64,000 nt of DNA, from assembly GCA_009929525.1 (NCBI GenBank), contig SAAH01000007.1, forward strand, positions 1 through 64,000. The letters run 5' to 3'. Every line of letters starts with the position of its first letter. The first letter of the stretch is position 1. Below are positions 1-64,000 of this stretch, in pieces. A model generated the notes under the pieces. It did not search any database and was not told the origin of the DNA. It was given only the letters and a program-made list of their open reading frames with translations. A program made the position numbers and the translations under genes. The DNA is from Clostridia bacterium. Lineage in GTDB: Bacteria > Bacillota > Clostridia > Lachnospirales > Lachnospiraceae.

Positions 1-121
1 GTTCATTTTCCAGGGAGGAAATCATCTGGCTCATGGCAGGCTGTGTATAGCCAAGCAGTTCAGCCGCTTTGGTGAAACTTCCTAATTCAACAACTTTTTG
101 CAGTGCAATATATCGATTCAT
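1..121 (-). CDS. LysR-family regulator, N-terminal HTH fragment cut by window edge
   Basis: Reverse complement from ATG at 121 reads MNRYIALQKVVELGSFTKAAELLGYTQPAMSQMISSLENE, a LysR HTH. Confidence 0.8.
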   Translation of the reverse strand, partial: MNRYIALQKVVELGSFTKAAELLGYTQPAMSQMISSLENE

Positions 122-228
122 TCTCAAATAACCTTTCTGCATAATAACATCACAAACATTTATTGTACTTATTTCAGAAATTATTGTATATTAAATAGCA
201 AGTAATTACAAGAGAGGAACACAGGAAA

Positions 229-937
229 TGAGTATCAGAAAAGCAGAAATTTTAATGACAAGCGTTTCGTTGGCATGGTAGGTGGTGTGAATCACACAAC
301 GGCATCAACAGCAGGGTTTTTAACCAGCACGACTGTTGTTATTGTTCCGATTCTGGAAAGTATACGTAAACGAGCCATGCCGCAAAAATCTGTTGTTTTA
401 TGTATTGGTCTTGCGATTGTAGGTTTATTTTTGCTGACCACAAAAGGAGAGATTACAGCAGATAAAGGAGCATGGCTTTGCTTAATGGGAGCGTTTTTCT
501 ATGCGATTTATATTATTGTTTTGGATCATATAGCAAAGGAAGAAGATACATTATTGATCAGCATCATCCAATTAGGTGTGGCTTCCCTGTATGGTACGGT
601 GTGTATGTTCCTTTTTGAAACACCTGCATTACCGGATACACCGTTGCAGTGGGGCGCTATTCTTTGCCTGGGATTAATCTGCAGTGCCTATGGATTTGTG
701 GTACAGCCGATTGCTCAGAAATATGTATCGCCAGAAAAGATTGGATTGATATTTTCATTAGAACCAGTATTTTCAGCAATCCTGTCTTACATATTTTTAC
801 ATGAAATATTGGAAATACAGGAATATGCAGGAGCTTTATTGATTTTTGCAGCAGTAGTTTTATCTGAAATCCTAAAAGGTACGTCAAAACAAATTGTAAG
901 TGAAGGAGGCAGCATATCATGTCATTTGAAAAGGTAA
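229..937 (+). pseudogene. EamA/DMT-family transporter with internal deletion and frame change
   Basis: ATG at 229 encodes MSIRKAEILMTSVSLAW then stop; the rest (GGVNHTTASTAGFLTSTTVVIVPILE...) continues in another frame from about 275; the segment between TM1 and TM3 is missing. Confidence 0.7.
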
Positions 938-1398
938 AAAGTTATTTTGAGGATTTAGGGTTGGAAAGTAAGGTCAAGAGGCTGAGCGAATCTAGTGCTA
1001 CGGTGGAAGAAGCGGCAAAAGCCATCGGTTGTGAGCCTAAGCAGATTGCGAAGACGATGTCGTTTTTGTTAGAGGAAACCCCTATCTTGATTGTTACCGC
1101 CGGAGATGCAAAAATTGATAACAGCAAATACAAACAATACTTTCATAAGAAGGCAAAAATGATATCTTCAGACCAGGTGGAAGATCTGGTGGGACACGCT
1201 CCGGGCGGTGTTTGTCCTTTTGCTGTTCATCCAGAGGTTGAAGTCTACCTTGATATTTCATTGAAACGATTTGAAAAGGTGTATCCGGCAGCGGGAGACG
1301 GACACAGTGCAGTAGAACTGACATTAGAAGAACTGGAAAAATATTCCGGAGCAAAAGCGTGGATTGACAGTAGTAAAGACTGGTATGTCAATAGTTAA
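919..1398 (+). CDS. YbaK/EbsC-family aminoacyl-tRNA deacylase-like protein
   Basis: Whole-protein similarity by eye (AKTMSFLLEETPILIVTAGDAKIDN, GHAPGGVCPFAV). Confidence 0.85.
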   Translation: MSFEKVKSYFEDLGLESKVKRLSESSATVEEAAKAIGCEPKQIAKTMSFLLEETPILIVTAGDAKIDNSKYKQYFHKKAKMISSDQVEDLVGHAPGGVCPFAVHPEVEVYLDISLKRFEKVYPAAGDGHSAVELTLEELEKYSGAKAWIDSSKDWYVNS

Positions 1399-1414
1399 GG
1401 AGGACATGAATCAT

Positions 1415-2194
1415 ATGAATATCAAACAATATGTGGTAGATGCATTTACAGACAAGGTGTTTAGCGGGAATCCGGCGGCAGTATGCGTGATGGAAGAGTG
1501 GCTGCCGGATGAGCAGATCATGAATATTACAAGAGAAAATAATCTTTCAGAAACGGCATTTGCAGTGAAAGAAAATGATGTATACAAGCTTCGCTGGTTC
1601 ACGCCGGGAGGTGAAATCGATCTTTGTGGTCATGCAACGCTTGCCACAGCGTATGTGATTACCAGATTTATTGAGCCGGAAGTGACAGAGGTAAAATTCG
1701 ATACTCTTAGCGGAACATTGACGGTTACCAGGAAGGAAGATTTGTTTGAAATGGATTTCCCGGCCTATGAACTGAAATCAGTAGAGGTGACAGAAGAGAT
1801 GATCGAGGCGATTGGTGCCAAGCCATCAGAAGCATATATGGGAAGGGATTTATTGTGCGTGATGGATTCTGAGGAAACAGTAAGGCAATTAAATCCAGAT
1901 CAGACTAAGCTGATGACGTTGGATGGACTGTTGCTGCAGGTGACTGCAAGAGGAGAAGAATTTGACTGTGTATCCCGTTCCTTTGCCCCAAAGTGCAATA
2001 TTGCAGAAGATCCAGTGTGTGGTTCGGGCCATTGTCATATCCTTCCGTTTTGGGCAGACAGACTTAAAAAGACTGAATTAATAGCGTATCAGGCATCTAA
2101 AAGGGGTGGGATTTTATATGGAAAATTGGATGGTGACCGGGTATTTATTAGCGGCAAGGCGGCATTGTATGCAGATTCAGTGATTCATGTATGA
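1415..2194 (+). CDS. PhzF-family isomerase
   Basis: MNIKQYVVDAFTDKVFSGNPAAVCVMEEWLPD, DLCGHATLATAYV, EDPVCGSGHCH motifs; RBS aaggagg. Confidence 0.9.
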   Translation: MNIKQYVVDAFTDKVFSGNPAAVCVMEEWLPDEQIMNITRENNLSETAFAVKENDVYKLRWFTPGGEIDLCGHATLATAYVITRFIEPEVTEVKFDTLSGTLTVTRKEDLFEMDFPAYELKSVEVTEEMIEAIGAKPSEAYMGRDLLCVMDSEETVRQLNPDQTKLMTLDGLLLQVTARGEEFDCVSRSFAPKCNIAEDPVCGSGHCHILPFWADRLKKTELIAYQASKRGGILYGKLDGDRVFISGKAALYADSVIHV

Positions 2195-2376
2195 TGATTT
2201 GAAAGGAATATACTAACACTTACAGTAGAAGGAGAGTTGTAAAGATGACGGAAAAAGAAGCAAGAGTCCACTATCAAGCCACATTTCTATAATCTTTGAG
2301 TCATCAGGGCCAGGTACTCTGAAGTACAAATTAACATAGTGAAATTTATGGCATTTTTCGCGTAATCAATCTATTA

Positions 2377-2431
2377 TTCGTTGTATAAAATGTGAAATAT
2401 AACTTTTTTTCGTTGTATTTAATGTGATAGA
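2377..2431 (+). repeat. Direct repeat ttcgttgtatWWaatgtgaWa, two copies with 32-bp period
   Basis: ttcgttgtataaaatgtgaaata (2377-2399) and ttcgttgtatttaatgtgataga (2409-2431). Confidence 0.7.
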
Positions 2432-2494
2432 CATAATATACTAAGCGTAGCATAGAGATATGAACAACATCGATGTTCACTTTAGGAGGTAACT

Positions 2495-3792
2495 ATGTAC
2501 CGAAACGCGATAGAACAGTTATATCAATGGAAAGAAAAAAACGTCGTAAGCCTTTGATTATCGAAGGAGCACGACAGGTAGGAAAAACATGGCTGATGAA
2601 GGAATTCGGAGATCAGGCTTATGAGAACATCGTATATATTAATTTTGATTCGAATTCCAGAATGGATGAGCTTTTTGCCAGTGATCTGGATACAAAACGT
2701 CTGGTGCTGGGGTTGGAGCTTTATGTCGGACATAAGATTCAGGCGGAGAATACACTACTGATTTTTGATGAGGTACAAGAGGTTCCGCGTGCATTGACGT
2801 CACTTAAATATTTTTACGAAAATGCACCTGAGTATCATATTATATGTGTGGGCTCTCTTTTAGGAATTGCTCTCCATCAAGGAACTTCGTTTCCGGTAGG
2901 AAAGGTGGAATTTTTAAACCTTTATCCACTATCGTTTCCCGAGTTTCTGTGTGCTGTAGGATATGACCGGTTCGCAAAGCTTTTGGAGAAGCGCGATTAT
3001 GAAATGATTACTTCGTTCAAACAAACATATATTGATGCGTTGAAGCAGTATTATTTCGTCGGCGGCATGCCAGAGGCTGTGCAGAGTTTCGCAGAAGATA
3101 AGGATTTTAACGAGGTTCGAAATATCCAAAAAAGAATTTTAACAGCGTATGAACAGGATTTTTCCAAACATGCACCAAATGAGATTGTGCCCAAGCTTCG
3201 TATGGTTTGGAACAGTATTCCCTCACAGCTGGCGAAGGAGAATAAGAAGTTCGTGTATGGTCTGGTTCGTGCAGGTGGACGGGCGAAGGACTATGAAACT
3301 GCGATTATGTGGCTCAGTGATTGCGGGCTGATTCATAAAGTAAGCCGAGTGAATGGGGCGGGACTTCCATTAAAGGCCGATGAAGAATTGAAGGCATTTA
3401 AACTGTTCATGGTAGATGTGGGATTATTAGGTTGTATGACAGGACTTCGTCAGCAAACTCTTTTAGATGGGAACGCTCTTTTTGTGGAATTTAAAGGTGC
3501 ACTTACAGAACAGTATGTATGCCAACAGTTAAAGACATTGGATGATTTAAATATATATTATTACACTAATGACAGAGGTTCCTGTGAAGTGGAGTTTGTC
3601 ATCGATGATGGCGGAAATGTAATTCCAGTCGAGGTAAAAGCTGAAACAAATTTGAAAGCTAAAAGTCTGCGTACCTATACGGAGAAATATAATCCTGAGT
3701 ATGCTATTAGAACATCCATGTCTGATTATAAGAAAGAAGAATGGTTGCTAAATCTTCCTTTATATGCGATCGAGAATATACGTAACATGTAA
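2495..3792 (+). CDS. AAA ATPase with DUF4143-like C-terminus; N-terminus in a different frame (see findings)
   Basis: IIEGARQVGKTWLMKEFG Walker A and C-terminal VIPVEVKAETNLKAKSL; RBS aggaggt plus ATG at 2495 encodes MYRNAIEQLYQWKEK, then a -1 change at A AAA AAC (2536-2542). Confidence 0.8.
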
Positions 3793-4060
3793 AGTGTGGA
3801 AAATGTTTTTATAAGAGATTTCTGCAACTATTTATATTTATCATTAACTAGGGAATAACCACCCACATTCGCTCCCCCTATTTAATATGAAAGAAAAGCG
3901 GCCAACCCAAATACGGTTGATTGCTACATATTAGCAGTTTACCATTTGCTGTGAGATATCAGTCAGCTGTGAATCAGTTACTAATCAGTTATCAGATCAT
4001 CTAATAGCTATATGCCAGCGACTTTGAACCGTCATCTGTCATCTCCGTTACCAATAAACA

Positions 4061-4244
4061 GCCAGAGATTTTGCGGACGGCAGGTTTACAAACAATTTGA
4101 GAGCGTTTAGAGGATCTTACAAGATCGGCGCCCTAGCAAGCACTTAGCGAAGAGCCCACTGGCGATGAGCTTAGTGCGGGTTGGGCGAAAGCTCGGAAGT
4201 CCTCTGCTCTCGTTTGTAAACCTGCCGTCCGCAAAATCACTGGC
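4061..4244 (+). repeat. 184-bp long-hairpin element, copy 1 (possible structured ncRNA)
   Basis: gccagagattttgcggacggcaggtttacaaac(aattt)gagagc pairs with gctctcgtttgtaaacctgccgtccgcaaaatcactggc; internal stems agagga/tcctct and cgccc/gggcg. Confidence 0.85.
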
Positions 4245-4452
4245 GTCCACAAAATCACTATCATCCCCAAGAATCCACCCCATATATAACTTCACCTTGC
4301 CTGCCATTTCCAAATGTGATAAAATGTGACTGTTTAGTCAAGCATATCATTTCTAACGATTGATGCAGCGAAGACTGAAACATTCCACATAATAAAACAC
4401 TATCATGTAATCATTCACAAAAACAAATGATATAGAAAAGAGGACATAGATT

Positions 4453-5550
4453 ATGAAATTAGGTATCGTAGGACTTCCTAACGTAGGAAAAAGCACCCTG
4501 TTCAATTCTCTGACAAAGGCAGGAGCTGAATCAGCGAATTATCCTTTCTGTACGATCGATCCAAACGTTGGTATCGTGCCGGTTCCGGATGAGAGACTGA
4601 AACTTCTGGGGGATTTTTATAAGTCAAAGAAAGTTACACCAGCAGTTATTGAGTTTGTAGATATCGCAGGTCTGGTAAAAGGAGCTTCAAAAGGTGAAGG
4701 CCTTGGCAACCAGTTTCTTGCGAACATCAGAGAAGTAGATGCGATCGTTCACGTAGTACGCTGCTTTGAGGATTCCAATGTTATCCATGTGGATGGAAAT
4801 ATCAACCCGGTAAGAGACATTGAGACGATCAATCTGGAACTCATCTTCTCAGATTTGGAGATTCTTGAAAGAAGAATTGCAAAGACAACAAAAACAGCAA
4901 GAATGGATAAGTCAGCAGCAAAAGAACTGGCACTTCAAAACAGGATCAAAGCACATCTGGAGGACGGCAAACCAGCAAGTACACTGGAGCTGGAAGATGA
5001 TGATGAAAAATTATTCATGGCAGAATATAATCTGCTGACAGATAAACCAGTGATCTTTGCAGCCAATGTATCTGAGGATGATCTGGCAGATGAAGGTGCG
5101 GGAAATGAACATGTTCAGGCAGTTCGTGAACTTGCGAAAGAGCAGAACAGTGGTGTATTTGTTATCTGTGCCCAGATCGAGCAGGAGATTGCAGAGCTTG
5201 ATGATGATGAGAAAAAGATGTTCCTTGAGGATCTGGGAATCGAGGAGTCAGGACTTGAGAAACTGATCAAGGCAAGCTATGATATTCTCGGTCTTATGAG
5301 TTTCCTTACATCAGGTGAGGATGAGACCAGAGCCTGGACGATCAAAGTGGGAACGAAAGCACCTCAGGCAGCAGGAAAGATCCATACAGATTTTGAGCGT
5401 GGATTTATCAAAGCAGAAGTGGTGAATTACAAAGATCTTTTAGATTGTGGTTCTTACGCAGGAGCTCGCGAAAAAGGTTTGGTTCGTATGGAAGGAAAAG
5501 AATATGTAGTAAAAGACGGAGATGTGATTTTATTCCGTTTCAATGTATAA
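4453..5550 (+). CDS. ychF: Redox-regulated ATPase YchF
   Basis: [40 protein letters not shown]. Confidence 0.97.
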
Positions 5551-5689
5551 ATGATCCAGATTTGGGATTACACACCACTGCTGATTTTATGAAGTGGGAT
5601 GTAATCCCAATGTAACAAATATTTAAGAAATACCCTTGACACAACATATTGTGGTGTATACAAAATTAAATAGGATAACTTGTGCTTTT

Positions 5690-5720
5690 GAGAAATGCGA
5701 CTGCATTTCTCATTTTTTTT
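5690..5720 (+). terminator. Intrinsic terminator upstream of mraZ
   Basis: GAGAAATGC-GACT-GCATTTCTC-ATTTTTTTT. Confidence 0.9.
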
Positions 5721-5734
5721 GCCAAAATTTACAC

Positions 5735-5763
5735 TTGTATTCTGGGGGTATTTGGTTTAGAAT
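5735..5763 (+). promoter_or_regulatory. Putative SigA promoter of the dcw cluster
   Basis: TTGTAT - 17 nt - TAGAAT. Confidence 0.55.
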
Positions 5764-5773
5764 AAACACATAA

Positions 5774-5797
5774 GTGGTAGAAAGTGGAGAAAAGTGG
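5774..5797 (+). promoter_or_regulatory. MraZ operator: three GTGG direct repeats at exact 10-bp period
   Basis: gtggtagaaa gtggagaaaa gtggttt (5774, 5784, 5794), just downstream of the putative promoter and upstream of mraZ. Confidence 0.8.
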
Positions 5798-5921
5798 TTT
5801 CAAAGGGAGGAAGTGTGGCAGCTCAATCCCCTAGAACCCGAGAAACAGAAGGTTGGGGAGAGCCGACTGTTTTGGCAAGCAGGATGTAATATCCTGGAGT
5901 ATTCCAAAGAGGGTAAGTTCT

Positions 5922-6353
5922 ATGTTCATGGGAGAGTTCAGTCATACAATTGACGCTAAGGGAAGATTAATCATACCGTCCAGGTTTCGCGAGGCTTTGG
6001 GAGAAAGCTTCGTGCTTACTAAGGGTTTGGACGGCTGCCTTTCTATATACCCAATGGAAGAATGGAATATCTTTGAGAAGAAACTGGAAGCTTTGCCACT
6101 TACTAACAAAAATGCAAGAAAATTTTCGCGTTTCTTCGTTGCGGGAGCTACGCCGTGTGAACTGGATCGGCAGGGGAGAATCCTTGTACCGGCAACGTTA
6201 CGGGAGTTTGCAGGTCTGGAAAAAGACGTGGTACTTACTGGAAATCTAAACCGTATTGAGGTTTGGAGCAAAGCGAAGTGGAGTGAAAATAACGACTACG
6301 ATGATATGGATGCCATTGCAGAAGGAATGCAGGAAATGGGAATCGTCATCTAG
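5922..6353 (+). CDS. mraZ: Transcriptional regulator MraZ
   Basis: MFMGEFSHTIDAKGRLIIPSRFREALGESFVLTKGLDGCLSIYP. Confidence 0.96.
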   Translation: MFMGEFSHTIDAKGRLIIPSRFREALGESFVLTKGLDGCLSIYPMEEWNIFEKKLEALPLTNKNARKFSRFFVAGATPCELDRQGRILVPATLREFAGLEKDVVLTGNLNRIEVWSKAKWSENNDYDDMDAIAEGMQEMGIVI

Positions 6354-6377
6354 CAATCATGCAGCAAGGAGCGGTTT

Positions 6378-7325
6378 ATGGAATTTAAGCACAAATCCGT
6401 ACTACTTAATGAGACGATTGACAATCTGAATGTGAAGCCGGACGGTATCTATGTTGACGGAACATTGGGAGGGGCAGGACATGCCTCACAAATATGCAAA
6501 TTATTATCTGCCACGGGGAGATTAATAGGAATAGACCAGGATGATGCTGCGATAGCAGCTGCCAGTGAACGTCTGCGGGAGTATAAGAATCAGACGACTA
6601 TCATTCGCAGCAACTACTGCAGCATGGTCCCGGAATTAATGAAAAGGGGAATTACCTCTGTAGATGGAATTGTACTGGACTTGGGAGTGTCCTCGTATCA
6701 ATTGGATAATGCAGAGCGTGGATTCACGTACCGGGAGGACGTACCTCTTGATATGCGTATGGACCAGAGACAGGAACGTACAGCAGAAACAATCGTAAAT
6801 ACTTATAGTGAGAGTGACCTGTATCGGATCATCCGAGATTATGGGGAAGACAAATTTGCAAAGAATATAGCAAAACATATTTGTCTGGCGAGAGCGGAAG
6901 CTCCGATCCATACGACCGGTGAACTGACAGAGATCATAAAGCGAGCGATCCCGATGAAGATCAGGGCGACAGGCGGACATCCTGCAAAGAAAACATTTCA
7001 GGCGATCCGTATCGAACTGAATCAGGAGTTGGATGTGCTTCGCGATTCTTTGGACGGAATGATAGATTTACTGAATGACGGCGGAAGGATATGTATCATA
7101 ACATTTCATTCCCTTGAAGATCGGATTGTAAAAACTATCTTCAGGAGAAATGAGAATCCCTGTACCTGCCCAAGCAATTTTCCTGTATGTGTATGCGGGA
7201 ATGTATCAAAAGGAAAGGTTATTACAAGAAAACCAATCCTTCCATCTGAAGAAGAATTAACCGGAAACAGCCGTTCACAAAGTGCAAAACTCAGGGTGTT
7301 TGAGAGAAGGATTTCCGGGGTTTAA
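6378..7325 (+). CDS. rsmH: 16S rRNA (cytosine1402-N4)-methyltransferase
   Basis: [37 protein letters not shown]; position after mraZ. Confidence 0.97.
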
Positions 7326-7340
7326 AGGAGAAATGCAAAA

Positions 7341-7826
7341 ATGGCCAGAAATGATAGAAGAAGGGTAAATTCAAGAGCGGATCAATACGAGCGGTATATT
7401 TATGAGGGAAATACCGTTAGAAAAATTCAGGCCATACCACAGGAAGTGCCGGAGAGAAGACCGGTCAGCCGTACTGCCTCAAAGAATCGGGCAAAAGCAA
7501 GAAGGATGAGCAGAGGATACGTTATGTTCCTTGCACTGATTTCCACAGCAGCCTTATTCATGTGTGTACGGTACCTACAGTTAAAATCGGTAATTACTAC
7601 ACAGACAAAAGAAATCGCAGTCATAGAGTCGGATCTCAGCCAGCTAAAAGCTGATAATGACGCACTTTACAACAGTGTTCTTGCATCTGTGGATTTGGAA
7701 TATATAAAAGAAGTTGCCATGGATCAGCTGGGCATGGACTATCCGGGAGAGGATCAGATATATCAGTTTGATACCGCCGGAAACAGCTATGTACGCCAGT
7801 ATCGCAATATACCAGGTACAGAATAG
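7341..7826 (+). CDS. ftsL: FtsL/DivIC-like division protein
   Basis: Single TM helix followed by short coiled coil; position between rsmH and PBP. Confidence 0.7.
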   Translation: MARNDRRRVNSRADQYERYIYEGNTVRKIQAIPQEVPERRPVSRTASKNRAKARRMSRGYVMFLALISTAALFMCVRYLQLKSVITTQTKEIAVIESDLSQLKADNDALYNSVLASVDLEYIKEVAMDQLGMDYPGEDQIYQFDTAGNSYVRQYRNIPGTE

Positions 7827-7840
7827 AAATAGGTGATTAT

Positions 7841-10123
7841 GTGCAAAGAAAAAAAACAAAGAAACCCAATCCATTATTAACAAGAAAAATAAATGGCAGG
7901 ATGAGAAGAAAGCTGGTATGGCTGTTTGGAATAGTCGTACTGGCTTTAGTCGGTTTAAGCATCCGTATCACATACATTAATGCCAGTGAAGGAATAAAAT
8001 ATTCCCAGCAGGTACTCAGTCAGTCCCAGCAAAGATATGACAGCAGGGTGATCCCATTTAAGCGGGGAGACATCAAAGACAGAAACGGTGCTGTACTTGC
8101 AACCAGCGAGAAAGTCTATAAAGTAATCCTTGACTGCAAGGTTGTGAATTCGGACGAGGATTATATAGAGCCGACCGTTAAAGCAATGGTGGATATCCTG
8201 GGGCTTGATGAAGAACTGATCCGCAGTAAACTCACAGATGAGGAAACTGAGGCAAGTCAATATCAGATCATGAAGACGAATGTTTCCATCACGGAGAAAA
8301 AAGAATTTGAAGAGTATGAAGATCCCGAAAATAAAGAAGAAATGTCAGAAGAAGAACAGGATGAGCGGGATAATGTGAAAGGTGTGTGGTTTGAGGAAGA
8401 TTATCTTAGAACCTATCCTTTGGGTTCTACAGCCAGTGACCTGATTGGATTTACGTATACAGGAAATACTGCAGATTGGGGAATCGAGGGATACTACTCA
8501 AGTACTCTGAATGGTGTAAATGGCCGCCAGTATGGATATTTTAATTCTGATGCGGATGTGGAACAGACGATCATTGAGGCTGAAGATGGAAACAGCGTAA
8601 TATCAACGGTCGACGTAAATATTCAGCAGGTAGTAGAAAAATACATCCAGAAATTTATGGATGGAATGTCAGAAGGACCGTCACAAACTGGTGGGGCAAA
8701 GAATGTAGGTGTGATCGTTGCCAATCCGAATAATGGTGAAATCCTTGCGATGGCAAGCAATGATCCTTACGATCTGAATGATCCAAGAAATCTGACATCG
8801 TTCTATACACAGGAAGAAATCGATGCGATGGATGAGGCATCGATGCTGGATGCACTCAATGGAATCTGGAAGAACTATTGTATCAGTGATACTTTTGAGC
8901 CGGGATCTACAGTAAAGCCATTAACGGTGGGAGCCGCACTTGAATCAAATGCCATTTCCCCAGATGCGGAATATTACTGTGATGGCTACCAGATGTTTGG
9001 TGATACCAGGATACGATGCTCCATTTATCCGGGAGCCCATGGGCAGGAGACGGTGTCCGATCTGATCAAGAATTCCTGTAATGATGGATTGATGCAGATT
9101 GCAGAATCGATGGGAGCAGAAGATTTCCTGAGATATCAGGAAATATTTAATTTTGGCTCGACGACGGGCATAGATCTCCCAGGTGAGGCAACTGGTATCA
9201 TCCATACAGTGGATGAGCTTGGAAGCCGCAGTACAGAGCTTGCAACATCTTCCTTTGGACAGGGCTATACCTGTACGATGATTCAGGAAGTAGCAGCTAT
9301 CTCATCGGTTATCAATGGCGGTTATTATTACCAGCCTCAGGTTGTGAGCAAAGTCCTTGATGAAAATGGAAATGTCATTAAGAATGAAGAACCTGTGTTG
9401 ATGAAGCAGACAATATCTACGGATGTATCGTCATTGATCCGTGAATATATGGGAACCGTTATGGAAAAAGGCGGTACCGGAAATGCAGCAAAGGTTGATG
9501 GTTACAGCATGGGCGGAAAAACCGGAACTGCTCAGAAGATTCCGAGAGCAGATAAGAAATATCTGGTTTCTTTCGTAGGATTTGCACCTCTGGATGATCC
9601 ACAGGTGGTGATCTACGTAGTAGTAGATGAGCCAAATGCTGAATATCAGGCGGACAGCAAGTATGCACAGTATATTGCAAAACAGGTAATGAAAGAAATA
9701 CTGCCATATCTGAATATCTTCCCTGATCAGGAACTTACAGGTTCAGAAAATGGACAAATGACAGTATTGGAAAATACGATCGAAGAGCGGGCGGCAGCAG
9801 TAAGCCAGGCTCGTGCAGCAGGACTTACTGCTGTAGAAAACGGAACAGATACAGGGACGACAGACTCAGCGGATGCAGGTTCATCAGGTGCAGAAGGTAC
9901 AGATGCAGAAGGTACAGATGCATCTGCGGGGGATACGCAGGAAGGTGACGGGACATCTTCCACGGATACAGGCAGTACATCTTCTGGTGAAACAATAAAA
10001 GAAGGAACAGATGATCTTAATGTACCGGAGCCTCCTGTAGATGAAGAAGATACAGATCTTAATAATAAGCAGGAAACAGATGGGATCACAAACGAAGAAG
10101 CCGGTATGGAAGCCGGGAATTGA
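7841..10123 (+). CDS. Penicillin-binding protein (class B), low-complexity acidic C-terminal tail
   Basis: STVKPLTV, SCN, KTGTAQKI motifs; tail TGTTDSADAGSSGAEGTDAEGTDAS. Confidence 0.93.
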   Translation: MQRKKTKKPNPLLTRKINGRMRRKLVWLFGIVVLALVGLSIRITYINASEGIKYSQQVLSQSQQRYDSRVIPFKRGDIKDRNGAVLATSEKVYKVILDCKVVNSDEDYIEPTVKAMVDILGLDEELIRSKLTDEETEASQYQIMKTNVSITEKKEFEEYEDPENKEEMSEEEQDERDNVKGVWFEEDYLRTYPLGSTASDLIGFTYTGNTADWGIEGYYSSTLNGVNGRQYGYFNSDADVEQTIIEAEDGNSVISTVDVNIQQVVEKYIQKFMDGMSEGPSQTGGAKNVGVIVANPNNGEILAMASNDPYDLNDPRNLTSFYTQEEIDAMDEASMLDALNGIWKNYCISDTFEPGSTVKPLTVGAALESNAISPDAEYYCDGYQMFGDTRIRCSIYPGAHGQETVSDLIKNSCNDGLMQIAESMGAEDFLRYQEIFNFGSTTGIDLPGEATGIIHTVDELGSRSTELATSSFGQGYTCTMIQEVAAISSVINGGYYYQPQVVSKVLDENGNVIKNEEPVLMKQTISTDVSSLIREYMGTVMEKGGTGNAAKVDGYSMGGKTGTAQKIPRADKKYLVSFVGFAPLDDPQVVIYVVVDEPNAEYQADSKYAQYIAKQVMKEILPYLNIFPDQELTGSENGQMTVLENTIEERAAAVSQARAAGLTAVENGTDTGTTDSADAGSSGAEGTDAEGTDASAGDTQEGDGTSSTDTGSTSSGETIKEGTDDLNVPEPPVDEEDTDLNNKQETDGITNEEAGMEAGN
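9891..9920 (+). repeat. Tandem 15-nt repeat in PBP tail
   Basis: gcagaaggtacagat x2, followed by gca. Confidence 0.7.
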
Positions 10124-10183
10124 TATGCATAACCTTGCAGGGTTGACCATAAAATTTATGGAGCAGCCTTGTGAGGTTTTTTT

Positions 10184-11941
10184 ATGCGAAAAAACAAAAC
10201 CTACCATAAGAAAAAGACAGCAGTGATATTTCTTTTCTGTGTGTTGATATTGTTCGGCCTGATCGGCCGTCTGGTCTATCTTATGATATTTCAATCAGAC
10301 TATTACGCCAAAAAAGCGGATGAACTTCATGAGCGGGAAAGGGATATAAAGGCTGCACGTGGTAAGATCATAGATGCGAAAGGAACAATATTGGCTGCCA
10401 ATAAGACGGTATGTACGATATCTGTCATACATAGCCAGATCGCAGAACCGCAAAAAGTAATGGATATGCTTGTGAAGGAGTTGAAAATAACTCCGGAGGA
10501 AGCAAAAAAGAGAGTGGAAAAGGTTTCTTCCATAGAGAGGGTTAAAACAAATGTGGAGAAGGAGATTGGGGACAGGATACGTGGATATGGATTTACAGGA
10601 GTCAAGGTAGATGAAGACTTTAAGCGGTATTATCCATATGACACGCTTGCCTCAAAGGTGCTGGGATTTACAGGTGCCGATAATCAGGGGATCATCGGGC
10701 TGGAGGTCAGATACGAAGAGGAATTAAAAGGAGTGAATGGAAAAATCCTGACAACAACAGATGCAAGGGGAGTGGAACTTAATGGTATTGGAGAGAAACG
10801 TATAGAGCCTATAGCAGGGTATGACCTTTACCTGAGTCTTGACCGTAATATACAGGAATATGCCCAGCAGGAAGCAATGAGAGTCATGGAACAAAAGGAA
10901 GCCCAGGCAGTCTCCATTCTCTTATTGAATCCACAAAATGGAGAAATCTATGCATGTGTGAATGTTCCGGAATTTGATCTGAATCATCCGTTTGAACTTG
11001 GCGATGATGCAGACGAGGGGAGCCTTACGGAAAAAGAACTTCAGGAAAGGCTGAACCAGATGTGGAGAAACAGATGTATCAATGATACGTATGAACCAGG
11101 GTCCACATTCAAGATCATTACAGCCTCTGCCGGACTTGAGTCGGGTGTTGTGACGATGGAGGATAATTTTAGTTGTCCGGGCTTTCGGGTGGTGGAGGAT
11201 AGAAGGATCCACTGTGCACGAAGGACGGGACATGGAAGTGAGACGTTTGTGCAGGGAGTAGAGAATTCCTGTAACCCGGTATTTATCGATGTGGCACTCA
11301 GGATGGGGGTGGGGGAATATTATGATTATTTTCAAAAATTTGGTCTGCTCCAAAAAACAGGCATTGACCTTCCCGGTGAGGCGTCTACGATCATGCATAA
11401 AGAAGAAAATATTGGTCTTGTTGAACTGGCAACGATGGCCTTTGGCCAATCTTTTCAGATCACCCCGGTCCAGCTTGCGGCAACGGCTTCCTCATTGATC
11501 AATGGGGGAGAGCGTATCATTCCTCATTTTGGTGTAAGCATACGAGACAGCGATGGGGTAGTGATAAAAGAATATAAATATGAGAAAGGAAAGAGAATCC
11601 TTTCAGAAGAAACTTCGGAAAAGATGCGCTATGCATTGGAGATGGTGGTGAAGGAGGGCGGAGGAAAAAATGGTCAGGTGGAAGGCTATCGGATAGGCGG
11701 AAAGACAGCGACATCCCAGACACTTCCAAGAAGTGCAAATAAATATATTTCATCATTTCTTGGATTTGCTCCTGCAGATGATCCGGTTGTCCTGGGGGTA
11801 TGTATCATCTATGATCCACAAGGAATCTACTATGGCGGAACGATCGCAGCACCGGTTATCAGAAACATATTTGCGAATATCCTTCCATATCTTGGTATCG
11901 AAAAAACTACTCAAAACACCCCACAGGACGGTAACGTATAA
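10184..11941 (+). CDS. Second class B penicillin-binding protein (FtsI/SpoVD-like)
   Basis: STFKIITA, SCN, KTATSQ motifs; follows first PBP. Confidence 0.92.
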   Translation: MRKNKTYHKKKTAVIFLFCVLILFGLIGRLVYLMIFQSDYYAKKADELHERERDIKAARGKIIDAKGTILAANKTVCTISVIHSQIAEPQKVMDMLVKELKITPEEAKKRVEKVSSIERVKTNVEKEIGDRIRGYGFTGVKVDEDFKRYYPYDTLASKVLGFTGADNQGIIGLEVRYEEELKGVNGKILTTTDARGVELNGIGEKRIEPIAGYDLYLSLDRNIQEYAQQEAMRVMEQKEAQAVSILLLNPQNGEIYACVNVPEFDLNHPFELGDDADEGSLTEKELQERLNQMWRNRCINDTYEPGSTFKIITASAGLESGVVTMEDNFSCPGFRVVEDRRIHCARRTGHGSETFVQGVENSCNPVFIDVALRMGVGEYYDYFQKFGLLQKTGIDLPGEASTIMHKEENIGLVELATMAFGQSFQITPVQLAATASSLINGGERIIPHFGVSIRDSDGVVIKEYKYEKGKRILSEETSEKMRYALEMVVKEGGGKNGQVEGYRIGGKTATSQTLPRSANKYISSFLGFAPADDPVVLGVCIIYDPQGIYYGGTIAAPVIRNIFANILPYLGIEKTTQNTPQDGNV

Positions 11942-12094
11942 ACTGGAAAAGAGTGGCTGATCCAGTGTCTGATCCGGTGTAAAATAAGTTGCTGAATGGG
12001 GCGAAAAGTATTATACTAAGAAAGTATAAAAAAATCGAACAGATGAGGGATGGAAAGCTTCCAGTCTTTCCTGTTCTAAGGTACGAGGTGAAAT

Positions 12095-13051
12095 ATGGAT
12101 TTTAAAATTGTGATACCTGTGATTATTTCTTTTGTGATCAGCGTGATTCTGGCACCCATCATCATCCCATTTTTGAGACGGCTCAAGGCCTCCCAGACAG
12201 AGAGAGAGGATGGAGTGAAATCACATCTTTCAAAGGCGGGGACGCCGACCATGGGAGGATTGATATTTCTTATCGCCACCACGGTAACATCCCTCTTATA
12301 TGTGGGAAAATATCCTAAGATCATGCCGGTCTTATTTTTGACGCTGGGATTTGGATTGATCGGATTCCTGGATGATTATCTTAAGGTTGTTTTGAAACGG
12401 TCGGATGGACTTTTGCCGATGCAAAAGATGGCAGGGCAGATCATCGTGACTGGTATCTTTGCATTTTATCTGATCAGATTTACGGATGTGGATCTGACGA
12501 TGTTGATTCCTTTCTCAGGCGGATATTATTGGAACATAGGCTGGCTGGCGATACCGGTGCTGTTCATAGCTGTTATAGGAACTGTCAATGGTGTTAATTT
12601 TACAGATGGTCTGGACGGTCTTGCATCCAGTGTGACGATCATGGTGGCAACTTTCTTTTCTGTGGTTGCAGTGGGAACGCAAAGCGGGATTGAACCTATT
12701 ACCTGTGCCGTTGTGGGAGCATTGATGGGATTCTTGCTATTTAATGTTTTTCCAGCAAGGGTATTTATGGGAGATACAGGTTCTCTTGCACTGGGCGGAT
12801 TTGTTGCCGGTACAGCATATATGCTCCGGATGCCGCTGTTCATTATCATTGTTGGATTTATTTACCTTGTTGAAGTGGCATCTGTTATTATCCAGGTGAC
12901 ATATTTTAAGAAGACGGGTGGAAAAAGAATATTCAAAATGGCACCGATCCATCATCATTTTGAACTGTGCGGATGGTCCGAAACCCGTGTGGTAGCGGTG
13001 TTCTCCATCATAACAGCAGTTTTATGTATGATAGCCCTGCTGGCAATATAG
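12095..13051 (+). CDS. mraY: Phospho-N-acetylmuramoyl-pentapeptide-transferase
   Basis: FLDDYLKVVLKRSDGL, NFTDGLDGLA, PIHHHFELCGWSE. Confidence 0.97.
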   Translation: MDFKIVIPVIISFVISVILAPIIIPFLRRLKASQTEREDGVKSHLSKAGTPTMGGLIFLIATTVTSLLYVGKYPKIMPVLFLTLGFGLIGFLDDYLKVVLKRSDGLLPMQKMAGQIIVTGIFAFYLIRFTDVDLTMLIPFSGGYYWNIGWLAIPVLFIAVIGTVNGVNFTDGLDGLASSVTIMVATFFSVVAVGTQSGIEPITCAVVGALMGFLLFNVFPARVFMGDTGSLALGGFVAGTAYMLRMPLFIIIVGFIYLVEVASVIIQVTYFKKTGGKRIFKMAPIHHHFELCGWSETRVVAVFSIITAVLCMIALLAI

Positions 13052-13074
13052 GGAAAGGTTTGGGGAAAACAGAT

Positions 13075-14454
13075 ATGAAGATAAAAGAAAAGAATGTATT
13101 AGTATTTGGCTCGGGAATCAGTGGGATCGGTGCAGCAGATCTTTTGAAAAAAGTGGGAGCCTGCCCGGTGATTTATGATGGCAACGCAGAACTTGATCCG
13201 GAAGATATCAGGAGCAAGATGGAGGATGGAGAGGGAGTAAGAGTCATCCTGGGTGAGTTATCAGAAAGTGAAATGGAAGCGTTGGATCTGGTGGTGTTAA
13301 GCCCTGGAGTGCCGACAGATCTTCCGGTTATTAATAAGATGAAAGAACATGGTCTTACTATCTGGGGTGAGGTGGAACTTGCATACCAGATGGGAAAAGG
13401 CCGCGTACTGGCTATCACGGGAACGAACGGAAAGACAACTACGACAGCGATGCTCGGTAAGATCATGGGTGATTATCTGGAAAGCGTGTATGTGGTTGGA
13501 AATATTGGAACCCCGTATACATCAGTGGCTCTCGATATGAAAGATGAGACAGTTACTGTAGCGGAGATCAGCAGCTTTCAGTTGGAGACGATACAGGATT
13601 TTAGACCGCAGGTCAGCGCGATCCTTAATATTACAGAGGATCATCTGAATCGTCATCATACGATGGAAGAATACATACGTGTAAAAGAATCGATCACAAC
13701 AAATCAGACCAGTGAGCAGGTGTGCGTGCTCAATTATGAAGACCTGATTCTTCGTGAATTCGGCAAGAATCTGGATCATGTAAAAGTGGTATATTTTTCC
13801 AGCCTTCAAAAATTAGATAATGGTATTTATCTTGATGGAAAAAATATTGTGTTGAAAGAAAATGACGAAGAAATTGTAATTACAAGTACAGATCGTCTGA
13901 AGATTCCGGGAAGACACAACTATGAAAATACGATGGCTGCGGCAGCGATGGCATATTATGCAGGGGTTCCGGCTGAAAATATCCGTACAAGTGTAGAAGC
14001 GTTTACTGCAGTGGAGCACAGGATTGAATATGTGACAGAGAAAAATGGAGTAGTATATTATAATGATTCCAAGGGAACTAATCCAGATGCAGCAATCAAA
14101 GGTATCCAGGCGATGGACCGCCCGACACTTTTGATCGGCGGCGGTTATGACAAGGAATCCTCCTATGAGGAATGGATCCGTGCTTTTGACGGAAAGGTAC
14201 GTTACCTTGTTCTTATCGGACAGACCAGAGAAAAGATTCAGGAAGCGGCTCATAACTGTGGATTTAAGAATACCATCCTTGCAGATGACCTTGAGGAAGC
14301 AGTAAAACTTTGTGCGAGCATGGCACGCAGTGGAGATGCGGTGCTCTTATCACCGGCATGTGCAAGCTGGGGACAGTTTGATAACTATGAGCAGCGGGGA
14401 AGAAAGTTCAAAGAATATGTATATGCACTGGCAGATAATGTAGTAGAAGAGTAA
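13075..14454 (+). CDS. murD: UDP-N-acetylmuramoylalanine--D-glutamate ligase
   Basis: ITGTNGKTTTTAMLGKI, NITEDHLNRH, NDSKGTNPDAA; ATG at 13075. Confidence 0.96.
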   Translation: MKIKEKNVLVFGSGISGIGAADLLKKVGACPVIYDGNAELDPEDIRSKMEDGEGVRVILGELSESEMEALDLVVLSPGVPTDLPVINKMKEHGLTIWGEVELAYQMGKGRVLAITGTNGKTTTTAMLGKIMGDYLESVYVVGNIGTPYTSVALDMKDETVTVAEISSFQLETIQDFRPQVSAILNITEDHLNRHHTMEEYIRVKESITTNQTSEQVCVLNYEDLILREFGKNLDHVKVVYFSSLQKLDNGIYLDGKNIVLKENDEEIVITSTDRLKIPGRHNYENTMAAAAMAYYAGVPAENIRTSVEAFTAVEHRIEYVTEKNGVVYYNDSKGTNPDAAIKGIQAMDRPTLLIGGGYDKESSYEEWIRAFDGKVRYLVLIGQTREKIQEAAHNCGFKNTILADDLEEAVKLCASMARSGDAVLLSPACASWGQFDNYEQRGRKFKEYVYALADNVVEE

Positions 14455-14477
14455 AAGGCAAAGTGCAAATAGACCAT

Positions 14478-14516
14478 GGACAACAGGTGAAACTGTACTC
14501 CATGGTCTTTGTCTTG
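14478..14516 (+). terminator. Probable intrinsic terminator after murD
   Basis: agaccatgga ... tccatggtct followed by ttgtctt. Confidence 0.55.
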
Positions 14517-14580
14517 AAAGCAAATGAGAATAGCAGCTGGCAAAATGCAGGAGACAAAAGCAATACAATGAGGAAAATGA

Positions 14581-15564
14581 ATGGAAAGATATTATAGTTT
14601 TAAGGTTGAGCATCAGATCAGCAATCATATAGAAAAAATAGAGACAGAGAATAGTAACCATCATATAATGACAGTTGAGCAGGTACTCCGGCGACAAGGC
14701 GGATTTACAAAAAAACAGATCAGCCAGGCAAAGTATCGTCCGAACGGTATCATGAAAAATGGAGCACAGTGCAGGGTGACGGAGAAGGTGGATCAGGGGG
14801 ATGAAATCAGTATATGCCTGGAGACAAGGGAAGATTCATCTGCGCATATTACAGGAATGGAAGGCAGTATAGACATCCTGTATGAGGATAAGGATGTGTT
14901 GGCAGTGAATAAACCGTCAGGGATGGTGACGCATCCTATTGGCAGGCATTATCAGGATACACTGGTCAATCTGACAGCAGGTTATTATGAGAAAAAAGGA
15001 GAAAATGTCCGTATCCGACCGATCGGAAGGCTTGATAAAGAAACATCAGGTGTTGTGATATTTGCAAAAAATCAGACAGCAGCGGCCAGGCTGCAAAAGC
15101 AGAGAGAAAAGAAAGCATTTAGAAAGGTATATCTTGCTGTAGTGCAGGGATGTCTGGAGAAAGATGGAAAGGAGCACATGATAAAGCTTCCCATTATACC
15201 GGATCCGGAACATCCCCTTAAGATGTGTGCAGGGGATCAGGCAGATGGAAAATCAGCGGTCACTCATTATACCGTTTTGGACAGCCAGCCAGAGTACTCG
15301 CTGGTAAAGCTGTGGCTTGAGACTGGACGTACACATCAGATAAGAGTCCATATGAAAAATATAGGCCATCCCCTTTTGGGAGACAGCCTATATAATGAAA
15401 ATAATGACGAAAATCCTATGATTTTGCGGGCGGCTCTGCATGCGTGGAAAACTTACTTCCAACAGCCATTTTCCGATCAAATGATAGAAACGGAAGCGCC
15501 CGTCCCAGAAGATATGGCAAAGCTTTATTCTTCCAGCTTGATATCTTTCCAAAGCTTACTGTAA
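14581..15564 (+). CDS. RluA-family pseudouridine synthase
   Basis: VNKPSGMVTHP, RPIGRLDKETSGVVIFAKN, LETGRTHQIRVHMKNIGHPLLGD. Confidence 0.93.
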   Translation: MERYYSFKVEHQISNHIEKIETENSNHHIMTVEQVLRRQGGFTKKQISQAKYRPNGIMKNGAQCRVTEKVDQGDEISICLETREDSSAHITGMEGSIDILYEDKDVLAVNKPSGMVTHPIGRHYQDTLVNLTAGYYEKKGENVRIRPIGRLDKETSGVVIFAKNQTAAARLQKQREKKAFRKVYLAVVQGCLEKDGKEHMIKLPIIPDPEHPLKMCAGDQADGKSAVTHYTVLDSQPEYSLVKLWLETGRTHQIRVHMKNIGHPLLGDSLYNENNDENPMILRAALHAWKTYFQQPFSDQMIETEAPVPEDMAKLYSSSLISFQSLL

Positions 15565-16574
15565 TAATTTTGAGTGTCCTGATCCAAAGCCCTGAAGATC
15601 TCACAGTTATCCAATACTTCATCAGGTGGGAAAAGTGCTGGATCAGACGTATATTTCTCGTCCAGTATTTTTTTAAGTTCCTTATTTGGCGTTCCATATA
15701 GATTATATTCAAAGCTGATTTCGGAGATGTCTACCTGAAGCAGATAATTGAGGAACTTTTCGGCATTTTCCGTATTTTTACAGTCTTTTGTGATCGCCCA
15801 GGAATCTACCCACACATCAGATCCTTCTTTTGGGACCACATAGGCAAGATCTTTGTTGTATTCCTTCGCATATGGTCCTTCTCCGGAGTAAACGAGTGCG
15901 ATCGTAGCATTTTCTGCTATCAGCTCGTCTCTGGCCTCATCGGACAGATATGCCTGCACCATGGGGCGCTGCTGGGAGAGAAGTTCCTTCGCCTCGTCAA
16001 GTTCGGCCTTATCAGACGTATTGATGGAGTATCCCAGCTTTTTTAGGGCTGGTACAAAGGTGTCACGTACACTGTTTGCCATGATGATCTGCCCATCGTA
16101 CTTAGGATCAAACAGGACATCCCAGGAATCTACTTCTTCATCTACCAGTCTGGTGTTGTAAAGGATACCAAGGGTGCCCCAATAATGAGGAATCGTGTAG
16201 GTATTATCAGGATCAAATGCCTGAGAGAATTTCCAGAGGTTTTCATCCACGTTGGCGGCATTTGGAACATTGTCAAAATTTATTGGCTGAAGTTCGTCCT
16301 CTTCACGGAGTTTTTCAAGAATGTAATCGGAAGAACAGATCACATCATAATCCACGATATCGGCTTTGTACTTCATATACATTTCCTCCGGAGACTGGTA
16401 TTCTTCGTAGAGGATTTTGATTCCGGTCTCTTTTTGAAAGGAATCAATGATAGACTGATCCAGATATTCTCCATAGTTGAACACTACCAGGGAGTTGTCA
16501 GAATTATATCCGCACCCGCCCAAACAAAGGGCAGTCCCAAAAAGGAGCGGAAGAGAAATATATTTTGCTTTCAT
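15525..16574 (-). CDS. potD: Spermidine/putrescine ABC transporter substrate-binding lipoprotein
   Basis: Lipobox LCLGGCGY; VVFNYGEYLDQSIIDSFQKETGIKILYEEY; linked to potABC. Confidence 0.93.
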   Translation of the reverse strand: MKAKYISLPLLFGTALCLGGCGYNSDNSLVVFNYGEYLDQSIIDSFQKETGIKILYEEYQSPEEMYMKYKADIVDYDVICSSDYILEKLREEDELQPINFDNVPNAANVDENLWKFSQAFDPDNTYTIPHYWGTLGILYNTRLVDEEVDSWDVLFDPKYDGQIIMANSVRDTFVPALKKLGYSINTSDKAELDEAKELLSQQRPMVQAYLSDEARDELIAENATIALVYSGEGPYAKEYNKDLAYVVPKEGSDVWVDSWAITKDCKNTENAEKFLNYLLQVDISEISFEYNLYGTPNKELKKILDEKYTSDPALFPPDEVLDNCEIFRALDQDTQNYYSKLWKDIKLEE

Positions 16575-16578
16575 AAGA

Positions 16579-17364
16579 TCAGGCTCCTTTCTGTAATGAA
16601 TCTCTTCTGTTTGAGAGTAGGTTGAATACCAACAGCATGACAAGGACCAGAAGAAACAGGATCGTTGACAGTGCATACATTTCCGGCTGGATACCGCGCT
16701 TTAGTTCCGAATACACAAGAGTAGAGATGGTATTGATGCCGGGGCCGCGGGTGAAGTAGGTGATGATAAAATCATCCATGGACATTGTGGCAGCCATCAG
16801 GAATCCTGAAAGGATACCAGGCATCAGTTCCGGCCAGCAAACCTTAAAGAATGCATAAACAGGAGAAGCACCAAGATCCAGAGCCGCTTCGTAGGCACTT
16901 TTGTTCAGTGTACGGAGCCGGGGGAGGACATTTAGTATCACGTAAGGGACACCGAAGGTTACATGCCCGATAAATACAGTGGTAAATCCCAGTTTCATAA
17001 AACGGATAAATAATAGCGTGAGAGAAAGAGCAGTTACGATCTCAGCATTTAGCATAGGGATATTGGTGGCACCCAGCATGATTGCATAATTTCTCTTCTT
17101 CATCGCACTGATTCCGATAGCGCCCACAAGACCAATGGCAGTAGCGACAAGAGCAGAACCAAAGGCAAGGACTAAAGTGGTAGAAAATGCATCCACAACA
17201 CGGCTGTTGGACAGAAGGCTTTCATACCATTTTAATGTAAATCCCCCCCAGTTTACCCGGGCTTTCGAGTTGTTGAAGGAAAGCACGACCAGTACCAGAA
17301 TGGGTATATACAAGATCAAAAAGATCAGGCTCATATAAAGGCGTTTCGCCCATGTCTTTACCAT
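16579..17364 (-). CDS. potC: Spermidine/putrescine ABC transporter permease
   Basis: Permease EAALDLGASPVYAFFKVCWPELMPGI signature; operon context. Confidence 0.93.
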   Translation of the reverse strand: MVKTWAKRLYMSLIFLILYIPILVLVVLSFNNSKARVNWGGFTLKWYESLLSNSRVVDAFSTTLVLAFGSALVATAIGLVGAIGISAMKKRNYAIMLGATNIPMLNAEIVTALSLTLLFIRFMKLGFTTVFIGHVTFGVPYVILNVLPRLRTLNKSAYEAALDLGASPVYAFFKVCWPELMPGILSGFLMAATMSMDDFIITYFTRGPGINTISTLVYSELKRGIQPEMYALSTILFLLVLVMLLVFNLLSNRRDSLQKGA

Positions 17365-18182
17365 AGATTATTTCCCCCTTCACTTTTATCAAAGACGGAC
17401 ATCAAAGCCATGCTGACTAATGTGAAAATCAGCAGGACAAAGGAAAGTCCGCTTCCCAGATTCCAGTTAAAATTATAAGTAAATTCCTGCTCGATGATAT
17501 TTCCAATAAGGAGAGTATTGGACCCTCCGAGAACGTTGGAGATAACAAAGGAAGTCATAGATGGAACAAATACCATGGTGATTCCACTGATGACTCCCGG
17601 CAGTGTCAGCGGAAAAATGATTTTACCAAGGATGGTAAAGTAATTAGCACCCAGATCTTTGCCTGCCTCTATGATATCGTTGTCTATCGCAGACAGTGAG
17701 TTATAGACGGGAAGGATCATAAATGGAAGAAAATCGTAAACCATACCGATCAATACAGCCTTGAAAGTATAGATCAGGTGCACTCTCGGAAGATGAATAA
17801 AATCAAGGAAATTATTCAAAAGTCCGTTATTTGAAAGAATCAGCTGCCATGCCATAGTCCTGAGCAAAAAGTTCATCCACATAGGAAGAATGAACAGAAA
17901 TATAACAAAGTTACTCCTCTTTAGTTTGAGGCTTCTAAGGATAAGTCCCAGAGGGTAGGCGAGAAGAAAACAGATTAACGTTGTCAGGACAGCCATCTTG
18001 AGAGAAGTCCACAGAGACTTCAGATGTGCCGGTTCAGCAATAGCAAAAATATTTTCAAAAGTTATCTGCCCGTCGGTATTCGTAAATGCATAATACAATA
18101 CCAGACAGAGGGGAATCACAGTAAATCCTATGATCCAGAGGATATAAGGAAAGGCAAACCATGATTTCTTTGTTCTATTCAT
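17358..18182 (-). CDS. potB: Spermidine/putrescine ABC transporter permease
   Basis: [29 protein letters not shown]; start MNRTKKSW at 18182. Confidence 0.92.
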
Positions 18183-19248
18183 TCGTATCCACCGCCTTTT
18201 CGTCATCAGATACAGGTTTGTGCATGATCTGGATATTAAAAGGTTTGATGAAGATTCCAACCTCTGTATCAACAGGGACCATAGTGGTGCTGTGGACCAG
18301 CCACTCAAAGCCATTTGCCATGACATCCATCTCGTAGTGGACACCTTTGAAGATGACGGAAGTGACACGACCTTTTATGATTCCCACATCCGGTTCTACA
18401 AGCTCGATATCTTCCGGTCTGATCACCACGTCCACCGGATTATTTTCACCAAAGCCCTCGTCTACGCAGAGGAATCTTGCACCGAGGATCTCAACGAGAC
18501 GATCCTGGACCATGGTTCCTGCGATAAGATTGCTGTCTCCGATAAAATCAGCTACAAATGCATTTTGTGGCTCATTATAGATATCTTCCGGTGTTCCGAT
18601 CTGCTGGATATATCCGCCGTTCATAACGACGATCGTGTCGGACATGGTAAGAGCTTCCTCCTGATCATGAGTAACATAGATAAATGTGATCCCAAGTTCA
18701 TTTTTCAGGCGAATCAGTTCGTACTGCATATCCTGGCGCATTTTAAGATCCAGTGCGCCAAGCGGTTCATCAAGAAGAAGAACCTTTGGTTCGTTGACGA
18801 TAGCTCTGGCAATGGCGATACGTTGCTGCTGTCCGCCGCTCAGGGCATCTACTTTTCTTTTCTCATAGCCATCAAGGTTGACTAACTTCAAAGCATATTT
18901 GATCTTATCCTGAATATAAGAAGCACTTTTTTTCTTGATCTTCAGGCCAAAGGCTATATTCTCAGCTACGTTCATATTTGGAAAAAGAGCGTATTTTTGA
19001 AATACGGTATTGAGTTGGCGCTGGTTTGGCGGCAATTGGGTGATATCTTTACCGTTGAAGATCACTTTTCCCTCATCGGGATATAGAAAGCCTCCGATGA
19101 TACGAAGTGTAGTGGTTTTTCCGCAGCCGGAAGGGCCGAGGAGTGTCAGAAATTCATTTTCTCTAATATAAAGATTCAGGTCATCCAGTACCTTTTCCCC
19201 ATCAAATATTTTTGTGATATGTTCCAGATTGATCAGTCGATTACTCAT
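18175..19248 (-). CDS. potA: Spermidine/putrescine ABC transporter ATP-binding protein
   Basis: [36 protein letters not shown]-like C-terminus. Confidence 0.96.
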
Positions 19249-19287
19249 TAGTTTCCTCCTTCATATTCCCTTTATCTTTTTTCAAAA

Positions 19288-19824
19288 TTAAAAGTTTGGT
19301 GGGGTGGAGATCCATAAAAGCACGGCTCCACGTTTTCCAGCCTCTATCATATGTTCTTTGATGGCTGGAAAATAAAATGTTTCTCCCTCCTGGACCGCAT
19401 ATACCCTCTTTCCCAGAGTGATGCGTGCGCTTCCCTCAAGCACATAGCCAAATTCTTCTCCGGCATGGGGTTTTTCGAGGACAGACCGTCCGCCGGGTTT
19501 CAGAGTTATGCGTATGGGTTCCATCGCATTTTTCTGGGCATTTGGCACCAGCCACTCAATCTGATGTCCCAGCTCCTGTGCTTCCTTGACAAAATAATCC
19601 TCCTTGCGAAATACAATCTGCTCAGGGGTGTCATCCGTAAAAAAATCCTGGAGATTACTCCCCAGACACTGCAGGATATCTGTCAGTGTACTGATGGAGG
19701 GAGAGGTTAGATTCCTCTCTACCTGGGAGATGAATCCTTTGGTAAGTTCCGCACGGTCAGCCAGCTCCTGCTGGGTCAGACCATTCTGCGTTCGGTAATT
19801 TTTCAGCTTTGCACCGATATCCAT
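19288..19824 (-). CDS. XRE-family regulator with C-terminal cupin domain
   Basis: N-terminal HTH (NGLTQQELADRAELTKGFISQVERNL) plus cupin; upstream of potABCD on same strand. Confidence 0.9.
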   Translation of the reverse strand: MDIGAKLKNYRTQNGLTQQELADRAELTKGFISQVERNLTSPSISTLTDILQCLGSNLQDFFTDDTPEQIVFRKEDYFVKEAQELGHQIEWLVPNAQKNAMEPIRITLKPGGRSVLEKPHAGEEFGYVLEGSARITLGKRVYAVQEGETFYFPAIKEHMIEAGKRGAVLLWISTPPNF

Positions 19825-20068
19825 ATGACTCCTCCTTTAAGTATTGAAAAGCTGCTGATTTAGCAAAAAAAATGATTATCAGTACAATGGGGAGACCAAT
19901 AATCAAATACGCTAATACTAAACATAAAGTTTATTATTTATAATCTTAATTATAGTGTATATATGCTATTTGTCAATGGTTTTATTGTGTATAAAATGGA
20001 ACAGTCATAATACATGAATCGGTGTGTGGGAACATAAGCTAGAGAAAAGAGGATTTTGGGTGAACTGA

Positions 20069-21160
20069 TTGGGGAAAAAGAAAGCTTCGGTAGACATGAC
20101 CCTTCTGATTCTGGTAGCGTTTCTTCTTATTATAGGGTTGGTTCTTTTGTACAGTACAAGTGCATATAACGGCAGGGTAAAATTCCATGATCCGGCCTAT
20201 TATTTTAAGAAGCAGCTATTTGCGGCGGCACTGGGTATGCTGGCACTTTACGCAGTGTCCTGTATGGATTATCATTTGATCACAAAGTTTGCATTTCCTG
20301 TTTACATATCCTCACTTCTTATGTCCAGTGTTGTATTGATATTCGGGCAGGAATATAACGGCTCAAAGCGTTGGCTTGCGCTCGGGCCGTTGTCTTTTCA
20401 GCCGGCGGAATATGCGAAGGTGGCGGTTGTCATCTTTTTAGCAAGGATCATCAGCCAGAGCAAAAAGCCGGTGGAGAGTTTGGGTTTTATGGTGCGTACG
20501 ATGCTGGTGCTGATGCCCATTGTGGCTCTGGTCGGAACAAATAATCTCAGTACAGCCATCATAATCCTTGGAATCGGCGTGATACTGATCTTCATCTCCA
20601 ATCCACGTTATCTGCCATTTGTAGGTGTGGGGGCGGCAGGGCTGGGCATGGTATCTATTTTCCTTGGGATGGAAAGTTATCGTTTGGAACGTCTTGCAAT
20701 CTGGCGGGATCCCGAAAAATATGAGAAGGGGTTTCAGACGATCCAGGGATTATATGCCATAGGAAGCGGGGGTATATTTGGAAAGGGACTGGGAAGCAGC
20801 CTTCAAAAGCTGGGATTTGTACCGGAGGCACAAAATGATATGATATTTTCTATTGTCTGCGAAGAAACAGGGCTTTTGGGTGCATGTCTGGTGATCGGGA
20901 TATTTGGTCTGCTCATATGGAGATTGATGGTAAATGCTGTCCATGCACCGGATCTGCAAGGCGGGCTCATATGTGCCGGGATCATGGGCCATATAGCGCT
21001 GCAGGTAATACTGAACATTTCGGTGGTGACCAATACCATTCCAAATACAGGGATCACGCTGCCATTTATCAGTTATGGAGGAACTTCGATCCTATTTTTG
21101 ATGAGCGAGATGGGGCTGGCTCTTTCAGTAAGCCGGCAAACTGGATGTGGCAAAAATTGA
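20069..21160 (+). CDS. ftsW: FtsW/RodA/SpoVE-family cell-cycle glycosyltransferase
   Basis: QPAEYAKVAVVIFLA, GGIFGKGLGSSLQKLGFVPEAQNDMIFSIVCEE, GITLPFISYGGTS; TTG start. Confidence 0.92.
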   Translation: MGKKKASVDMTLLILVAFLLIIGLVLLYSTSAYNGRVKFHDPAYYFKKQLFAAALGMLALYAVSCMDYHLITKFAFPVYISSLLMSSVVLIFGQEYNGSKRWLALGPLSFQPAEYAKVAVVIFLARIISQSKKPVESLGFMVRTMLVLMPIVALVGTNNLSTAIIILGIGVILIFISNPRYLPFVGVGAAGLGMVSIFLGMESYRLERLAIWRDPEKYEKGFQTIQGLYAIGSGGIFGKGLGSSLQKLGFVPEAQNDMIFSIVCEETGLLGACLVIGIFGLLIWRLMVNAVHAPDLQGGLICAGIMGHIALQVILNISVVTNTIPNTGITLPFISYGGTSILFLMSEMGLALSVSRQTGCGKN

Positions 21161-21205
21161 TTTTGGGCATATGATAAGATAACAGGGCTGGCAGGAGCGT
21201 ATAGA

Positions 21206-22465
21206 TTGGGCGAAATATGGATTGAGGGAGGGTATCCTCTTTCGGGTGAGGTCACGGTGCAGGGCTCCAAAAACTCGGTTTTGCCGATGATGGCTGCCGC
21301 TGTATTACACGACGGAATTACAATTTTGCATGGGTGTCCCCAGATAGCAGATGTATATGCTATGGAAAATATACTAAAGTCTCTTGGGGTGGAAACATCC
21401 TGGGAGGGGCATTCACTGCGGCTGGACTGCAGCTGTATTACAGGGGTGATGATCAGCAGGGAGGATGCCCAAAGCATGAGATCGTCTGTGATATTGCTGG
21501 GAAGCATGCTGGCTCGAAAAGGGGAGATACAGATTGCCCATCCGGGAGGCTGTACGATAGGGGCGAGGCCGATCGACCTGCATCTTCTGGTACTTGAATC
21601 GATGGGGGCAAAAATCTGTCAAAAGGATGAAGTATTGATGGCAGTCTGTGAAAAGAGACTTCAGGCAGCGGAAGTGAATTTTCCGCTGTCCAGTGTGGGA
21701 GCAACAGAAAATGGGGTGATCGCAGCAGTTTTGTCGAGAGGCACTACCAGGCTGAAAAATTGCGCCACTGAGCCGGAAATCATCCATCTTTGTCATTTTT
21801 TGCAGGCGCTGGGCGCTGAGATAGGGGGCATAGGGACGAGGGAACTGTGGATCCGGGGTGTTACTGCTCTAAGAGACGCAGAGTATACGATACCGCCGGA
21901 CCGCATCGTTTCAGGCACCTATCTTTATGCGGCAGCGATCACCAGGGGAAATATAATCATAAGCAATCCGCCATTACAGGAAATGACGGCAGTTCTGCAG
22001 GTATATGAGAAAATGGGTGGACAATGGGAGAGTATCGGTGGTAAACTAAGAGCGGATGCCGGCAATATAAAATATCCGATCAACGATCTTTCTACAGAGT
22101 GTTATCCGGGATTTCCCACAGATATGCAGTCGATATTGATGGCTGTGGTCTTAACGATACCAGGGGAGAGCCATATATGTGAAAGGATATTTGAAAACAG
22201 ATATAAAGTGGTATCCCAGCTAAGGACGATGGGCGGACAGATCCGGATAGAGGATAGAGAAGCCTATATACAGGGAGGAACTTCTCTTCATGGAGAGGTT
22301 GTGGAAGCGCAGGAACTTCGTGGAGGTGCAGCTCTTGTATTGGCGGGCCTGGCTGCAAAAGGAAAAACGATCATTCGCAATTCCCATTATATAGAACGCG
22401 GGTACGAACGATTGGAAAATTGTATTTCCAGTATGGGAGGGCGGATTCAAATAAGGAACGGGTGA
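21206..22465 (+). CDS. murA: UDP-N-acetylglucosamine 1-carboxyvinyltransferase
   Basis: GEVTVQGSKNSVLPMMAAAVL, HPGGCTIGARPIDLHL, YPGFPTDMQS. Confidence 0.94.
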   Translation: MGEIWIEGGYPLSGEVTVQGSKNSVLPMMAAAVLHDGITILHGCPQIADVYAMENILKSLGVETSWEGHSLRLDCSCITGVMISREDAQSMRSSVILLGSMLARKGEIQIAHPGGCTIGARPIDLHLLVLESMGAKICQKDEVLMAVCEKRLQAAEVNFPLSSVGATENGVIAAVLSRGTTRLKNCATEPEIIHLCHFLQALGAEIGGIGTRELWIRGVTALRDAEYTIPPDRIVSGTYLYAAAITRGNIIISNPPLQEMTAVLQVYEKMGGQWESIGGKLRADAGNIKYPINDLSTECYPGFPTDMQSILMAVVLTIPGESHICERIFENRYKVVSQLRTMGGQIRIEDREAYIQGGTSLHGEVVEAQELRGGAALVLAGLAAKGKTIIRNSHYIERGYERLENCISSMGGRIQIRNG

Positions 22466-22469
22466 ACAG

Positions 22470-23840
22470 ATGAAAAGGTTTCATATGAAAGTCCGGTTAA
22501 CAGATACCGGAAAAAGGGCGGTGGCCTGCGCAGCGGCAGGAGTCGTGGTGCTGGCCCTGCTTTTGTTTTTTATTTTATTTAGAGTGAGTAGTGTGGATGT
22601 TGTGGGAAGTACCAAGTATACCGATGAAGAGATAAAGGAGTATGCACTGACAAGTCCGCTCACATCGAATACGCTGCTGACAGAATGGCTGATGGATCAT
22701 ATTGATGCAGAGGATATTCCATTTGTGGAGTCCTTCGATCTGGAACGTCTGGGGATGCATAAACTTCGTATTCATGTAAATGAAAAGAAGATTGTCGGAT
22801 ATGTCGTTCAGGGAACGGACAAACTATATTTTGATAAAGATGGAAATGTAGTGGAAATGGAATCTATGAATGAAGAAGAAAAGGCTGCTTTGGAGTCAGC
22901 AAGTCAGGAACTTGAAGATCTGAAGGCTGAGGCCGAACAGCAGGAAGCCTTAAAAAAGGCTCAGGAAGCAGAGGAAGCACTGACAGGCAAGGTGACAGAC
23001 GAGGAAGAATTTAACCAGACAGAGGAAGAGACCAAAGAAAGCAGTGAACAAAGCCAGCAGGCGGCACAATCCCTCACGGCAGAAGAAGTTGTGGGAAATG
23101 AAGACGCAACAGAATTTCATGCCGCAGTGACAGATGTGCCAAGAGTTATTGGACTTTATACAGGAACAGTCCAGTTGGGACAGAAGATCCCTGCGGAAGA
23201 TGACAGCGTATTTAATACGATCCTGGGAATCACACGTATCGTAGAAAAATATGAGATATTGCCTGAGATGGTGTATTTTGATGAGACTCTTGAGATCACT
23301 CTTGTGTATAATAATGGCTCGATTCACTGTAAGCTGGGGAAAGATACTCTTTTGGAAGAAAAAATCACCCGGGTGGCGGCGATTCTTCCAAAACTGGAAG
23401 GAATGACGGGTATTTTGCATCTTGAGGGCTATACAGAGGATACAACAAATATCATTTTCTCCCAGGAGTCCTTATATACGCTTAAGAGCATCATAGCGGC
23501 AGCGGAAGGTGTGATCACAGATGCATCGCCTGCACAGGCGGAGGCGGCAGATACTGATTTGACAGATGCAGCAGATACTGCACCGACAGATGCAGCAGCG
23601 ACAGATGAGACACCGGCAGATACAACGGGAAGTGAAGGCACTGAAGGAGATGCGGCAGTACCGGCATCTTCGGATGGCGAAACAGATGGAACCGCTGAAG
23701 AAGGCTCTGTAGAAGGTGAAACGACAGAAGGCGGTACCGCAGAGAGTGGAACAGCAGATGAGGCGATGCCAGATGATGGTACTGCGGCAAATGACACAGC
23801 AGAAACTGGAAGTCAGAGCGAAACCGGGGCAGGAACATGA
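22470..23840 (+). CDS. FtsQ/DivIB-type division protein with acidic insertion and low-complexity tail
   Basis: N-terminal TM, POTRA-like VSSVDVVGSTKYTDEEI, YFDKDGNVVEM and VPRVIGLYTG blocks; located before ftsZ. Confidence 0.85.
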   Translation: MKRFHMKVRLTDTGKRAVACAAAGVVVLALLLFFILFRVSSVDVVGSTKYTDEEIKEYALTSPLTSNTLLTEWLMDHIDAEDIPFVESFDLERLGMHKLRIHVNEKKIVGYVVQGTDKLYFDKDGNVVEMESMNEEEKAALESASQELEDLKAEAEQQEALKKAQEAEEALTGKVTDEEEFNQTEEETKESSEQSQQAAQSLTAEEVVGNEDATEFHAAVTDVPRVIGLYTGTVQLGQKIPAEDDSVFNTILGITRIVEKYEILPEMVYFDETLEITLVYNNGSIHCKLGKDTLLEEKITRVAAILPKLEGMTGILHLEGYTEDTTNIIFSQESLYTLKSIIAAAEGVITDASPAQAEAADTDLTDAADTAPTDAAATDETPADTTGSEGTEGDAAVPASSDGETDGTAEEGSVEGETTEGGTAESGTADEAMPDDGTAANDTAETGSQSETGAGT

Positions 23841-24004
23841 GATAATGTTATTAAAAAAGTATGAATTTCAAAAAAACAGTTGATTAATTGGGAAAGAGAT
23901 TATATTATATAACTATATGTAACTATTTAAGATAAGGCAAAAGTACCCTTAGGGGAATAATATATGCGAAAGGCAAAGAAGGAGGAAGTACTTTGTTAGA
24001 GATT

Positions 24005-25171
24005 ATGACAAATGAAGCGGAATCATCTGCAAAGATTATAGTTATTGGAGTAGGTGGCGCTGGTAATAATGCAGTTAACCGCATGGTAGATGAAACAATC
24101 GGCGGTGTAGAATTTATAGGGGTGAATACCGATAAGCAGGCATTGACTCTGTGTAAGGCACCTGCTGTATTACAGATAGGTGAGAAACTCACAAAAGGAC
24201 TGGGCGCTGGAGCAAAACCTGAGATTGGTGAAAAAGCTGCAGAAGAAAGTATGGAAGAGATCCGTCAGCTGATAGAAGGTGCTGATATGGTATTCGTTAC
24301 TTGTGGTATGGGTGGCGGTACAGGTACTGGTGCAGCTCCGATCGTTGCTGGTATTGCGAAAGAGATGGGTATCCTTACTGTAGGTGTTGTGACTAAGCCT
24401 TTCCGTTTTGAAGCTAAGACCCGCATGAGCAATGCTCTGATGGGTATTGATAAATTAAAAGACAATGTCGATACATTGATCGTAATACCGAATGACAAAC
24501 TTCTTGAGATTGTTGATCGCCGTACAACGATGCCGGAAGCATTGAAGAAAGCAGATGAAGTACTTCAACAGGCAGTTCAGGGCATTACAGACCTGATCAA
24601 TATGCCGGCACTGATCAATCTGGATTTTGCAGATGTACAGACAGTTATGAAAGATAAAGGAATTGCCCATATTGGTATCGGTGAAGCGAAAGGTGATGAC
24701 AAAGCACTTGAAGCTGTTCAGCAGGCTGTTTCCAGTCCATTGCTTGAGACGACTATCCAGGGAGCAAGTCATGTTATCATTAACATTTCCGGAGATATCT
24801 CTCTTATGGATGCTAATGACGCAGCTAGCTACGTTCAGACTCTTGCAGGAGACGATGCAAATATCATCTTCGGTGCAATGTATGATGATACCGCTGTTGA
24901 TTCTGCGAAGATCACAGTTATTGCAACTGGATTGAATGATGCTACAGCAAAGCAGGCAAGCGTAAGCAAAGCTTCTATGATGCAGCAGGCAGCAGAGGTA
25001 AAACAGGAAGAAAAACCGGCTCCAACTCCAGTAGTACCGGAGAGACCTGCTTTTTCACAGGGATTGACGATGCCAAGCTTCCAGGTACCGAAATCAGCAC
25101 CAGCTGCTCCAACAGCAAGCAGTGTTCCGAAGAAAGATATTCAGATTCCGGATTTCCTGAAGAGAAGATAG
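24005..25171 (+). CDS. ftsZ: Cell division protein FtsZ
   Basis: [34 protein letters not shown]-terminal [10 protein letters not shown]. Confidence 0.98.
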
Positions 25172-25205
25172 AACTTATGATTTACTAATAGGAAGTAAAT
25201 GAATG

Positions 25206-25236
25206 ACAGATGCCATGGTTAGTGGCATCTGTTTTT
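25206..25236 (+). terminator. Intrinsic terminator after ftsZ
   Basis: ACAGATGCCA-tggttag-TGGCATCTGT-TTTT. Confidence 0.9.
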
Positions 25237-25258
25237 AGCTTGAAATAGGAAGGTTTTT

Positions 25259-26371
25259 ATGGAGAAAAATGAGATATTACTGATCCATGGTAAGGATTAT
25301 AAGAAAATGACCAAAGAACTTTTGGAAAATGCAGACATGAAGGCAGATATTCCGGGAATAAAAGCAAGAATAGGCATTAAGCCGAATCTGGTGTCTCCGA
25401 CAGAGGCTTCGTGGGGAGCTACAACACATCCTGAGGTGATTGCCGGGATCATTGAATACCTGCAGGAAAATGGATATCAGAATCTGGTGATGCTGGAGGG
25501 ATCCTGGGTTGGGGATCGGACGGAAGATGCACTTTTAGTTTGTGGATACGACCAGCTCTCAGAAACATATGGTGTTCCTTTTTTGGATATGCAAAAAGAT
25601 ACTTCATCCCTTAAGGAATGTGCAGGGATGAAGTTGAAAATATGTGATACTGTGTCAACGCTGGACTATCTGATCAATGTGCCTGTGATGAAGGGGCATT
25701 GTCAGACAAAGATCACATGTGCACTCAAAAATATGAAAGGATTGATCCCCAATACGGAAAAAAGACATTTCCATTCCATGGGACTTCATAAACCCATTGC
25801 TCATCTGGCAGTGGGGATCCATCAGGATTTTATTGTGGTGGATAATATCTGTGGGGATTGGGATTTTGAGGATGGTGGCCATCCGGTAGAGATGGATCGG
25901 CTGGCGGCAGCGAAAGATCCAGTGCTTACAGATGCCTGGGTATGTCATGAGATGAGGTACAGGCCGGATGGGGTACCATATGTGGTGATGGCAGCTGAAC
26001 TTGGTGCTGGAGAGAGAAATCTAAAAAAAGCCAGGATCATAAAGCTAAATGATCCACTGGATAAAAATATGGAAAATGCAGTTGAGCCAGATAAGAGGAA
26101 GATAGTAGAAGTCCAGGATGCAGTGGAGGAAGTGGAGTCCTGCAGTGCCTGTTATGGTGAACTGATCCCGGTGTTGGACCGGTTGAGGGAAGAGGGACTT
26201 TTATCGAAGCTGGATACAAAGATATGTATCGGTCAGGGATACAAAGGTAAGAGGGGAACACTTGGTATAGGAAGTTGTACGAGGGGATTTGCGCATTCCT
26301 TAAAGGGATGTCCCCCCACGACCGCCCAGATGTACCAGTATCTAAAGGGATATCTGGACGCGAAAAAATAA
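25259..26371 (+). CDS. DUF362-type protein
   Basis: KPNLVSPTEASWGATTHPEVI, PVMKGHCQTKITCALKNMKGLIP. Confidence 0.85.
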   Translation: MEKNEILLIHGKDYKKMTKELLENADMKADIPGIKARIGIKPNLVSPTEASWGATTHPEVIAGIIEYLQENGYQNLVMLEGSWVGDRTEDALLVCGYDQLSETYGVPFLDMQKDTSSLKECAGMKLKICDTVSTLDYLINVPVMKGHCQTKITCALKNMKGLIPNTEKRHFHSMGLHKPIAHLAVGIHQDFIVVDNICGDWDFEDGGHPVEMDRLAAAKDPVLTDAWVCHEMRYRPDGVPYVVMAAELGAGERNLKKARIIKLNDPLDKNMENAVEPDKRKIVEVQDAVEEVESCSACYGELIPVLDRLREEGLLSKLDTKICIGQGYKGKRGTLGIGSCTRGFAHSLKGCPPTTAQMYQYLKGYLDAKK

Positions 26372-26381
26372 GTATAAATTC

Positions 26382-26448
26382 CCGTTAATGCAGTGAGCAC
26401 TACCGTTTATGAAAAACGGTAGTGTTTTTTTTGAAAATATGTCATAAT
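26382..26448 (+). promoter_or_regulatory. LytTR-type direct-repeat promoter 1 (upstream of sensor kinase)
   Basis: ccgttaatgca (26382) and ccgtttatgaa (26403), 21-bp period; -10 cataat at 26443. Confidence 0.7.
26398..26432 (+). terminator. Intrinsic terminator overlapping a LytTR half-site
   Basis: CACTACCGTTT-atga-AAACGGTAGTG-TTTTTTTT. Confidence 0.9.
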
Positions 26449-26539
26449 GTAAAAAATGAAAATATGGAAAGAACAAACATAGATACATGATGGCTGCAGC
26501 AGCACAAAATCCATGAGATGCGGGGAGGACAAAACAGAT

Positions 26540-28519
26540 ATGAAATCAGAGAAAGGAATAACGGAAAACAGTACAAGAGAATGTAAGATAAAATATATAG
26601 TTGGAATCATAATGTCGTTGCTTGTGATTGGAGTTATCTTATTTGTCCTTTTGAAATTAGTAAAACCGGAAGAAAGTGCCATCAGTCTTATTGAGACAAA
26701 GTCAGAATCTCATGACTGGAGTTTTGAGATATTGGATGATCAGGGGAACAGAGATATACAGCCGGGATTCGAGGAAGAATATATCATGGACTTTGGTTCT
26801 GAGACTGCCAAAGCAATCAGGGCGAAACGCATTATGACAGAAGAACTGGAATATGCTTCGCTTCGTTTTTACCCGTATAGTGGGGTAGGGATTGAAGTTT
26901 TTTTTGATGGTGAGATCGCATACAGTGATTTTCAGACGAATGAGCGTGACGAAGATGGATATCTGATCCTTGGAGAGGAAGAACGAAATAAAAGTTATCT
27001 GTTGGATACTGCGGGACGACAGGTCCGGGTTTCACTGCCGGTAGATTATAGGGGGATGGAACTTACGATCATCACGTATTTTTCGGATTCTGCGTTTCAG
27101 ATAAGCCCCGAATTCCCGCTGCTCGGCAATGATGAGACGGATTGGGGATTGCCTGTGGCAGATGTGGTTTTTCCGATTGTCGAACTTACGATATGTGCAA
27201 TTCTGGCAATCTTATTGTGCGGAATATTGGTTGGGGGCATCAAACGTGGACAGGCCGATTACCGGGTCTACCTGTTGATCTTATTCTTTTTGCTGTGGTT
27301 TTTAGATAAAGCGTGTATGTCGTTAGTAGGCTCTTATAGCGGTATGGACCAATCCTTCCTTTCTGTACTTCAGGGGCTTTATGTTACGCCTGTGGTGATG
27401 TATGTGGCGTTAGGCCTTAACGGATGGAAAAAGTATGTTTTGTTTATCTGTTCGGCTATCCAATTTGCATGTGATGCAGGAAGACAGTTTATTAATTGGA
27501 AAAGCAGTGATTTCATTACGTTGGGAGAAAACGGGCAGACGATGATATTGCTTTTGGTCCTGTTAGTCATATTGTCAGCCATAGAATATTTTCCGTATAA
27601 AAAGATATGGAAAAAATATGCCCGATGGGAAAATATCCTGCTTCTGGCAAGTGTGTGTATCGGATGTGTAATGCTGTACTCGATGGAAACAGAAGGAAAT
27701 GTGATGCAGTATTTTATCAATGTTTGGTTTGGTATGCGGATGGGGAACTTTGTGCCGGTCGTTCAGCTGGTCACATCAGTAATATCGGCGATGATCATAT
27801 TCCTTTTGATCATAAAGATGGCAAAAACTACAGTGAGGATGCAGCAGACGGTGAATGTCCTTGCAGAACGGGAACATTTCGCTATGGAGAATCTGGAAAT
27901 ACAAAGACAGTCCGAAGAAAAGACAAGGGCATTTCGTCATGAAATGAATCACCATATGGCGGCGGTAAGTACATTTTTGAAAGAAAATGATATCAAGCGG
28001 GCCCAAGAGTACATTGGTGTGATCACGAAGGAACTGAATGATCTTCCAAAGGGATCTTATAGTACGAATAGTATGATCAATGCTATCGTAGGAAGATATT
28101 TTGAAAAGGCGAAACAAGCTGGGATCCGGGTGCAGCATCGGATATCAGTTCCGGAAAAACTGGCGATCGAAGACCGGGATTTATGCGTACTGCTGAATAA
28201 TATGCTGGAAAATGCAGTGGAGGCGTGTGAACGTATGCCACAGAAAAGTGATAAACATCTGTGTTTGTCAATTAACTTTGAAAAAAACTTTTTGTTTATC
28301 AGCTGTAGAAATAGTACCGGTGAAGTGATGATGGGATCAGACGAATCAACATTTCCTACAATGAAAAAAGAGAAAGAAAAACATGGCTACGGAATGGCAG
28401 CCATGGAAAAGATTGCAGAAAAATATAATAGCATTTTAAAAATTGAGTTGTATCCAGGAGAATTTTCAGTGAAAACCAATCTGTTCCTGGATCAGAAAAG
28501 AAAGCTTAACGATAATTAA
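26540..28519 (+). CDS. Membrane sensor histidine kinase with GHKL ATPase domain
   Basis: Several TM segments; RHEMNHHMAAVSTFL phosphoacceptor region; LLNNMLENAVEAC N-box; KHGYGMAAM G-box. Confidence 0.88.
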   Translation: MKSEKGITENSTRECKIKYIVGIIMSLLVIGVILFVLLKLVKPEESAISLIETKSESHDWSFEILDDQGNRDIQPGFEEEYIMDFGSETAKAIRAKRIMTEELEYASLRFYPYSGVGIEVFFDGEIAYSDFQTNERDEDGYLILGEEERNKSYLLDTAGRQVRVSLPVDYRGMELTIITYFSDSAFQISPEFPLLGNDETDWGLPVADVVFPIVELTICAILAILLCGILVGGIKRGQADYRVYLLILFFLLWFLDKACMSLVGSYSGMDQSFLSVLQGLYVTPVVMYVALGLNGWKKYVLFICSAIQFACDAGRQFINWKSSDFITLGENGQTMILLLVLLVILSAIEYFPYKKIWKKYARWENILLLASVCIGCVMLYSMETEGNVMQYFINVWFGMRMGNFVPVVQLVTSVISAMIIFLLIIKMAKTTVRMQQTVNVLAEREHFAMENLEIQRQSEEKTRAFRHEMNHHMAAVSTFLKENDIKRAQEYIGVITKELNDLPKGSYSTNSMINAIVGRYFEKAKQAGIRVQHRISVPEKLAIEDRDLCVLLNNMLENAVEACERMPQKSDKHLCLSINFEKNFLFISCRNSTGEVMMGSDESTFPTMKKEKEKHGYGMAAMEKIAEKYNSILKIELYPGEFSVKTNLFLDQKRKLNDN

Positions 28520-29229
28520 GTATGATATTTGTTCGCGTAATCAATCAGGCTGTTTTGTAAATCCTTGTACCGTACCTTCCCGATAGGCAGAGACTGGCCG
28601 GAAGAAATCCATACTGTGTAGCGGGAGATACCGGTCACATGAGCAAGATTGATCAGATAACTTTTATGGGAACGAAAGAAAGAGTATGGAGAAAGCAAAA
28701 CTTCCATCTCCTTCAACGTTCCGGAATAAGGAATCGTTTTTCCTGAAAGAGTATGAATGGAAATGTCATGTCCATAAGTTTCTATATATAAAATCTCATC
28801 TACAGATAGGGTAACAAGTCCTTCAGGAATCTGAAATACCAGTTTTTGAGGAACATGTTTCGCCATAAAACGATCCAGCGCTTCAGCGAGTTTATCAGAT
28901 AAAGAGGATTTTACTATATAATGAAGAGCTGTCACATCATAGCCGTCCAGTGCATAGTCATCTGTGGAGGAAACAAAGATAATATCTGTTTTGATCCCTT
29001 TTTGACGCATCTGTCGGGCGAAGGCAATCCCATTATCCTGCAAGATCAAAATATCTAAAAAAATCAGATCAAATACCGTGTCATTTTCGATGGCGGATAA
29101 AAAAGATGGAATATCCGGGTAGTAGGTCAGCATATAATCTATAGATTTCTGTTGACATATAGTTTTGAGCTGCTGGGCAAATGCAGAGGCAAAGAACTGA
29201 TCGTCGTCACAAAGCGCTAGTTGGTACAT
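28516..29229 (-). CDS. LytTR-family response regulator
   Basis: Receiver (LALCDDDQFFASAF, DLIFLDILI) and LytTR domain (YSFFRSHKSYLINLAHV). Confidence 0.93.
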   Translation of the reverse strand: MYQLALCDDDQFFASAFAQQLKTICQQKSIDYMLTYYPDIPSFLSAIENDTVFDLIFLDILILQDNGIAFARQMRQKGIKTDIIFVSSTDDYALDGYDVTALHYIVKSSLSDKLAEALDRFMAKHVPQKLVFQIPEGLVTLSVDEILYIETYGHDISIHTLSGKTIPYSGTLKEMEVLLSPYSFFRSHKSYLINLAHVTGISRYTVWISSGQSLPIGKVRYKDLQNSLIDYANKYHT

Positions 29230-29331
29230 GGCAGTTACCGCCTTTCATAAATTAATGGTAATGTGCTAAACAATGGTTTTATTATATCAGAAAATACACT
29301 CTGAGGGAACCTTATAATAGTAAGAAAATTC

Positions 29332-29399
29332 CCGTTTGTGCATTGTGAGCGTCCGTTTGTGCAAAAATATTGAAAGAGCAGAGCGTTTTGTGGTATGGT
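29332..29399 (+). promoter_or_regulatory. LytTR-type direct-repeat promoter 2
   Basis: ccgtttgtgca at 29332 and 29353 (identical 11-mers, 21-bp period); -10 tatggt at 29394. Confidence 0.75.
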
Positions 29400-29448
29400 A
29401 TCATCTACAGAGAAGTCACAATAAAATGCTGAGAGATAGGATGATGAT

Positions 29449-29619
29449 ATGGAGAATAAGGGCATTATTAAAAATGATCATAAAGAAGAATACAAGATTA
29501 CCATTACACAGGAAGAAGATGAGATGTGGAGTGGAAACTTAGAATATAAAGGGATTTCCCAAACATTCGAGAGCGATTTGGAATTGATACGGTTGATGGA
29601 CAAGCTTACAAAAAAGTAA
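29449..29619 (+). CDS. Small 56-aa protein of unknown function
   Basis: MENKGIIKNDHKEEYKITITQEEDEMWSGNLEYKGISQTFESDLELIRLMDKLTKK; follows LytTR promoter 2. Confidence 0.65.
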   Translation: MENKGIIKNDHKEEYKITITQEEDEMWSGNLEYKGISQTFESDLELIRLMDKLTKK

Positions 29620-29648
29620 AGTGATCTGTTTTGGCGAGAGGTGTCAGG

Positions 29649-29894
29649 ATGAGAACAAAAAAGAAGGAAATAGAGCATCATACATGGTGCAGGGAGTGCG
29701 TAAATAAAAATCTACATTTGGACTTAAGAAATGAAGACTGTATCTACCTTCGTTTTCCTTATGTGTGTGAATCCTGCAAAAAAACAGGCAATATTGTCAA
29801 GGACATTCGGTGGTGGAAGAAATACAAATTGATAAAAGCAGGAAAAAATGGGGTTGGAAATAATAAAACGGGCAAGATTATACATAGTAATTAA
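29649..29894 (+). CDS. Small CxxC...CxxC protein of unknown function
   Basis: MRTKKKEIEHHTWCRECVNKN...YVCESCKKTGNIV; two Cys pairs, possible zinc ribbon. Confidence 0.6.
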   Translation: MRTKKKEIEHHTWCRECVNKNLHLDLRNEDCIYLRFPYVCESCKKTGNIVKDIRWWKKYKLIKAGKNGVGNNKTGKIIHSN

Positions 29895-29948
29895 GCAAAA
29901 AACCTGTATAATGAAAGTAACTATATGATCGATACAGGAGGAGAAGAT

Positions 29949-31454
29949 ATGGTAGTAGATGTCTTAGCACAGGAAGTATGGTATGGGGGAAATACATGGG
30001 GGTCTTCGGATGGTCCTATAAAATATAAAGAAGGCAGGAAGATTGATCTTCGGGGAAATCAAACACCAAATCAGTCAGTTCCGCTCCTTGTGTCAAATAA
30101 AGGGAGATATCTGTGGGGAGAAAATGGTTTTTGTCTCACATTTAAAAATGATCAGATAGAAACGGACAGGGAGATCACGATTGGGACAGGATATGAAAAT
30201 CTAAAAGGAGCTTATCTTGCCGCGAAGGACAAGCATTTTCCATTTCAACAGATCCATCTTAGCAGAAAGTTTGTGGAAACGCCTGTTTATAACACATGGA
30301 TAGAGCTTACTTTTGATCAAAATGAAAAAGATGTACTCACATACGCTGGGGACATTCTTGCAAATGATTTGCCGGCGGGAATATTGATGATCGATGATGG
30401 ATGGTCCGATTACTATGGAAAGTGGACTTTTAATGCCGAGAGCTTTCCTTCACCAAAGAAGATGTTGGATAAACTGCATGAGATGGGATTTTCAGTGATG
30501 CTGTGGATCTGCCCATTTATCACACCTGATACAAAAGAATATCGGGAAACCAGAGACTGCGGTTATCTTATAACGACCAAAGAGGGAAAACCATTGATCA
30601 CGGAATGGTGGAATGGATATTCAGCAGCTTTAGACCTTTCGAATCCAGATGCGTGTGAATGGCTTAAAAACCAATTGGGTCATTTGCAGGAGATTGGTGT
30701 GGATGGCTTCAAGTTCGATGCGGGAGACAGTATTTATTATCCGAAAGATATGGTGACAAAAGGAAATGTCTCGCCGGATGAGATGAGTTATCTTTGGTGT
30801 AAGTTTGGTGAGAACTATGAATATAATGAATTTCGTGCAGCCTGGAGGGCAGGCGGAATGTCTCTGATGCAAAGACTTTGTGATAAACCCCATGATTGGA
30901 GCAAAGAAGGATTCAGTGCCTTGATACCAGATACCCTTACCCAGGGAATCCTTGGTATGCCGTTTTCAAGTCCAGACATGATCGGAGGCGGGGAATATCT
31001 GAACTTCTGGGCCAATATAGACAATCTGGATGAAGAGCTTTTTGTCAGATATGCTCAGATATCCAGTATGATGCCAGTGACGCAGTTTTCAGCGGCACCA
31101 TGGAGAGTACTGAAAAAAGAAAACTTTGAAAAAGTATTGGAATGCATGAAAATAAGACAGCATCATCAGTCATATTTTGTACAGTGTTGGGAGAATGCGG
31201 TGCAGACTGGTGAACCCATCATACGTTACATGGAATATGCCTATCCCCATTGCGGAGCAGAAGAAATCATCGATCAGTTTATGGTTGGGGATAAACTTCT
31301 GGTAGCACCCGTTTGTGAAAAGGGAAAAGAAAGCAGAAGTGTATGGTTACCGGAGGGAATATGGGAAACAGAGGATGGAAGCAGAATCGTTGGCGGTGAG
31401 AGTATGGAGATTAAAGAAGGCAGCGAGGGTGGAATCCTTTTGTGGAGGATATAG
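29949..31454 (+). CDS. Glycoside hydrolase family 31-like alpha-glycosidase
   Basis: GILMIDDGWSDYYGKWTFN, MGFSVMLWICPFITPD, DGFKFDAGD. Confidence 0.9.
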   Translation: MVVDVLAQEVWYGGNTWGSSDGPIKYKEGRKIDLRGNQTPNQSVPLLVSNKGRYLWGENGFCLTFKNDQIETDREITIGTGYENLKGAYLAAKDKHFPFQQIHLSRKFVETPVYNTWIELTFDQNEKDVLTYAGDILANDLPAGILMIDDGWSDYYGKWTFNAESFPSPKKMLDKLHEMGFSVMLWICPFITPDTKEYRETRDCGYLITTKEGKPLITEWWNGYSAALDLSNPDACEWLKNQLGHLQEIGVDGFKFDAGDSIYYPKDMVTKGNVSPDEMSYLWCKFGENYEYNEFRAAWRAGGMSLMQRLCDKPHDWSKEGFSALIPDTLTQGILGMPFSSPDMIGGGEYLNFWANIDNLDEELFVRYAQISSMMPVTQFSAAPWRVLKKENFEKVLECMKIRQHHQSYFVQCWENAVQTGEPIIRYMEYAYPHCGAEEIIDQFMVGDKLLVAPVCEKGKESRSVWLPEGIWETEDGSRIVGGESMEIKEGSEGGILLWRI

Positions 31455-31482
31455 GTAAAATAAATATGGTAAAGCCTTACAT

Positions 31483-31529
31483 AAAAAAGACAACTTGTGC
31501 GGGAAAGTCCTGCACAAGTTGTCTTTTTT
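31483..31529. terminator. Bidirectional intrinsic terminator
   Basis: AAAAAA-GACAACTTGTGC-gggaaagtcct-GCACAAGTTGTC-TTTTTT between convergent genes. Confidence 0.93.
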
Positions 31530-31579
31530 GGTGTCTCTGATCTGCTGTATATAGATAGCATCTTATCTGAGCAGAAAAA

Positions 31580-32176
31580 TCACATATCTTCATACATTGC
31601 TTTTAGCATACGTACGATTTGCGGTGGGGTGAACCGGCTGCTGTCGATACAAAGATCATATTGTCCCATATCCAGCCATTTTTCATCTGTATAATATTCG
31701 TAGTAGTAGCGCCGTTCCTTATCTATTTTTTTGATCATATTCGCAGCACTCTTTTCTGTGCGTTCCAGTCGATTGACTACAGTTTTTACCCGATGATCGA
31801 ATGGAGCATGGATAAATATACTGCTGCACTGATCTCGCAGGATATGATTGGCACAGCGCCCGATGATGACACAATCTTCTTGTTTGGCAATGGAACGGAT
31901 GATTTCGCTCTCAGCCTGAAAAAGAACATCGTTCATTGGGTAAAAGTGGTATTGCGGTTCCATCAACATGGGATCATTGATGGGATAGCGCCACTGACTT
32001 GCACGCTTTTCATCTACTTTTAGAAGTTCATCATAAGGAATTCCTTTTTTTTCACTGGCGATCCGAATAAGTTCTTTATCATAATAATGAATTCCAAGCT
32101 CTTCAGCCAGGATTTTCCCCAGATGTCTTCCGTTACTTCCGTACATTCGATTGATGGTTATGACCTTTCCTGCCAT
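31580..32176 (-). CDS. Cytidylate kinase-like family protein
   Basis: VITINRMYGSNGRHLGKILAEELGIHYYDKELI, VIIGRCANHIL. Confidence 0.85.
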   Translation of the reverse strand: MAGKVITINRMYGSNGRHLGKILAEELGIHYYDKELIRIASEKKGIPYDELLKVDEKRASQWRYPINDPMLMEPQYHFYPMNDVLFQAESEIIRSIAKQEDCVIIGRCANHILRDQCSSIFIHAPFDHRVKTVVNRLERTEKSAANMIKKIDKERRYYYEYYTDEKWLDMGQYDLCIDSSRFTPPQIVRMLKAMYEDM

Positions 32177-32363
32177 AATTGTCGCCTCCCTTTAGCTATT
32201 GATATTGTCCGACCTATATTTATATACATTATAACAAAATACTCTGAAAATTTCCATATATTGTATAAAAATTTAGAAAAATATAAGGAATCATTTGTCG
32301 GGGTGTACGAAATTTGAAAAATGGGTTATAATAACAGAGAAAATTGTTTTAGGAGGAAAAATC

Positions 32364-33353
32364 ATGTTGAAAATATTATTTTACGATACAAAAAGTTACG
32401 ATAAAGAATCATTTGAAAGCAAGAGGGGCGAATATCCAGATATCCAGATTGATTATTTGAAGTCTGAACTGGCGCCAAATACAGCTAAACTGGCAAAGGG
32501 ATACGATGCCATCTGTGCATTTGTAAGCAGTGAGGTGGGAACACAGACGATAGAAATCCTTCATGAGTGTGGGGTGAAACTGATTCTTATGCGCTGCGCA
32601 GGATTTAATAATGTAGACATTGATAAAGCAAATGAGTGTCAGATCAAGGTTATGCGTGTACCGGGATATTCACCGGAGGCTGTAGCAGAGCATGCGATGG
32701 CGCTGGCGCTGGCAGCAAGCCGCCGTATTCATAAGGCTTATGTTCGTGTGAGAGAGAACGATTTTAGCCTTGGAGGAATGCTGGGTCTGAACCTTTATCA
32801 GAAGACGGCAGGAATCGTTGGAACTGGTAAGATAGGTGCGGCGATGGCACGTATTTGTCATGGATTTGGAATGAAAGTCATTGCTTATGATAAGTATGAG
32901 AATCCGAGCCTTGATTTTGTCACTTATGTAACAATGGATGAACTGCTGGCACAGAGTGATCTGATTTCTCTTCATTGTCCGCTGATGGATGACACCTATC
33001 ACTTAGTTAATATTGAGACAATAAAGAAGATGAAAGATGGAGTGATCCTTGTCAATACATCCCGTGGCGGTCTGGTGAAAACAGAAGATCTGATCGAGGG
33101 AATCCGTGCAAGAAAGTTCTTTGCAGTCGGTTTGGATGTATACGAGGAAGAAAAGAAAAATGTATTTGAAGACCGTTCAGACGAGATTATGGAAAGCTCC
33201 ATAACAGCTCGTCTGTTGTCCTTCCCGAATGTAGTGATCACATCTCATCAGGGATTCTTTACCCACGAGGCATTGTCAGCGATCAGCGAGACTACTTTGA
33301 ATAATGCAATGGCGTTTATAAAAGGTGAGACTACAGGAAATGAAGTAGAATAA
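32364..33353 (+). CDS. D-2-hydroxyacid dehydrogenase (D-lactate dehydrogenase-like)
   Basis: MRCAGFNNVDIDKA, VPGYSPEAVAEHAMAL, GIVGTGKIGAAMARI. Confidence 0.93.
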   Translation: MLKILFYDTKSYDKESFESKRGEYPDIQIDYLKSELAPNTAKLAKGYDAICAFVSSEVGTQTIEILHECGVKLILMRCAGFNNVDIDKANECQIKVMRVPGYSPEAVAEHAMALALAASRRIHKAYVRVRENDFSLGGMLGLNLYQKTAGIVGTGKIGAAMARICHGFGMKVIAYDKYENPSLDFVTYVTMDELLAQSDLISLHCPLMDDTYHLVNIETIKKMKDGVILVNTSRGGLVKTEDLIEGIRARKFFAVGLDVYEEEKKNVFEDRSDEIMESSITARLLSFPNVVITSHQGFFTHEALSAISETTLNNAMAFIKGETTGNEVE

Positions 33354-33365
33354 GAGGAAAAAAGT

Positions 33366-35087
33366 ATGGAGTACAGAAGTCAAAGATTGCGGCAGATCGC
33401 ACCGGAGCTTGATCCATTAAGGCTGGGTACCGGATGGAAAAAGGAAGATTTGGGAAAGATACAGATATTGATAGAAAGTTCATTTGGTGACAGCCATCCG
33501 GGAAGTGTCCATCTTCTGGAATTGGCCGAAGAGGCAAAAGCAGGTGCTGCTATGGAAGGCGGGCATGGCGCCAGATATTTTTGTACGGATATATGTGACG
33601 GAGAGGCACAGGGGCATGATGGAATCAACTATTCCCTCGCCTCCCGGGATATGATGACAAACATGATGGAGATCCATGCAAATGCAACTCCATTTGACGG
33701 AGGGGTATTTATCGCCAGCTGCGATAAAAGTATGCCGGCTCATCTGATGGCGATAGGAAGAATTAATATTCCTTCTATCGCGATAGCAGGCGGTGTGATG
33801 GATGCCGGTCCGGATCTTTTGACTCTGGAGCAGATCGGAGCCTACCATGCAATGTATGAAAGAGGCGAGATCACAGAAGAGAAAATGGAGTATTACAAGC
33901 AAAATGCGTGTCCTTCTTGTGGTGCCTGCTCGTTTATGGGAACTGCATCTACGATGCAGATCATGGCAGAAGCGTTGGGTCTGGCACTTCCAGGCAGTGC
34001 ATTGTTACCGGCCACGAGTCAGGAACTTAGGGAATATGCAAGGGAAGCAGGACGACAGTCCGTACGCCTTGCCAGGATGAACCTGACTCCGGATAAGATC
34101 GTGACAAAAGAAGCTTTTGAAAATGCGATCATGGTACATGCAGCAATCTCAGGCTCTACGAATTCACTCCTGCATCTTCCGGCAATCGCAAAAGAGTTTG
34201 GTGTGGAGATAGACAGTGATACCTTCGATCGGCTTCATAGAGGTGCTCATTATCTATTGGACATCCGACCGGCAGGTCGATGGCCTGCTCAGTATTTTTA
34301 CTATGCGGGCGGTGTTCCAAGGATCATGGAAGAAATCAGATCTATGCTTCACCTTGATGTTTTGACCGTTACGGGAAAAACTTTAGGCGAAAATCTGGAC
34401 GAATTAAAGAAAAATGGTTATTATGAAAAAGGACAGAAATATCTGGAAGAAATTGGATTAAAAAGAGAAGATGTGATACGTTCTTTTGATGATGCATTTG
34501 GAACTGATGGAAGCATTGCGATCTTAAAGGGCAATCTGGCACCGGAGGGAGCAGTTGTTAAGCATACAGTTGTTCCAAAAGAAATGTTTGAAGCAGTCCT
34601 TCGGGCACGCCCTTTTGACTGTGAAGAGGACGCGATCCATGCAGTCCTGACACATGAGATCAAACCGCAGGATGCGGTGATCATCCGGTACGAGGGTCCA
34701 AAGGGAAGTGGTATGCCGGAGATGTTCTATACCACAGAGGCGATAGCATCGGATGCCGAGCTTGGTGCTTCTATTGCACTGCTGACAGACGGAAGATTTT
34801 CGGGAGCATCTAAAGGGCCGGCTGTGGGACATATTTCTCCAGAAGCAGCCCAGGGCGGTCCGATCGCTCTGGTGGAAGAAGGCGATTTGATACACCTGAG
34901 TATTTCCCATAGAAAATTAGAGATTGTAGGAATCCATGGGGAAGAAATGTCGCCGGAGGAAGTAGAAAAGGTTTTGGAAGAAAGAAGAGCCGCTTGGCAG
35001 CCGAAACCGGGAAAATATGAAGATGGTGTTATGAAGATATTTGCAGACCGGGCAGTGTCCGCAATGAAGGGCGGATATATGGAGTAG
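33366..35087 (+). CDS. IlvD/Edd-family dehydratase
   Basis: SCDKSMPAHLMA, CPSCGACSFMGTASTM, LTDGRFSGASKGPAVGH. Confidence 0.93.
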   Translation: MEYRSQRLRQIAPELDPLRLGTGWKKEDLGKIQILIESSFGDSHPGSVHLLELAEEAKAGAAMEGGHGARYFCTDICDGEAQGHDGINYSLASRDMMTNMMEIHANATPFDGGVFIASCDKSMPAHLMAIGRINIPSIAIAGGVMDAGPDLLTLEQIGAYHAMYERGEITEEKMEYYKQNACPSCGACSFMGTASTMQIMAEALGLALPGSALLPATSQELREYAREAGRQSVRLARMNLTPDKIVTKEAFENAIMVHAAISGSTNSLLHLPAIAKEFGVEIDSDTFDRLHRGAHYLLDIRPAGRWPAQYFYYAGGVPRIMEEIRSMLHLDVLTVTGKTLGENLDELKKNGYYEKGQKYLEEIGLKREDVIRSFDDAFGTDGSIAILKGNLAPEGAVVKHTVVPKEMFEAVLRARPFDCEEDAIHAVLTHEIKPQDAVIIRYEGPKGSGMPEMFYTTEAIASDAELGASIALLTDGRFSGASKGPAVGHISPEAAQGGPIALVEEGDLIHLSISHRKLEIVGIHGEEMSPEEVEKVLEERRAAWQPKPGKYEDGVMKIFADRAVSAMKGGYME

Positions 35088-35173
35088 GTTGGAGAGGTTC
35101 TGTTTGGGAAATATCCCAGACAACTGCGAGTTTTTGCTATACAGAAATATAAGAGAAAAGTGCAGGGGATAAG

Positions 35174-35893
35174 ATGAGAGTAGCGATTGTAGAAGATCAG
35201 ATGAGTGATGCTGAAAAGCTGAAGGAATTCTTGGGCAGATGCTGTGAAGAATAAGGAGTGGAACTGCAGATCCAGTATTTTGAAAATGGGGAAAAGTTTC
35301 TTCAAAACTTCCAGAGCGGGATGTACGAAGTGGCCTTTTTGGATGTCTATATGGAATCAAAACTTAATGGTATGGATGTCGCCCATAAGATACGGGAAAA
35401 AGACGAAAAATGCCAGATTATTTTTGCTACCACCAGTAATGAATTCGGTGTGGAAAGTTATGAGATACATGCCTTTGACTACCTGTTAAAACCATATGTG
35501 TATGAGAGGCTCCATGAATGTGTGACCCGTTTGATGAAGGAAATGAATACGGTTTCATATTTCATAGAGCTCAAGGTGGGGCGAATACATAGAAAAGTTC
35601 TTTTGGACGAAGTTATTTACACGGATTACAATAATCATTACGTTCAGCTTCATACAGCACAGGAGGTATTGCGAAGCTATATGCCATTTGATACTCTGGC
35701 GGAGATGCTGAAACCATACAAACAATTCCTGAATTGCTATCGAAACTGTTTTGTAAATATGGATCATATCGTGAGCCTGGATAATAAAGATTTCGTTCTG
35801 AGTTCAGGGGAGCGGATGCCGATGTTTAGAAAAGAGAAAAATGAACTGAAACAGATTTATGCTGATTATCTTTTTAATAAGATGAAAGGGTAG
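35174..35893 (+). pseudogene. LytTR-family response regulator interrupted by in-frame TAA
   Basis: MRVAIVEDQMSDAEKLKEFLGRCCEE-TAA(35252)-GVELQIQYFENGEKFLQNFQ...; same frame continues through receiver and LytTR domains. Confidence 0.8.
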
Positions 35894-35961
35894 GAAAAAA
35901 GTGCTTGCTTTTCTTAGTAGAATGTGATAATATTATTTTCGGCTCGAACGAACAGAAACTT

Positions 35962-36044
35962 GCCGCTGTGGCGGAATTGGCAGACGCACATGACTCAAAA
36001 TCATGCGGTTAACAGCCGTGCCGGTTCGAGTCCGGCCAGCGGCA
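35962..36044 (+). tRNA. tRNA-Leu (CAA)
   Basis: Acceptor gccgctg/cagcggc, anticodon stem catga/tcatg with loop ctCAAaa, variable arm, T loop ttcgagt. Confidence 0.93.
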
Positions 36045-36048
36045 TATG

Positions 36049-36080
36049 AAAACCGAAATCTGAAAAGATTTCGGTTTTTC
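36049..36080 (+). terminator. Intrinsic terminator after tRNA-Leu
   Basis: AACCGAAATC-tgaaaa-GATTTCGGTT-TTT. Confidence 0.88.
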
Positions 36081-36158
36081 TCTTTTCTTTTTTAAAAATT
36101 GTGCTATACTAGAGTTTATGAAATGTAGTTTTAGATACGCTTTTGCGTACAAATAATT

Positions 36159-36232
36159 GGAAGTATAGCTCAGCTGGGATGAGCGTTCGCCTCACACGCG
36201 AAAGGTCATGGGTTCGAGCCCCATTACTTCCA
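36159..36232 (+). tRNA. tRNA-Val (CAC)
   Basis: Acceptor ggaagta/tacttcc, anticodon loop ctCACac, T loop ttcgagc. Confidence 0.92.
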
Positions 36233-36238
36233 TTATCT

Positions 36239-36309
36239 GCAGGTATAGTTCATTGGTAGAACACCAGCTTCCCAAGCTGGGGAGGGGGGTTCGATTCCCC
36301 TTACCTGCT
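36239..36309 (+). tRNA. tRNA-Gly (CCC)
   Basis: Acceptor gcaggta/tacctgc, ccagc ttCCCaa gctgg anticodon arm, T loop ttcgatt. Confidence 0.92.
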
Positions 36310-36653
36310 TATGCATTATATTTTTACAGCGATTCGCTGTATCCGGCAGTTCTGCCACAAAATCCAAAGAAAACATGCAATTGAAAATTGAAGAGGAAAG
36401 AATGAGGGATGCTTATGAATTGAATATAAGTTATTTTTTTGCTGTGCATTTTTTATGGTTGATTTTCCAACGATGCAATATTATAATGTGCATATATAAA
36501 CAATAGAATCAATCTGAATAAAAATCCTTCTTAGCTATCTAAGTAAAAACCTATCTAAATAAAATCATCAAAATATAGTCTGAACACAGTCACATCAAAT
36601 AACACATCTAAGGAATGCACATATCTGTGCATCTGTCTAAGAAAGGAATGTAC

Positions 36654-37640
36654 ATGAGTCAAAAGAAGGACCAGATCATACTCAACTATCTGGAAAAGCC
36701 GGAGCGGTTGGCAGATCTAATTAATGTAAATTGTTTTCGAGGAGAACAAGTGGTGAAAGAAAGTGACATCCATGTTCTTTCAGGGGAAACAAAACATATC
36801 ATAAAAGATAAAAACGGAGAGATACTCACAGTGTCACGCTTTCGTGATATCCTGCGTGCAGTTACAGCAAATGGGATTTTTATTATCATAGGCTGTGAAA
36901 ATCAAATGAAAATACATTATGCGATGCCAGTGAGGGAAATGCTGTATGATGCACTGAATTATACGGATCAGGTGAAGCAGATTGCAAGAGAACATAAGAA
37001 AAACAAGGAATGGAAGAACAGTGAAGAGTTTTTATCAGGCATGACAAAGGAAGACAGACTAAAGCCGGTCATTACACTATTACTGTACTATGGAGAAAAA
37101 CCATGGGATGGCAGCCTGGATCTGCATGGGATATTGGAGTTTGGTGAATATGAATACTTGAAAGAATATGTGCCGAACTACAGGATGAATCTGATATCCG
37201 TCAGGTGTCCGGAGGATTTGGAACACTATCATACGGATTTGCGTGAATTTTTGGGAATCATGAAGTATGCATCAGATGCATGGGGGATGGAGCGATACGT
37301 AGAGCGGAATAAGGCACGGTTTGATTGTGTAGAAGAAGATCTGCTTGAAGTTATAGCAGAACTACTGGGAGAAAAGAAACGGCTGATGCTAGTGAAAGAA
37401 GAAGTGGAAGAGGAAGGAGGAAAAATCAATATGTGTAAGGCGTTTGATCAGTTGGAGGAACGGGGGTTTAGGAAAGGGAGAGAGCTGGGAATTGAACAAG
37501 GAATAAAGCAGGGAATTGAAGTTTTTATACTTGATAAAATGGAAGATAAGGTTGAGCCGCAGAAAATCATAGAAAAACTGCAGTACAGGTTTTCGTTGAC
37601 GTATGGGGATGCGTGGAAATATTTGGAGAGGTATATGTAG
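36654..37640 (+). CDS. Rpn-family (PD-(D/E)XK) putative nuclease/transposase
   Basis: DQIILNYLEKPERLADLINVNCFRGEQVV and C-terminal GIEQGIKQGIE typical of the family. Confidence 0.75.
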   Translation: MSQKKDQIILNYLEKPERLADLINVNCFRGEQVVKESDIHVLSGETKHIIKDKNGEILTVSRFRDILRAVTANGIFIIIGCENQMKIHYAMPVREMLYDALNYTDQVKQIAREHKKNKEWKNSEEFLSGMTKEDRLKPVITLLLYYGEKPWDGSLDLHGILEFGEYEYLKEYVPNYRMNLISVRCPEDLEHYHTDLREFLGIMKYASDAWGMERYVERNKARFDCVEEDLLEVIAELLGEKKRLMLVKEEVEEEGGKINMCKAFDQLEERGFRKGRELGIEQGIKQGIEVFILDKMEDKVEPQKIIEKLQYRFSLTYGDAWKYLERYM

Positions 37641-37830
37641 CATGGATATAGTAACCATTAGCCAGAATAAAAATCTACGGTAAATCATTATTTTCAATAG
37701 AATCAAGAAGAAATCTGTCATATCCTTGTGGCGGGTTTCTTTCTTTATATTTTCCATCTTGCCAGTCCCCCAAGAAAAAGCTATAATAGTCTACATACGA
37801 ATGCCCAAAGGGCTATATTAAGGAGGAAAT

Positions 37831-38769
37831 ATGATACTGGATTTGGTTATACTGGTTATCGGGTTTGCGCTTCTTATTAAAGGAGCTGATTTTTTAGTAG
37901 CAGGAGCTGCGGGGATTGCGGAGAGATTTCACATTCCGCAGATAGTGATCGGTCTTACAATCGTAGCTTTTGGTACGAGTGCTCCGGAGGCGGCTATTAG
38001 CATCTCGGCGGGACTCAAGGGGGCAACAGGAATTTCAATAGGAAATGTAGTGGGAAGTAATATCCTAAATATATTATTGATTTTGGGGATAACAGCATGT
38101 ATTGTTCCACTCAAGGTGGAAAAGAGCACAATCAAATTCGAGATTCCATTTACCATTTTTATCACGATTCTTCTTGTGATCATGGGAAATACTTTAGGGG
38201 AAATTGGATTTTTTACAGGTTGTTTGTTCTGGCTTCTGTTTATCGTATTTTTGGCATATTTGTATCGGATTTCGAGGCAAAACCAACAAGAAGAGTTGGA
38301 AAATCAGCAGCATAAGATGCAAAAGATATGGGTCCTTGCACTTGTGACAGTGGGTGGTCTGGCAGCTATCATATTTGGCAGTGATCTTACGGTAGACAGT
38401 GCTACCAGCATAGCTACGAGACTGGGAATGAGTGACCGTCTGATCGGACTTACGATCGTAGCATTTGGTACATCTTTACCAGAGCTTGTGACATCTGTTA
38501 CGGCGGCAAGAAAGAATAATGTAGATATAGCCATAGGAAATATTGTTGGAAGCAACATTTTTAATATATTATTTGTTCTGGGTACTACATGCCTTGTGGC
38601 AACGGTACCGTATGCATCCAAGTTCTTTGTGGATGGATTGGTTTGTATCGGTGCAGCAGTTCTTTTATGGCTGTGTGTTGCGAAGACGAAGGTGCTGAAA
38701 AGATGGGGAGGAGTTATCTTCCTGATATCTTATGGAGCTTATTTTGTATATCTGCTGACAATGCAATAA
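37831..38769 (+). CDS. Calcium/sodium antiporter (CaCA family)
   Basis: Two inverted repeats with VAFGTSAPEAAISI / VGSNILNIL and VAFGTSLPELVTSV / VGSNIFNIL. Confidence 0.95.
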   Translation: MILDLVILVIGFALLIKGADFLVAGAAGIAERFHIPQIVIGLTIVAFGTSAPEAAISISAGLKGATGISIGNVVGSNILNILLILGITACIVPLKVEKSTIKFEIPFTIFITILLVIMGNTLGEIGFFTGCLFWLLFIVFLAYLYRISRQNQQEELENQQHKMQKIWVLALVTVGGLAAIIFGSDLTVDSATSIATRLGMSDRLIGLTIVAFGTSLPELVTSVTAARKNNVDIAIGNIVGSNIFNILFVLGTTCLVATVPYASKFFVDGLVCIGAAVLLWLCVAKTKVLKRWGGVIFLISYGAYFVYLLTMQ

Positions 38770-38791
38770 AACATAAGGAGGAGAATAAACC

Positions 38792-39313
38792 ATGAACGAA
38801 ACATTAAAGACATTGGTAACGAGAAGAAGCGTGAGATCATACCTGCCGGAACAGATCAAAAAAGAAGAACTGGACCAGATTCTTGAGGCTGGTGAGTATG
38901 CAGCAAGTGGAATGGGAATGCAGTCGGCAATCATGATTGTAGTTCAGGATGCGGATACTATTAAGTATCTTTCCGAACTGAATGCAAAGGTCATGGGAGT
39001 TACTTCAGATCCGTTTTACGGAGCACCTACGGTGGTGATCGTGCTGGCAGATAAGAATAGAGGAACCTGTGTGGAAGATGGAAGTCTTGTGATGGGAAAT
39101 CTTATGAACGCAGCAGCGTCTCTGGGAGTAGGTTCTTGCTGGATACACAGAGCCCAAGAGGTATTTTCTTCAAAAGAGGGCCAGGACCTCCTTAAAAAAT
39201 GGGGAATCGAAGGCGAATATATCGGTGTGGGACACTGCATATTGGGCTATGCCAAAGGAGATATGCCGGAGGCAAAACCAAGAAAAGAAAATTACGTTTA
39301 TTTTGCAAAATAA
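38792..39313 (+). CDS. Nitroreductase-family protein
   Basis: TLVTRRSVRSYLPEQIKKEELDQILEAG; FMN-binding-like C-terminus. Confidence 0.92.
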   Translation: MNETLKTLVTRRSVRSYLPEQIKKEELDQILEAGEYAASGMGMQSAIMIVVQDADTIKYLSELNAKVMGVTSDPFYGAPTVVIVLADKNRGTCVEDGSLVMGNLMNAAASLGVGSCWIHRAQEVFSSKEGQDLLKKWGIEGEYIGVGHCILGYAKGDMPEAKPRKENYVYFAK

Positions 39314-39338
39314 AGAACAGCAGTAAAGGAACGATAAT

Positions 39339-39518
39339 ATGTCAGGAAAAAGCAACTGCGATACCTGCAGTAATTATATATATGATGAAGAAAGTGAATG
39401 TTATTGTTGCGATATCAACCTTGATGAGGATGAGATGTATCGTTTTATGAGTGACACTTTGTATAATTGCCCCTATTATCAATTGGATGATGAGTATAGG
39501 ATTGCGCGGAAACAGTAA
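39339..39518 (+). CDS. Small cysteine-rich protein (DUF6472-like)
   Basis: MSGKSNCDTCSNYIYDEESECYCCDINLDEDEMYRFMSDTLYNCPYYQLDDEYRIARKQ; not in supplied + ORF track. Confidence 0.75.
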   Translation: MSGKSNCDTCSNYIYDEESECYCCDINLDEDEMYRFMSDTLYNCPYYQLDDEYRIARKQ

Positions 39519-39580
39519 CGGATAGGCGGTAATGCCAGATCATGGAGGGGTTGCACATTGTCAGGTTATAAAATTTTAAT

Positions 39581-39609
39581 TTGACAAACAAAGCATTCCT
39601 TAATACAAT
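39581..39609 (+). promoter_or_regulatory. SigA-type promoter
   Basis: TTGACA - 17 nt - TACAAT. Confidence 0.85.
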
Positions 39610-39655
39610 GTTCTTTAACGGCCCCCTTTGGGACAAAAGGAAAGGGGTAATTAGA

Positions 39656-39706
39656 ATGATTGTTCAGGACGTAATCCTGAATGGTTGTAATTCAGGAGGA
39701 AAATGA
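39656..39706 (+). CDS. Putative 16-aa leader peptide, translationally coupled to downstream gene
   Basis: RBS aggaaagggg, ATG, MIVQDVILNGCNSGGK, TGA overlapping next ATG (ATGA). Confidence 0.5.
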   Translation: MIVQDVILNGCNSGGK

Positions 39707-40527
39707 TGTATAACTATGAAAATCAAAAAGAAATGCGTTCTGCAATCAACGGTAAAATGATTGTAATGGTCGTGGGAATGTTTCTTATCATAACCGCGGT
39801 TACAACGACTTTGCTCCAGGCATTCCAATATTTGTATATGGCAAATGCTGCAAATGGTGGGATGCAAGATGCTATAGATGCTCTTGCCCAAGCACAGCTT
39901 AGTATAGGACAGGTTGTCGGCATAGGTGTAGCTTATGTGATAACTGGAATTGTGCAAGTGGTGGCTGGAATTGTCTGCGTGAAGTTCTCAAACCGTCTTG
40001 ATAAAGTGAAATTATGCTTGTATATGGATGGATTATTGTTTTTGGTAGTGATTCTCCAGCAGGTATATCTGATGCTTCTTTTGCAGACCTTGAATCCTTT
40101 TGGAATGCTTTCTGGATTGGTTATGCCGGCTTTCCTTCTTTGGGCTATCACACGCCTTATGAAATTGGCTAAAAAATATCCGGATCGTAAGTTTGCAGTA
40201 GAACCGAATCCTGCCAGGAATCAGAGAAAAGCGACAGCACAGGCTCAGCCAAAGAAAAATCTGATGGAGAAAGCAAAAGCACAGGTATCAGATGAAGAAC
40301 TCGCAGCACGTGTTGCAGGAGAAATCCCGTTGGATGATGCAAAGGATGTTAGCGATACTGTTATGACTGCAGAAGTGATAGATGATGATGATGTGCAGGA
40401 ATCTGGCTCAACAGAGGAAAACGATGCACAGGATGCAGAGTGGACAGAATCGACAGATGAAAACGATATGCAGGATGCAGAAACTAGTGAAGAATCAGAT
40501 AGCGATTTGGATGAAACAAAAGAATAA
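39703..40527 (+). CDS. Membrane protein with acidic repetitive C-terminus, unknown function
   Basis: Four predicted TM segments by eye, then DDDDVQESGSTEENDAQDAEWTESTDENDMQDAETSEESDSDLDETKE. Confidence 0.75.
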   Translation: MMYNYENQKEMRSAINGKMIVMVVGMFLIITAVTTTLLQAFQYLYMANAANGGMQDAIDALAQAQLSIGQVVGIGVAYVITGIVQVVAGIVCVKFSNRLDKVKLCLYMDGLLFLVVILQQVYLMLLLQTLNPFGMLSGLVMPAFLLWAITRLMKLAKKYPDRKFAVEPNPARNQRKATAQAQPKKNLMEKAKAQVSDEELAARVAGEIPLDDAKDVSDTVMTAEVIDDDDVQESGSTEENDAQDAEWTESTDENDMQDAETSEESDSDLDETKE

Positions 40528-40540
40528 GTAAAATATAAGA

Positions 40541-40588
40541 AAAACCCCGGCGGTCAGCGAAGATGGACTGAGCTTCCGGGGGTTTTCT
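40541..40588 (+). terminator. Intrinsic terminator
   Basis: aaaaccccggcggtcagcgaagatggactgagcttccgggggtttt. Confidence 0.85.
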
Positions 40589-40608
40589 GTCTGAAAGGAG
40601 GGGTCAAA

Positions 40609-41772
40609 ATGCGTTTTTTTCATTTGTCGGATCTACATATAGGAAAACAATTTTATGGATATCCTCTTTTGGAAGATCAGGAGTGGATATTAAAAGAGAT
40701 TCTCCAGCTGGTACGTGAACGAAGACCGGATGCAGTTCTCATATCGGGAGATGTGTATGACAAATCTGTGCCGGCGGCGGAAGCGGTAGCTGTCTTTGAT
40801 CATTTTCTGGGTGAGCTTGCCAGTATTGAACCAAGGATACCGGTACTTGTGATCAGTGGAAATCATGATTCTGGGGAGCGTCTTTCCTTTGCGGGAAGTA
40901 TTCTGGAAAATGAGCAGGTCTATATCATGGGAAATGCACCGAAAGGGCCCAAAGAGTGGCTGAAAAAGGTTACTTTGGAAGATGAGTGGGGGAAAGCAGA
41001 TATTTATATGCTTCCATTTTTAAAGCCGGGCATGGTGAAAAATGTTTTTAACGAAGGTGAGGAGCCGGAAACTTATCAGGAAGCAGTAAGCGGAATCCTG
41101 TCAAGAGAAAACGTGGATGAAAATCACAGAAATATACTTATGGCTCATCAATTTTTTACTGCTGGTGGGGAAGGTCCCAAGTTAAGTGAGTCCGAAACCG
41201 TTTCCGTGGGTGGAATCGATCAGGTAGATACAAAATGTCTGGATGGATTTGACTATGTGGCACTGGGACATATCCATCGTCCTCAGTCCATGGGAAGAGA
41301 AGCAGTGAGATACTGCGGGACGCCTTTGAAATATTCGGTCAGCGAATGGAATCAGATAAAGTCCTTGACGGAAGTAGAGATAGGCGAAAAAGGCACGCAG
41401 CCGCAGATACATCTATTGGAGCTGCATCCCCTCAGGGATGTGAGAGTTATAAGAGGAAAGCTGGAAGACATACTTTTGGCAGCAGAGGGGGAGGTAAGCG
41501 ATGATTATGTGAGTGTGACACTGACAGATGAACAGGATCCCTATCAGCCCAAGGAACGTCTGGAGGCAATATTTCCGCATATACTCGAGGTCAAGATGGA
41601 CAATTCCCGCACGAGCGGTTTGGAGTGGCTGGAGGAAGAGACAGAGACGATCACAGACCCCAAAGAAGTATTTGAACGATTTTTCTTTCAGATGCAGGGA
41701 CGGGAGATGGACGAAGAAGAAAAGTTGATTCTGCAGGAAGTTTTTGAAAGTGTAGGTGAGGCGGAAGGATGA
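40609..41772 (+). CDS. sbcD: Exonuclease subunit SbcD
   Basis: MRFFHLSDLHIGKQFYGY, SGDVYDKSVP, ISGNHDSGERL. Confidence 0.95.
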   Translation: MRFFHLSDLHIGKQFYGYPLLEDQEWILKEILQLVRERRPDAVLISGDVYDKSVPAAEAVAVFDHFLGELASIEPRIPVLVISGNHDSGERLSFAGSILENEQVYIMGNAPKGPKEWLKKVTLEDEWGKADIYMLPFLKPGMVKNVFNEGEEPETYQEAVSGILSRENVDENHRNILMAHQFFTAGGEGPKLSESETVSVGGIDQVDTKCLDGFDYVALGHIHRPQSMGREAVRYCGTPLKYSVSEWNQIKSLTEVEIGEKGTQPQIHLLELHPLRDVRVIRGKLEDILLAAEGEVSDDYVSVTLTDEQDPYQPKERLEAIFPHILEVKMDNSRTSGLEWLEEETETITDPKEVFERFFFQMQGREMDEEEKLILQEVFESVGEAEG

Positions 41773-44480
41773 AACCAATTTATCTGAAAATGTCAGCGTT
41801 TGGATCGTATGCAGGAGAGACGGAGATAGATTTTACGAAGATCAATCAGGGAGTATTTCTTATCACTGGGGACACAGGTGCAGGGAAAACTACCATATTT
41901 GATGGGATCACGTATGCTCTGTATGGTCAGACCAGCGGCGGCAGACGGGATGGTTCGATGATGAGGAGTCAGTATGCGGATCTTGGGACAAAGACCTATG
42001 TGGAACTGGAATTTGAAGTGAGAGGAAAGCGGTATCATGTACTTCGCAATCCGGAATATGAACGGGAATCAAAGCGTAAGAATAAGGACGGAGAACGAAC
42101 GACAACAAAGGAAAAAGCAGGTGTAGAACTGTATCTTGCCGATGGAACCATGTATGGCGGGACAAGACAGGAGATCAATCGGAAGTTGGTGGAGATCCTT
42201 GGGGTAGATGCCCGTCAGTTTACGCAGATTGCAATGATCGCACAGGGGGATTTTATGAAACTCCTTCTTGCAAAATCAGATGAAAGAAAAGAAATATTTT
42301 CCAGGATATTTGACACTCGAGTATTCTGGAGGGTACAGGAGATATTGAAAAATCAGGCAAAAAGCCTTTATATACAACTGGAGGATAACAGAAAATCATG
42401 CCTTCGCGAGATCGAACAGCTGGAGGGAACGAAGGCTGAGGATGAATCTTTGAAAAAGAATTTTCTGGAGAGTGGACAGCGAGAGCCTGATCTTGACGGG
42501 GTATTGACCTTTGTGACGGATATTCTTGAAGAAGATCAGAAAATATATAAAAAGTCGCAGGAAAATGAGAAAAAATGTTCCAGAGAACTGGAAAAGAAAA
42601 GTCAGGAATACAGTCTTGGAAAAGAAAGAATGATTCAGTTTCAGGAATTGGATAAAGTTCAGATGAACTGGGAGCAGTTGGAAGAGAAAAAAGAATTCTG
42701 GGAAGAAAAAACGAGAAAGCTCCAATGGGCGAAAAAAAGCATACCGGTGGCAGCCCAGGAGGAAGCTTATAAAAAGGCGGAGGGTAATCTGGAGATTACG
42801 CAAAAAAGACTGGAAACCCTTGATAAATGGTTTGCAGAACATGGTCAGGAGACAAAAGAGAAGAGTATACAGCTTGATAAGATCAAGTCTTATCAGCAGA
42901 AACTTCAAAAAGAGGAGTTGCCGGCACTTCAAAAGCTCAGCCAGTCCCTGGAAAAATATGAAAAACTGCAAAGAAGTATGGAAGAAGCTTCTATATTAAA
43001 GGGAAAATTGGAGACAGAGAAGAACAGGTATCAAGCGGCAGAGAAAACATATCAGCTTTATGCTGTAGAGTATGAGGAGATTTACCAGTCATATTTCAAA
43101 GAGCAGGCAGGAATTCTGGCATCTGAACTGACAGAGGGGAAACCATGTCCGGTATGTGGATCTATCACGCATCCGAAGTTAGCGCCACTTTCTCAAGATG
43201 CGCCAACAAAGGAACAGGTGGAGCGAAAGAAAACGAAGCGGGCGAAAGCTGAGAAGGAAAGAGAAAGCACCCAGAGAACACTTCTGGATATATCTTCAAA
43301 GTTTGAGACAAAGATGGCTGTGATAAGAGAGACTCAGCAGGAACTTTTAGGGAAGGAATCCGGGGAAACCTCACTGGAAGAGATTAAGACAAGGTGGGAT
43401 ACCTGGGAGCAAAAAGCAAGAGAACGCCTGAAAAAGGGAAATGAGCTGGTCCGTACAACGGAGTTAAAACTGGAAGAGTGTATGGCAGATCATCAGAAAG
43501 CTGTCCGTGTGGAGAGCATACGAAAAGGACAACTGGAGGAGAATCAGGAGCTTGAGAAAAATCAGAGAAAACTGCTTGATATAGAAAAACAAAAGTATTT
43601 CGCTGCTTTGCAGGCACAGGGATTTGAGACTGAGGAAATGTATAGAAGCTGTAAGATGGATGATGTTATGAGAGAAAATCAAGAAGAACAGCTTGCCGAA
43701 TATCAGCATGCAAGGCTGGAGACGGCTCAGCAAAAAAAGCTTCTTGAAGCACAGCTTGAGGGCAAAAAGAGACCAGAGCTTACGGAACTTGAAACACTGA
43801 TCAGTGATATGAGAGAAAAACAGCGTCTTATGGAAAAAGAGATCCGAAGGATATACAGCCGCAGAGAAAAGAACCGCAGTGCTATGAGAAAATTGATGGC
43901 ACTGGAAAAAGAGAGAGCAGAACTTCGTGCACGATACGAAAAAATAGGAAACATAAGCAGGACAGCCAATGGAAACTTAAGTGGAAGTGTAAAAATCGAT
44001 TTCGAATCCTATATGCAGAGGCAATATTTTGAACAGATGATAAATTGTGCCAATCATCATCTGCAGAAGATGGCGGCAGGGCAGTTTCTATTAAGATGCA
44101 GAAGTCTGGAACATCTGTCTACCCAGGGGAGTGCCGGGCTTGATCTGGATGTCTACAGTCTGGTCACTGGAAAAGAAAGAGATGTAAAGACACTTTCAGG
44201 AGGAGAGTCCTTCATGGCATCATTGGCTCTGGCATTGGGGATGACGGATGTGATCACCAGGACCTGTGGAGCGGTCAGGATAGAGACGTTGTTTATCGAT
44301 GAGGGCTTTGGCTCTCTGGATGAGAATTCCAGAGAACAGGCGATCAGGATACTGCAGGGATTGTCAGGCGGGCAGCGGCTTGTAGGAATCATTTCCCATG
44401 TCACAGAGCTGAAAGAACAGATAGAACAAAAGCTTGTGGTGACGAAGAATAAACAGGGCAGTCAGGCAGTATGGAATTAA
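41769..44480 (+). CDS. sbcC: Exonuclease subunit SbcC
   Basis: LITGDTGAGKTTIFDGITYALYG, CPVCGS zinc hook, LSGGESFMASLALALGM. Confidence 0.95.
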   Translation: MKPIYLKMSAFGSYAGETEIDFTKINQGVFLITGDTGAGKTTIFDGITYALYGQTSGGRRDGSMMRSQYADLGTKTYVELEFEVRGKRYHVLRNPEYERESKRKNKDGERTTTKEKAGVELYLADGTMYGGTRQEINRKLVEILGVDARQFTQIAMIAQGDFMKLLLAKSDERKEIFSRIFDTRVFWRVQEILKNQAKSLYIQLEDNRKSCLREIEQLEGTKAEDESLKKNFLESGQREPDLDGVLTFVTDILEEDQKIYKKSQENEKKCSRELEKKSQEYSLGKERMIQFQELDKVQMNWEQLEEKKEFWEEKTRKLQWAKKSIPVAAQEEAYKKAEGNLEITQKRLETLDKWFAEHGQETKEKSIQLDKIKSYQQKLQKEELPALQKLSQSLEKYEKLQRSMEEASILKGKLETEKNRYQAAEKTYQLYAVEYEEIYQSYFKEQAGILASELTEGKPCPVCGSITHPKLAPLSQDAPTKEQVERKKTKRAKAEKERESTQRTLLDISSKFETKMAVIRETQQELLGKESGETSLEEIKTRWDTWEQKARERLKKGNELVRTTELKLEECMADHQKAVRVESIRKGQLEENQELEKNQRKLLDIEKQKYFAALQAQGFETEEMYRSCKMDDVMRENQEEQLAEYQHARLETAQQKKLLEAQLEGKKRPELTELETLISDMREKQRLMEKEIRRIYSRREKNRSAMRKLMALEKERAELRARYEKIGNISRTANGNLSGSVKIDFESYMQRQYFEQMINCANHHLQKMAAGQFLLRCRSLEHLSTQGSAGLDLDVYSLVTGKERDVKTLSGGESFMASLALALGMTDVITRTCGAVRIETLFIDEGFGSLDENSREQAIRILQGLSGGQRLVGIISHVTELKEQIEQKLVVTKNKQGSQAVWN

Positions 44481-44518
44481 CATATTGTATCCAAAAATGA
44501 TATATAGGAGGGGTTACA

Positions 44519-45688
44519 TTGGAATTAAATAAAGATAATATGAAGAAAATCATGTGTCTTATCGTATTTACCATATTGATATTGGCGGGGCTTTTAAATC
44601 TGTCAACCGTGTTCAGATTTTTAGGAATGCTGCTGAATATCATATTTCCATTTTTACTGGGGGGAGCGATTGCATTTATCATCAATCTTCCTATGAAATG
44701 GATCGAGAAAAATGTTTTTGGAAGAGGACGATGGAAAAATAATAAACTAATAAAGAAAATGGACAGGCCATTGAGCCTGGTTTTATCCATAGCACTGGTT
44801 GTAGCAGTGATCGTTCTTGTATTTTTTGTTGTAGTACCGCAATTAGGTGATACTGTAATGGAACTGAGCAGGAATGCACAGATTTTCTGGCCGAAAGCTC
44901 AGGCGTGGGGTATTAAACTTTTCAATGACAATCCGGAAATCTCAGAATGGATCAACAGTCTGGAGATGGATTGGGATCAGTTGATCCAACAGGCAGTTTC
45001 TTTCTTGAGAACAGGAGCTGGAACCATCTTAGGATCCACTTTTTCAGTGGCACGAGTGATCGTGAGTGCAGCCACAGACTTTGTGATCGCATTTGTATTT
45101 GCGGTTTATATTGTACTGCAAAAGGAGAAACTCAGCATCCAGGTGAAGAAAGTCATGTATGCATTTATTCCTGAAAAGATTGTGGAGAAAACGCTTCAGA
45201 TATGTGGATTGACGCACAAGATATTTTCCAATTTTATCAGTGGACAGTGTCTGGAAGCTGTGATTTTAGGAACTATGTTCTTCGTTGTGATGACAATTTT
45301 CCGATTTCCTTATGCACTGCTGGTGGGAATACTGATCGCATTTACAGCATTGATCCCTATTGTGGGTGCATTTATCGGATGTGCTATCGGAGCTGTGCTG
45401 ATCTTGATGGAGAGCCCGATGCAGGCACTGGCATTTGTCGTTCTTTTCCTTGTCCTTCAGCAGATAGAAGGAAATCTGATCTATCCGCATGTGGTGGGGA
45501 ATTCAGTGGGACTTCCTTCTATATGGGTGTTGGTTGCAGTATCTCTGGGCGGCAGCTTGCTGGGAGTCGTTGGTATGCTGGTATTTATTCCGTTGGTGGC
45601 AGTGATCTATACGATTTTCAGAGGATATGTATATAAACGTCTGAGAGGACGAAACCTAATTCAAAAAATAGAAAAAGAACTTTCATAG
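44519..45688 (+). CDS. AI-2E transporter-family permease
   Basis: Polytopic; ALIPIVGAFIGCAIGAVLIL, QQIEGNLIYPHVVGNSVGLP. Confidence 0.9.
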   Translation: MELNKDNMKKIMCLIVFTILILAGLLNLSTVFRFLGMLLNIIFPFLLGGAIAFIINLPMKWIEKNVFGRGRWKNNKLIKKMDRPLSLVLSIALVVAVIVLVFFVVVPQLGDTVMELSRNAQIFWPKAQAWGIKLFNDNPEISEWINSLEMDWDQLIQQAVSFLRTGAGTILGSTFSVARVIVSAATDFVIAFVFAVYIVLQKEKLSIQVKKVMYAFIPEKIVEKTLQICGLTHKIFSNFISGQCLEAVILGTMFFVVMTIFRFPYALLVGILIAFTALIPIVGAFIGCAIGAVLILMESPMQALAFVVLFLVLQQIEGNLIYPHVVGNSVGLPSIWVLVAVSLGGSLLGVVGMLVFIPLVAVIYTIFRGYVYKRLRGRNLIQKIEKELS

Positions 45689-45728
45689 CGTTCAAAAATA
45701 AAACAAAGGAATAAAACAGGAAAAAATT

Positions 45729-47741
45729 ATGGATTATCTGAATTTCGTACTGGAAAAAATAAAATCCAGAATTCAAAAAATCAATCTCTCCCTTCTGGAA
45801 GGCGAAAAAGAAGTTGAGGGAATGCATGAATATTATTGGGAAAATTACACGGAGATGGATCAATATGGATATGAGAACTTCGACAATCAGCAGGCTCTTT
45901 TGAATCAGATCAATATGAACCAAAATCAACTGATCCTGAAACGGAGATTTAAGAAAATGCTGGATTCTCCCTTCTTTGGAAGAGTGGATTTTCTGTATGA
46001 GGGCGAGGATGAGCCGGTACAATTTTATATCGGTATCGGGAATTTTGCGGAGGATACGGGGAAAGTCCCATTGATTTATGATTGGAGAGCGCCGGTCAGC
46101 GGACTTTTTTATGATTTTGACAAAGGACCGGCATTCTATCAGGCTCCAGGAGGTCAGATGGATGGTGAGATCACGGCAAAGTGGCAGTATAAGATCCGCC
46201 ATGGGAAGCTTCAGTATGAATTTGAGAGTGATATCAAGATTGATGATGACATTCTGAAGGAAGAACTGGGGGCAAATGGCGATGTCCAGCTGAAAAATAT
46301 CATACGAACGATCCAGAAAGAGCAGAATGCGATCATAAGGAATACAAAAGACAGGATACTGGTGATCCAGGGAGCAGCAGGAAGCGGAAAAACTTCCGTT
46401 GCCCTTCATCGCATCGCATACCTTCTATATAATGACAGGAAAAATCTAAAATCGTCAAATATACTGATCTTATCGCCAAACAGTGTCTTTTCGGATTACA
46501 TTTCCCATATTCTTCCGGAACTGGGAGAAGAAAATATCCAGGAAATGAGTTTCGATTTTTTTGCCTATCAAAAACTTCATGATGTCGTATCGGACTGTGA
46601 AAATAAATATGACATGATAGAGCAGAATTTGAAGAATCCGGATCGCACAGATCGGTACTGGGAAAAGCAGTCTCAGGACAGTATCAACCGGATGGAAGCG
46701 TATATGATGGAGCTGGAAGACAGTTTGATGAACTTTAAGGATTTTGAATACAAAAGCTATAAGGTGAGTGCTTCAGAACTGATTTCTCTGTTTTATACAA
46801 GGTTTTTGGAGATTCCGCTCTTATCCAGGATGGAAGCTGTGATGGAGTACGTGATAGATGCTTATGAAACTCTCGTGGGAAAAGACCTGGTGGAGGAAGA
46901 GCAGCAGCAGATCAGGGACAGATTCATGGGAATGTACGAGACCAGGGATCTGTATCGGATCTATAATGGATATCTGGAATATTCTGATTATCCGCAGCTT
47001 CCAAAAGTATCCTATGAGAATCGGTATTTGGCTTATGAGGATGTCTATCCCCTTCTTTATATGAAGTACAGATTATATACCCCGGAGCAGAAGAAAAATA
47101 TCAAACATCTGATCATAGATGAGATGCAGGATTATACGAAGCTCCAGTACATTATTCTTGCACAATTATTCCCCTGCAGGATGACGATACTGGGAGACAT
47201 GGCCCAGACAATGGATGAAAATATCCAGGATGTGACGCAGTTTCTGCCCAAAATCTTGGGAAAAGATATGAAAAAAATCGTGATGAACAAGAGCTATCGA
47301 AATACTGTGGAGATCGCTCAGTATGCGGCGAAGCTTGCCGGTGTGACAGATCTGGAATTATTTGAAAGACATGGAAAACCTGTCGTTGAGGAAACGGTGG
47401 ATGATATACAGGAGGCTGCAGAGAAGATCATTCAGAGTCTGAAACTGCAGGAGGATGGATATGAAACGGCAGCGATCCTTACAATGACTGCAGATGAAGC
47501 GAAAAAGATGACCGGTATACTGCAGGAAAAGACAGACCTTGATATCTCTTACATTGATCAGGACAGCAGCAGCTTTAAAAGGGGGATTACAGTTACCACA
47601 TTTTACCTTGCGAAGGGATTGGAATTTGATCAGGTATTTACTGTCGCTGAAGATGAAAAAGAAAATGCTCTTCGTCGGCAGGCAAAGTATATCTGCGCAA
47701 CGAGAGCACTTCATGAGCTTTATATTATGAGTTATCACTGA
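45729..47741 (+). CDS. HelD-like UvrD-type helicase
   Basis: N-terminal coiled coil, PLIYDWRAPVSGLFYDF, GAAGSGKTSVALHRIAYLLY Walker A. Confidence 0.88.
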   Translation: MDYLNFVLEKIKSRIQKINLSLLEGEKEVEGMHEYYWENYTEMDQYGYENFDNQQALLNQINMNQNQLILKRRFKKMLDSPFFGRVDFLYEGEDEPVQFYIGIGNFAEDTGKVPLIYDWRAPVSGLFYDFDKGPAFYQAPGGQMDGEITAKWQYKIRHGKLQYEFESDIKIDDDILKEELGANGDVQLKNIIRTIQKEQNAIIRNTKDRILVIQGAAGSGKTSVALHRIAYLLYNDRKNLKSSNILILSPNSVFSDYISHILPELGEENIQEMSFDFFAYQKLHDVVSDCENKYDMIEQNLKNPDRTDRYWEKQSQDSINRMEAYMMELEDSLMNFKDFEYKSYKVSASELISLFYTRFLEIPLLSRMEAVMEYVIDAYETLVGKDLVEEEQQQIRDRFMGMYETRDLYRIYNGYLEYSDYPQLPKVSYENRYLAYEDVYPLLYMKYRLYTPEQKKNIKHLIIDEMQDYTKLQYIILAQLFPCRMTILGDMAQTMDENIQDVTQFLPKILGKDMKKIVMNKSYRNTVEIAQYAAKLAGVTDLELFERHGKPVVEETVDDIQEAAEKIIQSLKLQEDGYETAAILTMTADEAKKMTGILQEKTDLDISYIDQDSSSFKRGITVTTFYLAKGLEFDQVFTVAEDEKENALRRQAKYICATRALHELYIMSYH

Positions 47742-48255
47742 TACGGCGGGCAGGACAAAGGTAACCTTTCAGGTCGAGTGCATGCACGATCTGATCAAGA
47801 ATCTCTTCCGAAGCAGCAGAGATGGTGTGATAATGATAACCAGAAGTTATTTCTTTTAAAGGGGCGGATTTTCCGCTCCTTATTTCTTCGAGAAATTTTT
47901 CTACATCACGGCGTGAAGAGACATGAAGAGGAGCACGCAGTTCTCCATACACACGGTGGCGGACAGATACGTCTTCAGCGATTCCACCATAATCGACGAT
48001 CGTATAAAGTTCATCAGCAATCTCATCATCGGAATGAAATGATTTTATGACCCGGGTGATCCGAAGCGGGGCATGCAGAAGATATCCCCGATTGGTGGAG
48101 ATGATCTCATGACCTTCTGCCCGGATAAGTGCGATATCTGTTACGATGACCTGCCGGCTGACAGAAAAATTCTCAGCCAGATAGGTTCCGGAGAGTGGAA
48201 GGCTGGTGATAGAAAGTAAATGTAGAATTTCCTGACGTCTCTGTGTTCCATTCAT
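47725..48255 (-). CDS. niaR: NiaR-type transcriptional repressor (HTH plus 3H domain)
   Basis: HTH NFSVSRQVIVTDIALIRAEGHEIISTNRGY; His-containing C-terminal domain; adjacent to nadABC. Confidence 0.87.
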   Translation of the reverse strand: MNGTQRRQEILHLLSITSLPLSGTYLAENFSVSRQVIVTDIALIRAEGHEIISTNRGYLLHAPLRITRVIKSFHSDDEIADELYTIVDYGGIAEDVSVRHRVYGELRAPLHVSSRRDVEKFLEEIRSGKSAPLKEITSGYHYHTISAASEEILDQIVHALDLKGYLCPARRISDNS

Positions 48256-48328
48256 ATGAGTGTAACCTGTCCTTTCATTTGCATGTGCCTGCTGTATCTA
48301 TACGGTGCAGCATAGTTATTACCTGTTT

Positions 48329-49183
48329 TTATATTGCATGAAGATTTTTAAGAGAAATATCTAAGATCGGTGCAGAGTGGGTGAGGGCTCCGCTGGAGAT
48401 ATAATCTACGCCGATATCTAAGAGCCTTTCCACGTTTTCACGGGTTACATTGCCGGAGCATTCTGTCTCGGCACGTCCGTCAATGATACGGATCGCTTCC
48501 TTCATCATATCAGGTGTCATGTTATCCAGCATGATAATATCCGCGCCGGCATCAGCCGCCTCTTTTACCATATCAAGATCCTCAACTTCAATCTCTATCT
48601 TGCGGACAAATGGTGCGTATTCTTTTGCCATTTGTACTGCTTTTGTTACACTTCCGGCAGCACCAATATGATTGTCCTTCAGAAGAATCCCATCGGAAAG
48701 GTTAAAACGGTGATTATAGCCGCCGCCGACTTTAACAGCATATTTTTCAAATACTCTCATATTCGGAGTGGTTTTCCGTGTATCAAGCAGTTTCGTGTGG
48801 CTTCCCTCAAGAAGTTTAGCGATGGAATGTGTATAGGTGGCGATACCACTCATACGTTGCAGATAATTCAAAGCTACCCGTTCCCCGGACAAAAGCACGC
48901 GGATATCGCCGGTAACGGTGGCCATAAGCTGTCCATTTTTTACTTCGTCACCGTCTTCACAATAAAATTGGATCTGTGTATCAGGATCTAAGAGGGTAAA
49001 AACGCGTTCGAAGATGTGGAGACCGGCAATGATACCATCCTGTTTGCAGATCAACTGAACTTCACCAGTCTGTGCATTTCGCATGACAGAATTAGTAGTG
49101 ATGTCCTCGCAGGTGATATCCTCGCGAAGAGCCTGGAGCAAAAGTGGATCTGTATTTAAGGTCATAGTGATCTGATTATTCAT
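48329..49183 (-). CDS. nadC: Nicotinate-nucleotide pyrophosphorylase (carboxylating)
   Basis: LLDTRKTTPNMRVFEKYAVKVGGGYNHRFNLSDGILLKDNH. Confidence 0.96.
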   Translation of the reverse strand: MNNQITMTLNTDPLLLQALREDITCEDITTNSVMRNAQTGEVQLICKQDGIIAGLHIFERVFTLLDPDTQIQFYCEDGDEVKNGQLMATVTGDIRVLLSGERVALNYLQRMSGIATYTHSIAKLLEGSHTKLLDTRKTTPNMRVFEKYAVKVGGGYNHRFNLSDGILLKDNHIGAAGSVTKAVQMAKEYAPFVRKIEIEVEDLDMVKEAADAGADIIMLDNMTPDMMKEAIRIIDGRAETECSGNVTRENVERLLDIGVDYISSGALTHSAPILDISLKNLHAI

Positions 49184-50519
49184 GTATTTTTTTCATCCTT
49201 TCGATTTCATGTAAGACAAGTTCTTTGTATTGTTTTTGAAGTTTTGATGTGTCAGCATATTGGTGACGGTCGATATTAAATTCCTCTGGCGGCAGTTCCT
49301 CAGATGCTCCAAAAGATCCGGAAAATTCAGAAGTATCATAAGTGTCACATGTATCCGATGACGTATTGCCGCTGATCATATGGAGAGCGGCACGTTTGGC
49401 AAATACCAGACTTTCCAGAAGGGAATTGCTCGCAAGGCGATTCGCTCCGTGAACACCATTGCAGCTGGTTTCGCCCGCTGCGTATAGGTGATCCATGGAA
49501 GTATGAGAATTTCGGTCAACTTTTATGCCGCCCATAAAGTAATGCTGTGCTGGAACAATGGGAATACATTCTTTCGTAGGGTCATATCCTTCTTCAAGAC
49601 AATGATGATAGATATGTGGAAAATGAGACAGGATCGTATCTTTTCCGATCGGACGCATGTCCAGCAATACATATTCGGTCCCATCCACTTCCATCTGATG
49701 AAGGATTTTCTCCGTCACCACATCTCTAGGCAGCAGTTCATCTACGAAGCGTTCGCCGGCTTTGTTGTAAAGAAGAGCACCTTCCCCGCGGACAGATTCA
49801 GAGATGAGAAACTGGCGGCCTGGTTTTGTCGTATAAAATGTAGTCGGGTGAATCTGTATATAATCCACATGCAGGAGAGAAATGCCATGTTTTAAGCAAA
49901 CAGCAAGACCATCTCCTGTCAAATGTGGAAAGTTAGTAGAATGAGAATATAAACCGCCGATTCCACCGCATGCCAGCAGAGTGTTTTCGGCCAGAATAGG
50001 AAATACTTCCCCTTCCTGATCCTGCGCTACGATACCATAACAGGTATTATCGTATGCCAGAAGGTCTACCATTGTAGTATATTCCATCAGCGTTATATTT
50101 TCCAGCTTTTTTACACAGGAAAGCAGCTGGCTTGTGATGGCTTCCCCTGTGATATCTTCGTGATAGAGGATACGGTTGGTACTGTGGGCACCTTCCCGGG
50201 TGAAGCAAAGCTGTCCGTTTTTTCTTGTGAAGTCTACGCCGTGATCGATGAGATCTCGGATGGTATCACGGGAAGAACGGATCATGATATCGACGGATTC
50301 CCGATTGTTTTCATAATGTCCGGCACGCATAGTGTCTTCAAAAAAGGAATCATAATCTTCATCATTTTTCAGCATACAGATCCCGCCTTGGGCCAGATAC
50401 GAATCGCTGCTTTGGGTATCTGATTTTGTTATTATAGTTACTTTTTTATCCCGGGGGATGTTCAGTGCAGCATATAGCCCGGCAACACCGCATCCCACGA
50501 TCAATATATCTGTTTTCAT
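49176..50519 (-). CDS. nadB: L-aspartate oxidase
   Basis: ILIVGCGVAGLYAALN, SYLAQGGI, HTSMDHLYAAGETSCNGVHGANRLASNSLLE. Confidence 0.95.
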   Translation of the reverse strand: MKTDILIVGCGVAGLYAALNIPRDKKVTIITKSDTQSSDSYLAQGGICMLKNDEDYDSFFEDTMRAGHYENNRESVDIMIRSSRDTIRDLIDHGVDFTRKNGQLCFTREGAHSTNRILYHEDITGEAITSQLLSCVKKLENITLMEYTTMVDLLAYDNTCYGIVAQDQEGEVFPILAENTLLACGGIGGLYSHSTNFPHLTGDGLAVCLKHGISLLHVDYIQIHPTTFYTTKPGRQFLISESVRGEGALLYNKAGERFVDELLPRDVVTEKILHQMEVDGTEYVLLDMRPIGKDTILSHFPHIYHHCLEEGYDPTKECIPIVPAQHYFMGGIKVDRNSHTSMDHLYAAGETSCNGVHGANRLASNSLLESLVFAKRAALHMISGNTSSDTCDTYDTSEFSGSFGASEELPPEEFNIDRHQYADTSKLQKQYKELVLHEIERMKKIHE

Positions 50520-50557
50520 TTTTTTTACCGCTTTCTTTATTACAGAGTCTATATCAG

Positions 50558-51463
50558 TTATTTGGATAATTCGAGCATTCGCTGGAGAGGAATCAGGCAG
50601 TCCTTACGGAGATTGGCATCGACTGTCACCTGATTGGTATTATTTTTCAGCACATCAAGTATCTTTGGAAGAGTTATCAGCTTCATATCAGGGCAGCACA
50701 GGGATTCGTTGGCCAGATAGAATTTTTTGTTGGGATTTTGTTTATTTAACTCATAGAAAACTCCCTTTTCAGTACAGATGATAAAGGAGTCGGCAGTGCA
50801 TTCACCACAATATTTGATGATACCGGTGGTGCTTCCGATATAGTCAGCAAGTGCAAGAACATCCGGGGTACATTCGGGATGGATCAATACTTTGGCTTCG
50901 GGATGCTCAGATTTTGCATCTTCAAGAGCCTTTCGCGTAAGCTGTGCATGGATAGGACATCTGCCGTCATTGAAAAGAAAGTTTTTCTCTGGCACCTTGG
51001 ATGCGATATATTTTCCAAGATTCTCATCAGGAACAAAGAAAATATTTTTATTAGGCAGAGCCTTAACGATGGTCAATGCATTTGCAGAGGTCACACAGAC
51101 GTCAGAGTGACTTTTTAGTTCGGCAGTGGAGTTGATGTAACAGACCACGGCAAGATCATCATATTGTTTTTTTAGTCGTTCTATGTAGGGGATGTCTGCC
51201 ATATGTGCCATAGGACAGTCGGCAGCGGCATCCGGCATAAGAACTGTTTTTTCGGGATTCAATATCTTGGCACTTTCCCCCATAAAGGAAACGCCGCATA
51301 ATACAAGGACATCAGCGTCCGTAGCGGCAGCAGTTTTACTTAGATAGTAAGAGTCACCGATATGATCAGCAATCTCCTGTACTTCATCGGGCACATAATA
51401 GTGAGCCAGTATAATTGCATTTCGCTCCTTTTTAAGTGCCTGTATTTCTTCTTTTATAGTCAT
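50558..51463 (-). CDS. nadA: Quinolinate synthase
   Basis: ILAHYYVPDEVQEIADHIGDSYYLSK; HPECTPDV; operon with nadB, nadC. Confidence 0.96.
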   Translation of the reverse strand: MTIKEEIQALKKERNAIILAHYYVPDEVQEIADHIGDSYYLSKTAAATDADVLVLCGVSFMGESAKILNPEKTVLMPDAAADCPMAHMADIPYIERLKKQYDDLAVVCYINSTAELKSHSDVCVTSANALTIVKALPNKNIFFVPDENLGKYIASKVPEKNFLFNDGRCPIHAQLTRKALEDAKSEHPEAKVLIHPECTPDVLALADYIGSTTGIIKYCGECTADSFIICTEKGVFYELNKQNPNKKFYLANESLCCPDMKLITLPKILDVLKNNTNQVTVDANLRKDCLIPLQRMLELSK

Positions 51464-51518
51464 AATGTTCGATCCTCCTGAGAACGAGAGTGGTTAGTGA
51501 GTTTAATAATCTGAACGC

Positions 51519-51555
51519 ATTATACACTTATATTTTACAACTGACAAGACAGAAG
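51519..51555 (-). promoter_or_regulatory. nadA promoter with overlapping putative NiaR operator
   Basis: Minus strand cttcTGTCTTGTCA - 17 nt - TATAAT; TGTCTTGTCA resembles NiaR half-site pair TGTCTTGACA and includes the -35. Confidence 0.65.
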
Positions 51556-51750
51556 TTTAAAAAAGTGTAAAGAGATAAGAGAGCGAGACTATTTATTGGC
51601 AGAATTAATGTAAAGTTTATAAAAAATTCTCAAAGGATTTCTTGTCGGATATTTCTAGAAGGGTATAATAAGGAATAACAAAAGAGAATCCCAGTATATA
51701 TATCGATATCAGATATTTCTGATGATTTTAAGGGGAAAAAGGAGAAAAAT

Positions 51751-53589
51751 ATGGATTTGGACAAGTTGAAGAATCAAAAACCGAAGAGACCGGTGATGTT
51801 TTATTACCTGCTGGTATTTGGAATCTTGCTGGTATTGAATTTTGTAGTACTTCCGTGGATATCAGAGAGAAGTGTGTCTGAAACTACTTATGATGAATTC
51901 CTGACACAGGTGAATGGGCATAATGTGACAGAAGTTGAAGTTCAGGAACAAACTTCTACCATTTATTATGTTATCAAGCAGAATGGGAAAGAACAGGTAT
52001 GCAAAACTGGATTGATGAATGATCCTGATTTTGTATCAAGGCTTGAAAAAAGCGGAGCGACATTTACGCAGGTGATACCAAAGCAGCAGTCGCCGATATT
52101 CACCTTGTTATTGAGCTGGGTGATCCCTATTGTAATCTTTATCTTTATAGGTAATTTCCTGTCAAAGAAGCTTACCCAGGGACTTGGCGGCGGTGGTGCC
52201 GGTGCGATGTCATTTGGAAAGAGCAATGCGAAAGTATATGTAAAGTCCACCAGTGGAATCAAGTTTACAGATGTGGCAGGGGAGGACGAAGCAAAAGAAC
52301 TGTTGACAGAGATCGTGGATTATCTGCATCATCCGGAGATGTACCAGCAGATCGGTGCACAGATGCCTAAGGGGGCACTGCTTGTGGGACCTCCTGGAAC
52401 AGGTAAGACTCTTCTTGCCAAGGCAGTTGCAGGTGAGGCAAATGTGCCGTTCTTCTCCATATCAGGATCTGAATTTGTGGAAATGTTTGTTGGTATGGGA
52501 GCAGCTAAAGTCCGAGACCTTTTTAAACAGGCAAATGAAAAAGCTCCCTGCATTGTATTTATTGATGAGATTGATACGATAGGAAAAAAACGTGATGGAA
52601 ATATCGGCGGAAATGATGAGAGAGAGCAGACACTTAATCAGCTCCTGACAGAGATGGATGGATTCGATGGTTCAAAGGGAGTTGTCATCCTGGCTGCGAC
52701 AAACCGCCCGGATTCCCTTGATCCGGCACTCCTTAGACCGGGGCGTTTTGACAGGAGGATCCCTGTGGAGCTTCCTGATCTGCAGGGAAGAGAAGAAATC
52801 CTCAAAGTCCACGCAAAGAAGATAAAGATATCAGATAATGTGGACTTTAGTGCGATAGCAAAAGCCGCTGCTGGTGCATCTGGAGCTGAACTCGCAAATG
52901 TGGTCAATGAAGCTGCACTTCGGGCAGTAAGAGATGGAAGAAAATTCGCCAATCAGGCGGATATGGAAGAAAGTATTGAGGTGGTTATCGCAGGTTATCA
53001 GAAGAAGAATCGGGTATTATCCGAAAAGGAGAAGCTGATCGTGGCTTATCATGAGGTTGGACATGCACTGGTAGCTGCAAAGCAGACAGATTCTGCACCT
53101 GTTCATAAGATCACGATCATTCCAAGAACTTCCGGGGCTCTCGGCTACACCATGCAGGTAGAGGATGGAGAACATTTCCTGATGTCCAAGGAAGAGCTGG
53201 AGAATAAGATCGCTACCTTTACAGGCGGAAGAGCGGCGGAAGAATTGGTATTTCATTCGATAACAACCGGGGCATCCAACGATATCGAACAGGCTACAAA
53301 GCTTGCCAGGGGCATGATCACACGATTCGGTATGAGTGATGAATTTGATATGGTAGCGATGGAAAATGTATCTAACCAATATCTTGGCGGGGATGCGTCC
53401 CTGACTTGTTCCTTTGAGACACAGACAATGATCGACCGAAAGGTAGTGGAGCTGGTGCGGACTCAGCATGAGAAGGCAATGGGGATTTTGCAGGAGAATA
53501 TTATGAAACTGCATGAACTTGCGAAGTATCTTTATGATAATGAGACGATTAGTGGGGATGAGTTTATGCAGATCCTGAATAAAGGATAG
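51751..53589 (+). CDS. ftsH: ATP-dependent zinc metalloprotease FtsH
   Basis: [28 protein letters not shown] zinc motif. Confidence 0.96.
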
Positions 53590-53599
53590 AGAAGCGGAC

Positions 53600-53782
53600 G
53601 CCGATGCGGCGGAGGGGATGAGTTTGTGGGCGGCGGATAACGCTGTGCCGATCTAACTGCCAACTGCGACTAAGAGCGCTCGGGAGAGCCCTCGCGTCTA
53701 AGTCTTAGTAGGCAGTGGATATCGTCACAGCTAAGGGCATCCGCCAAATTGCCCGCAAACTCATCCCCTCTGCCGCATCGGC
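53600..53782 (-). repeat. 183-bp long-hairpin element, copy 2 (possible structured ncRNA)
   Basis: Minus strand gccgatgcggcagaggggatgagtttgcgggc(aattt)ggcggat pairs with atccgccgcccacaaactcatcccctccgccgcatcggc; internal stems ctgtg/cacag, actgcc/ggcagt; core motifs shared with copy 1. Confidence 0.85.
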
Positions 53783-53930
53783 TGTGTTGGGTGGGGGAGG
53801 TTTGAAAAAGATGAGCAAGTCTGGAGTTGGTGTAAGAGAGACAAACTTGTAAAAAATTCTCATCACCCCTTTGAAAAAAATGAAATATGTGGTATGATTC
53901 AAGCAATATGATTTTTTGAGGAGGATGGAC

Positions 53931-55595
53931 ATGGAAAAAGAAGTGGTTTCCAAGAATTTTATAGAGCAGATTATAGATAAAGACCTTGCAGAGGGAAAGT
54001 ATAAAGCGATTTGTACTCGTTTTCCACCGGAACCGAATGGTTATCTTCATATTGGTCATGCAAAGTCTATTCTTTTGAATTATGGATTGTCTAAAGAGTA
54101 TGGCGGTAAGTTTAATCTTCGTTTTGATGATACGAATCCGACGAAGGAAAAGATTGAGTTTGTAGAGTCGATTCAGGCGGATGTTAAGTGGCTGGGTGCT
54201 GATTGGGAGGATAGGCTTTTCTTTGCTTCTAATTATTTTGACCAGATGTATGAAGCTGCTGTAAAGCTGATCAAAAAGGGAAAAGCATTTGTATGTGACC
54301 TGACTGCAGAGCAGATCCGTGAGTACCGCGGTACTTTGACGGATCCTGGAAAGAACAGTCCTTATAGAGAACGTAGTGTGGAAGAGAATCTTGAACTTTT
54401 TGAAAAGATGAGAGCAGGAGAATTCGAGGATGGAAGTAAGGTACTTCGTGCCAAGATCGATATGGCTTCCCCGAATATCAATATGCGTGATCCGGTTATT
54501 TATCGTGTGGCTCATATGACCCATCATAATACTGGTGACAAATGGTGTATCTACCCGATGTATGATTTTGCTCATCCGATCGAAGATGCGATCGAGGGTG
54601 TCACTCATTCTATCTGTACACTGGAATTTGAAGATCATCGTCCGCTGTATGACTGGGTAGTAAGAGAACTTGAATATGAATATCCTCCAAAACAGATTGA
54701 ATTTGCAAAGCTGTATCTTACCAATGTGGTAACAGGAAAGCGTTACATTAAACGTCTGGTAGAAGAAGGTATCGTTGATGGGTGGGATGATCCTCGCCTG
54801 GTTTCTATCGCAGCACTGAGAAGAAGAGGCTTCACACCGGAATCCATCAAGATGTTTGTAGAACTTTGTGGCGTATCAAAAGCAAACAGCTCTGTGGATT
54901 ATGCAATGCTTGAGTACTGTATCCGTGAAGATCTGAAGCTGAAACGTTCCCGTGTGATGGCGATCCTTGATCCTCTGAAGATGATCATCGACAACTATCC
55001 GGAAGGCCAGATGGAAGAGCTGGAAGCTCCGAATAACATGGAAAATGAAGAGCTGGGAAGCAGAATGCTCCCATTTGGAAAAGAACTTTACATTGAAAGA
55101 GAAGATTTCATGGTAGAGCCTCCAAAGAAATACAAACGTCTCTATCCAGGCAATGAAGTCCGTCTTATGAATGCATATTTTGTTACCTGCACCGGTTATG
55201 ATACCGATGAAGATGGCAATGTAACAGCCGTTCACTGTACCTATGATCCGGCATCGAAGGGAGGCAATTCCCCAGATGGCCGTAAGGTAAGAGGAACGAT
55301 ACATTGGGTAAATGCCCAGGATAACGTACAGGCAGAGGTTCGTCTCTATGAGAACATCATCGACGAGGAAAAGGGAGTATACAACGAAGACGGTTCCCTG
55401 AACCTGAACCCGGATTCCCTCAAGATCGTGAAAAACTGTTATCTTGAAAGAAGCCTGAAGACAGCAAAAGCATATGAAAGCTTCCAGTTTGTAAGAAACG
55501 GATTCTTCTGTGTGGATGCGAAAGATTCCAGAGAAGATGCGTTGGTGTTTAACCGGATTGTTTCATTGAAGAGTTCTTTTAAACTGCCAAAATAG
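53931..55595 (+). CDS. glnS: Glutaminyl-tRNA synthetase
   Basis: [35 protein letters not shown]. Confidence 0.95.
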
Positions 55596-55666
55596 ATGTG
55601 ACGTTTATAAAGTGAAGTGTTATAGATATGAGTGAAAACAAACCTTACTGATTCCAGCAATGAGAG

Positions 55667-57001
55667 TTAGTGAGGTTTGTTGTGTTTTTGATATCTAAAA
55701 TAGCTGAAACTATGAAAAATCACAACACATATCCATCCAATTCCAGTTGCAAAGGCAACAGCAGGAAGACCCAGGCGGTCCACCAGGAGATAGGAAAGGA
55801 TGACACGAAGTGTGATGTGGACAGTCGTGGCAATAAAAGGAATGTTAACTTTTCCGACTCCACGAAAAAATCCAACGAAAGCATTTCCGATGTAGCAAAG
55901 TAGATAGAAAATGGAGATGACTTTTAAGTAAGAAATGCCTGGAGCAACAATGAGTTTAACCTTTGATCCAATGAGAAACATCATGCAGATTGGTGAGGTG
56001 AGGAACATAATTGCTGAGAGTAAAATCCCTAATATAATTAAAAGAAGTAGTCCATGGTGGAAGCCTTCAATGACTCTTTTTCGATTTCCGGCTCCATGAT
56101 TCTGTGCAATCAGGATGGACATCGACTGAGAACCACTATCGCTGAATGCATTTACAATTCCTTCTATGCGCATAGTAGCGGTGTATGAAGCAATTGCAGA
56201 AGTTCCCAAAGTATTGACCGCACCTTGAACCAAAAGCTTTCCAATATAGAGGCTTGATTGGTGCAGGGCAGAAACAATCCCGTAGCTGAGAGTCTGTATT
56301 AATAATGTCTTACGAAAAGCAAAATCTTCTTTTTTGCATATCAGCCCTGGATATCGTTTGCGAAGATACAAGTAACAGCAGCAGGCTGAAAATAATTGTG
56401 CAATGACTGTCGCACATGCACCACCGCTGATTCCCATATGCAGGACTGCTATGAAGAGAATATCCAGTATTGTGTTGAGCAGGATAGAGACAAATAAAAA
56501 AAGAAGTGAGGCATTTGTATCTCCAACTGAGCGCAGAACATTTGAAAACAAATTGTAAAAATAGGTCGCAAAAAGACCTCCAAGAATAATCGTAAGATAA
56601 GAAATCACATATGGAAATACGTTATCAGGTGTCTGCATAAGGTGAAGTAAAGGTTTTAAAAACAGGAGTGAGAGAATGCTTAAAATTGTGGTAATGAATA
56701 AACCAGCCCAGAGAGAAAGGGCGAATTCTTGACGGAAGTTTTTCTCGTTATGCATACCGTAAAACTGAGCAAATAGCATAGAAATACCCACGCAAAAGCC
56801 ATTCAGGACAAAGATGAACAGATTCATAATTGTTCCAGACAAGCCAATTGCAGCAAAGGCAGAGACTCCAAGATATCTGCCGACGATAAGAGCGTCGATG
56901 GTATTATAGAATTGCTGCAGGATATTTCCGGCGAGTAATGGAAGCGCTAATAGAATTAGTTCTTTTTTTATATTTCCTTTTAATAATGTTTGTTGTTTCA
57001 T
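55667..57001 (-). CDS. MATE-family efflux transporter
   Basis: ALPLLAGNILQQFYNTIDALIVGRYLG; 12-TM pattern. Confidence 0.93.
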   Translation of the reverse strand: MKQQTLLKGNIKKELILLALPLLAGNILQQFYNTIDALIVGRYLGVSAFAAIGLSGTIMNLFIFVLNGFCVGISMLFAQFYGMHNEKNFRQEFALSLWAGLFITTILSILSLLFLKPLLHLMQTPDNVFPYVISYLTIILGGLFATYFYNLFSNVLRSVGDTNASLLFLFVSILLNTILDILFIAVLHMGISGGACATVIAQLFSACCCYLYLRKRYPGLICKKEDFAFRKTLLIQTLSYGIVSALHQSSLYIGKLLVQGAVNTLGTSAIASYTATMRIEGIVNAFSDSGSQSMSILIAQNHGAGNRKRVIEGFHHGLLLLIILGILLSAIMFLTSPICMMFLIGSKVKLIVAPGISYLKVISIFYLLCYIGNAFVGFFRGVGKVNIPFIATTVHITLRVILSYLLVDRLGLPAVAFATGIGWICVVIFHSFSYFRYQKHNKPH

Positions 57002-57141
57002 TTTCTTCTCCTGACTGTTTCATTGCGTACTATTTGAACATTTATTTTTGTCTCACATGATTATAAAAGAAAAAAGAAATATTGTATAATGCATATTTGT
57101 GTTATAAAATATACCAAAATACTCATATTAAAGGAGAGATT

Positions 57142-58026
57142 ATGACCTCATCAGAAATCGAAGCTTTTTTATCTATTATAAGATGTGGAAATATTTCAAT
57201 ATCTGCAAAAGAATTATATGTTACGCAGTCCGCACTTAGCAGAAGGCTGAAGGCACTGGAAAGTGAATTAGGCTATCAACTGTTGATACGACAAAAAGGT
57301 ATGCACAACATACAGTTGACAGAAGAGGGCAAAGCATTCTTGCCAGTTGCAGAGAAGTGGATGAGTTTGTGGGAAGAGACGAGTGCAATCCGAAATCTGG
57401 ACCAAAAACCGTTACTTAAGATGGCATCCATAGGGAGCGTGAGTACCTACATTCTTCCAGAGATATTTCGGGATTTTTTGAAGGATAACAAATACAATCT
57501 TGAGTTTCATCTATATCATTCACAGGAAGCATACGGCTATGTAGAAAGTGGACTTGTCGATTTTGCGTTTGTTTCAAACCCGATGTATTCCAAAACAGTA
57601 CAAACGATACCGTTTTTCTCAGAACCGTTTGTCATAGCCAGCAACCAGAAACTAGGAAGAGAACATGCGGTAATAAACACAGAGTCTTTGGCACCACAGA
57701 ACGAAGTTCGGCTTCCATGGAATCAGGAATATGATTCCTGGCACAGACAATGGTTCGATGAAAGCATTTATCCAAATGTGTTCTTAGATCAGATGTCATT
57801 GATGGAAGAATTTTTGGCGAACGAAAATTGGGCGATTGTTCCTTGGTCTGTTGGGGAAAAACTTGAGAAAAAAGGGGTTCATATTTACAATCTTTCTAAT
57901 GCACCAACAGACCGTGTCATTTATTATTTGGTTAAAAATGATGAGAAAAAGGAACTGGTTGATTGTGTACTGCAGCTTTTGCGCACACACATAGAAGAAA
58001 AAAAGCATATGAAAATACTTGTGTAA
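57142..58026 (+). CDS. LysR-family regulator
   Basis: HTH ISISAKELYVTQSALSRRLKALESELGYQLLIR. Confidence 0.92.
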   Translation: MTSSEIEAFLSIIRCGNISISAKELYVTQSALSRRLKALESELGYQLLIRQKGMHNIQLTEEGKAFLPVAEKWMSLWEETSAIRNLDQKPLLKMASIGSVSTYILPEIFRDFLKDNKYNLEFHLYHSQEAYGYVESGLVDFAFVSNPMYSKTVQTIPFFSEPFVIASNQKLGREHAVINTESLAPQNEVRLPWNQEYDSWHRQWFDESIYPNVFLDQMSLMEEFLANENWAIVPWSVGEKLEKKGVHIYNLSNAPTDRVIYYLVKNDEKKELVDCVLQLLRTHIEEKKHMKILV

Positions 58027-58034
58027 ATACAATT

Positions 58035-58961
58035 TCAAGAATCTGAATTCAGCATCCATGTCTGGAAGGAGCAGATATTTTCATCTGCTTTTATAAACTC
58101 TTTAATTTCAGTTTCAAATGTTTCAATTGCAGTCTGATGACTGACTTTGGTATAACGGTTTTTAATTTCATAACAGATTCTTGGTGACGGCGGCTCTTTC
58201 AGCGTATAATATGTCAGCTCTGGATTGGAACGGATAGCACCGTTGATTACGGACATTGGAGCAATACCCCAACGCCCCGGCTTATTAAGATAGCGCTGCA
58301 GCATAGAACCGGTATTAACCTGCATGAGAGGAGAGACATCCGGACTCCAGTGACGGTCATGCCATTGTTTGTAGTCGGCTCCCCAGTTCAGGAAGATTTC
58401 CTTCGAAGAATCCAAATCTTCACATGAAATCATATCATGATAAGAACTGTCCTTGTGGCAGATGAGATACATCAATTCCCGATAAATAGGGATCGAGATA
58501 ATATCGGGATATGAAATCTGGCTAAATACAAAGCCAATATCAGCTGATCTGTTCTCTACTAAAGTGTAGATTTCATTCGAATGATGTGTGTTAATTGACA
58601 AACGAATATTAGGAATTGAATCCAGGTGACGCTGGAATAGTGGGACAAAGGTGTAATTATTAATGGCATCGACACTGGCAATCATAAGAATGCTGATGTC
58701 GGCCATTTTTTTTAGATTTTGTGTATCCTTCCATAAAGCAGCCCATTGCCCGGCAATAGGAATGAAAGATGTGCCATAGTTTGTCAACGTAATACTGTGC
58801 TGTCCCCTTTGCCGCAGCAAGAGTGGTGTGCCAAGTTCCTGCTCTAATTGCTGGATACGGGTGCTGACAGTTGATTGCGATATAAATAATTTCTTTGCGG
58901 CAGCAGTAATATTTCCCGTTACGACGACAGTTAGAAACGTTTCAATATGATCGTAATTCAT
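58035..58961 (-). CDS. LysR-family regulator
   Basis: HTH ITAAAKKLFISQSTVSTRIQQLEQELGTPLLLR; divergent from rraA operon. Confidence 0.92.
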   Translation of the reverse strand: MNYDHIETFLTVVVTGNITAAAKKLFISQSTVSTRIQQLEQELGTPLLLRQRGQHSITLTNYGTSFIPIAGQWAALWKDTQNLKKMADISILMIASVDAINNYTFVPLFQRHLDSIPNIRLSINTHHSNEIYTLVENRSADIGFVFSQISYPDIISIPIYRELMYLICHKDSSYHDMISCEDLDSSKEIFLNWGADYKQWHDRHWSPDVSPLMQVNTGSMLQRYLNKPGRWGIAPMSVINGAIRSNPELTYYTLKEPPSPRICYEIKNRYTKVSHQTAIETFETEIKEFIKADENICSFQTWMLNSDS

Positions 58962-59062
58962 AAGCATTCTCCTCACATTATAAAATCGATTATACCGATA
59001 TTATATATTAAAATTATCCGTTTTACAAATTAAAATATGTATACTACAATAAAGACATCAAA

Positions 59063-59080
59063 AATCAATGCGCAATGATT
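59063..59080. promoter_or_regulatory. Putative LysR operator
   Basis: Interrupted dyad AATCA-atgcgcaa-TGATT between divergent LysR and rraA genes. Confidence 0.45.
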
Positions 59081-59116
59081 TAGAAACCAATCGAAGAGTG
59101 CAAGGAGGAAAAATCA

Positions 59117-59776
59117 GTGAACAAAGATATAATTGAAAAAATCAAACAGATGGATACAGCCAGTATTTCAGATGCTATGGATAAGCTTGGAATTCCATGT
59201 GGGTTACTTGGAATACAGGCAGTTGTTTCCGGAAATAAAATTTGTGGAGAAGCATTCACGGTTCACTATGTACCATGTGGTGCTGAAAAAGGAACAGTTG
59301 GGGATTTTATCGATGATGTAGAACCGGGACAAGTGGTTGTAATCGATAATGCGGGCAGAACTTATTGTACTGTATGGGGCGATATCATGACATTTACAGC
59401 AAAGACAAAAGGCATCGAAGGTACATTGATTGATGGCGTCTGTCGTGATGTAAATGGAATTGAAGAACTCGGATATGGCATTTACACAAAAGGAAAATAC
59501 ATGGTTACGGGAAAAGAGCGTGTACAGGTTGATGCAGTAAACATCCCAGTTGCAATCTCTGGAGTACAGGTAAGACCTGGCGATTTGATTTTAGGAGATG
59601 ATTCAGGTGCCCTTTGTATTCCGAAGGAAAGAGCGGAAGAGATTTTGAAAATTGCACAGCATATTGAAGAAGTAGAACAGAAAATCATTGCAGAGGTAAA
59701 AGCAGGCAGTAGTTTAAAAGCAGCACGAGAAAAATTAGGCTATCACAAACTTCAGTCAAAACCAGAGGAGGAGTAA
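59117..59776 (+). CDS. RraA-family protein (putative aldolase/decarboxylase)
   Basis: GDIMTFTAKTKGIEGTLIDGVCRDVNGI with family G...DG.CRD active-site signature; GTG start. Confidence 0.88.
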   Translation: MNKDIIEKIKQMDTASISDAMDKLGIPCGLLGIQAVVSGNKICGEAFTVHYVPCGAEKGTVGDFIDDVEPGQVVVIDNAGRTYCTVWGDIMTFTAKTKGIEGTLIDGVCRDVNGIEELGYGIYTKGKYMVTGKERVQVDAVNIPVAISGVQVRPGDLILGDDSGALCIPKERAEEILKIAQHIEEVEQKIIAEVKAGSSLKAAREKLGYHKLQSKPEEE

Positions 59777-59782
59777 TAGACT

Positions 59783-60976
59783 ATGGAAAAAAAGAAAAGA
59801 AAATCTAATTTTGCAGCGATTTTCTCACTTTGTGCTGTTATGTATAGTGCATATGTAGGACCAGGATTCGCTTCGGGAACTCAAACAGTGTCATACTTTA
59901 GTAATAAAGGTTGGATTGGTGTGATCTTGGGACCAGCAATTGCAGCACTTTTATGTTTTGTGTTTAATCTCTTATTAGTTGAGATTAACAGAATTTATAA
60001 GCCGAATACATATCGTGAAGCATATAATACTATTTACCGTCCCAAAGCACTGCAGTTGTTTTTTGGAACATTCAAAGAAGTACAAGTAGTTGTAGTTATC
60101 CTGATTGCGCTTTCTGCACAGATTTCTACGACAGCATCTTTGTTAAATCAGATCTTCGGTCTGCCAAGAATTGTTGGAACCGTTGGATTTTGTTTGGCAG
60201 TTTTACTCTTGGCATTATGGGGAGCAGGATTGCTTCGTAAGGTTGGAACTGTTTTGGGTATTGCAATCCTTTTAATCTGTGGATACGTAGCTGTTGTATG
60301 TTTTGGAAATGCAACGCCATTAGCAATGTCATATTTATCAGAAAGCGTGTCTTACACAGAATATGGGTTTTCAGGACCAAAGGCATGGTTCTCTATGCTT
60401 ATGATTGTTGTATTTTTTATGAATGGTTATGAAGCTTGTGTTCCTGCATCCATTGGTATTATTAAGACAAGAAAAGATGTATTTGTAGAATCGCTTGTTA
60501 CTGCACTTTTATGTGGATTAAGTACAATGATCTTCACATTTATCTTTGCAGCAGGTATGCCAGACGTATTAACAGAAGAAATTCCTACGCTTTGGGCGAT
60601 TAACAGTCTTTCGAATACTGGATGGATTTCAAAGATTTTATACGCTGTATTTGCGGTTGCAGCTATGCTTTCAAGTTCGGTTGCATTTATCTTTACAGTC
60701 TGCAACCGATTTGAGCCAGTAATTGAAAAGGTATGGACAAAAAGCAGTGGTTTATCAAGAAAATTAGTAATTGCTATGGTATTTATTATAATCTGTACCT
60801 TTGGAAGTTCATTTGGTCTGCTGAATATTATCAAATATGGTTATGGAACATTTACTACTATCGTGGGACCGGTTATGTTGATTCCGTTGATTGTGAGTGT
60901 ACCTTATAGACTGTGGAAAGACCGCAAAGATGGAATTCTTGACGAACATTATAATTTGAAGTCAAGTGAGAACTAG
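59783..60976 (+). CDS. YkvI-like membrane transporter
   Basis: MYSAYVGPGFASGTQTVSYFSNKGWIGVILGP; polytopic. Confidence 0.8.
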   Translation: MEKKKRKSNFAAIFSLCAVMYSAYVGPGFASGTQTVSYFSNKGWIGVILGPAIAALLCFVFNLLLVEINRIYKPNTYREAYNTIYRPKALQLFFGTFKEVQVVVVILIALSAQISTTASLLNQIFGLPRIVGTVGFCLAVLLLALWGAGLLRKVGTVLGIAILLICGYVAVVCFGNATPLAMSYLSESVSYTEYGFSGPKAWFSMLMIVVFFMNGYEACVPASIGIIKTRKDVFVESLVTALLCGLSTMIFTFIFAAGMPDVLTEEIPTLWAINSLSNTGWISKILYAVFAVAAMLSSSVAFIFTVCNRFEPVIEKVWTKSSGLSRKLVIAMVFIIICTFGSSFGLLNIIKYGYGTFTTIVGPVMLIPLIVSVPYRLWKDRKDGILDEHYNLKSSEN

Positions 60977-60987
60977 GGAGGATAGAT

Positions 60988-61638
60988 ATGGAACTGACAA
61001 TAGAGTGTAAGAAGGAGCTTTTAAAACTGCCAACCGGAAATGTTGCAGATAATAATAACTCTGTGCCACATCAAGGAGTGATGGATTCAGGAATCAAACC
61101 GGTAAATCCAAAATCGAAAATGATTGGAAGAGCTTATACAGCTCAGTGTTATCCGAATGATAACTTGGCACTTCATCAGGCAATTTATGCAGCAAAGCCA
61201 GGCGATGTACTGGTGTTAGACTGCCAGGGGTATACGCAGGCGGGACATTTTGGAGATATCATGGCGACGGCATGCAAAGAGTATGGACTGGCAGGTGTGA
61301 TTATTGATGGAAGCTGCAGAGACTCAGAAGATATTAAAGAGTTGGGATTCCCAGTGTTTGTACGTGCATTTAACCCATCTGGAACTGTAAAAGAGAGTTT
61401 GGCAAAACTGGATGTGCCAGTTATGGTTGGTGGAATCGAAGTACATTCGGGAGACCTTATTTTTGGAGATTGTGATGGTGTAGTAGTTGTACCGCAATCA
61501 GAAGAAGATGTTGTTTTCGAAAAGGCGAACCAGAAGTATGAAAAAGAACAGCAGATTTTGAAAGAATTAAAAGAAGGCAAAACAACATTGGAGATTTATG
61601 GATTTGACAAATTGATTGAAAAGAAACAATGTATGTAG
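60988..61638 (+). CDS. RraA-family protein, second paralogue
   Basis: GDIMATACKEYGLAGVIIDGSCRDSEDIKELGFPVF. Confidence 0.88.
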   Translation: MELTIECKKELLKLPTGNVADNNNSVPHQGVMDSGIKPVNPKSKMIGRAYTAQCYPNDNLALHQAIYAAKPGDVLVLDCQGYTQAGHFGDIMATACKEYGLAGVIIDGSCRDSEDIKELGFPVFVRAFNPSGTVKESLAKLDVPVMVGGIEVHSGDLIFGDCDGVVVVPQSEEDVVFEKANQKYEKEQQILKELKEGKTTLEIYGFDKLIEKKQCM

Positions 61639-61712
61639 TATTAAAATGAATTCTCTCTTTACATATTATTACGGGAAGAAGGAAACCATTTATTTTTAAT
61701 GAAATTATTTTC

Positions 61713-61768
61713 AATGAAATGATTATAATATGTAATGTCCATTCATTTCATGTTATAATCATTTCATT
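61713..61768. repeat. Perfect 16-bp inverted repeat upstream of MocR gene
   Basis: AATGAAATGATTATAA (61713-61728) / TTATAATCATTTCATT (61753-61768). Confidence 0.85.
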
Positions 61769-61925
61769 AGATTTTGCACTCTCCGCATTGCTGAGATATA
61801 AGGTTACATAAAGGATAGTGTATATCGGATGTTACAGACCGAACCATAAGAAACCAAAATCAGAAGATACAGAGGCTTTAACTAAGCTTCTGTGGAAATC
61901 GCTATTTACATATCAGGGAGACCAC

Positions 61926-63332
61926 ATGAACGAACTAACCATATCCTTGACCCCCAAAAAGGGTCATCCCATGTACGAACAAATCTATAATTATATAAGA
62001 GATGAAATCCAAAAAGGCAGCATAAAAGCAGGGGAAAAACTCCCGTCAACAAGAGCTCTGTCCGTCCATCTGGGAGTGAGCCGCAGTACGGTGGATATGG
62101 CTTATGAGCAGCTCTTGGCGGAGGGGTATATGGCATCGATCCCCTGCAAGGGCTACTATGTCTGCGAGATCGACCAGCTGTACAAACTCCCGCCGGCAAA
62201 GGCAGAGCAGGAAGAAACAAAAGAGGCAAAATCGCCCAAATATCCCTACGAATTCACCATGAATGGAATCGATAAGGATGGATTTCCCTATAATATCTGG
62301 CGAAAGATCTCGAAGAATGTGCTGAATGAGGACGATGGAACCTTATTTCAGTTGGGAGATTCCCAGGGGCAGGAATCACTGAGAAAAGAAATTGCGGTCT
62401 ATCTTCATCATGCCCGGGGAGTGAACTGTCAGGCCAACCAGATCGTGGTGGGAGCAGGAAATGATTACCTATTGCTGTTGCTTCATGTAATGCTGGGGAT
62501 GAAATGGAAGATCGCTATGGATAATCCCACCTATATTAGTGCGTACAAAGCCTTTGAGAAGATGGGATATCAGGTTTGTCCTATGGAACCGGATGATAAG
62601 GGAATGGATCCGGAACAGCTGAAATTAGGTGAGGCAAATCTGGCCTATGTGATGCCGTCCCACCAGTTTCCATTGGGGAGTGTTATGCCGATCAAGCGCC
62701 GCCAGGAGTTGCTTTCATGGGCTGCGGAAGGTGAAGATAGATACTTGATAGAAGATGATTACGACAGTGAGTTTCGATATAAAGGAAAGCCAATTCCTTC
62801 GCTGCAGGGATTTGATTCACATGACAGGGTCATATATCTTGGAACATTTTCAAGATCGCTGGCACCTGCGATCAGGATCAGTTACATGGTCCTTCCTAAG
62901 AGACTGCTAAAACAATATGAGAAACAGGCGAAGAGTTTTTCTGTGACAGTATCGAGAGTTGATCAGAAGATTCTGGAAGTATTTTTAAGGGACGGACATT
63001 TTGAACGTCATCTGAACCGGATGAGAGGAATCTATAGAGCCAAGCATGACTGCCTTTTGAATGAACTTAGAAGTATTCATGATATCTGCAGGGTGCGGGG
63101 AGAAAATGCAGGCGTTCATATTGTGATAGAAATGAAAAATGGTATGAATGAGCAGGAAGCAGTAAGACGGGCAAAAGACATGGGAGTACGTCTGTATGGC
63201 CTGTCTGATTACTGCATAAAGCCACTGGAGAAAAGAGGGATACCGACTGTTTTGATGGGATATGCAAGTTTGAAAGAGGAAGAAATAAAAGAAGCGGTAT
63301 CACGATTAAAGAAAGCCTGGTCAGGCTTTTAA
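61926..63332 (+). CDS. MocR/PdxR-type GntR regulator with aminotransferase-like domain
   Basis: GntR HTH STRALSVHLGVSRSTVDMAYEQLLAEGYM plus class I aminotransferase fold (LIEDDYDSEFRYKGKPIPSLQ). Confidence 0.93.
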   Translation: MNELTISLTPKKGHPMYEQIYNYIRDEIQKGSIKAGEKLPSTRALSVHLGVSRSTVDMAYEQLLAEGYMASIPCKGYYVCEIDQLYKLPPAKAEQEETKEAKSPKYPYEFTMNGIDKDGFPYNIWRKISKNVLNEDDGTLFQLGDSQGQESLRKEIAVYLHHARGVNCQANQIVVGAGNDYLLLLLHVMLGMKWKIAMDNPTYISAYKAFEKMGYQVCPMEPDDKGMDPEQLKLGEANLAYVMPSHQFPLGSVMPIKRRQELLSWAAEGEDRYLIEDDYDSEFRYKGKPIPSLQGFDSHDRVIYLGTFSRSLAPAIRISYMVLPKRLLKQYEKQAKSFSVTVSRVDQKILEVFLRDGHFERHLNRMRGIYRAKHDCLLNELRSIHDICRVRGENAGVHIVIEMKNGMNEQEAVRRAKDMGVRLYGLSDYCIKPLEKRGIPTVLMGYASLKEEEIKEAVSRLKKAWSGF

Positions 63333-63362
63333 AAAGAAAATAATTAATAGAAGACAAAAGAG

Positions 63363-63403
63363 AAACTGCCAAGTCATCATGAAAAATGATTTTGGCAGTT
63401 TTT
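63363..63403 (+). terminator. Intrinsic terminator after MocR gene
   Basis: AAACTGCCAAgtcatcatgaaaaatgattTTGGCAGTTTTT. Confidence 0.9.
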
Positions 63404-63414
63404 ATTTAAAATTC

Positions 63415-63480
63415 CCGTTTGTGTAGCTGTGAGTCCCGTTGGTGCAGTATACATTGTGAAAAAATACAAATCTTGATAAT
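63415..63480 (+). promoter_or_regulatory. LytTR-type direct-repeat promoter 3 (no annotated downstream gene)
   Basis: ccgtttgtgta (63415) and ccgttggtgca (63436), 21-bp period; -10 gataat at 63475. Confidence 0.7.
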
Positions 63481-63946
63481 ATGTTAAACAAAGAAGCTGA
63501 GAAATCAACAAAGAGAAATTAAACAGCCAGGCGTCAGATCGCATAAAAATATTTGTATGAGGGATGAAGAAGCAGAAATGATTTGAGTGATGGGGTGTAT
63601 TTTATGAAGTACAAAGTTATAAAGTTTGCTTGACTAACCAGGCAGTGTGCGTATAAAATAAACGTAGAATATGGCGTTCGCCATGGCAATAATCTGATAA
63701 TAGAGAGCAAATAAAAAACTTAAAAAATTAAAATAAAGCAAAGCAAGATAAAAATTCAATATTCATATTCAAATCGAAATCCTTTTCTTATTAATTGACA
63801 ATCAATTGATCATACATAAAATAAACAGTCTTATAAAATCCCTATTTCATAATGCATAAAAATAAAAAACTATTTCACAAATATTCGTTTAAACGAATGC
63901 TAAATACGATACACCTAATGATGTGGCATGCTTTGGAGGTGGTAAC

Positions 63947-64000
63947 ATGAGATATAAGACGGCAATGGAAATATCAGACTTATGGGATGTAAATATCAGA
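63947..64000 (+). CDS. Small putative DNA-binding protein, cut by window edge
   Basis: RBS ggaggtgg, ATG, MRYKTAMEISDLWDVNIR. Confidence 0.55.
   Translation, partial: MRYKTAMEISDLWDVNIR

Follow-up and report, generated by a model that had tools for sequence, protein, structure and literature searches.

Apparently undescribed hairpin repeats of Lachnospiraceae chromosomes that combine a conserved folded core with variable arms

The 64,000-nucleotide stretch of a Clostridia bacterium genome analyzed here (the window) contains two long hairpins, the arm pairs of which exceed in length all other inverted repeats detected there (Table 1). Copy 1 has 33-nt arms that are 97% complementary and separated by 118 nt, while copy 2 has 32-nt arms, 94% complementary, separated by 119 nt. 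The folding energy of copy 1 is -110.7 kcal/mol against -60.3 ± 4.9 kcal/mol for dinucleotide shuffles (z = -10.3; equaled by 0 of 200 shuffles), and that of copy 2 is -132.3 against -82.2 (z = -11.1). An earlier note had described a hairpin at 4061-4244, and it lies exactly there, and an AATTT confined to the 5' side, a gagagc/gctctc second stem, and the core motif are all present in the sequence as claimed. The recurrence of the same layout at a second site, also claimed, holds for the layout but not for the orientation: copy 2 (53600-53782) aligns with copy 1 only after reverse complementation and is thus a minus-strand copy. Conserved feet, ACCAATAAACA before and GTCC after the arms, take the element further than the arms to which it had been confined.

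Table 1. Features of the two hairpin copies in the window
Feature	Position	Strand	Basis
Copy 1, conserved 5' foot ACCAATAAACA	4050-4060	+	Family consensus CCAACAaACA, 89 copies side by side
Copy 1, variable 5' arm, 33 nt	4061-4093	+	Inverted repeat; 89-copy layout
Copy 1, one-sided bulge AATTT (family AATTT/ACTTT)	4094-4098	+	Sequence
Copy 1, second stem, 5' side GAGAGC (partner 4206-4211)	4099-4104	+	Fold; covariance structure
Copy 1, second one-sided bulge GTTT	4105-4108	+	Fold
Copy 1, conserved core, 58.7 bits	4116-4199	+	Covariance model R2; covariation
Copy 1, second stem, 3' side GCTCTC	4206-4211	+	Fold; covariance structure
Copy 1, variable 3' arm, complement of 4061-4093	4212-4244	+	Inverted repeat
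Copy 1, conserved 3' foot GTCC	4245-4248	+	89-copy layout
Copy 2, 5' foot, ACCCAACACA on minus strand	53783-53792	-	Sequence; 89-copy layout
Copy 2, variable 5' arm	53751-53782	-	Inverted repeat
Copy 2, conserved core, 89.7 bits	53645-53728	-	Covariance model R2
Copy 2, variable 3' arm	53600-53631	-	Inverted repeat
Copy 2, 3' foot GTCC (plus strand GGAC)	53596-53599	-	Sequence; 89-copy layout

The core of copy 1 reads ATC..CCTA..ACTTAG, a tip, and CTTAGT..GTTGG..AAGCT, with conserved T.T mismatches. The copy 2 hairpin starts 10 nt behind the stop codon (53587-53589) of an upstream 612-aa ORF, which by inspection may encode FtsH. The 3' foot is tandemly repeated after copy 1 (GCAAAATCACTGGCGTCC / ACAAAATCACTATCATCC, window 4226-4260); elsewhere in this genome, several GCAAAAGTTATGGCGTCCCCATGAAA units stand behind one copy (contig C131; loci L002 and L096) and longer units behind another (contig C93; L110). 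An AT-rich hairpin at 61713-61768, with 25-nt arms that are 92% complementary and a 6-nt loop, is unrelated to these repeats.

A first pass with a pattern derived from the shared core returned four copies in this genome and relatives in the genus and family. The covariance-model search of related genomes that the earlier note had proposed, performed with a model of the inner 123 nt of the element, gave 38 copies in this genome. Of four congeners searched, three had 41, 49, and 55 copies, and the other had none. A family-wide sample yielded matches in 24 of 299 genomes, with per-genome copy numbers that are lower bounds, because the filters were stricter there and the number of candidates was capped. 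With a refined 83-nt core model, matches were found in 7 of 344 genomes sampled from the order, 6 of them in the same family, and in 2 of 341 sampled from the class, both again in that family. A pattern scan of named genomes yielded at least 116 stretches; the titles listed were all Lachnospiraceae, Dorea, Acetatifactor, Roseburia, Eubacterium, Lachnotalea, or unspecified Clostridia, mostly from gut and rumen assemblies. Neither viral contigs nor plasmids or phages contained a match. Rfam, searched at gathering and permissive thresholds, holds no family that explains the hairpin, with no match at the gathering level and chance-level matches only below it, and no description of the repeats was found in a limited search of openly licensed full texts. 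The hairpins apparently represent an undescribed, noncoding, chromosomal repeat family of Lachnospiraceae, ∼180 to 260 bases long and present in some species at ∼40 to 55 copies per genome.

The anatomy of the element is constant across 89 copies from the genus: the foot CCAACAaACA, an arm of ∼30 bp, an AATTT/ACTTT-like bulge, the second stem, a GTTT-like bulge, the core, the returning strand of the second stem, the complementary arm, and the foot GTCC. The conserved feet lie outside the arms (ACA before, GTCC after), and the 5' arm starts with G and its complement ends with C. Copies in other genomes have the same feet and core, different arms of up to 53 bp, and sometimes an additional outer stem. 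The contrast of a conserved core with variable arms, on which the earlier note had built its case, is therefore genuine and family-wide, as the 89-copy layout, the arm comparisons, and the other genomes all indicate. One sub-family carries a ∼44-nt insert (TTGCATTGCATCCGGAAGGAGCTGCCAGTGGCAGG...) beside the ACTTT bulge, at different loci and between different arms (L046, L050, and G102:C1:1452944, which is L068). A single copy in the congener G102 (L072, ∼3240-3410) has a second, unrelated hairpin of ∼160 bp (TGTACATC...ATGTACA) inserted in its tip, and here the 3' arm has lost its match to the 5' arm, while the arms of the congener's copy do match.

Within the core, conserved T.T mismatches at two positions and two internal loops (GNA/GNA and ATCC/TAG) interrupt a helix whose constraint at the level of folding, as had been proposed, is borne out by abundant compensatory change. 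Two-sided changes occur in 18 of the 21 core pairs, and none of 500 shuffles reached the observed counts. Core cells are 92.9% paired against at most 52% when the partner strand is slid, percentages that lean upward because the structure was chosen on the same sequences, although the contrast with the slid versions stays large. Mismatches of the G.T type exceed A.C mismatches by 52 to 21 after clustering and by 32 to 17 without the edge pair, and this excess of about 2:1 is a suggestive hint, and only that, of a functional single strand, whether RNA or DNA.

The arms behave differently. They are ∼96% Watson-Crick complementary, yet in a pair of copies with 99% identical cores the arm identity is 0.45, which is random (0.47 when shuffled). 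Arms are visibly homologous within some sub-families and in other genomes, so replacement is not universal. With similar arms removed, arm mismatches in the genus comprise 17 wobble and 22 A.C pairs, giving no sign there of the strand-specific wobble tolerance expected of an RNA; the earlier argument from variable arms to selection on structure, taken as RNA structure, is not supported in that form. Arm mismatches in other genomes number 34 wobble versus 10 A.C. Taken together, the structural reading is right for the core, unproven for RNA, and probably the wrong explanation for the arms.

Orthologous copies in two close congeners offer a view of how arms change. The majority of these arms are almost unchanged, which rules out constant hypermutation in situ, and across ∼540 positions we counted 14 paired changes that preserve Watson-Crick complementarity versus 26 single changes, where independent change at the single-change rate would give ∼0.3 paired changes. 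Double transversions make up 6 of the 14, which fits the copying of DNA from arm to arm; selection for a paired stem could be an alternative source of the excess. One locus in a congener retains nothing but the arm ends, as a deletion derivative in which a change has been compensated. The G+C content of the arms is 64%, compared to 37 to 41% in the flanks, with about 0.40 G and 0.25 C in the 5' arm, and neither this richness in GC nor the G-rich 5' side is predicted by neutral drift plus arm-to-arm copying. Arms copied from the insertion site are contradicted by the conserved feet outside them.

A third pattern concerns the core at fixed loci. At two loci with orthologous copies in the congeners G102 and G299, the arms are 93 to 97% alike but the cores only 62 to 71%, and the picture is similar at a third; in all three cases the arms and flanks have been retained around a core or tip of a type present elsewhere in the same genomes. 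The exchanged stretches differ in their ends, a pattern that would suit conversion better than a fixed cassette. The replaced cores could instead reflect rapid change in situ, and conversion would have to work through only short flanking homology.

The position of the copies relative to genes is also nonrandom. With neighboring ORFs called mechanically, 70 of 135 copies have as their GTCC-side neighbor a gene whose 3' end faces the element, at a median distance of 46 nt, while the medians for the other combinations of gene and side are 145, 305, and 321 nt. The typical position is 10 to 50 nt past a converging gene's stop codon or directly behind a terminator, and at two loci, relatives without the full element carry a terminator-like hairpin at the equivalent place. 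Neighboring copies less than 1 kb apart are arranged minus-then-plus in 29 of 32 cases and plus-then-minus in none; related copies account for many of these cases, and between converging genes this order would follow from the gene-end rule alone. No constant replication-strand bias was found, the sign varying between genomes, and the genes between the paired copies inspected include neither a shared cargo gene nor an identifiable transposase or other mobilizing gene.

Given the dispersal of the copies and their patchy presence, a mobile element is the most economical explanation of these data, and insertion as a unit is likewise deduced from dispersal and from presence and absence. We therefore propose, with about even confidence, that the hairpins are a nonautonomous, chromosome-borne mobile repeat of Lachnospiraceae, the core of which is recognized by a putative enzyme and the arms of which are repaired by arm-to-arm copying. 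Under this proposal, a trans-acting enzyme would recognize the folded core and the feet and insert copies near gene ends or terminators, and conversion between copies would keep the cores alike. The arms would serve as a double-stranded spacer carrying little sequence information, and once the hairpin is extruded, template switching or conversion from one arm to the other would restore their pairing, perhaps aided by selection for a strong stem. A bolder and unlikely version is that of a mobile hairpin of a new class, in which it is the folded core that is transferred, being copied into resident gene-end hairpins, with arms remade as perfect complements by arm-to-arm DNA synthesis; if this were true, the identity of the element would reside in its fold and not in its terminal sequence.

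Candidates for the mobilizing enzyme were sought among known systems. The Y1 transposase of the RAYT type (PF01797) was not found in the draft assembly of this genome, which holds 38 copies of the repeat, and although PF01797 is present in the congeners G102, G299, and G301, no copies adjoin their Y1 genes, so we reject RAYT/Y1 as the mobilizer. A reverse transcriptase is also rejected, as the enzymes of this genome and of G102 look by eye like ordinary group II intron proteins; the copy-free congener G300 also encodes reverse transcriptases. Four comparisons of filled and empty loci gave no obvious target-site duplication and no precise empty site, in intergenic DNA too diverged to place the ends.

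The hairpins could instead be a structured noncoding RNA, or an RNA-derived mobile element, expressed from the plus strand, with core loops that bind a protein and arms that act as spacers of fixed strength. The element does share with Rfam's structured RNAs a covariation-supported secondary structure and conserved internal loops, and the strength of the core covariation, the asymmetry of the loops, the T.T (U.U) mismatches, the wobble excess in the core, and that in arms outside the genus all speak for such a molecule. It differs from them in matching no family at the gathering level, and no conserved sequence upstream of the feet suggests a common promoter. At the preferred sites, moreover, the plus strand is antisense to the gene at the GTCC end, and the dozens of dispersed copies and the own-genus arm mismatches free of wobble bias also count against it. 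We consider this reading unlikely.

Somewhat more doubtful is a role at gene ends, where the element would act in the sense strand of its neighbor as a terminator or as a stabilizer of the mRNA 3' end, which would explain its retention near stop codons. The short distance to the stop codon often leaves no room for a second terminator, and the presence of the element at two loci where a relative has a terminator-like hairpin, the GC-rich arms, and the A/T tracts on both flanks of the outer stem in some genomes agree with such a role. There is, however, no uniform U-tract, the sense strand continuing after the hairpin with TGTTTGTTGG or TGTGCACTGG, many copies are not beside a gene 3' end, and termination would not need so detailed a core.

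An ordinary family of MITEs or of REP/BIME repeats, moved by a known type of transposase and with arms that have merely diverged, appears improbable. Like MITEs (including ERIC/RU-1 and Correia), the element is noncoding, built on an inverted repeat, multicopy, patchy, and within their 100 to 260 bp, and like REP/BIME repeats, which are associated with RAYT Y1 transposases, it is short, dispersed, intergenic, palindromic, and often found in pairs of opposite orientation. MITEs are defined, however, by conserved terminal inverted repeats, and in this element conservation is lowest in the terminal arms, which show no relation between most copies of the genus, while short feet and a core are conserved; REPs are much shorter and conserved in sequence, compared to the ∼180 nt of this element, whose arms are free and whose core is conserved. 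The distribution of Y1/RAYT genes described above also stands against this explanation, and no target duplication was seen in the four locus comparisons, where the flanks are diverged.

Least probable of all is an attC-like site, a folded single-stranded DNA substrate for a tyrosine recombinase, which would account for the imperfect hairpin, the variable stem parts, the one-sided extrahelical bases, and the exchange of an inner module inside fixed arms, and whose 3' box GTTRRRY is approached by GTTRG in the element, but the element's box consensus, GCYTAC / GTTRGCN, departs from the attC R boxes (RYYYAAC / GTTRRRY) in the 5' box (NCYTAC) and at the sixth position of the 3' box, no integron integrase (TIGR02249) exceeded the curated cutoff in any of five genomes, no gene cassettes were seen between the copies inspected, and no replication-strand bias is constant.

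The family inverts the usual anatomy of small bacterial repeats, with free termini and a conserved core, and its dozens of natural arm pairs make the template-switch repair of palindromes measurable. The element also marks gene 3' ends in some gut Lachnospiraceae and could thereby influence termination, or the ends of mRNAs, at many genes.

Several individual loci show further arrangements of the repeats. In record CATBDC (L130, L132, L158, L164, and L175), head-to-head pairs share a common linker and an outer stem containing CTGTACGGTTGGA, and look as if they were one composite moving unit. A single G299 copy joins flanks that belong to two different G102 copies, the left flank of one and the right of the other (L089, L084, and L093), which seems to mark a genome rearrangement breakpoint at the element. 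Finally, two copies lie in a 4-kb gene-free stretch (L128, 2174-6252) together with several parS-like TGTTTCACGTGAAACA sites, bordered by genes that we presume, from how they read, to be rsmG and parA/parB.
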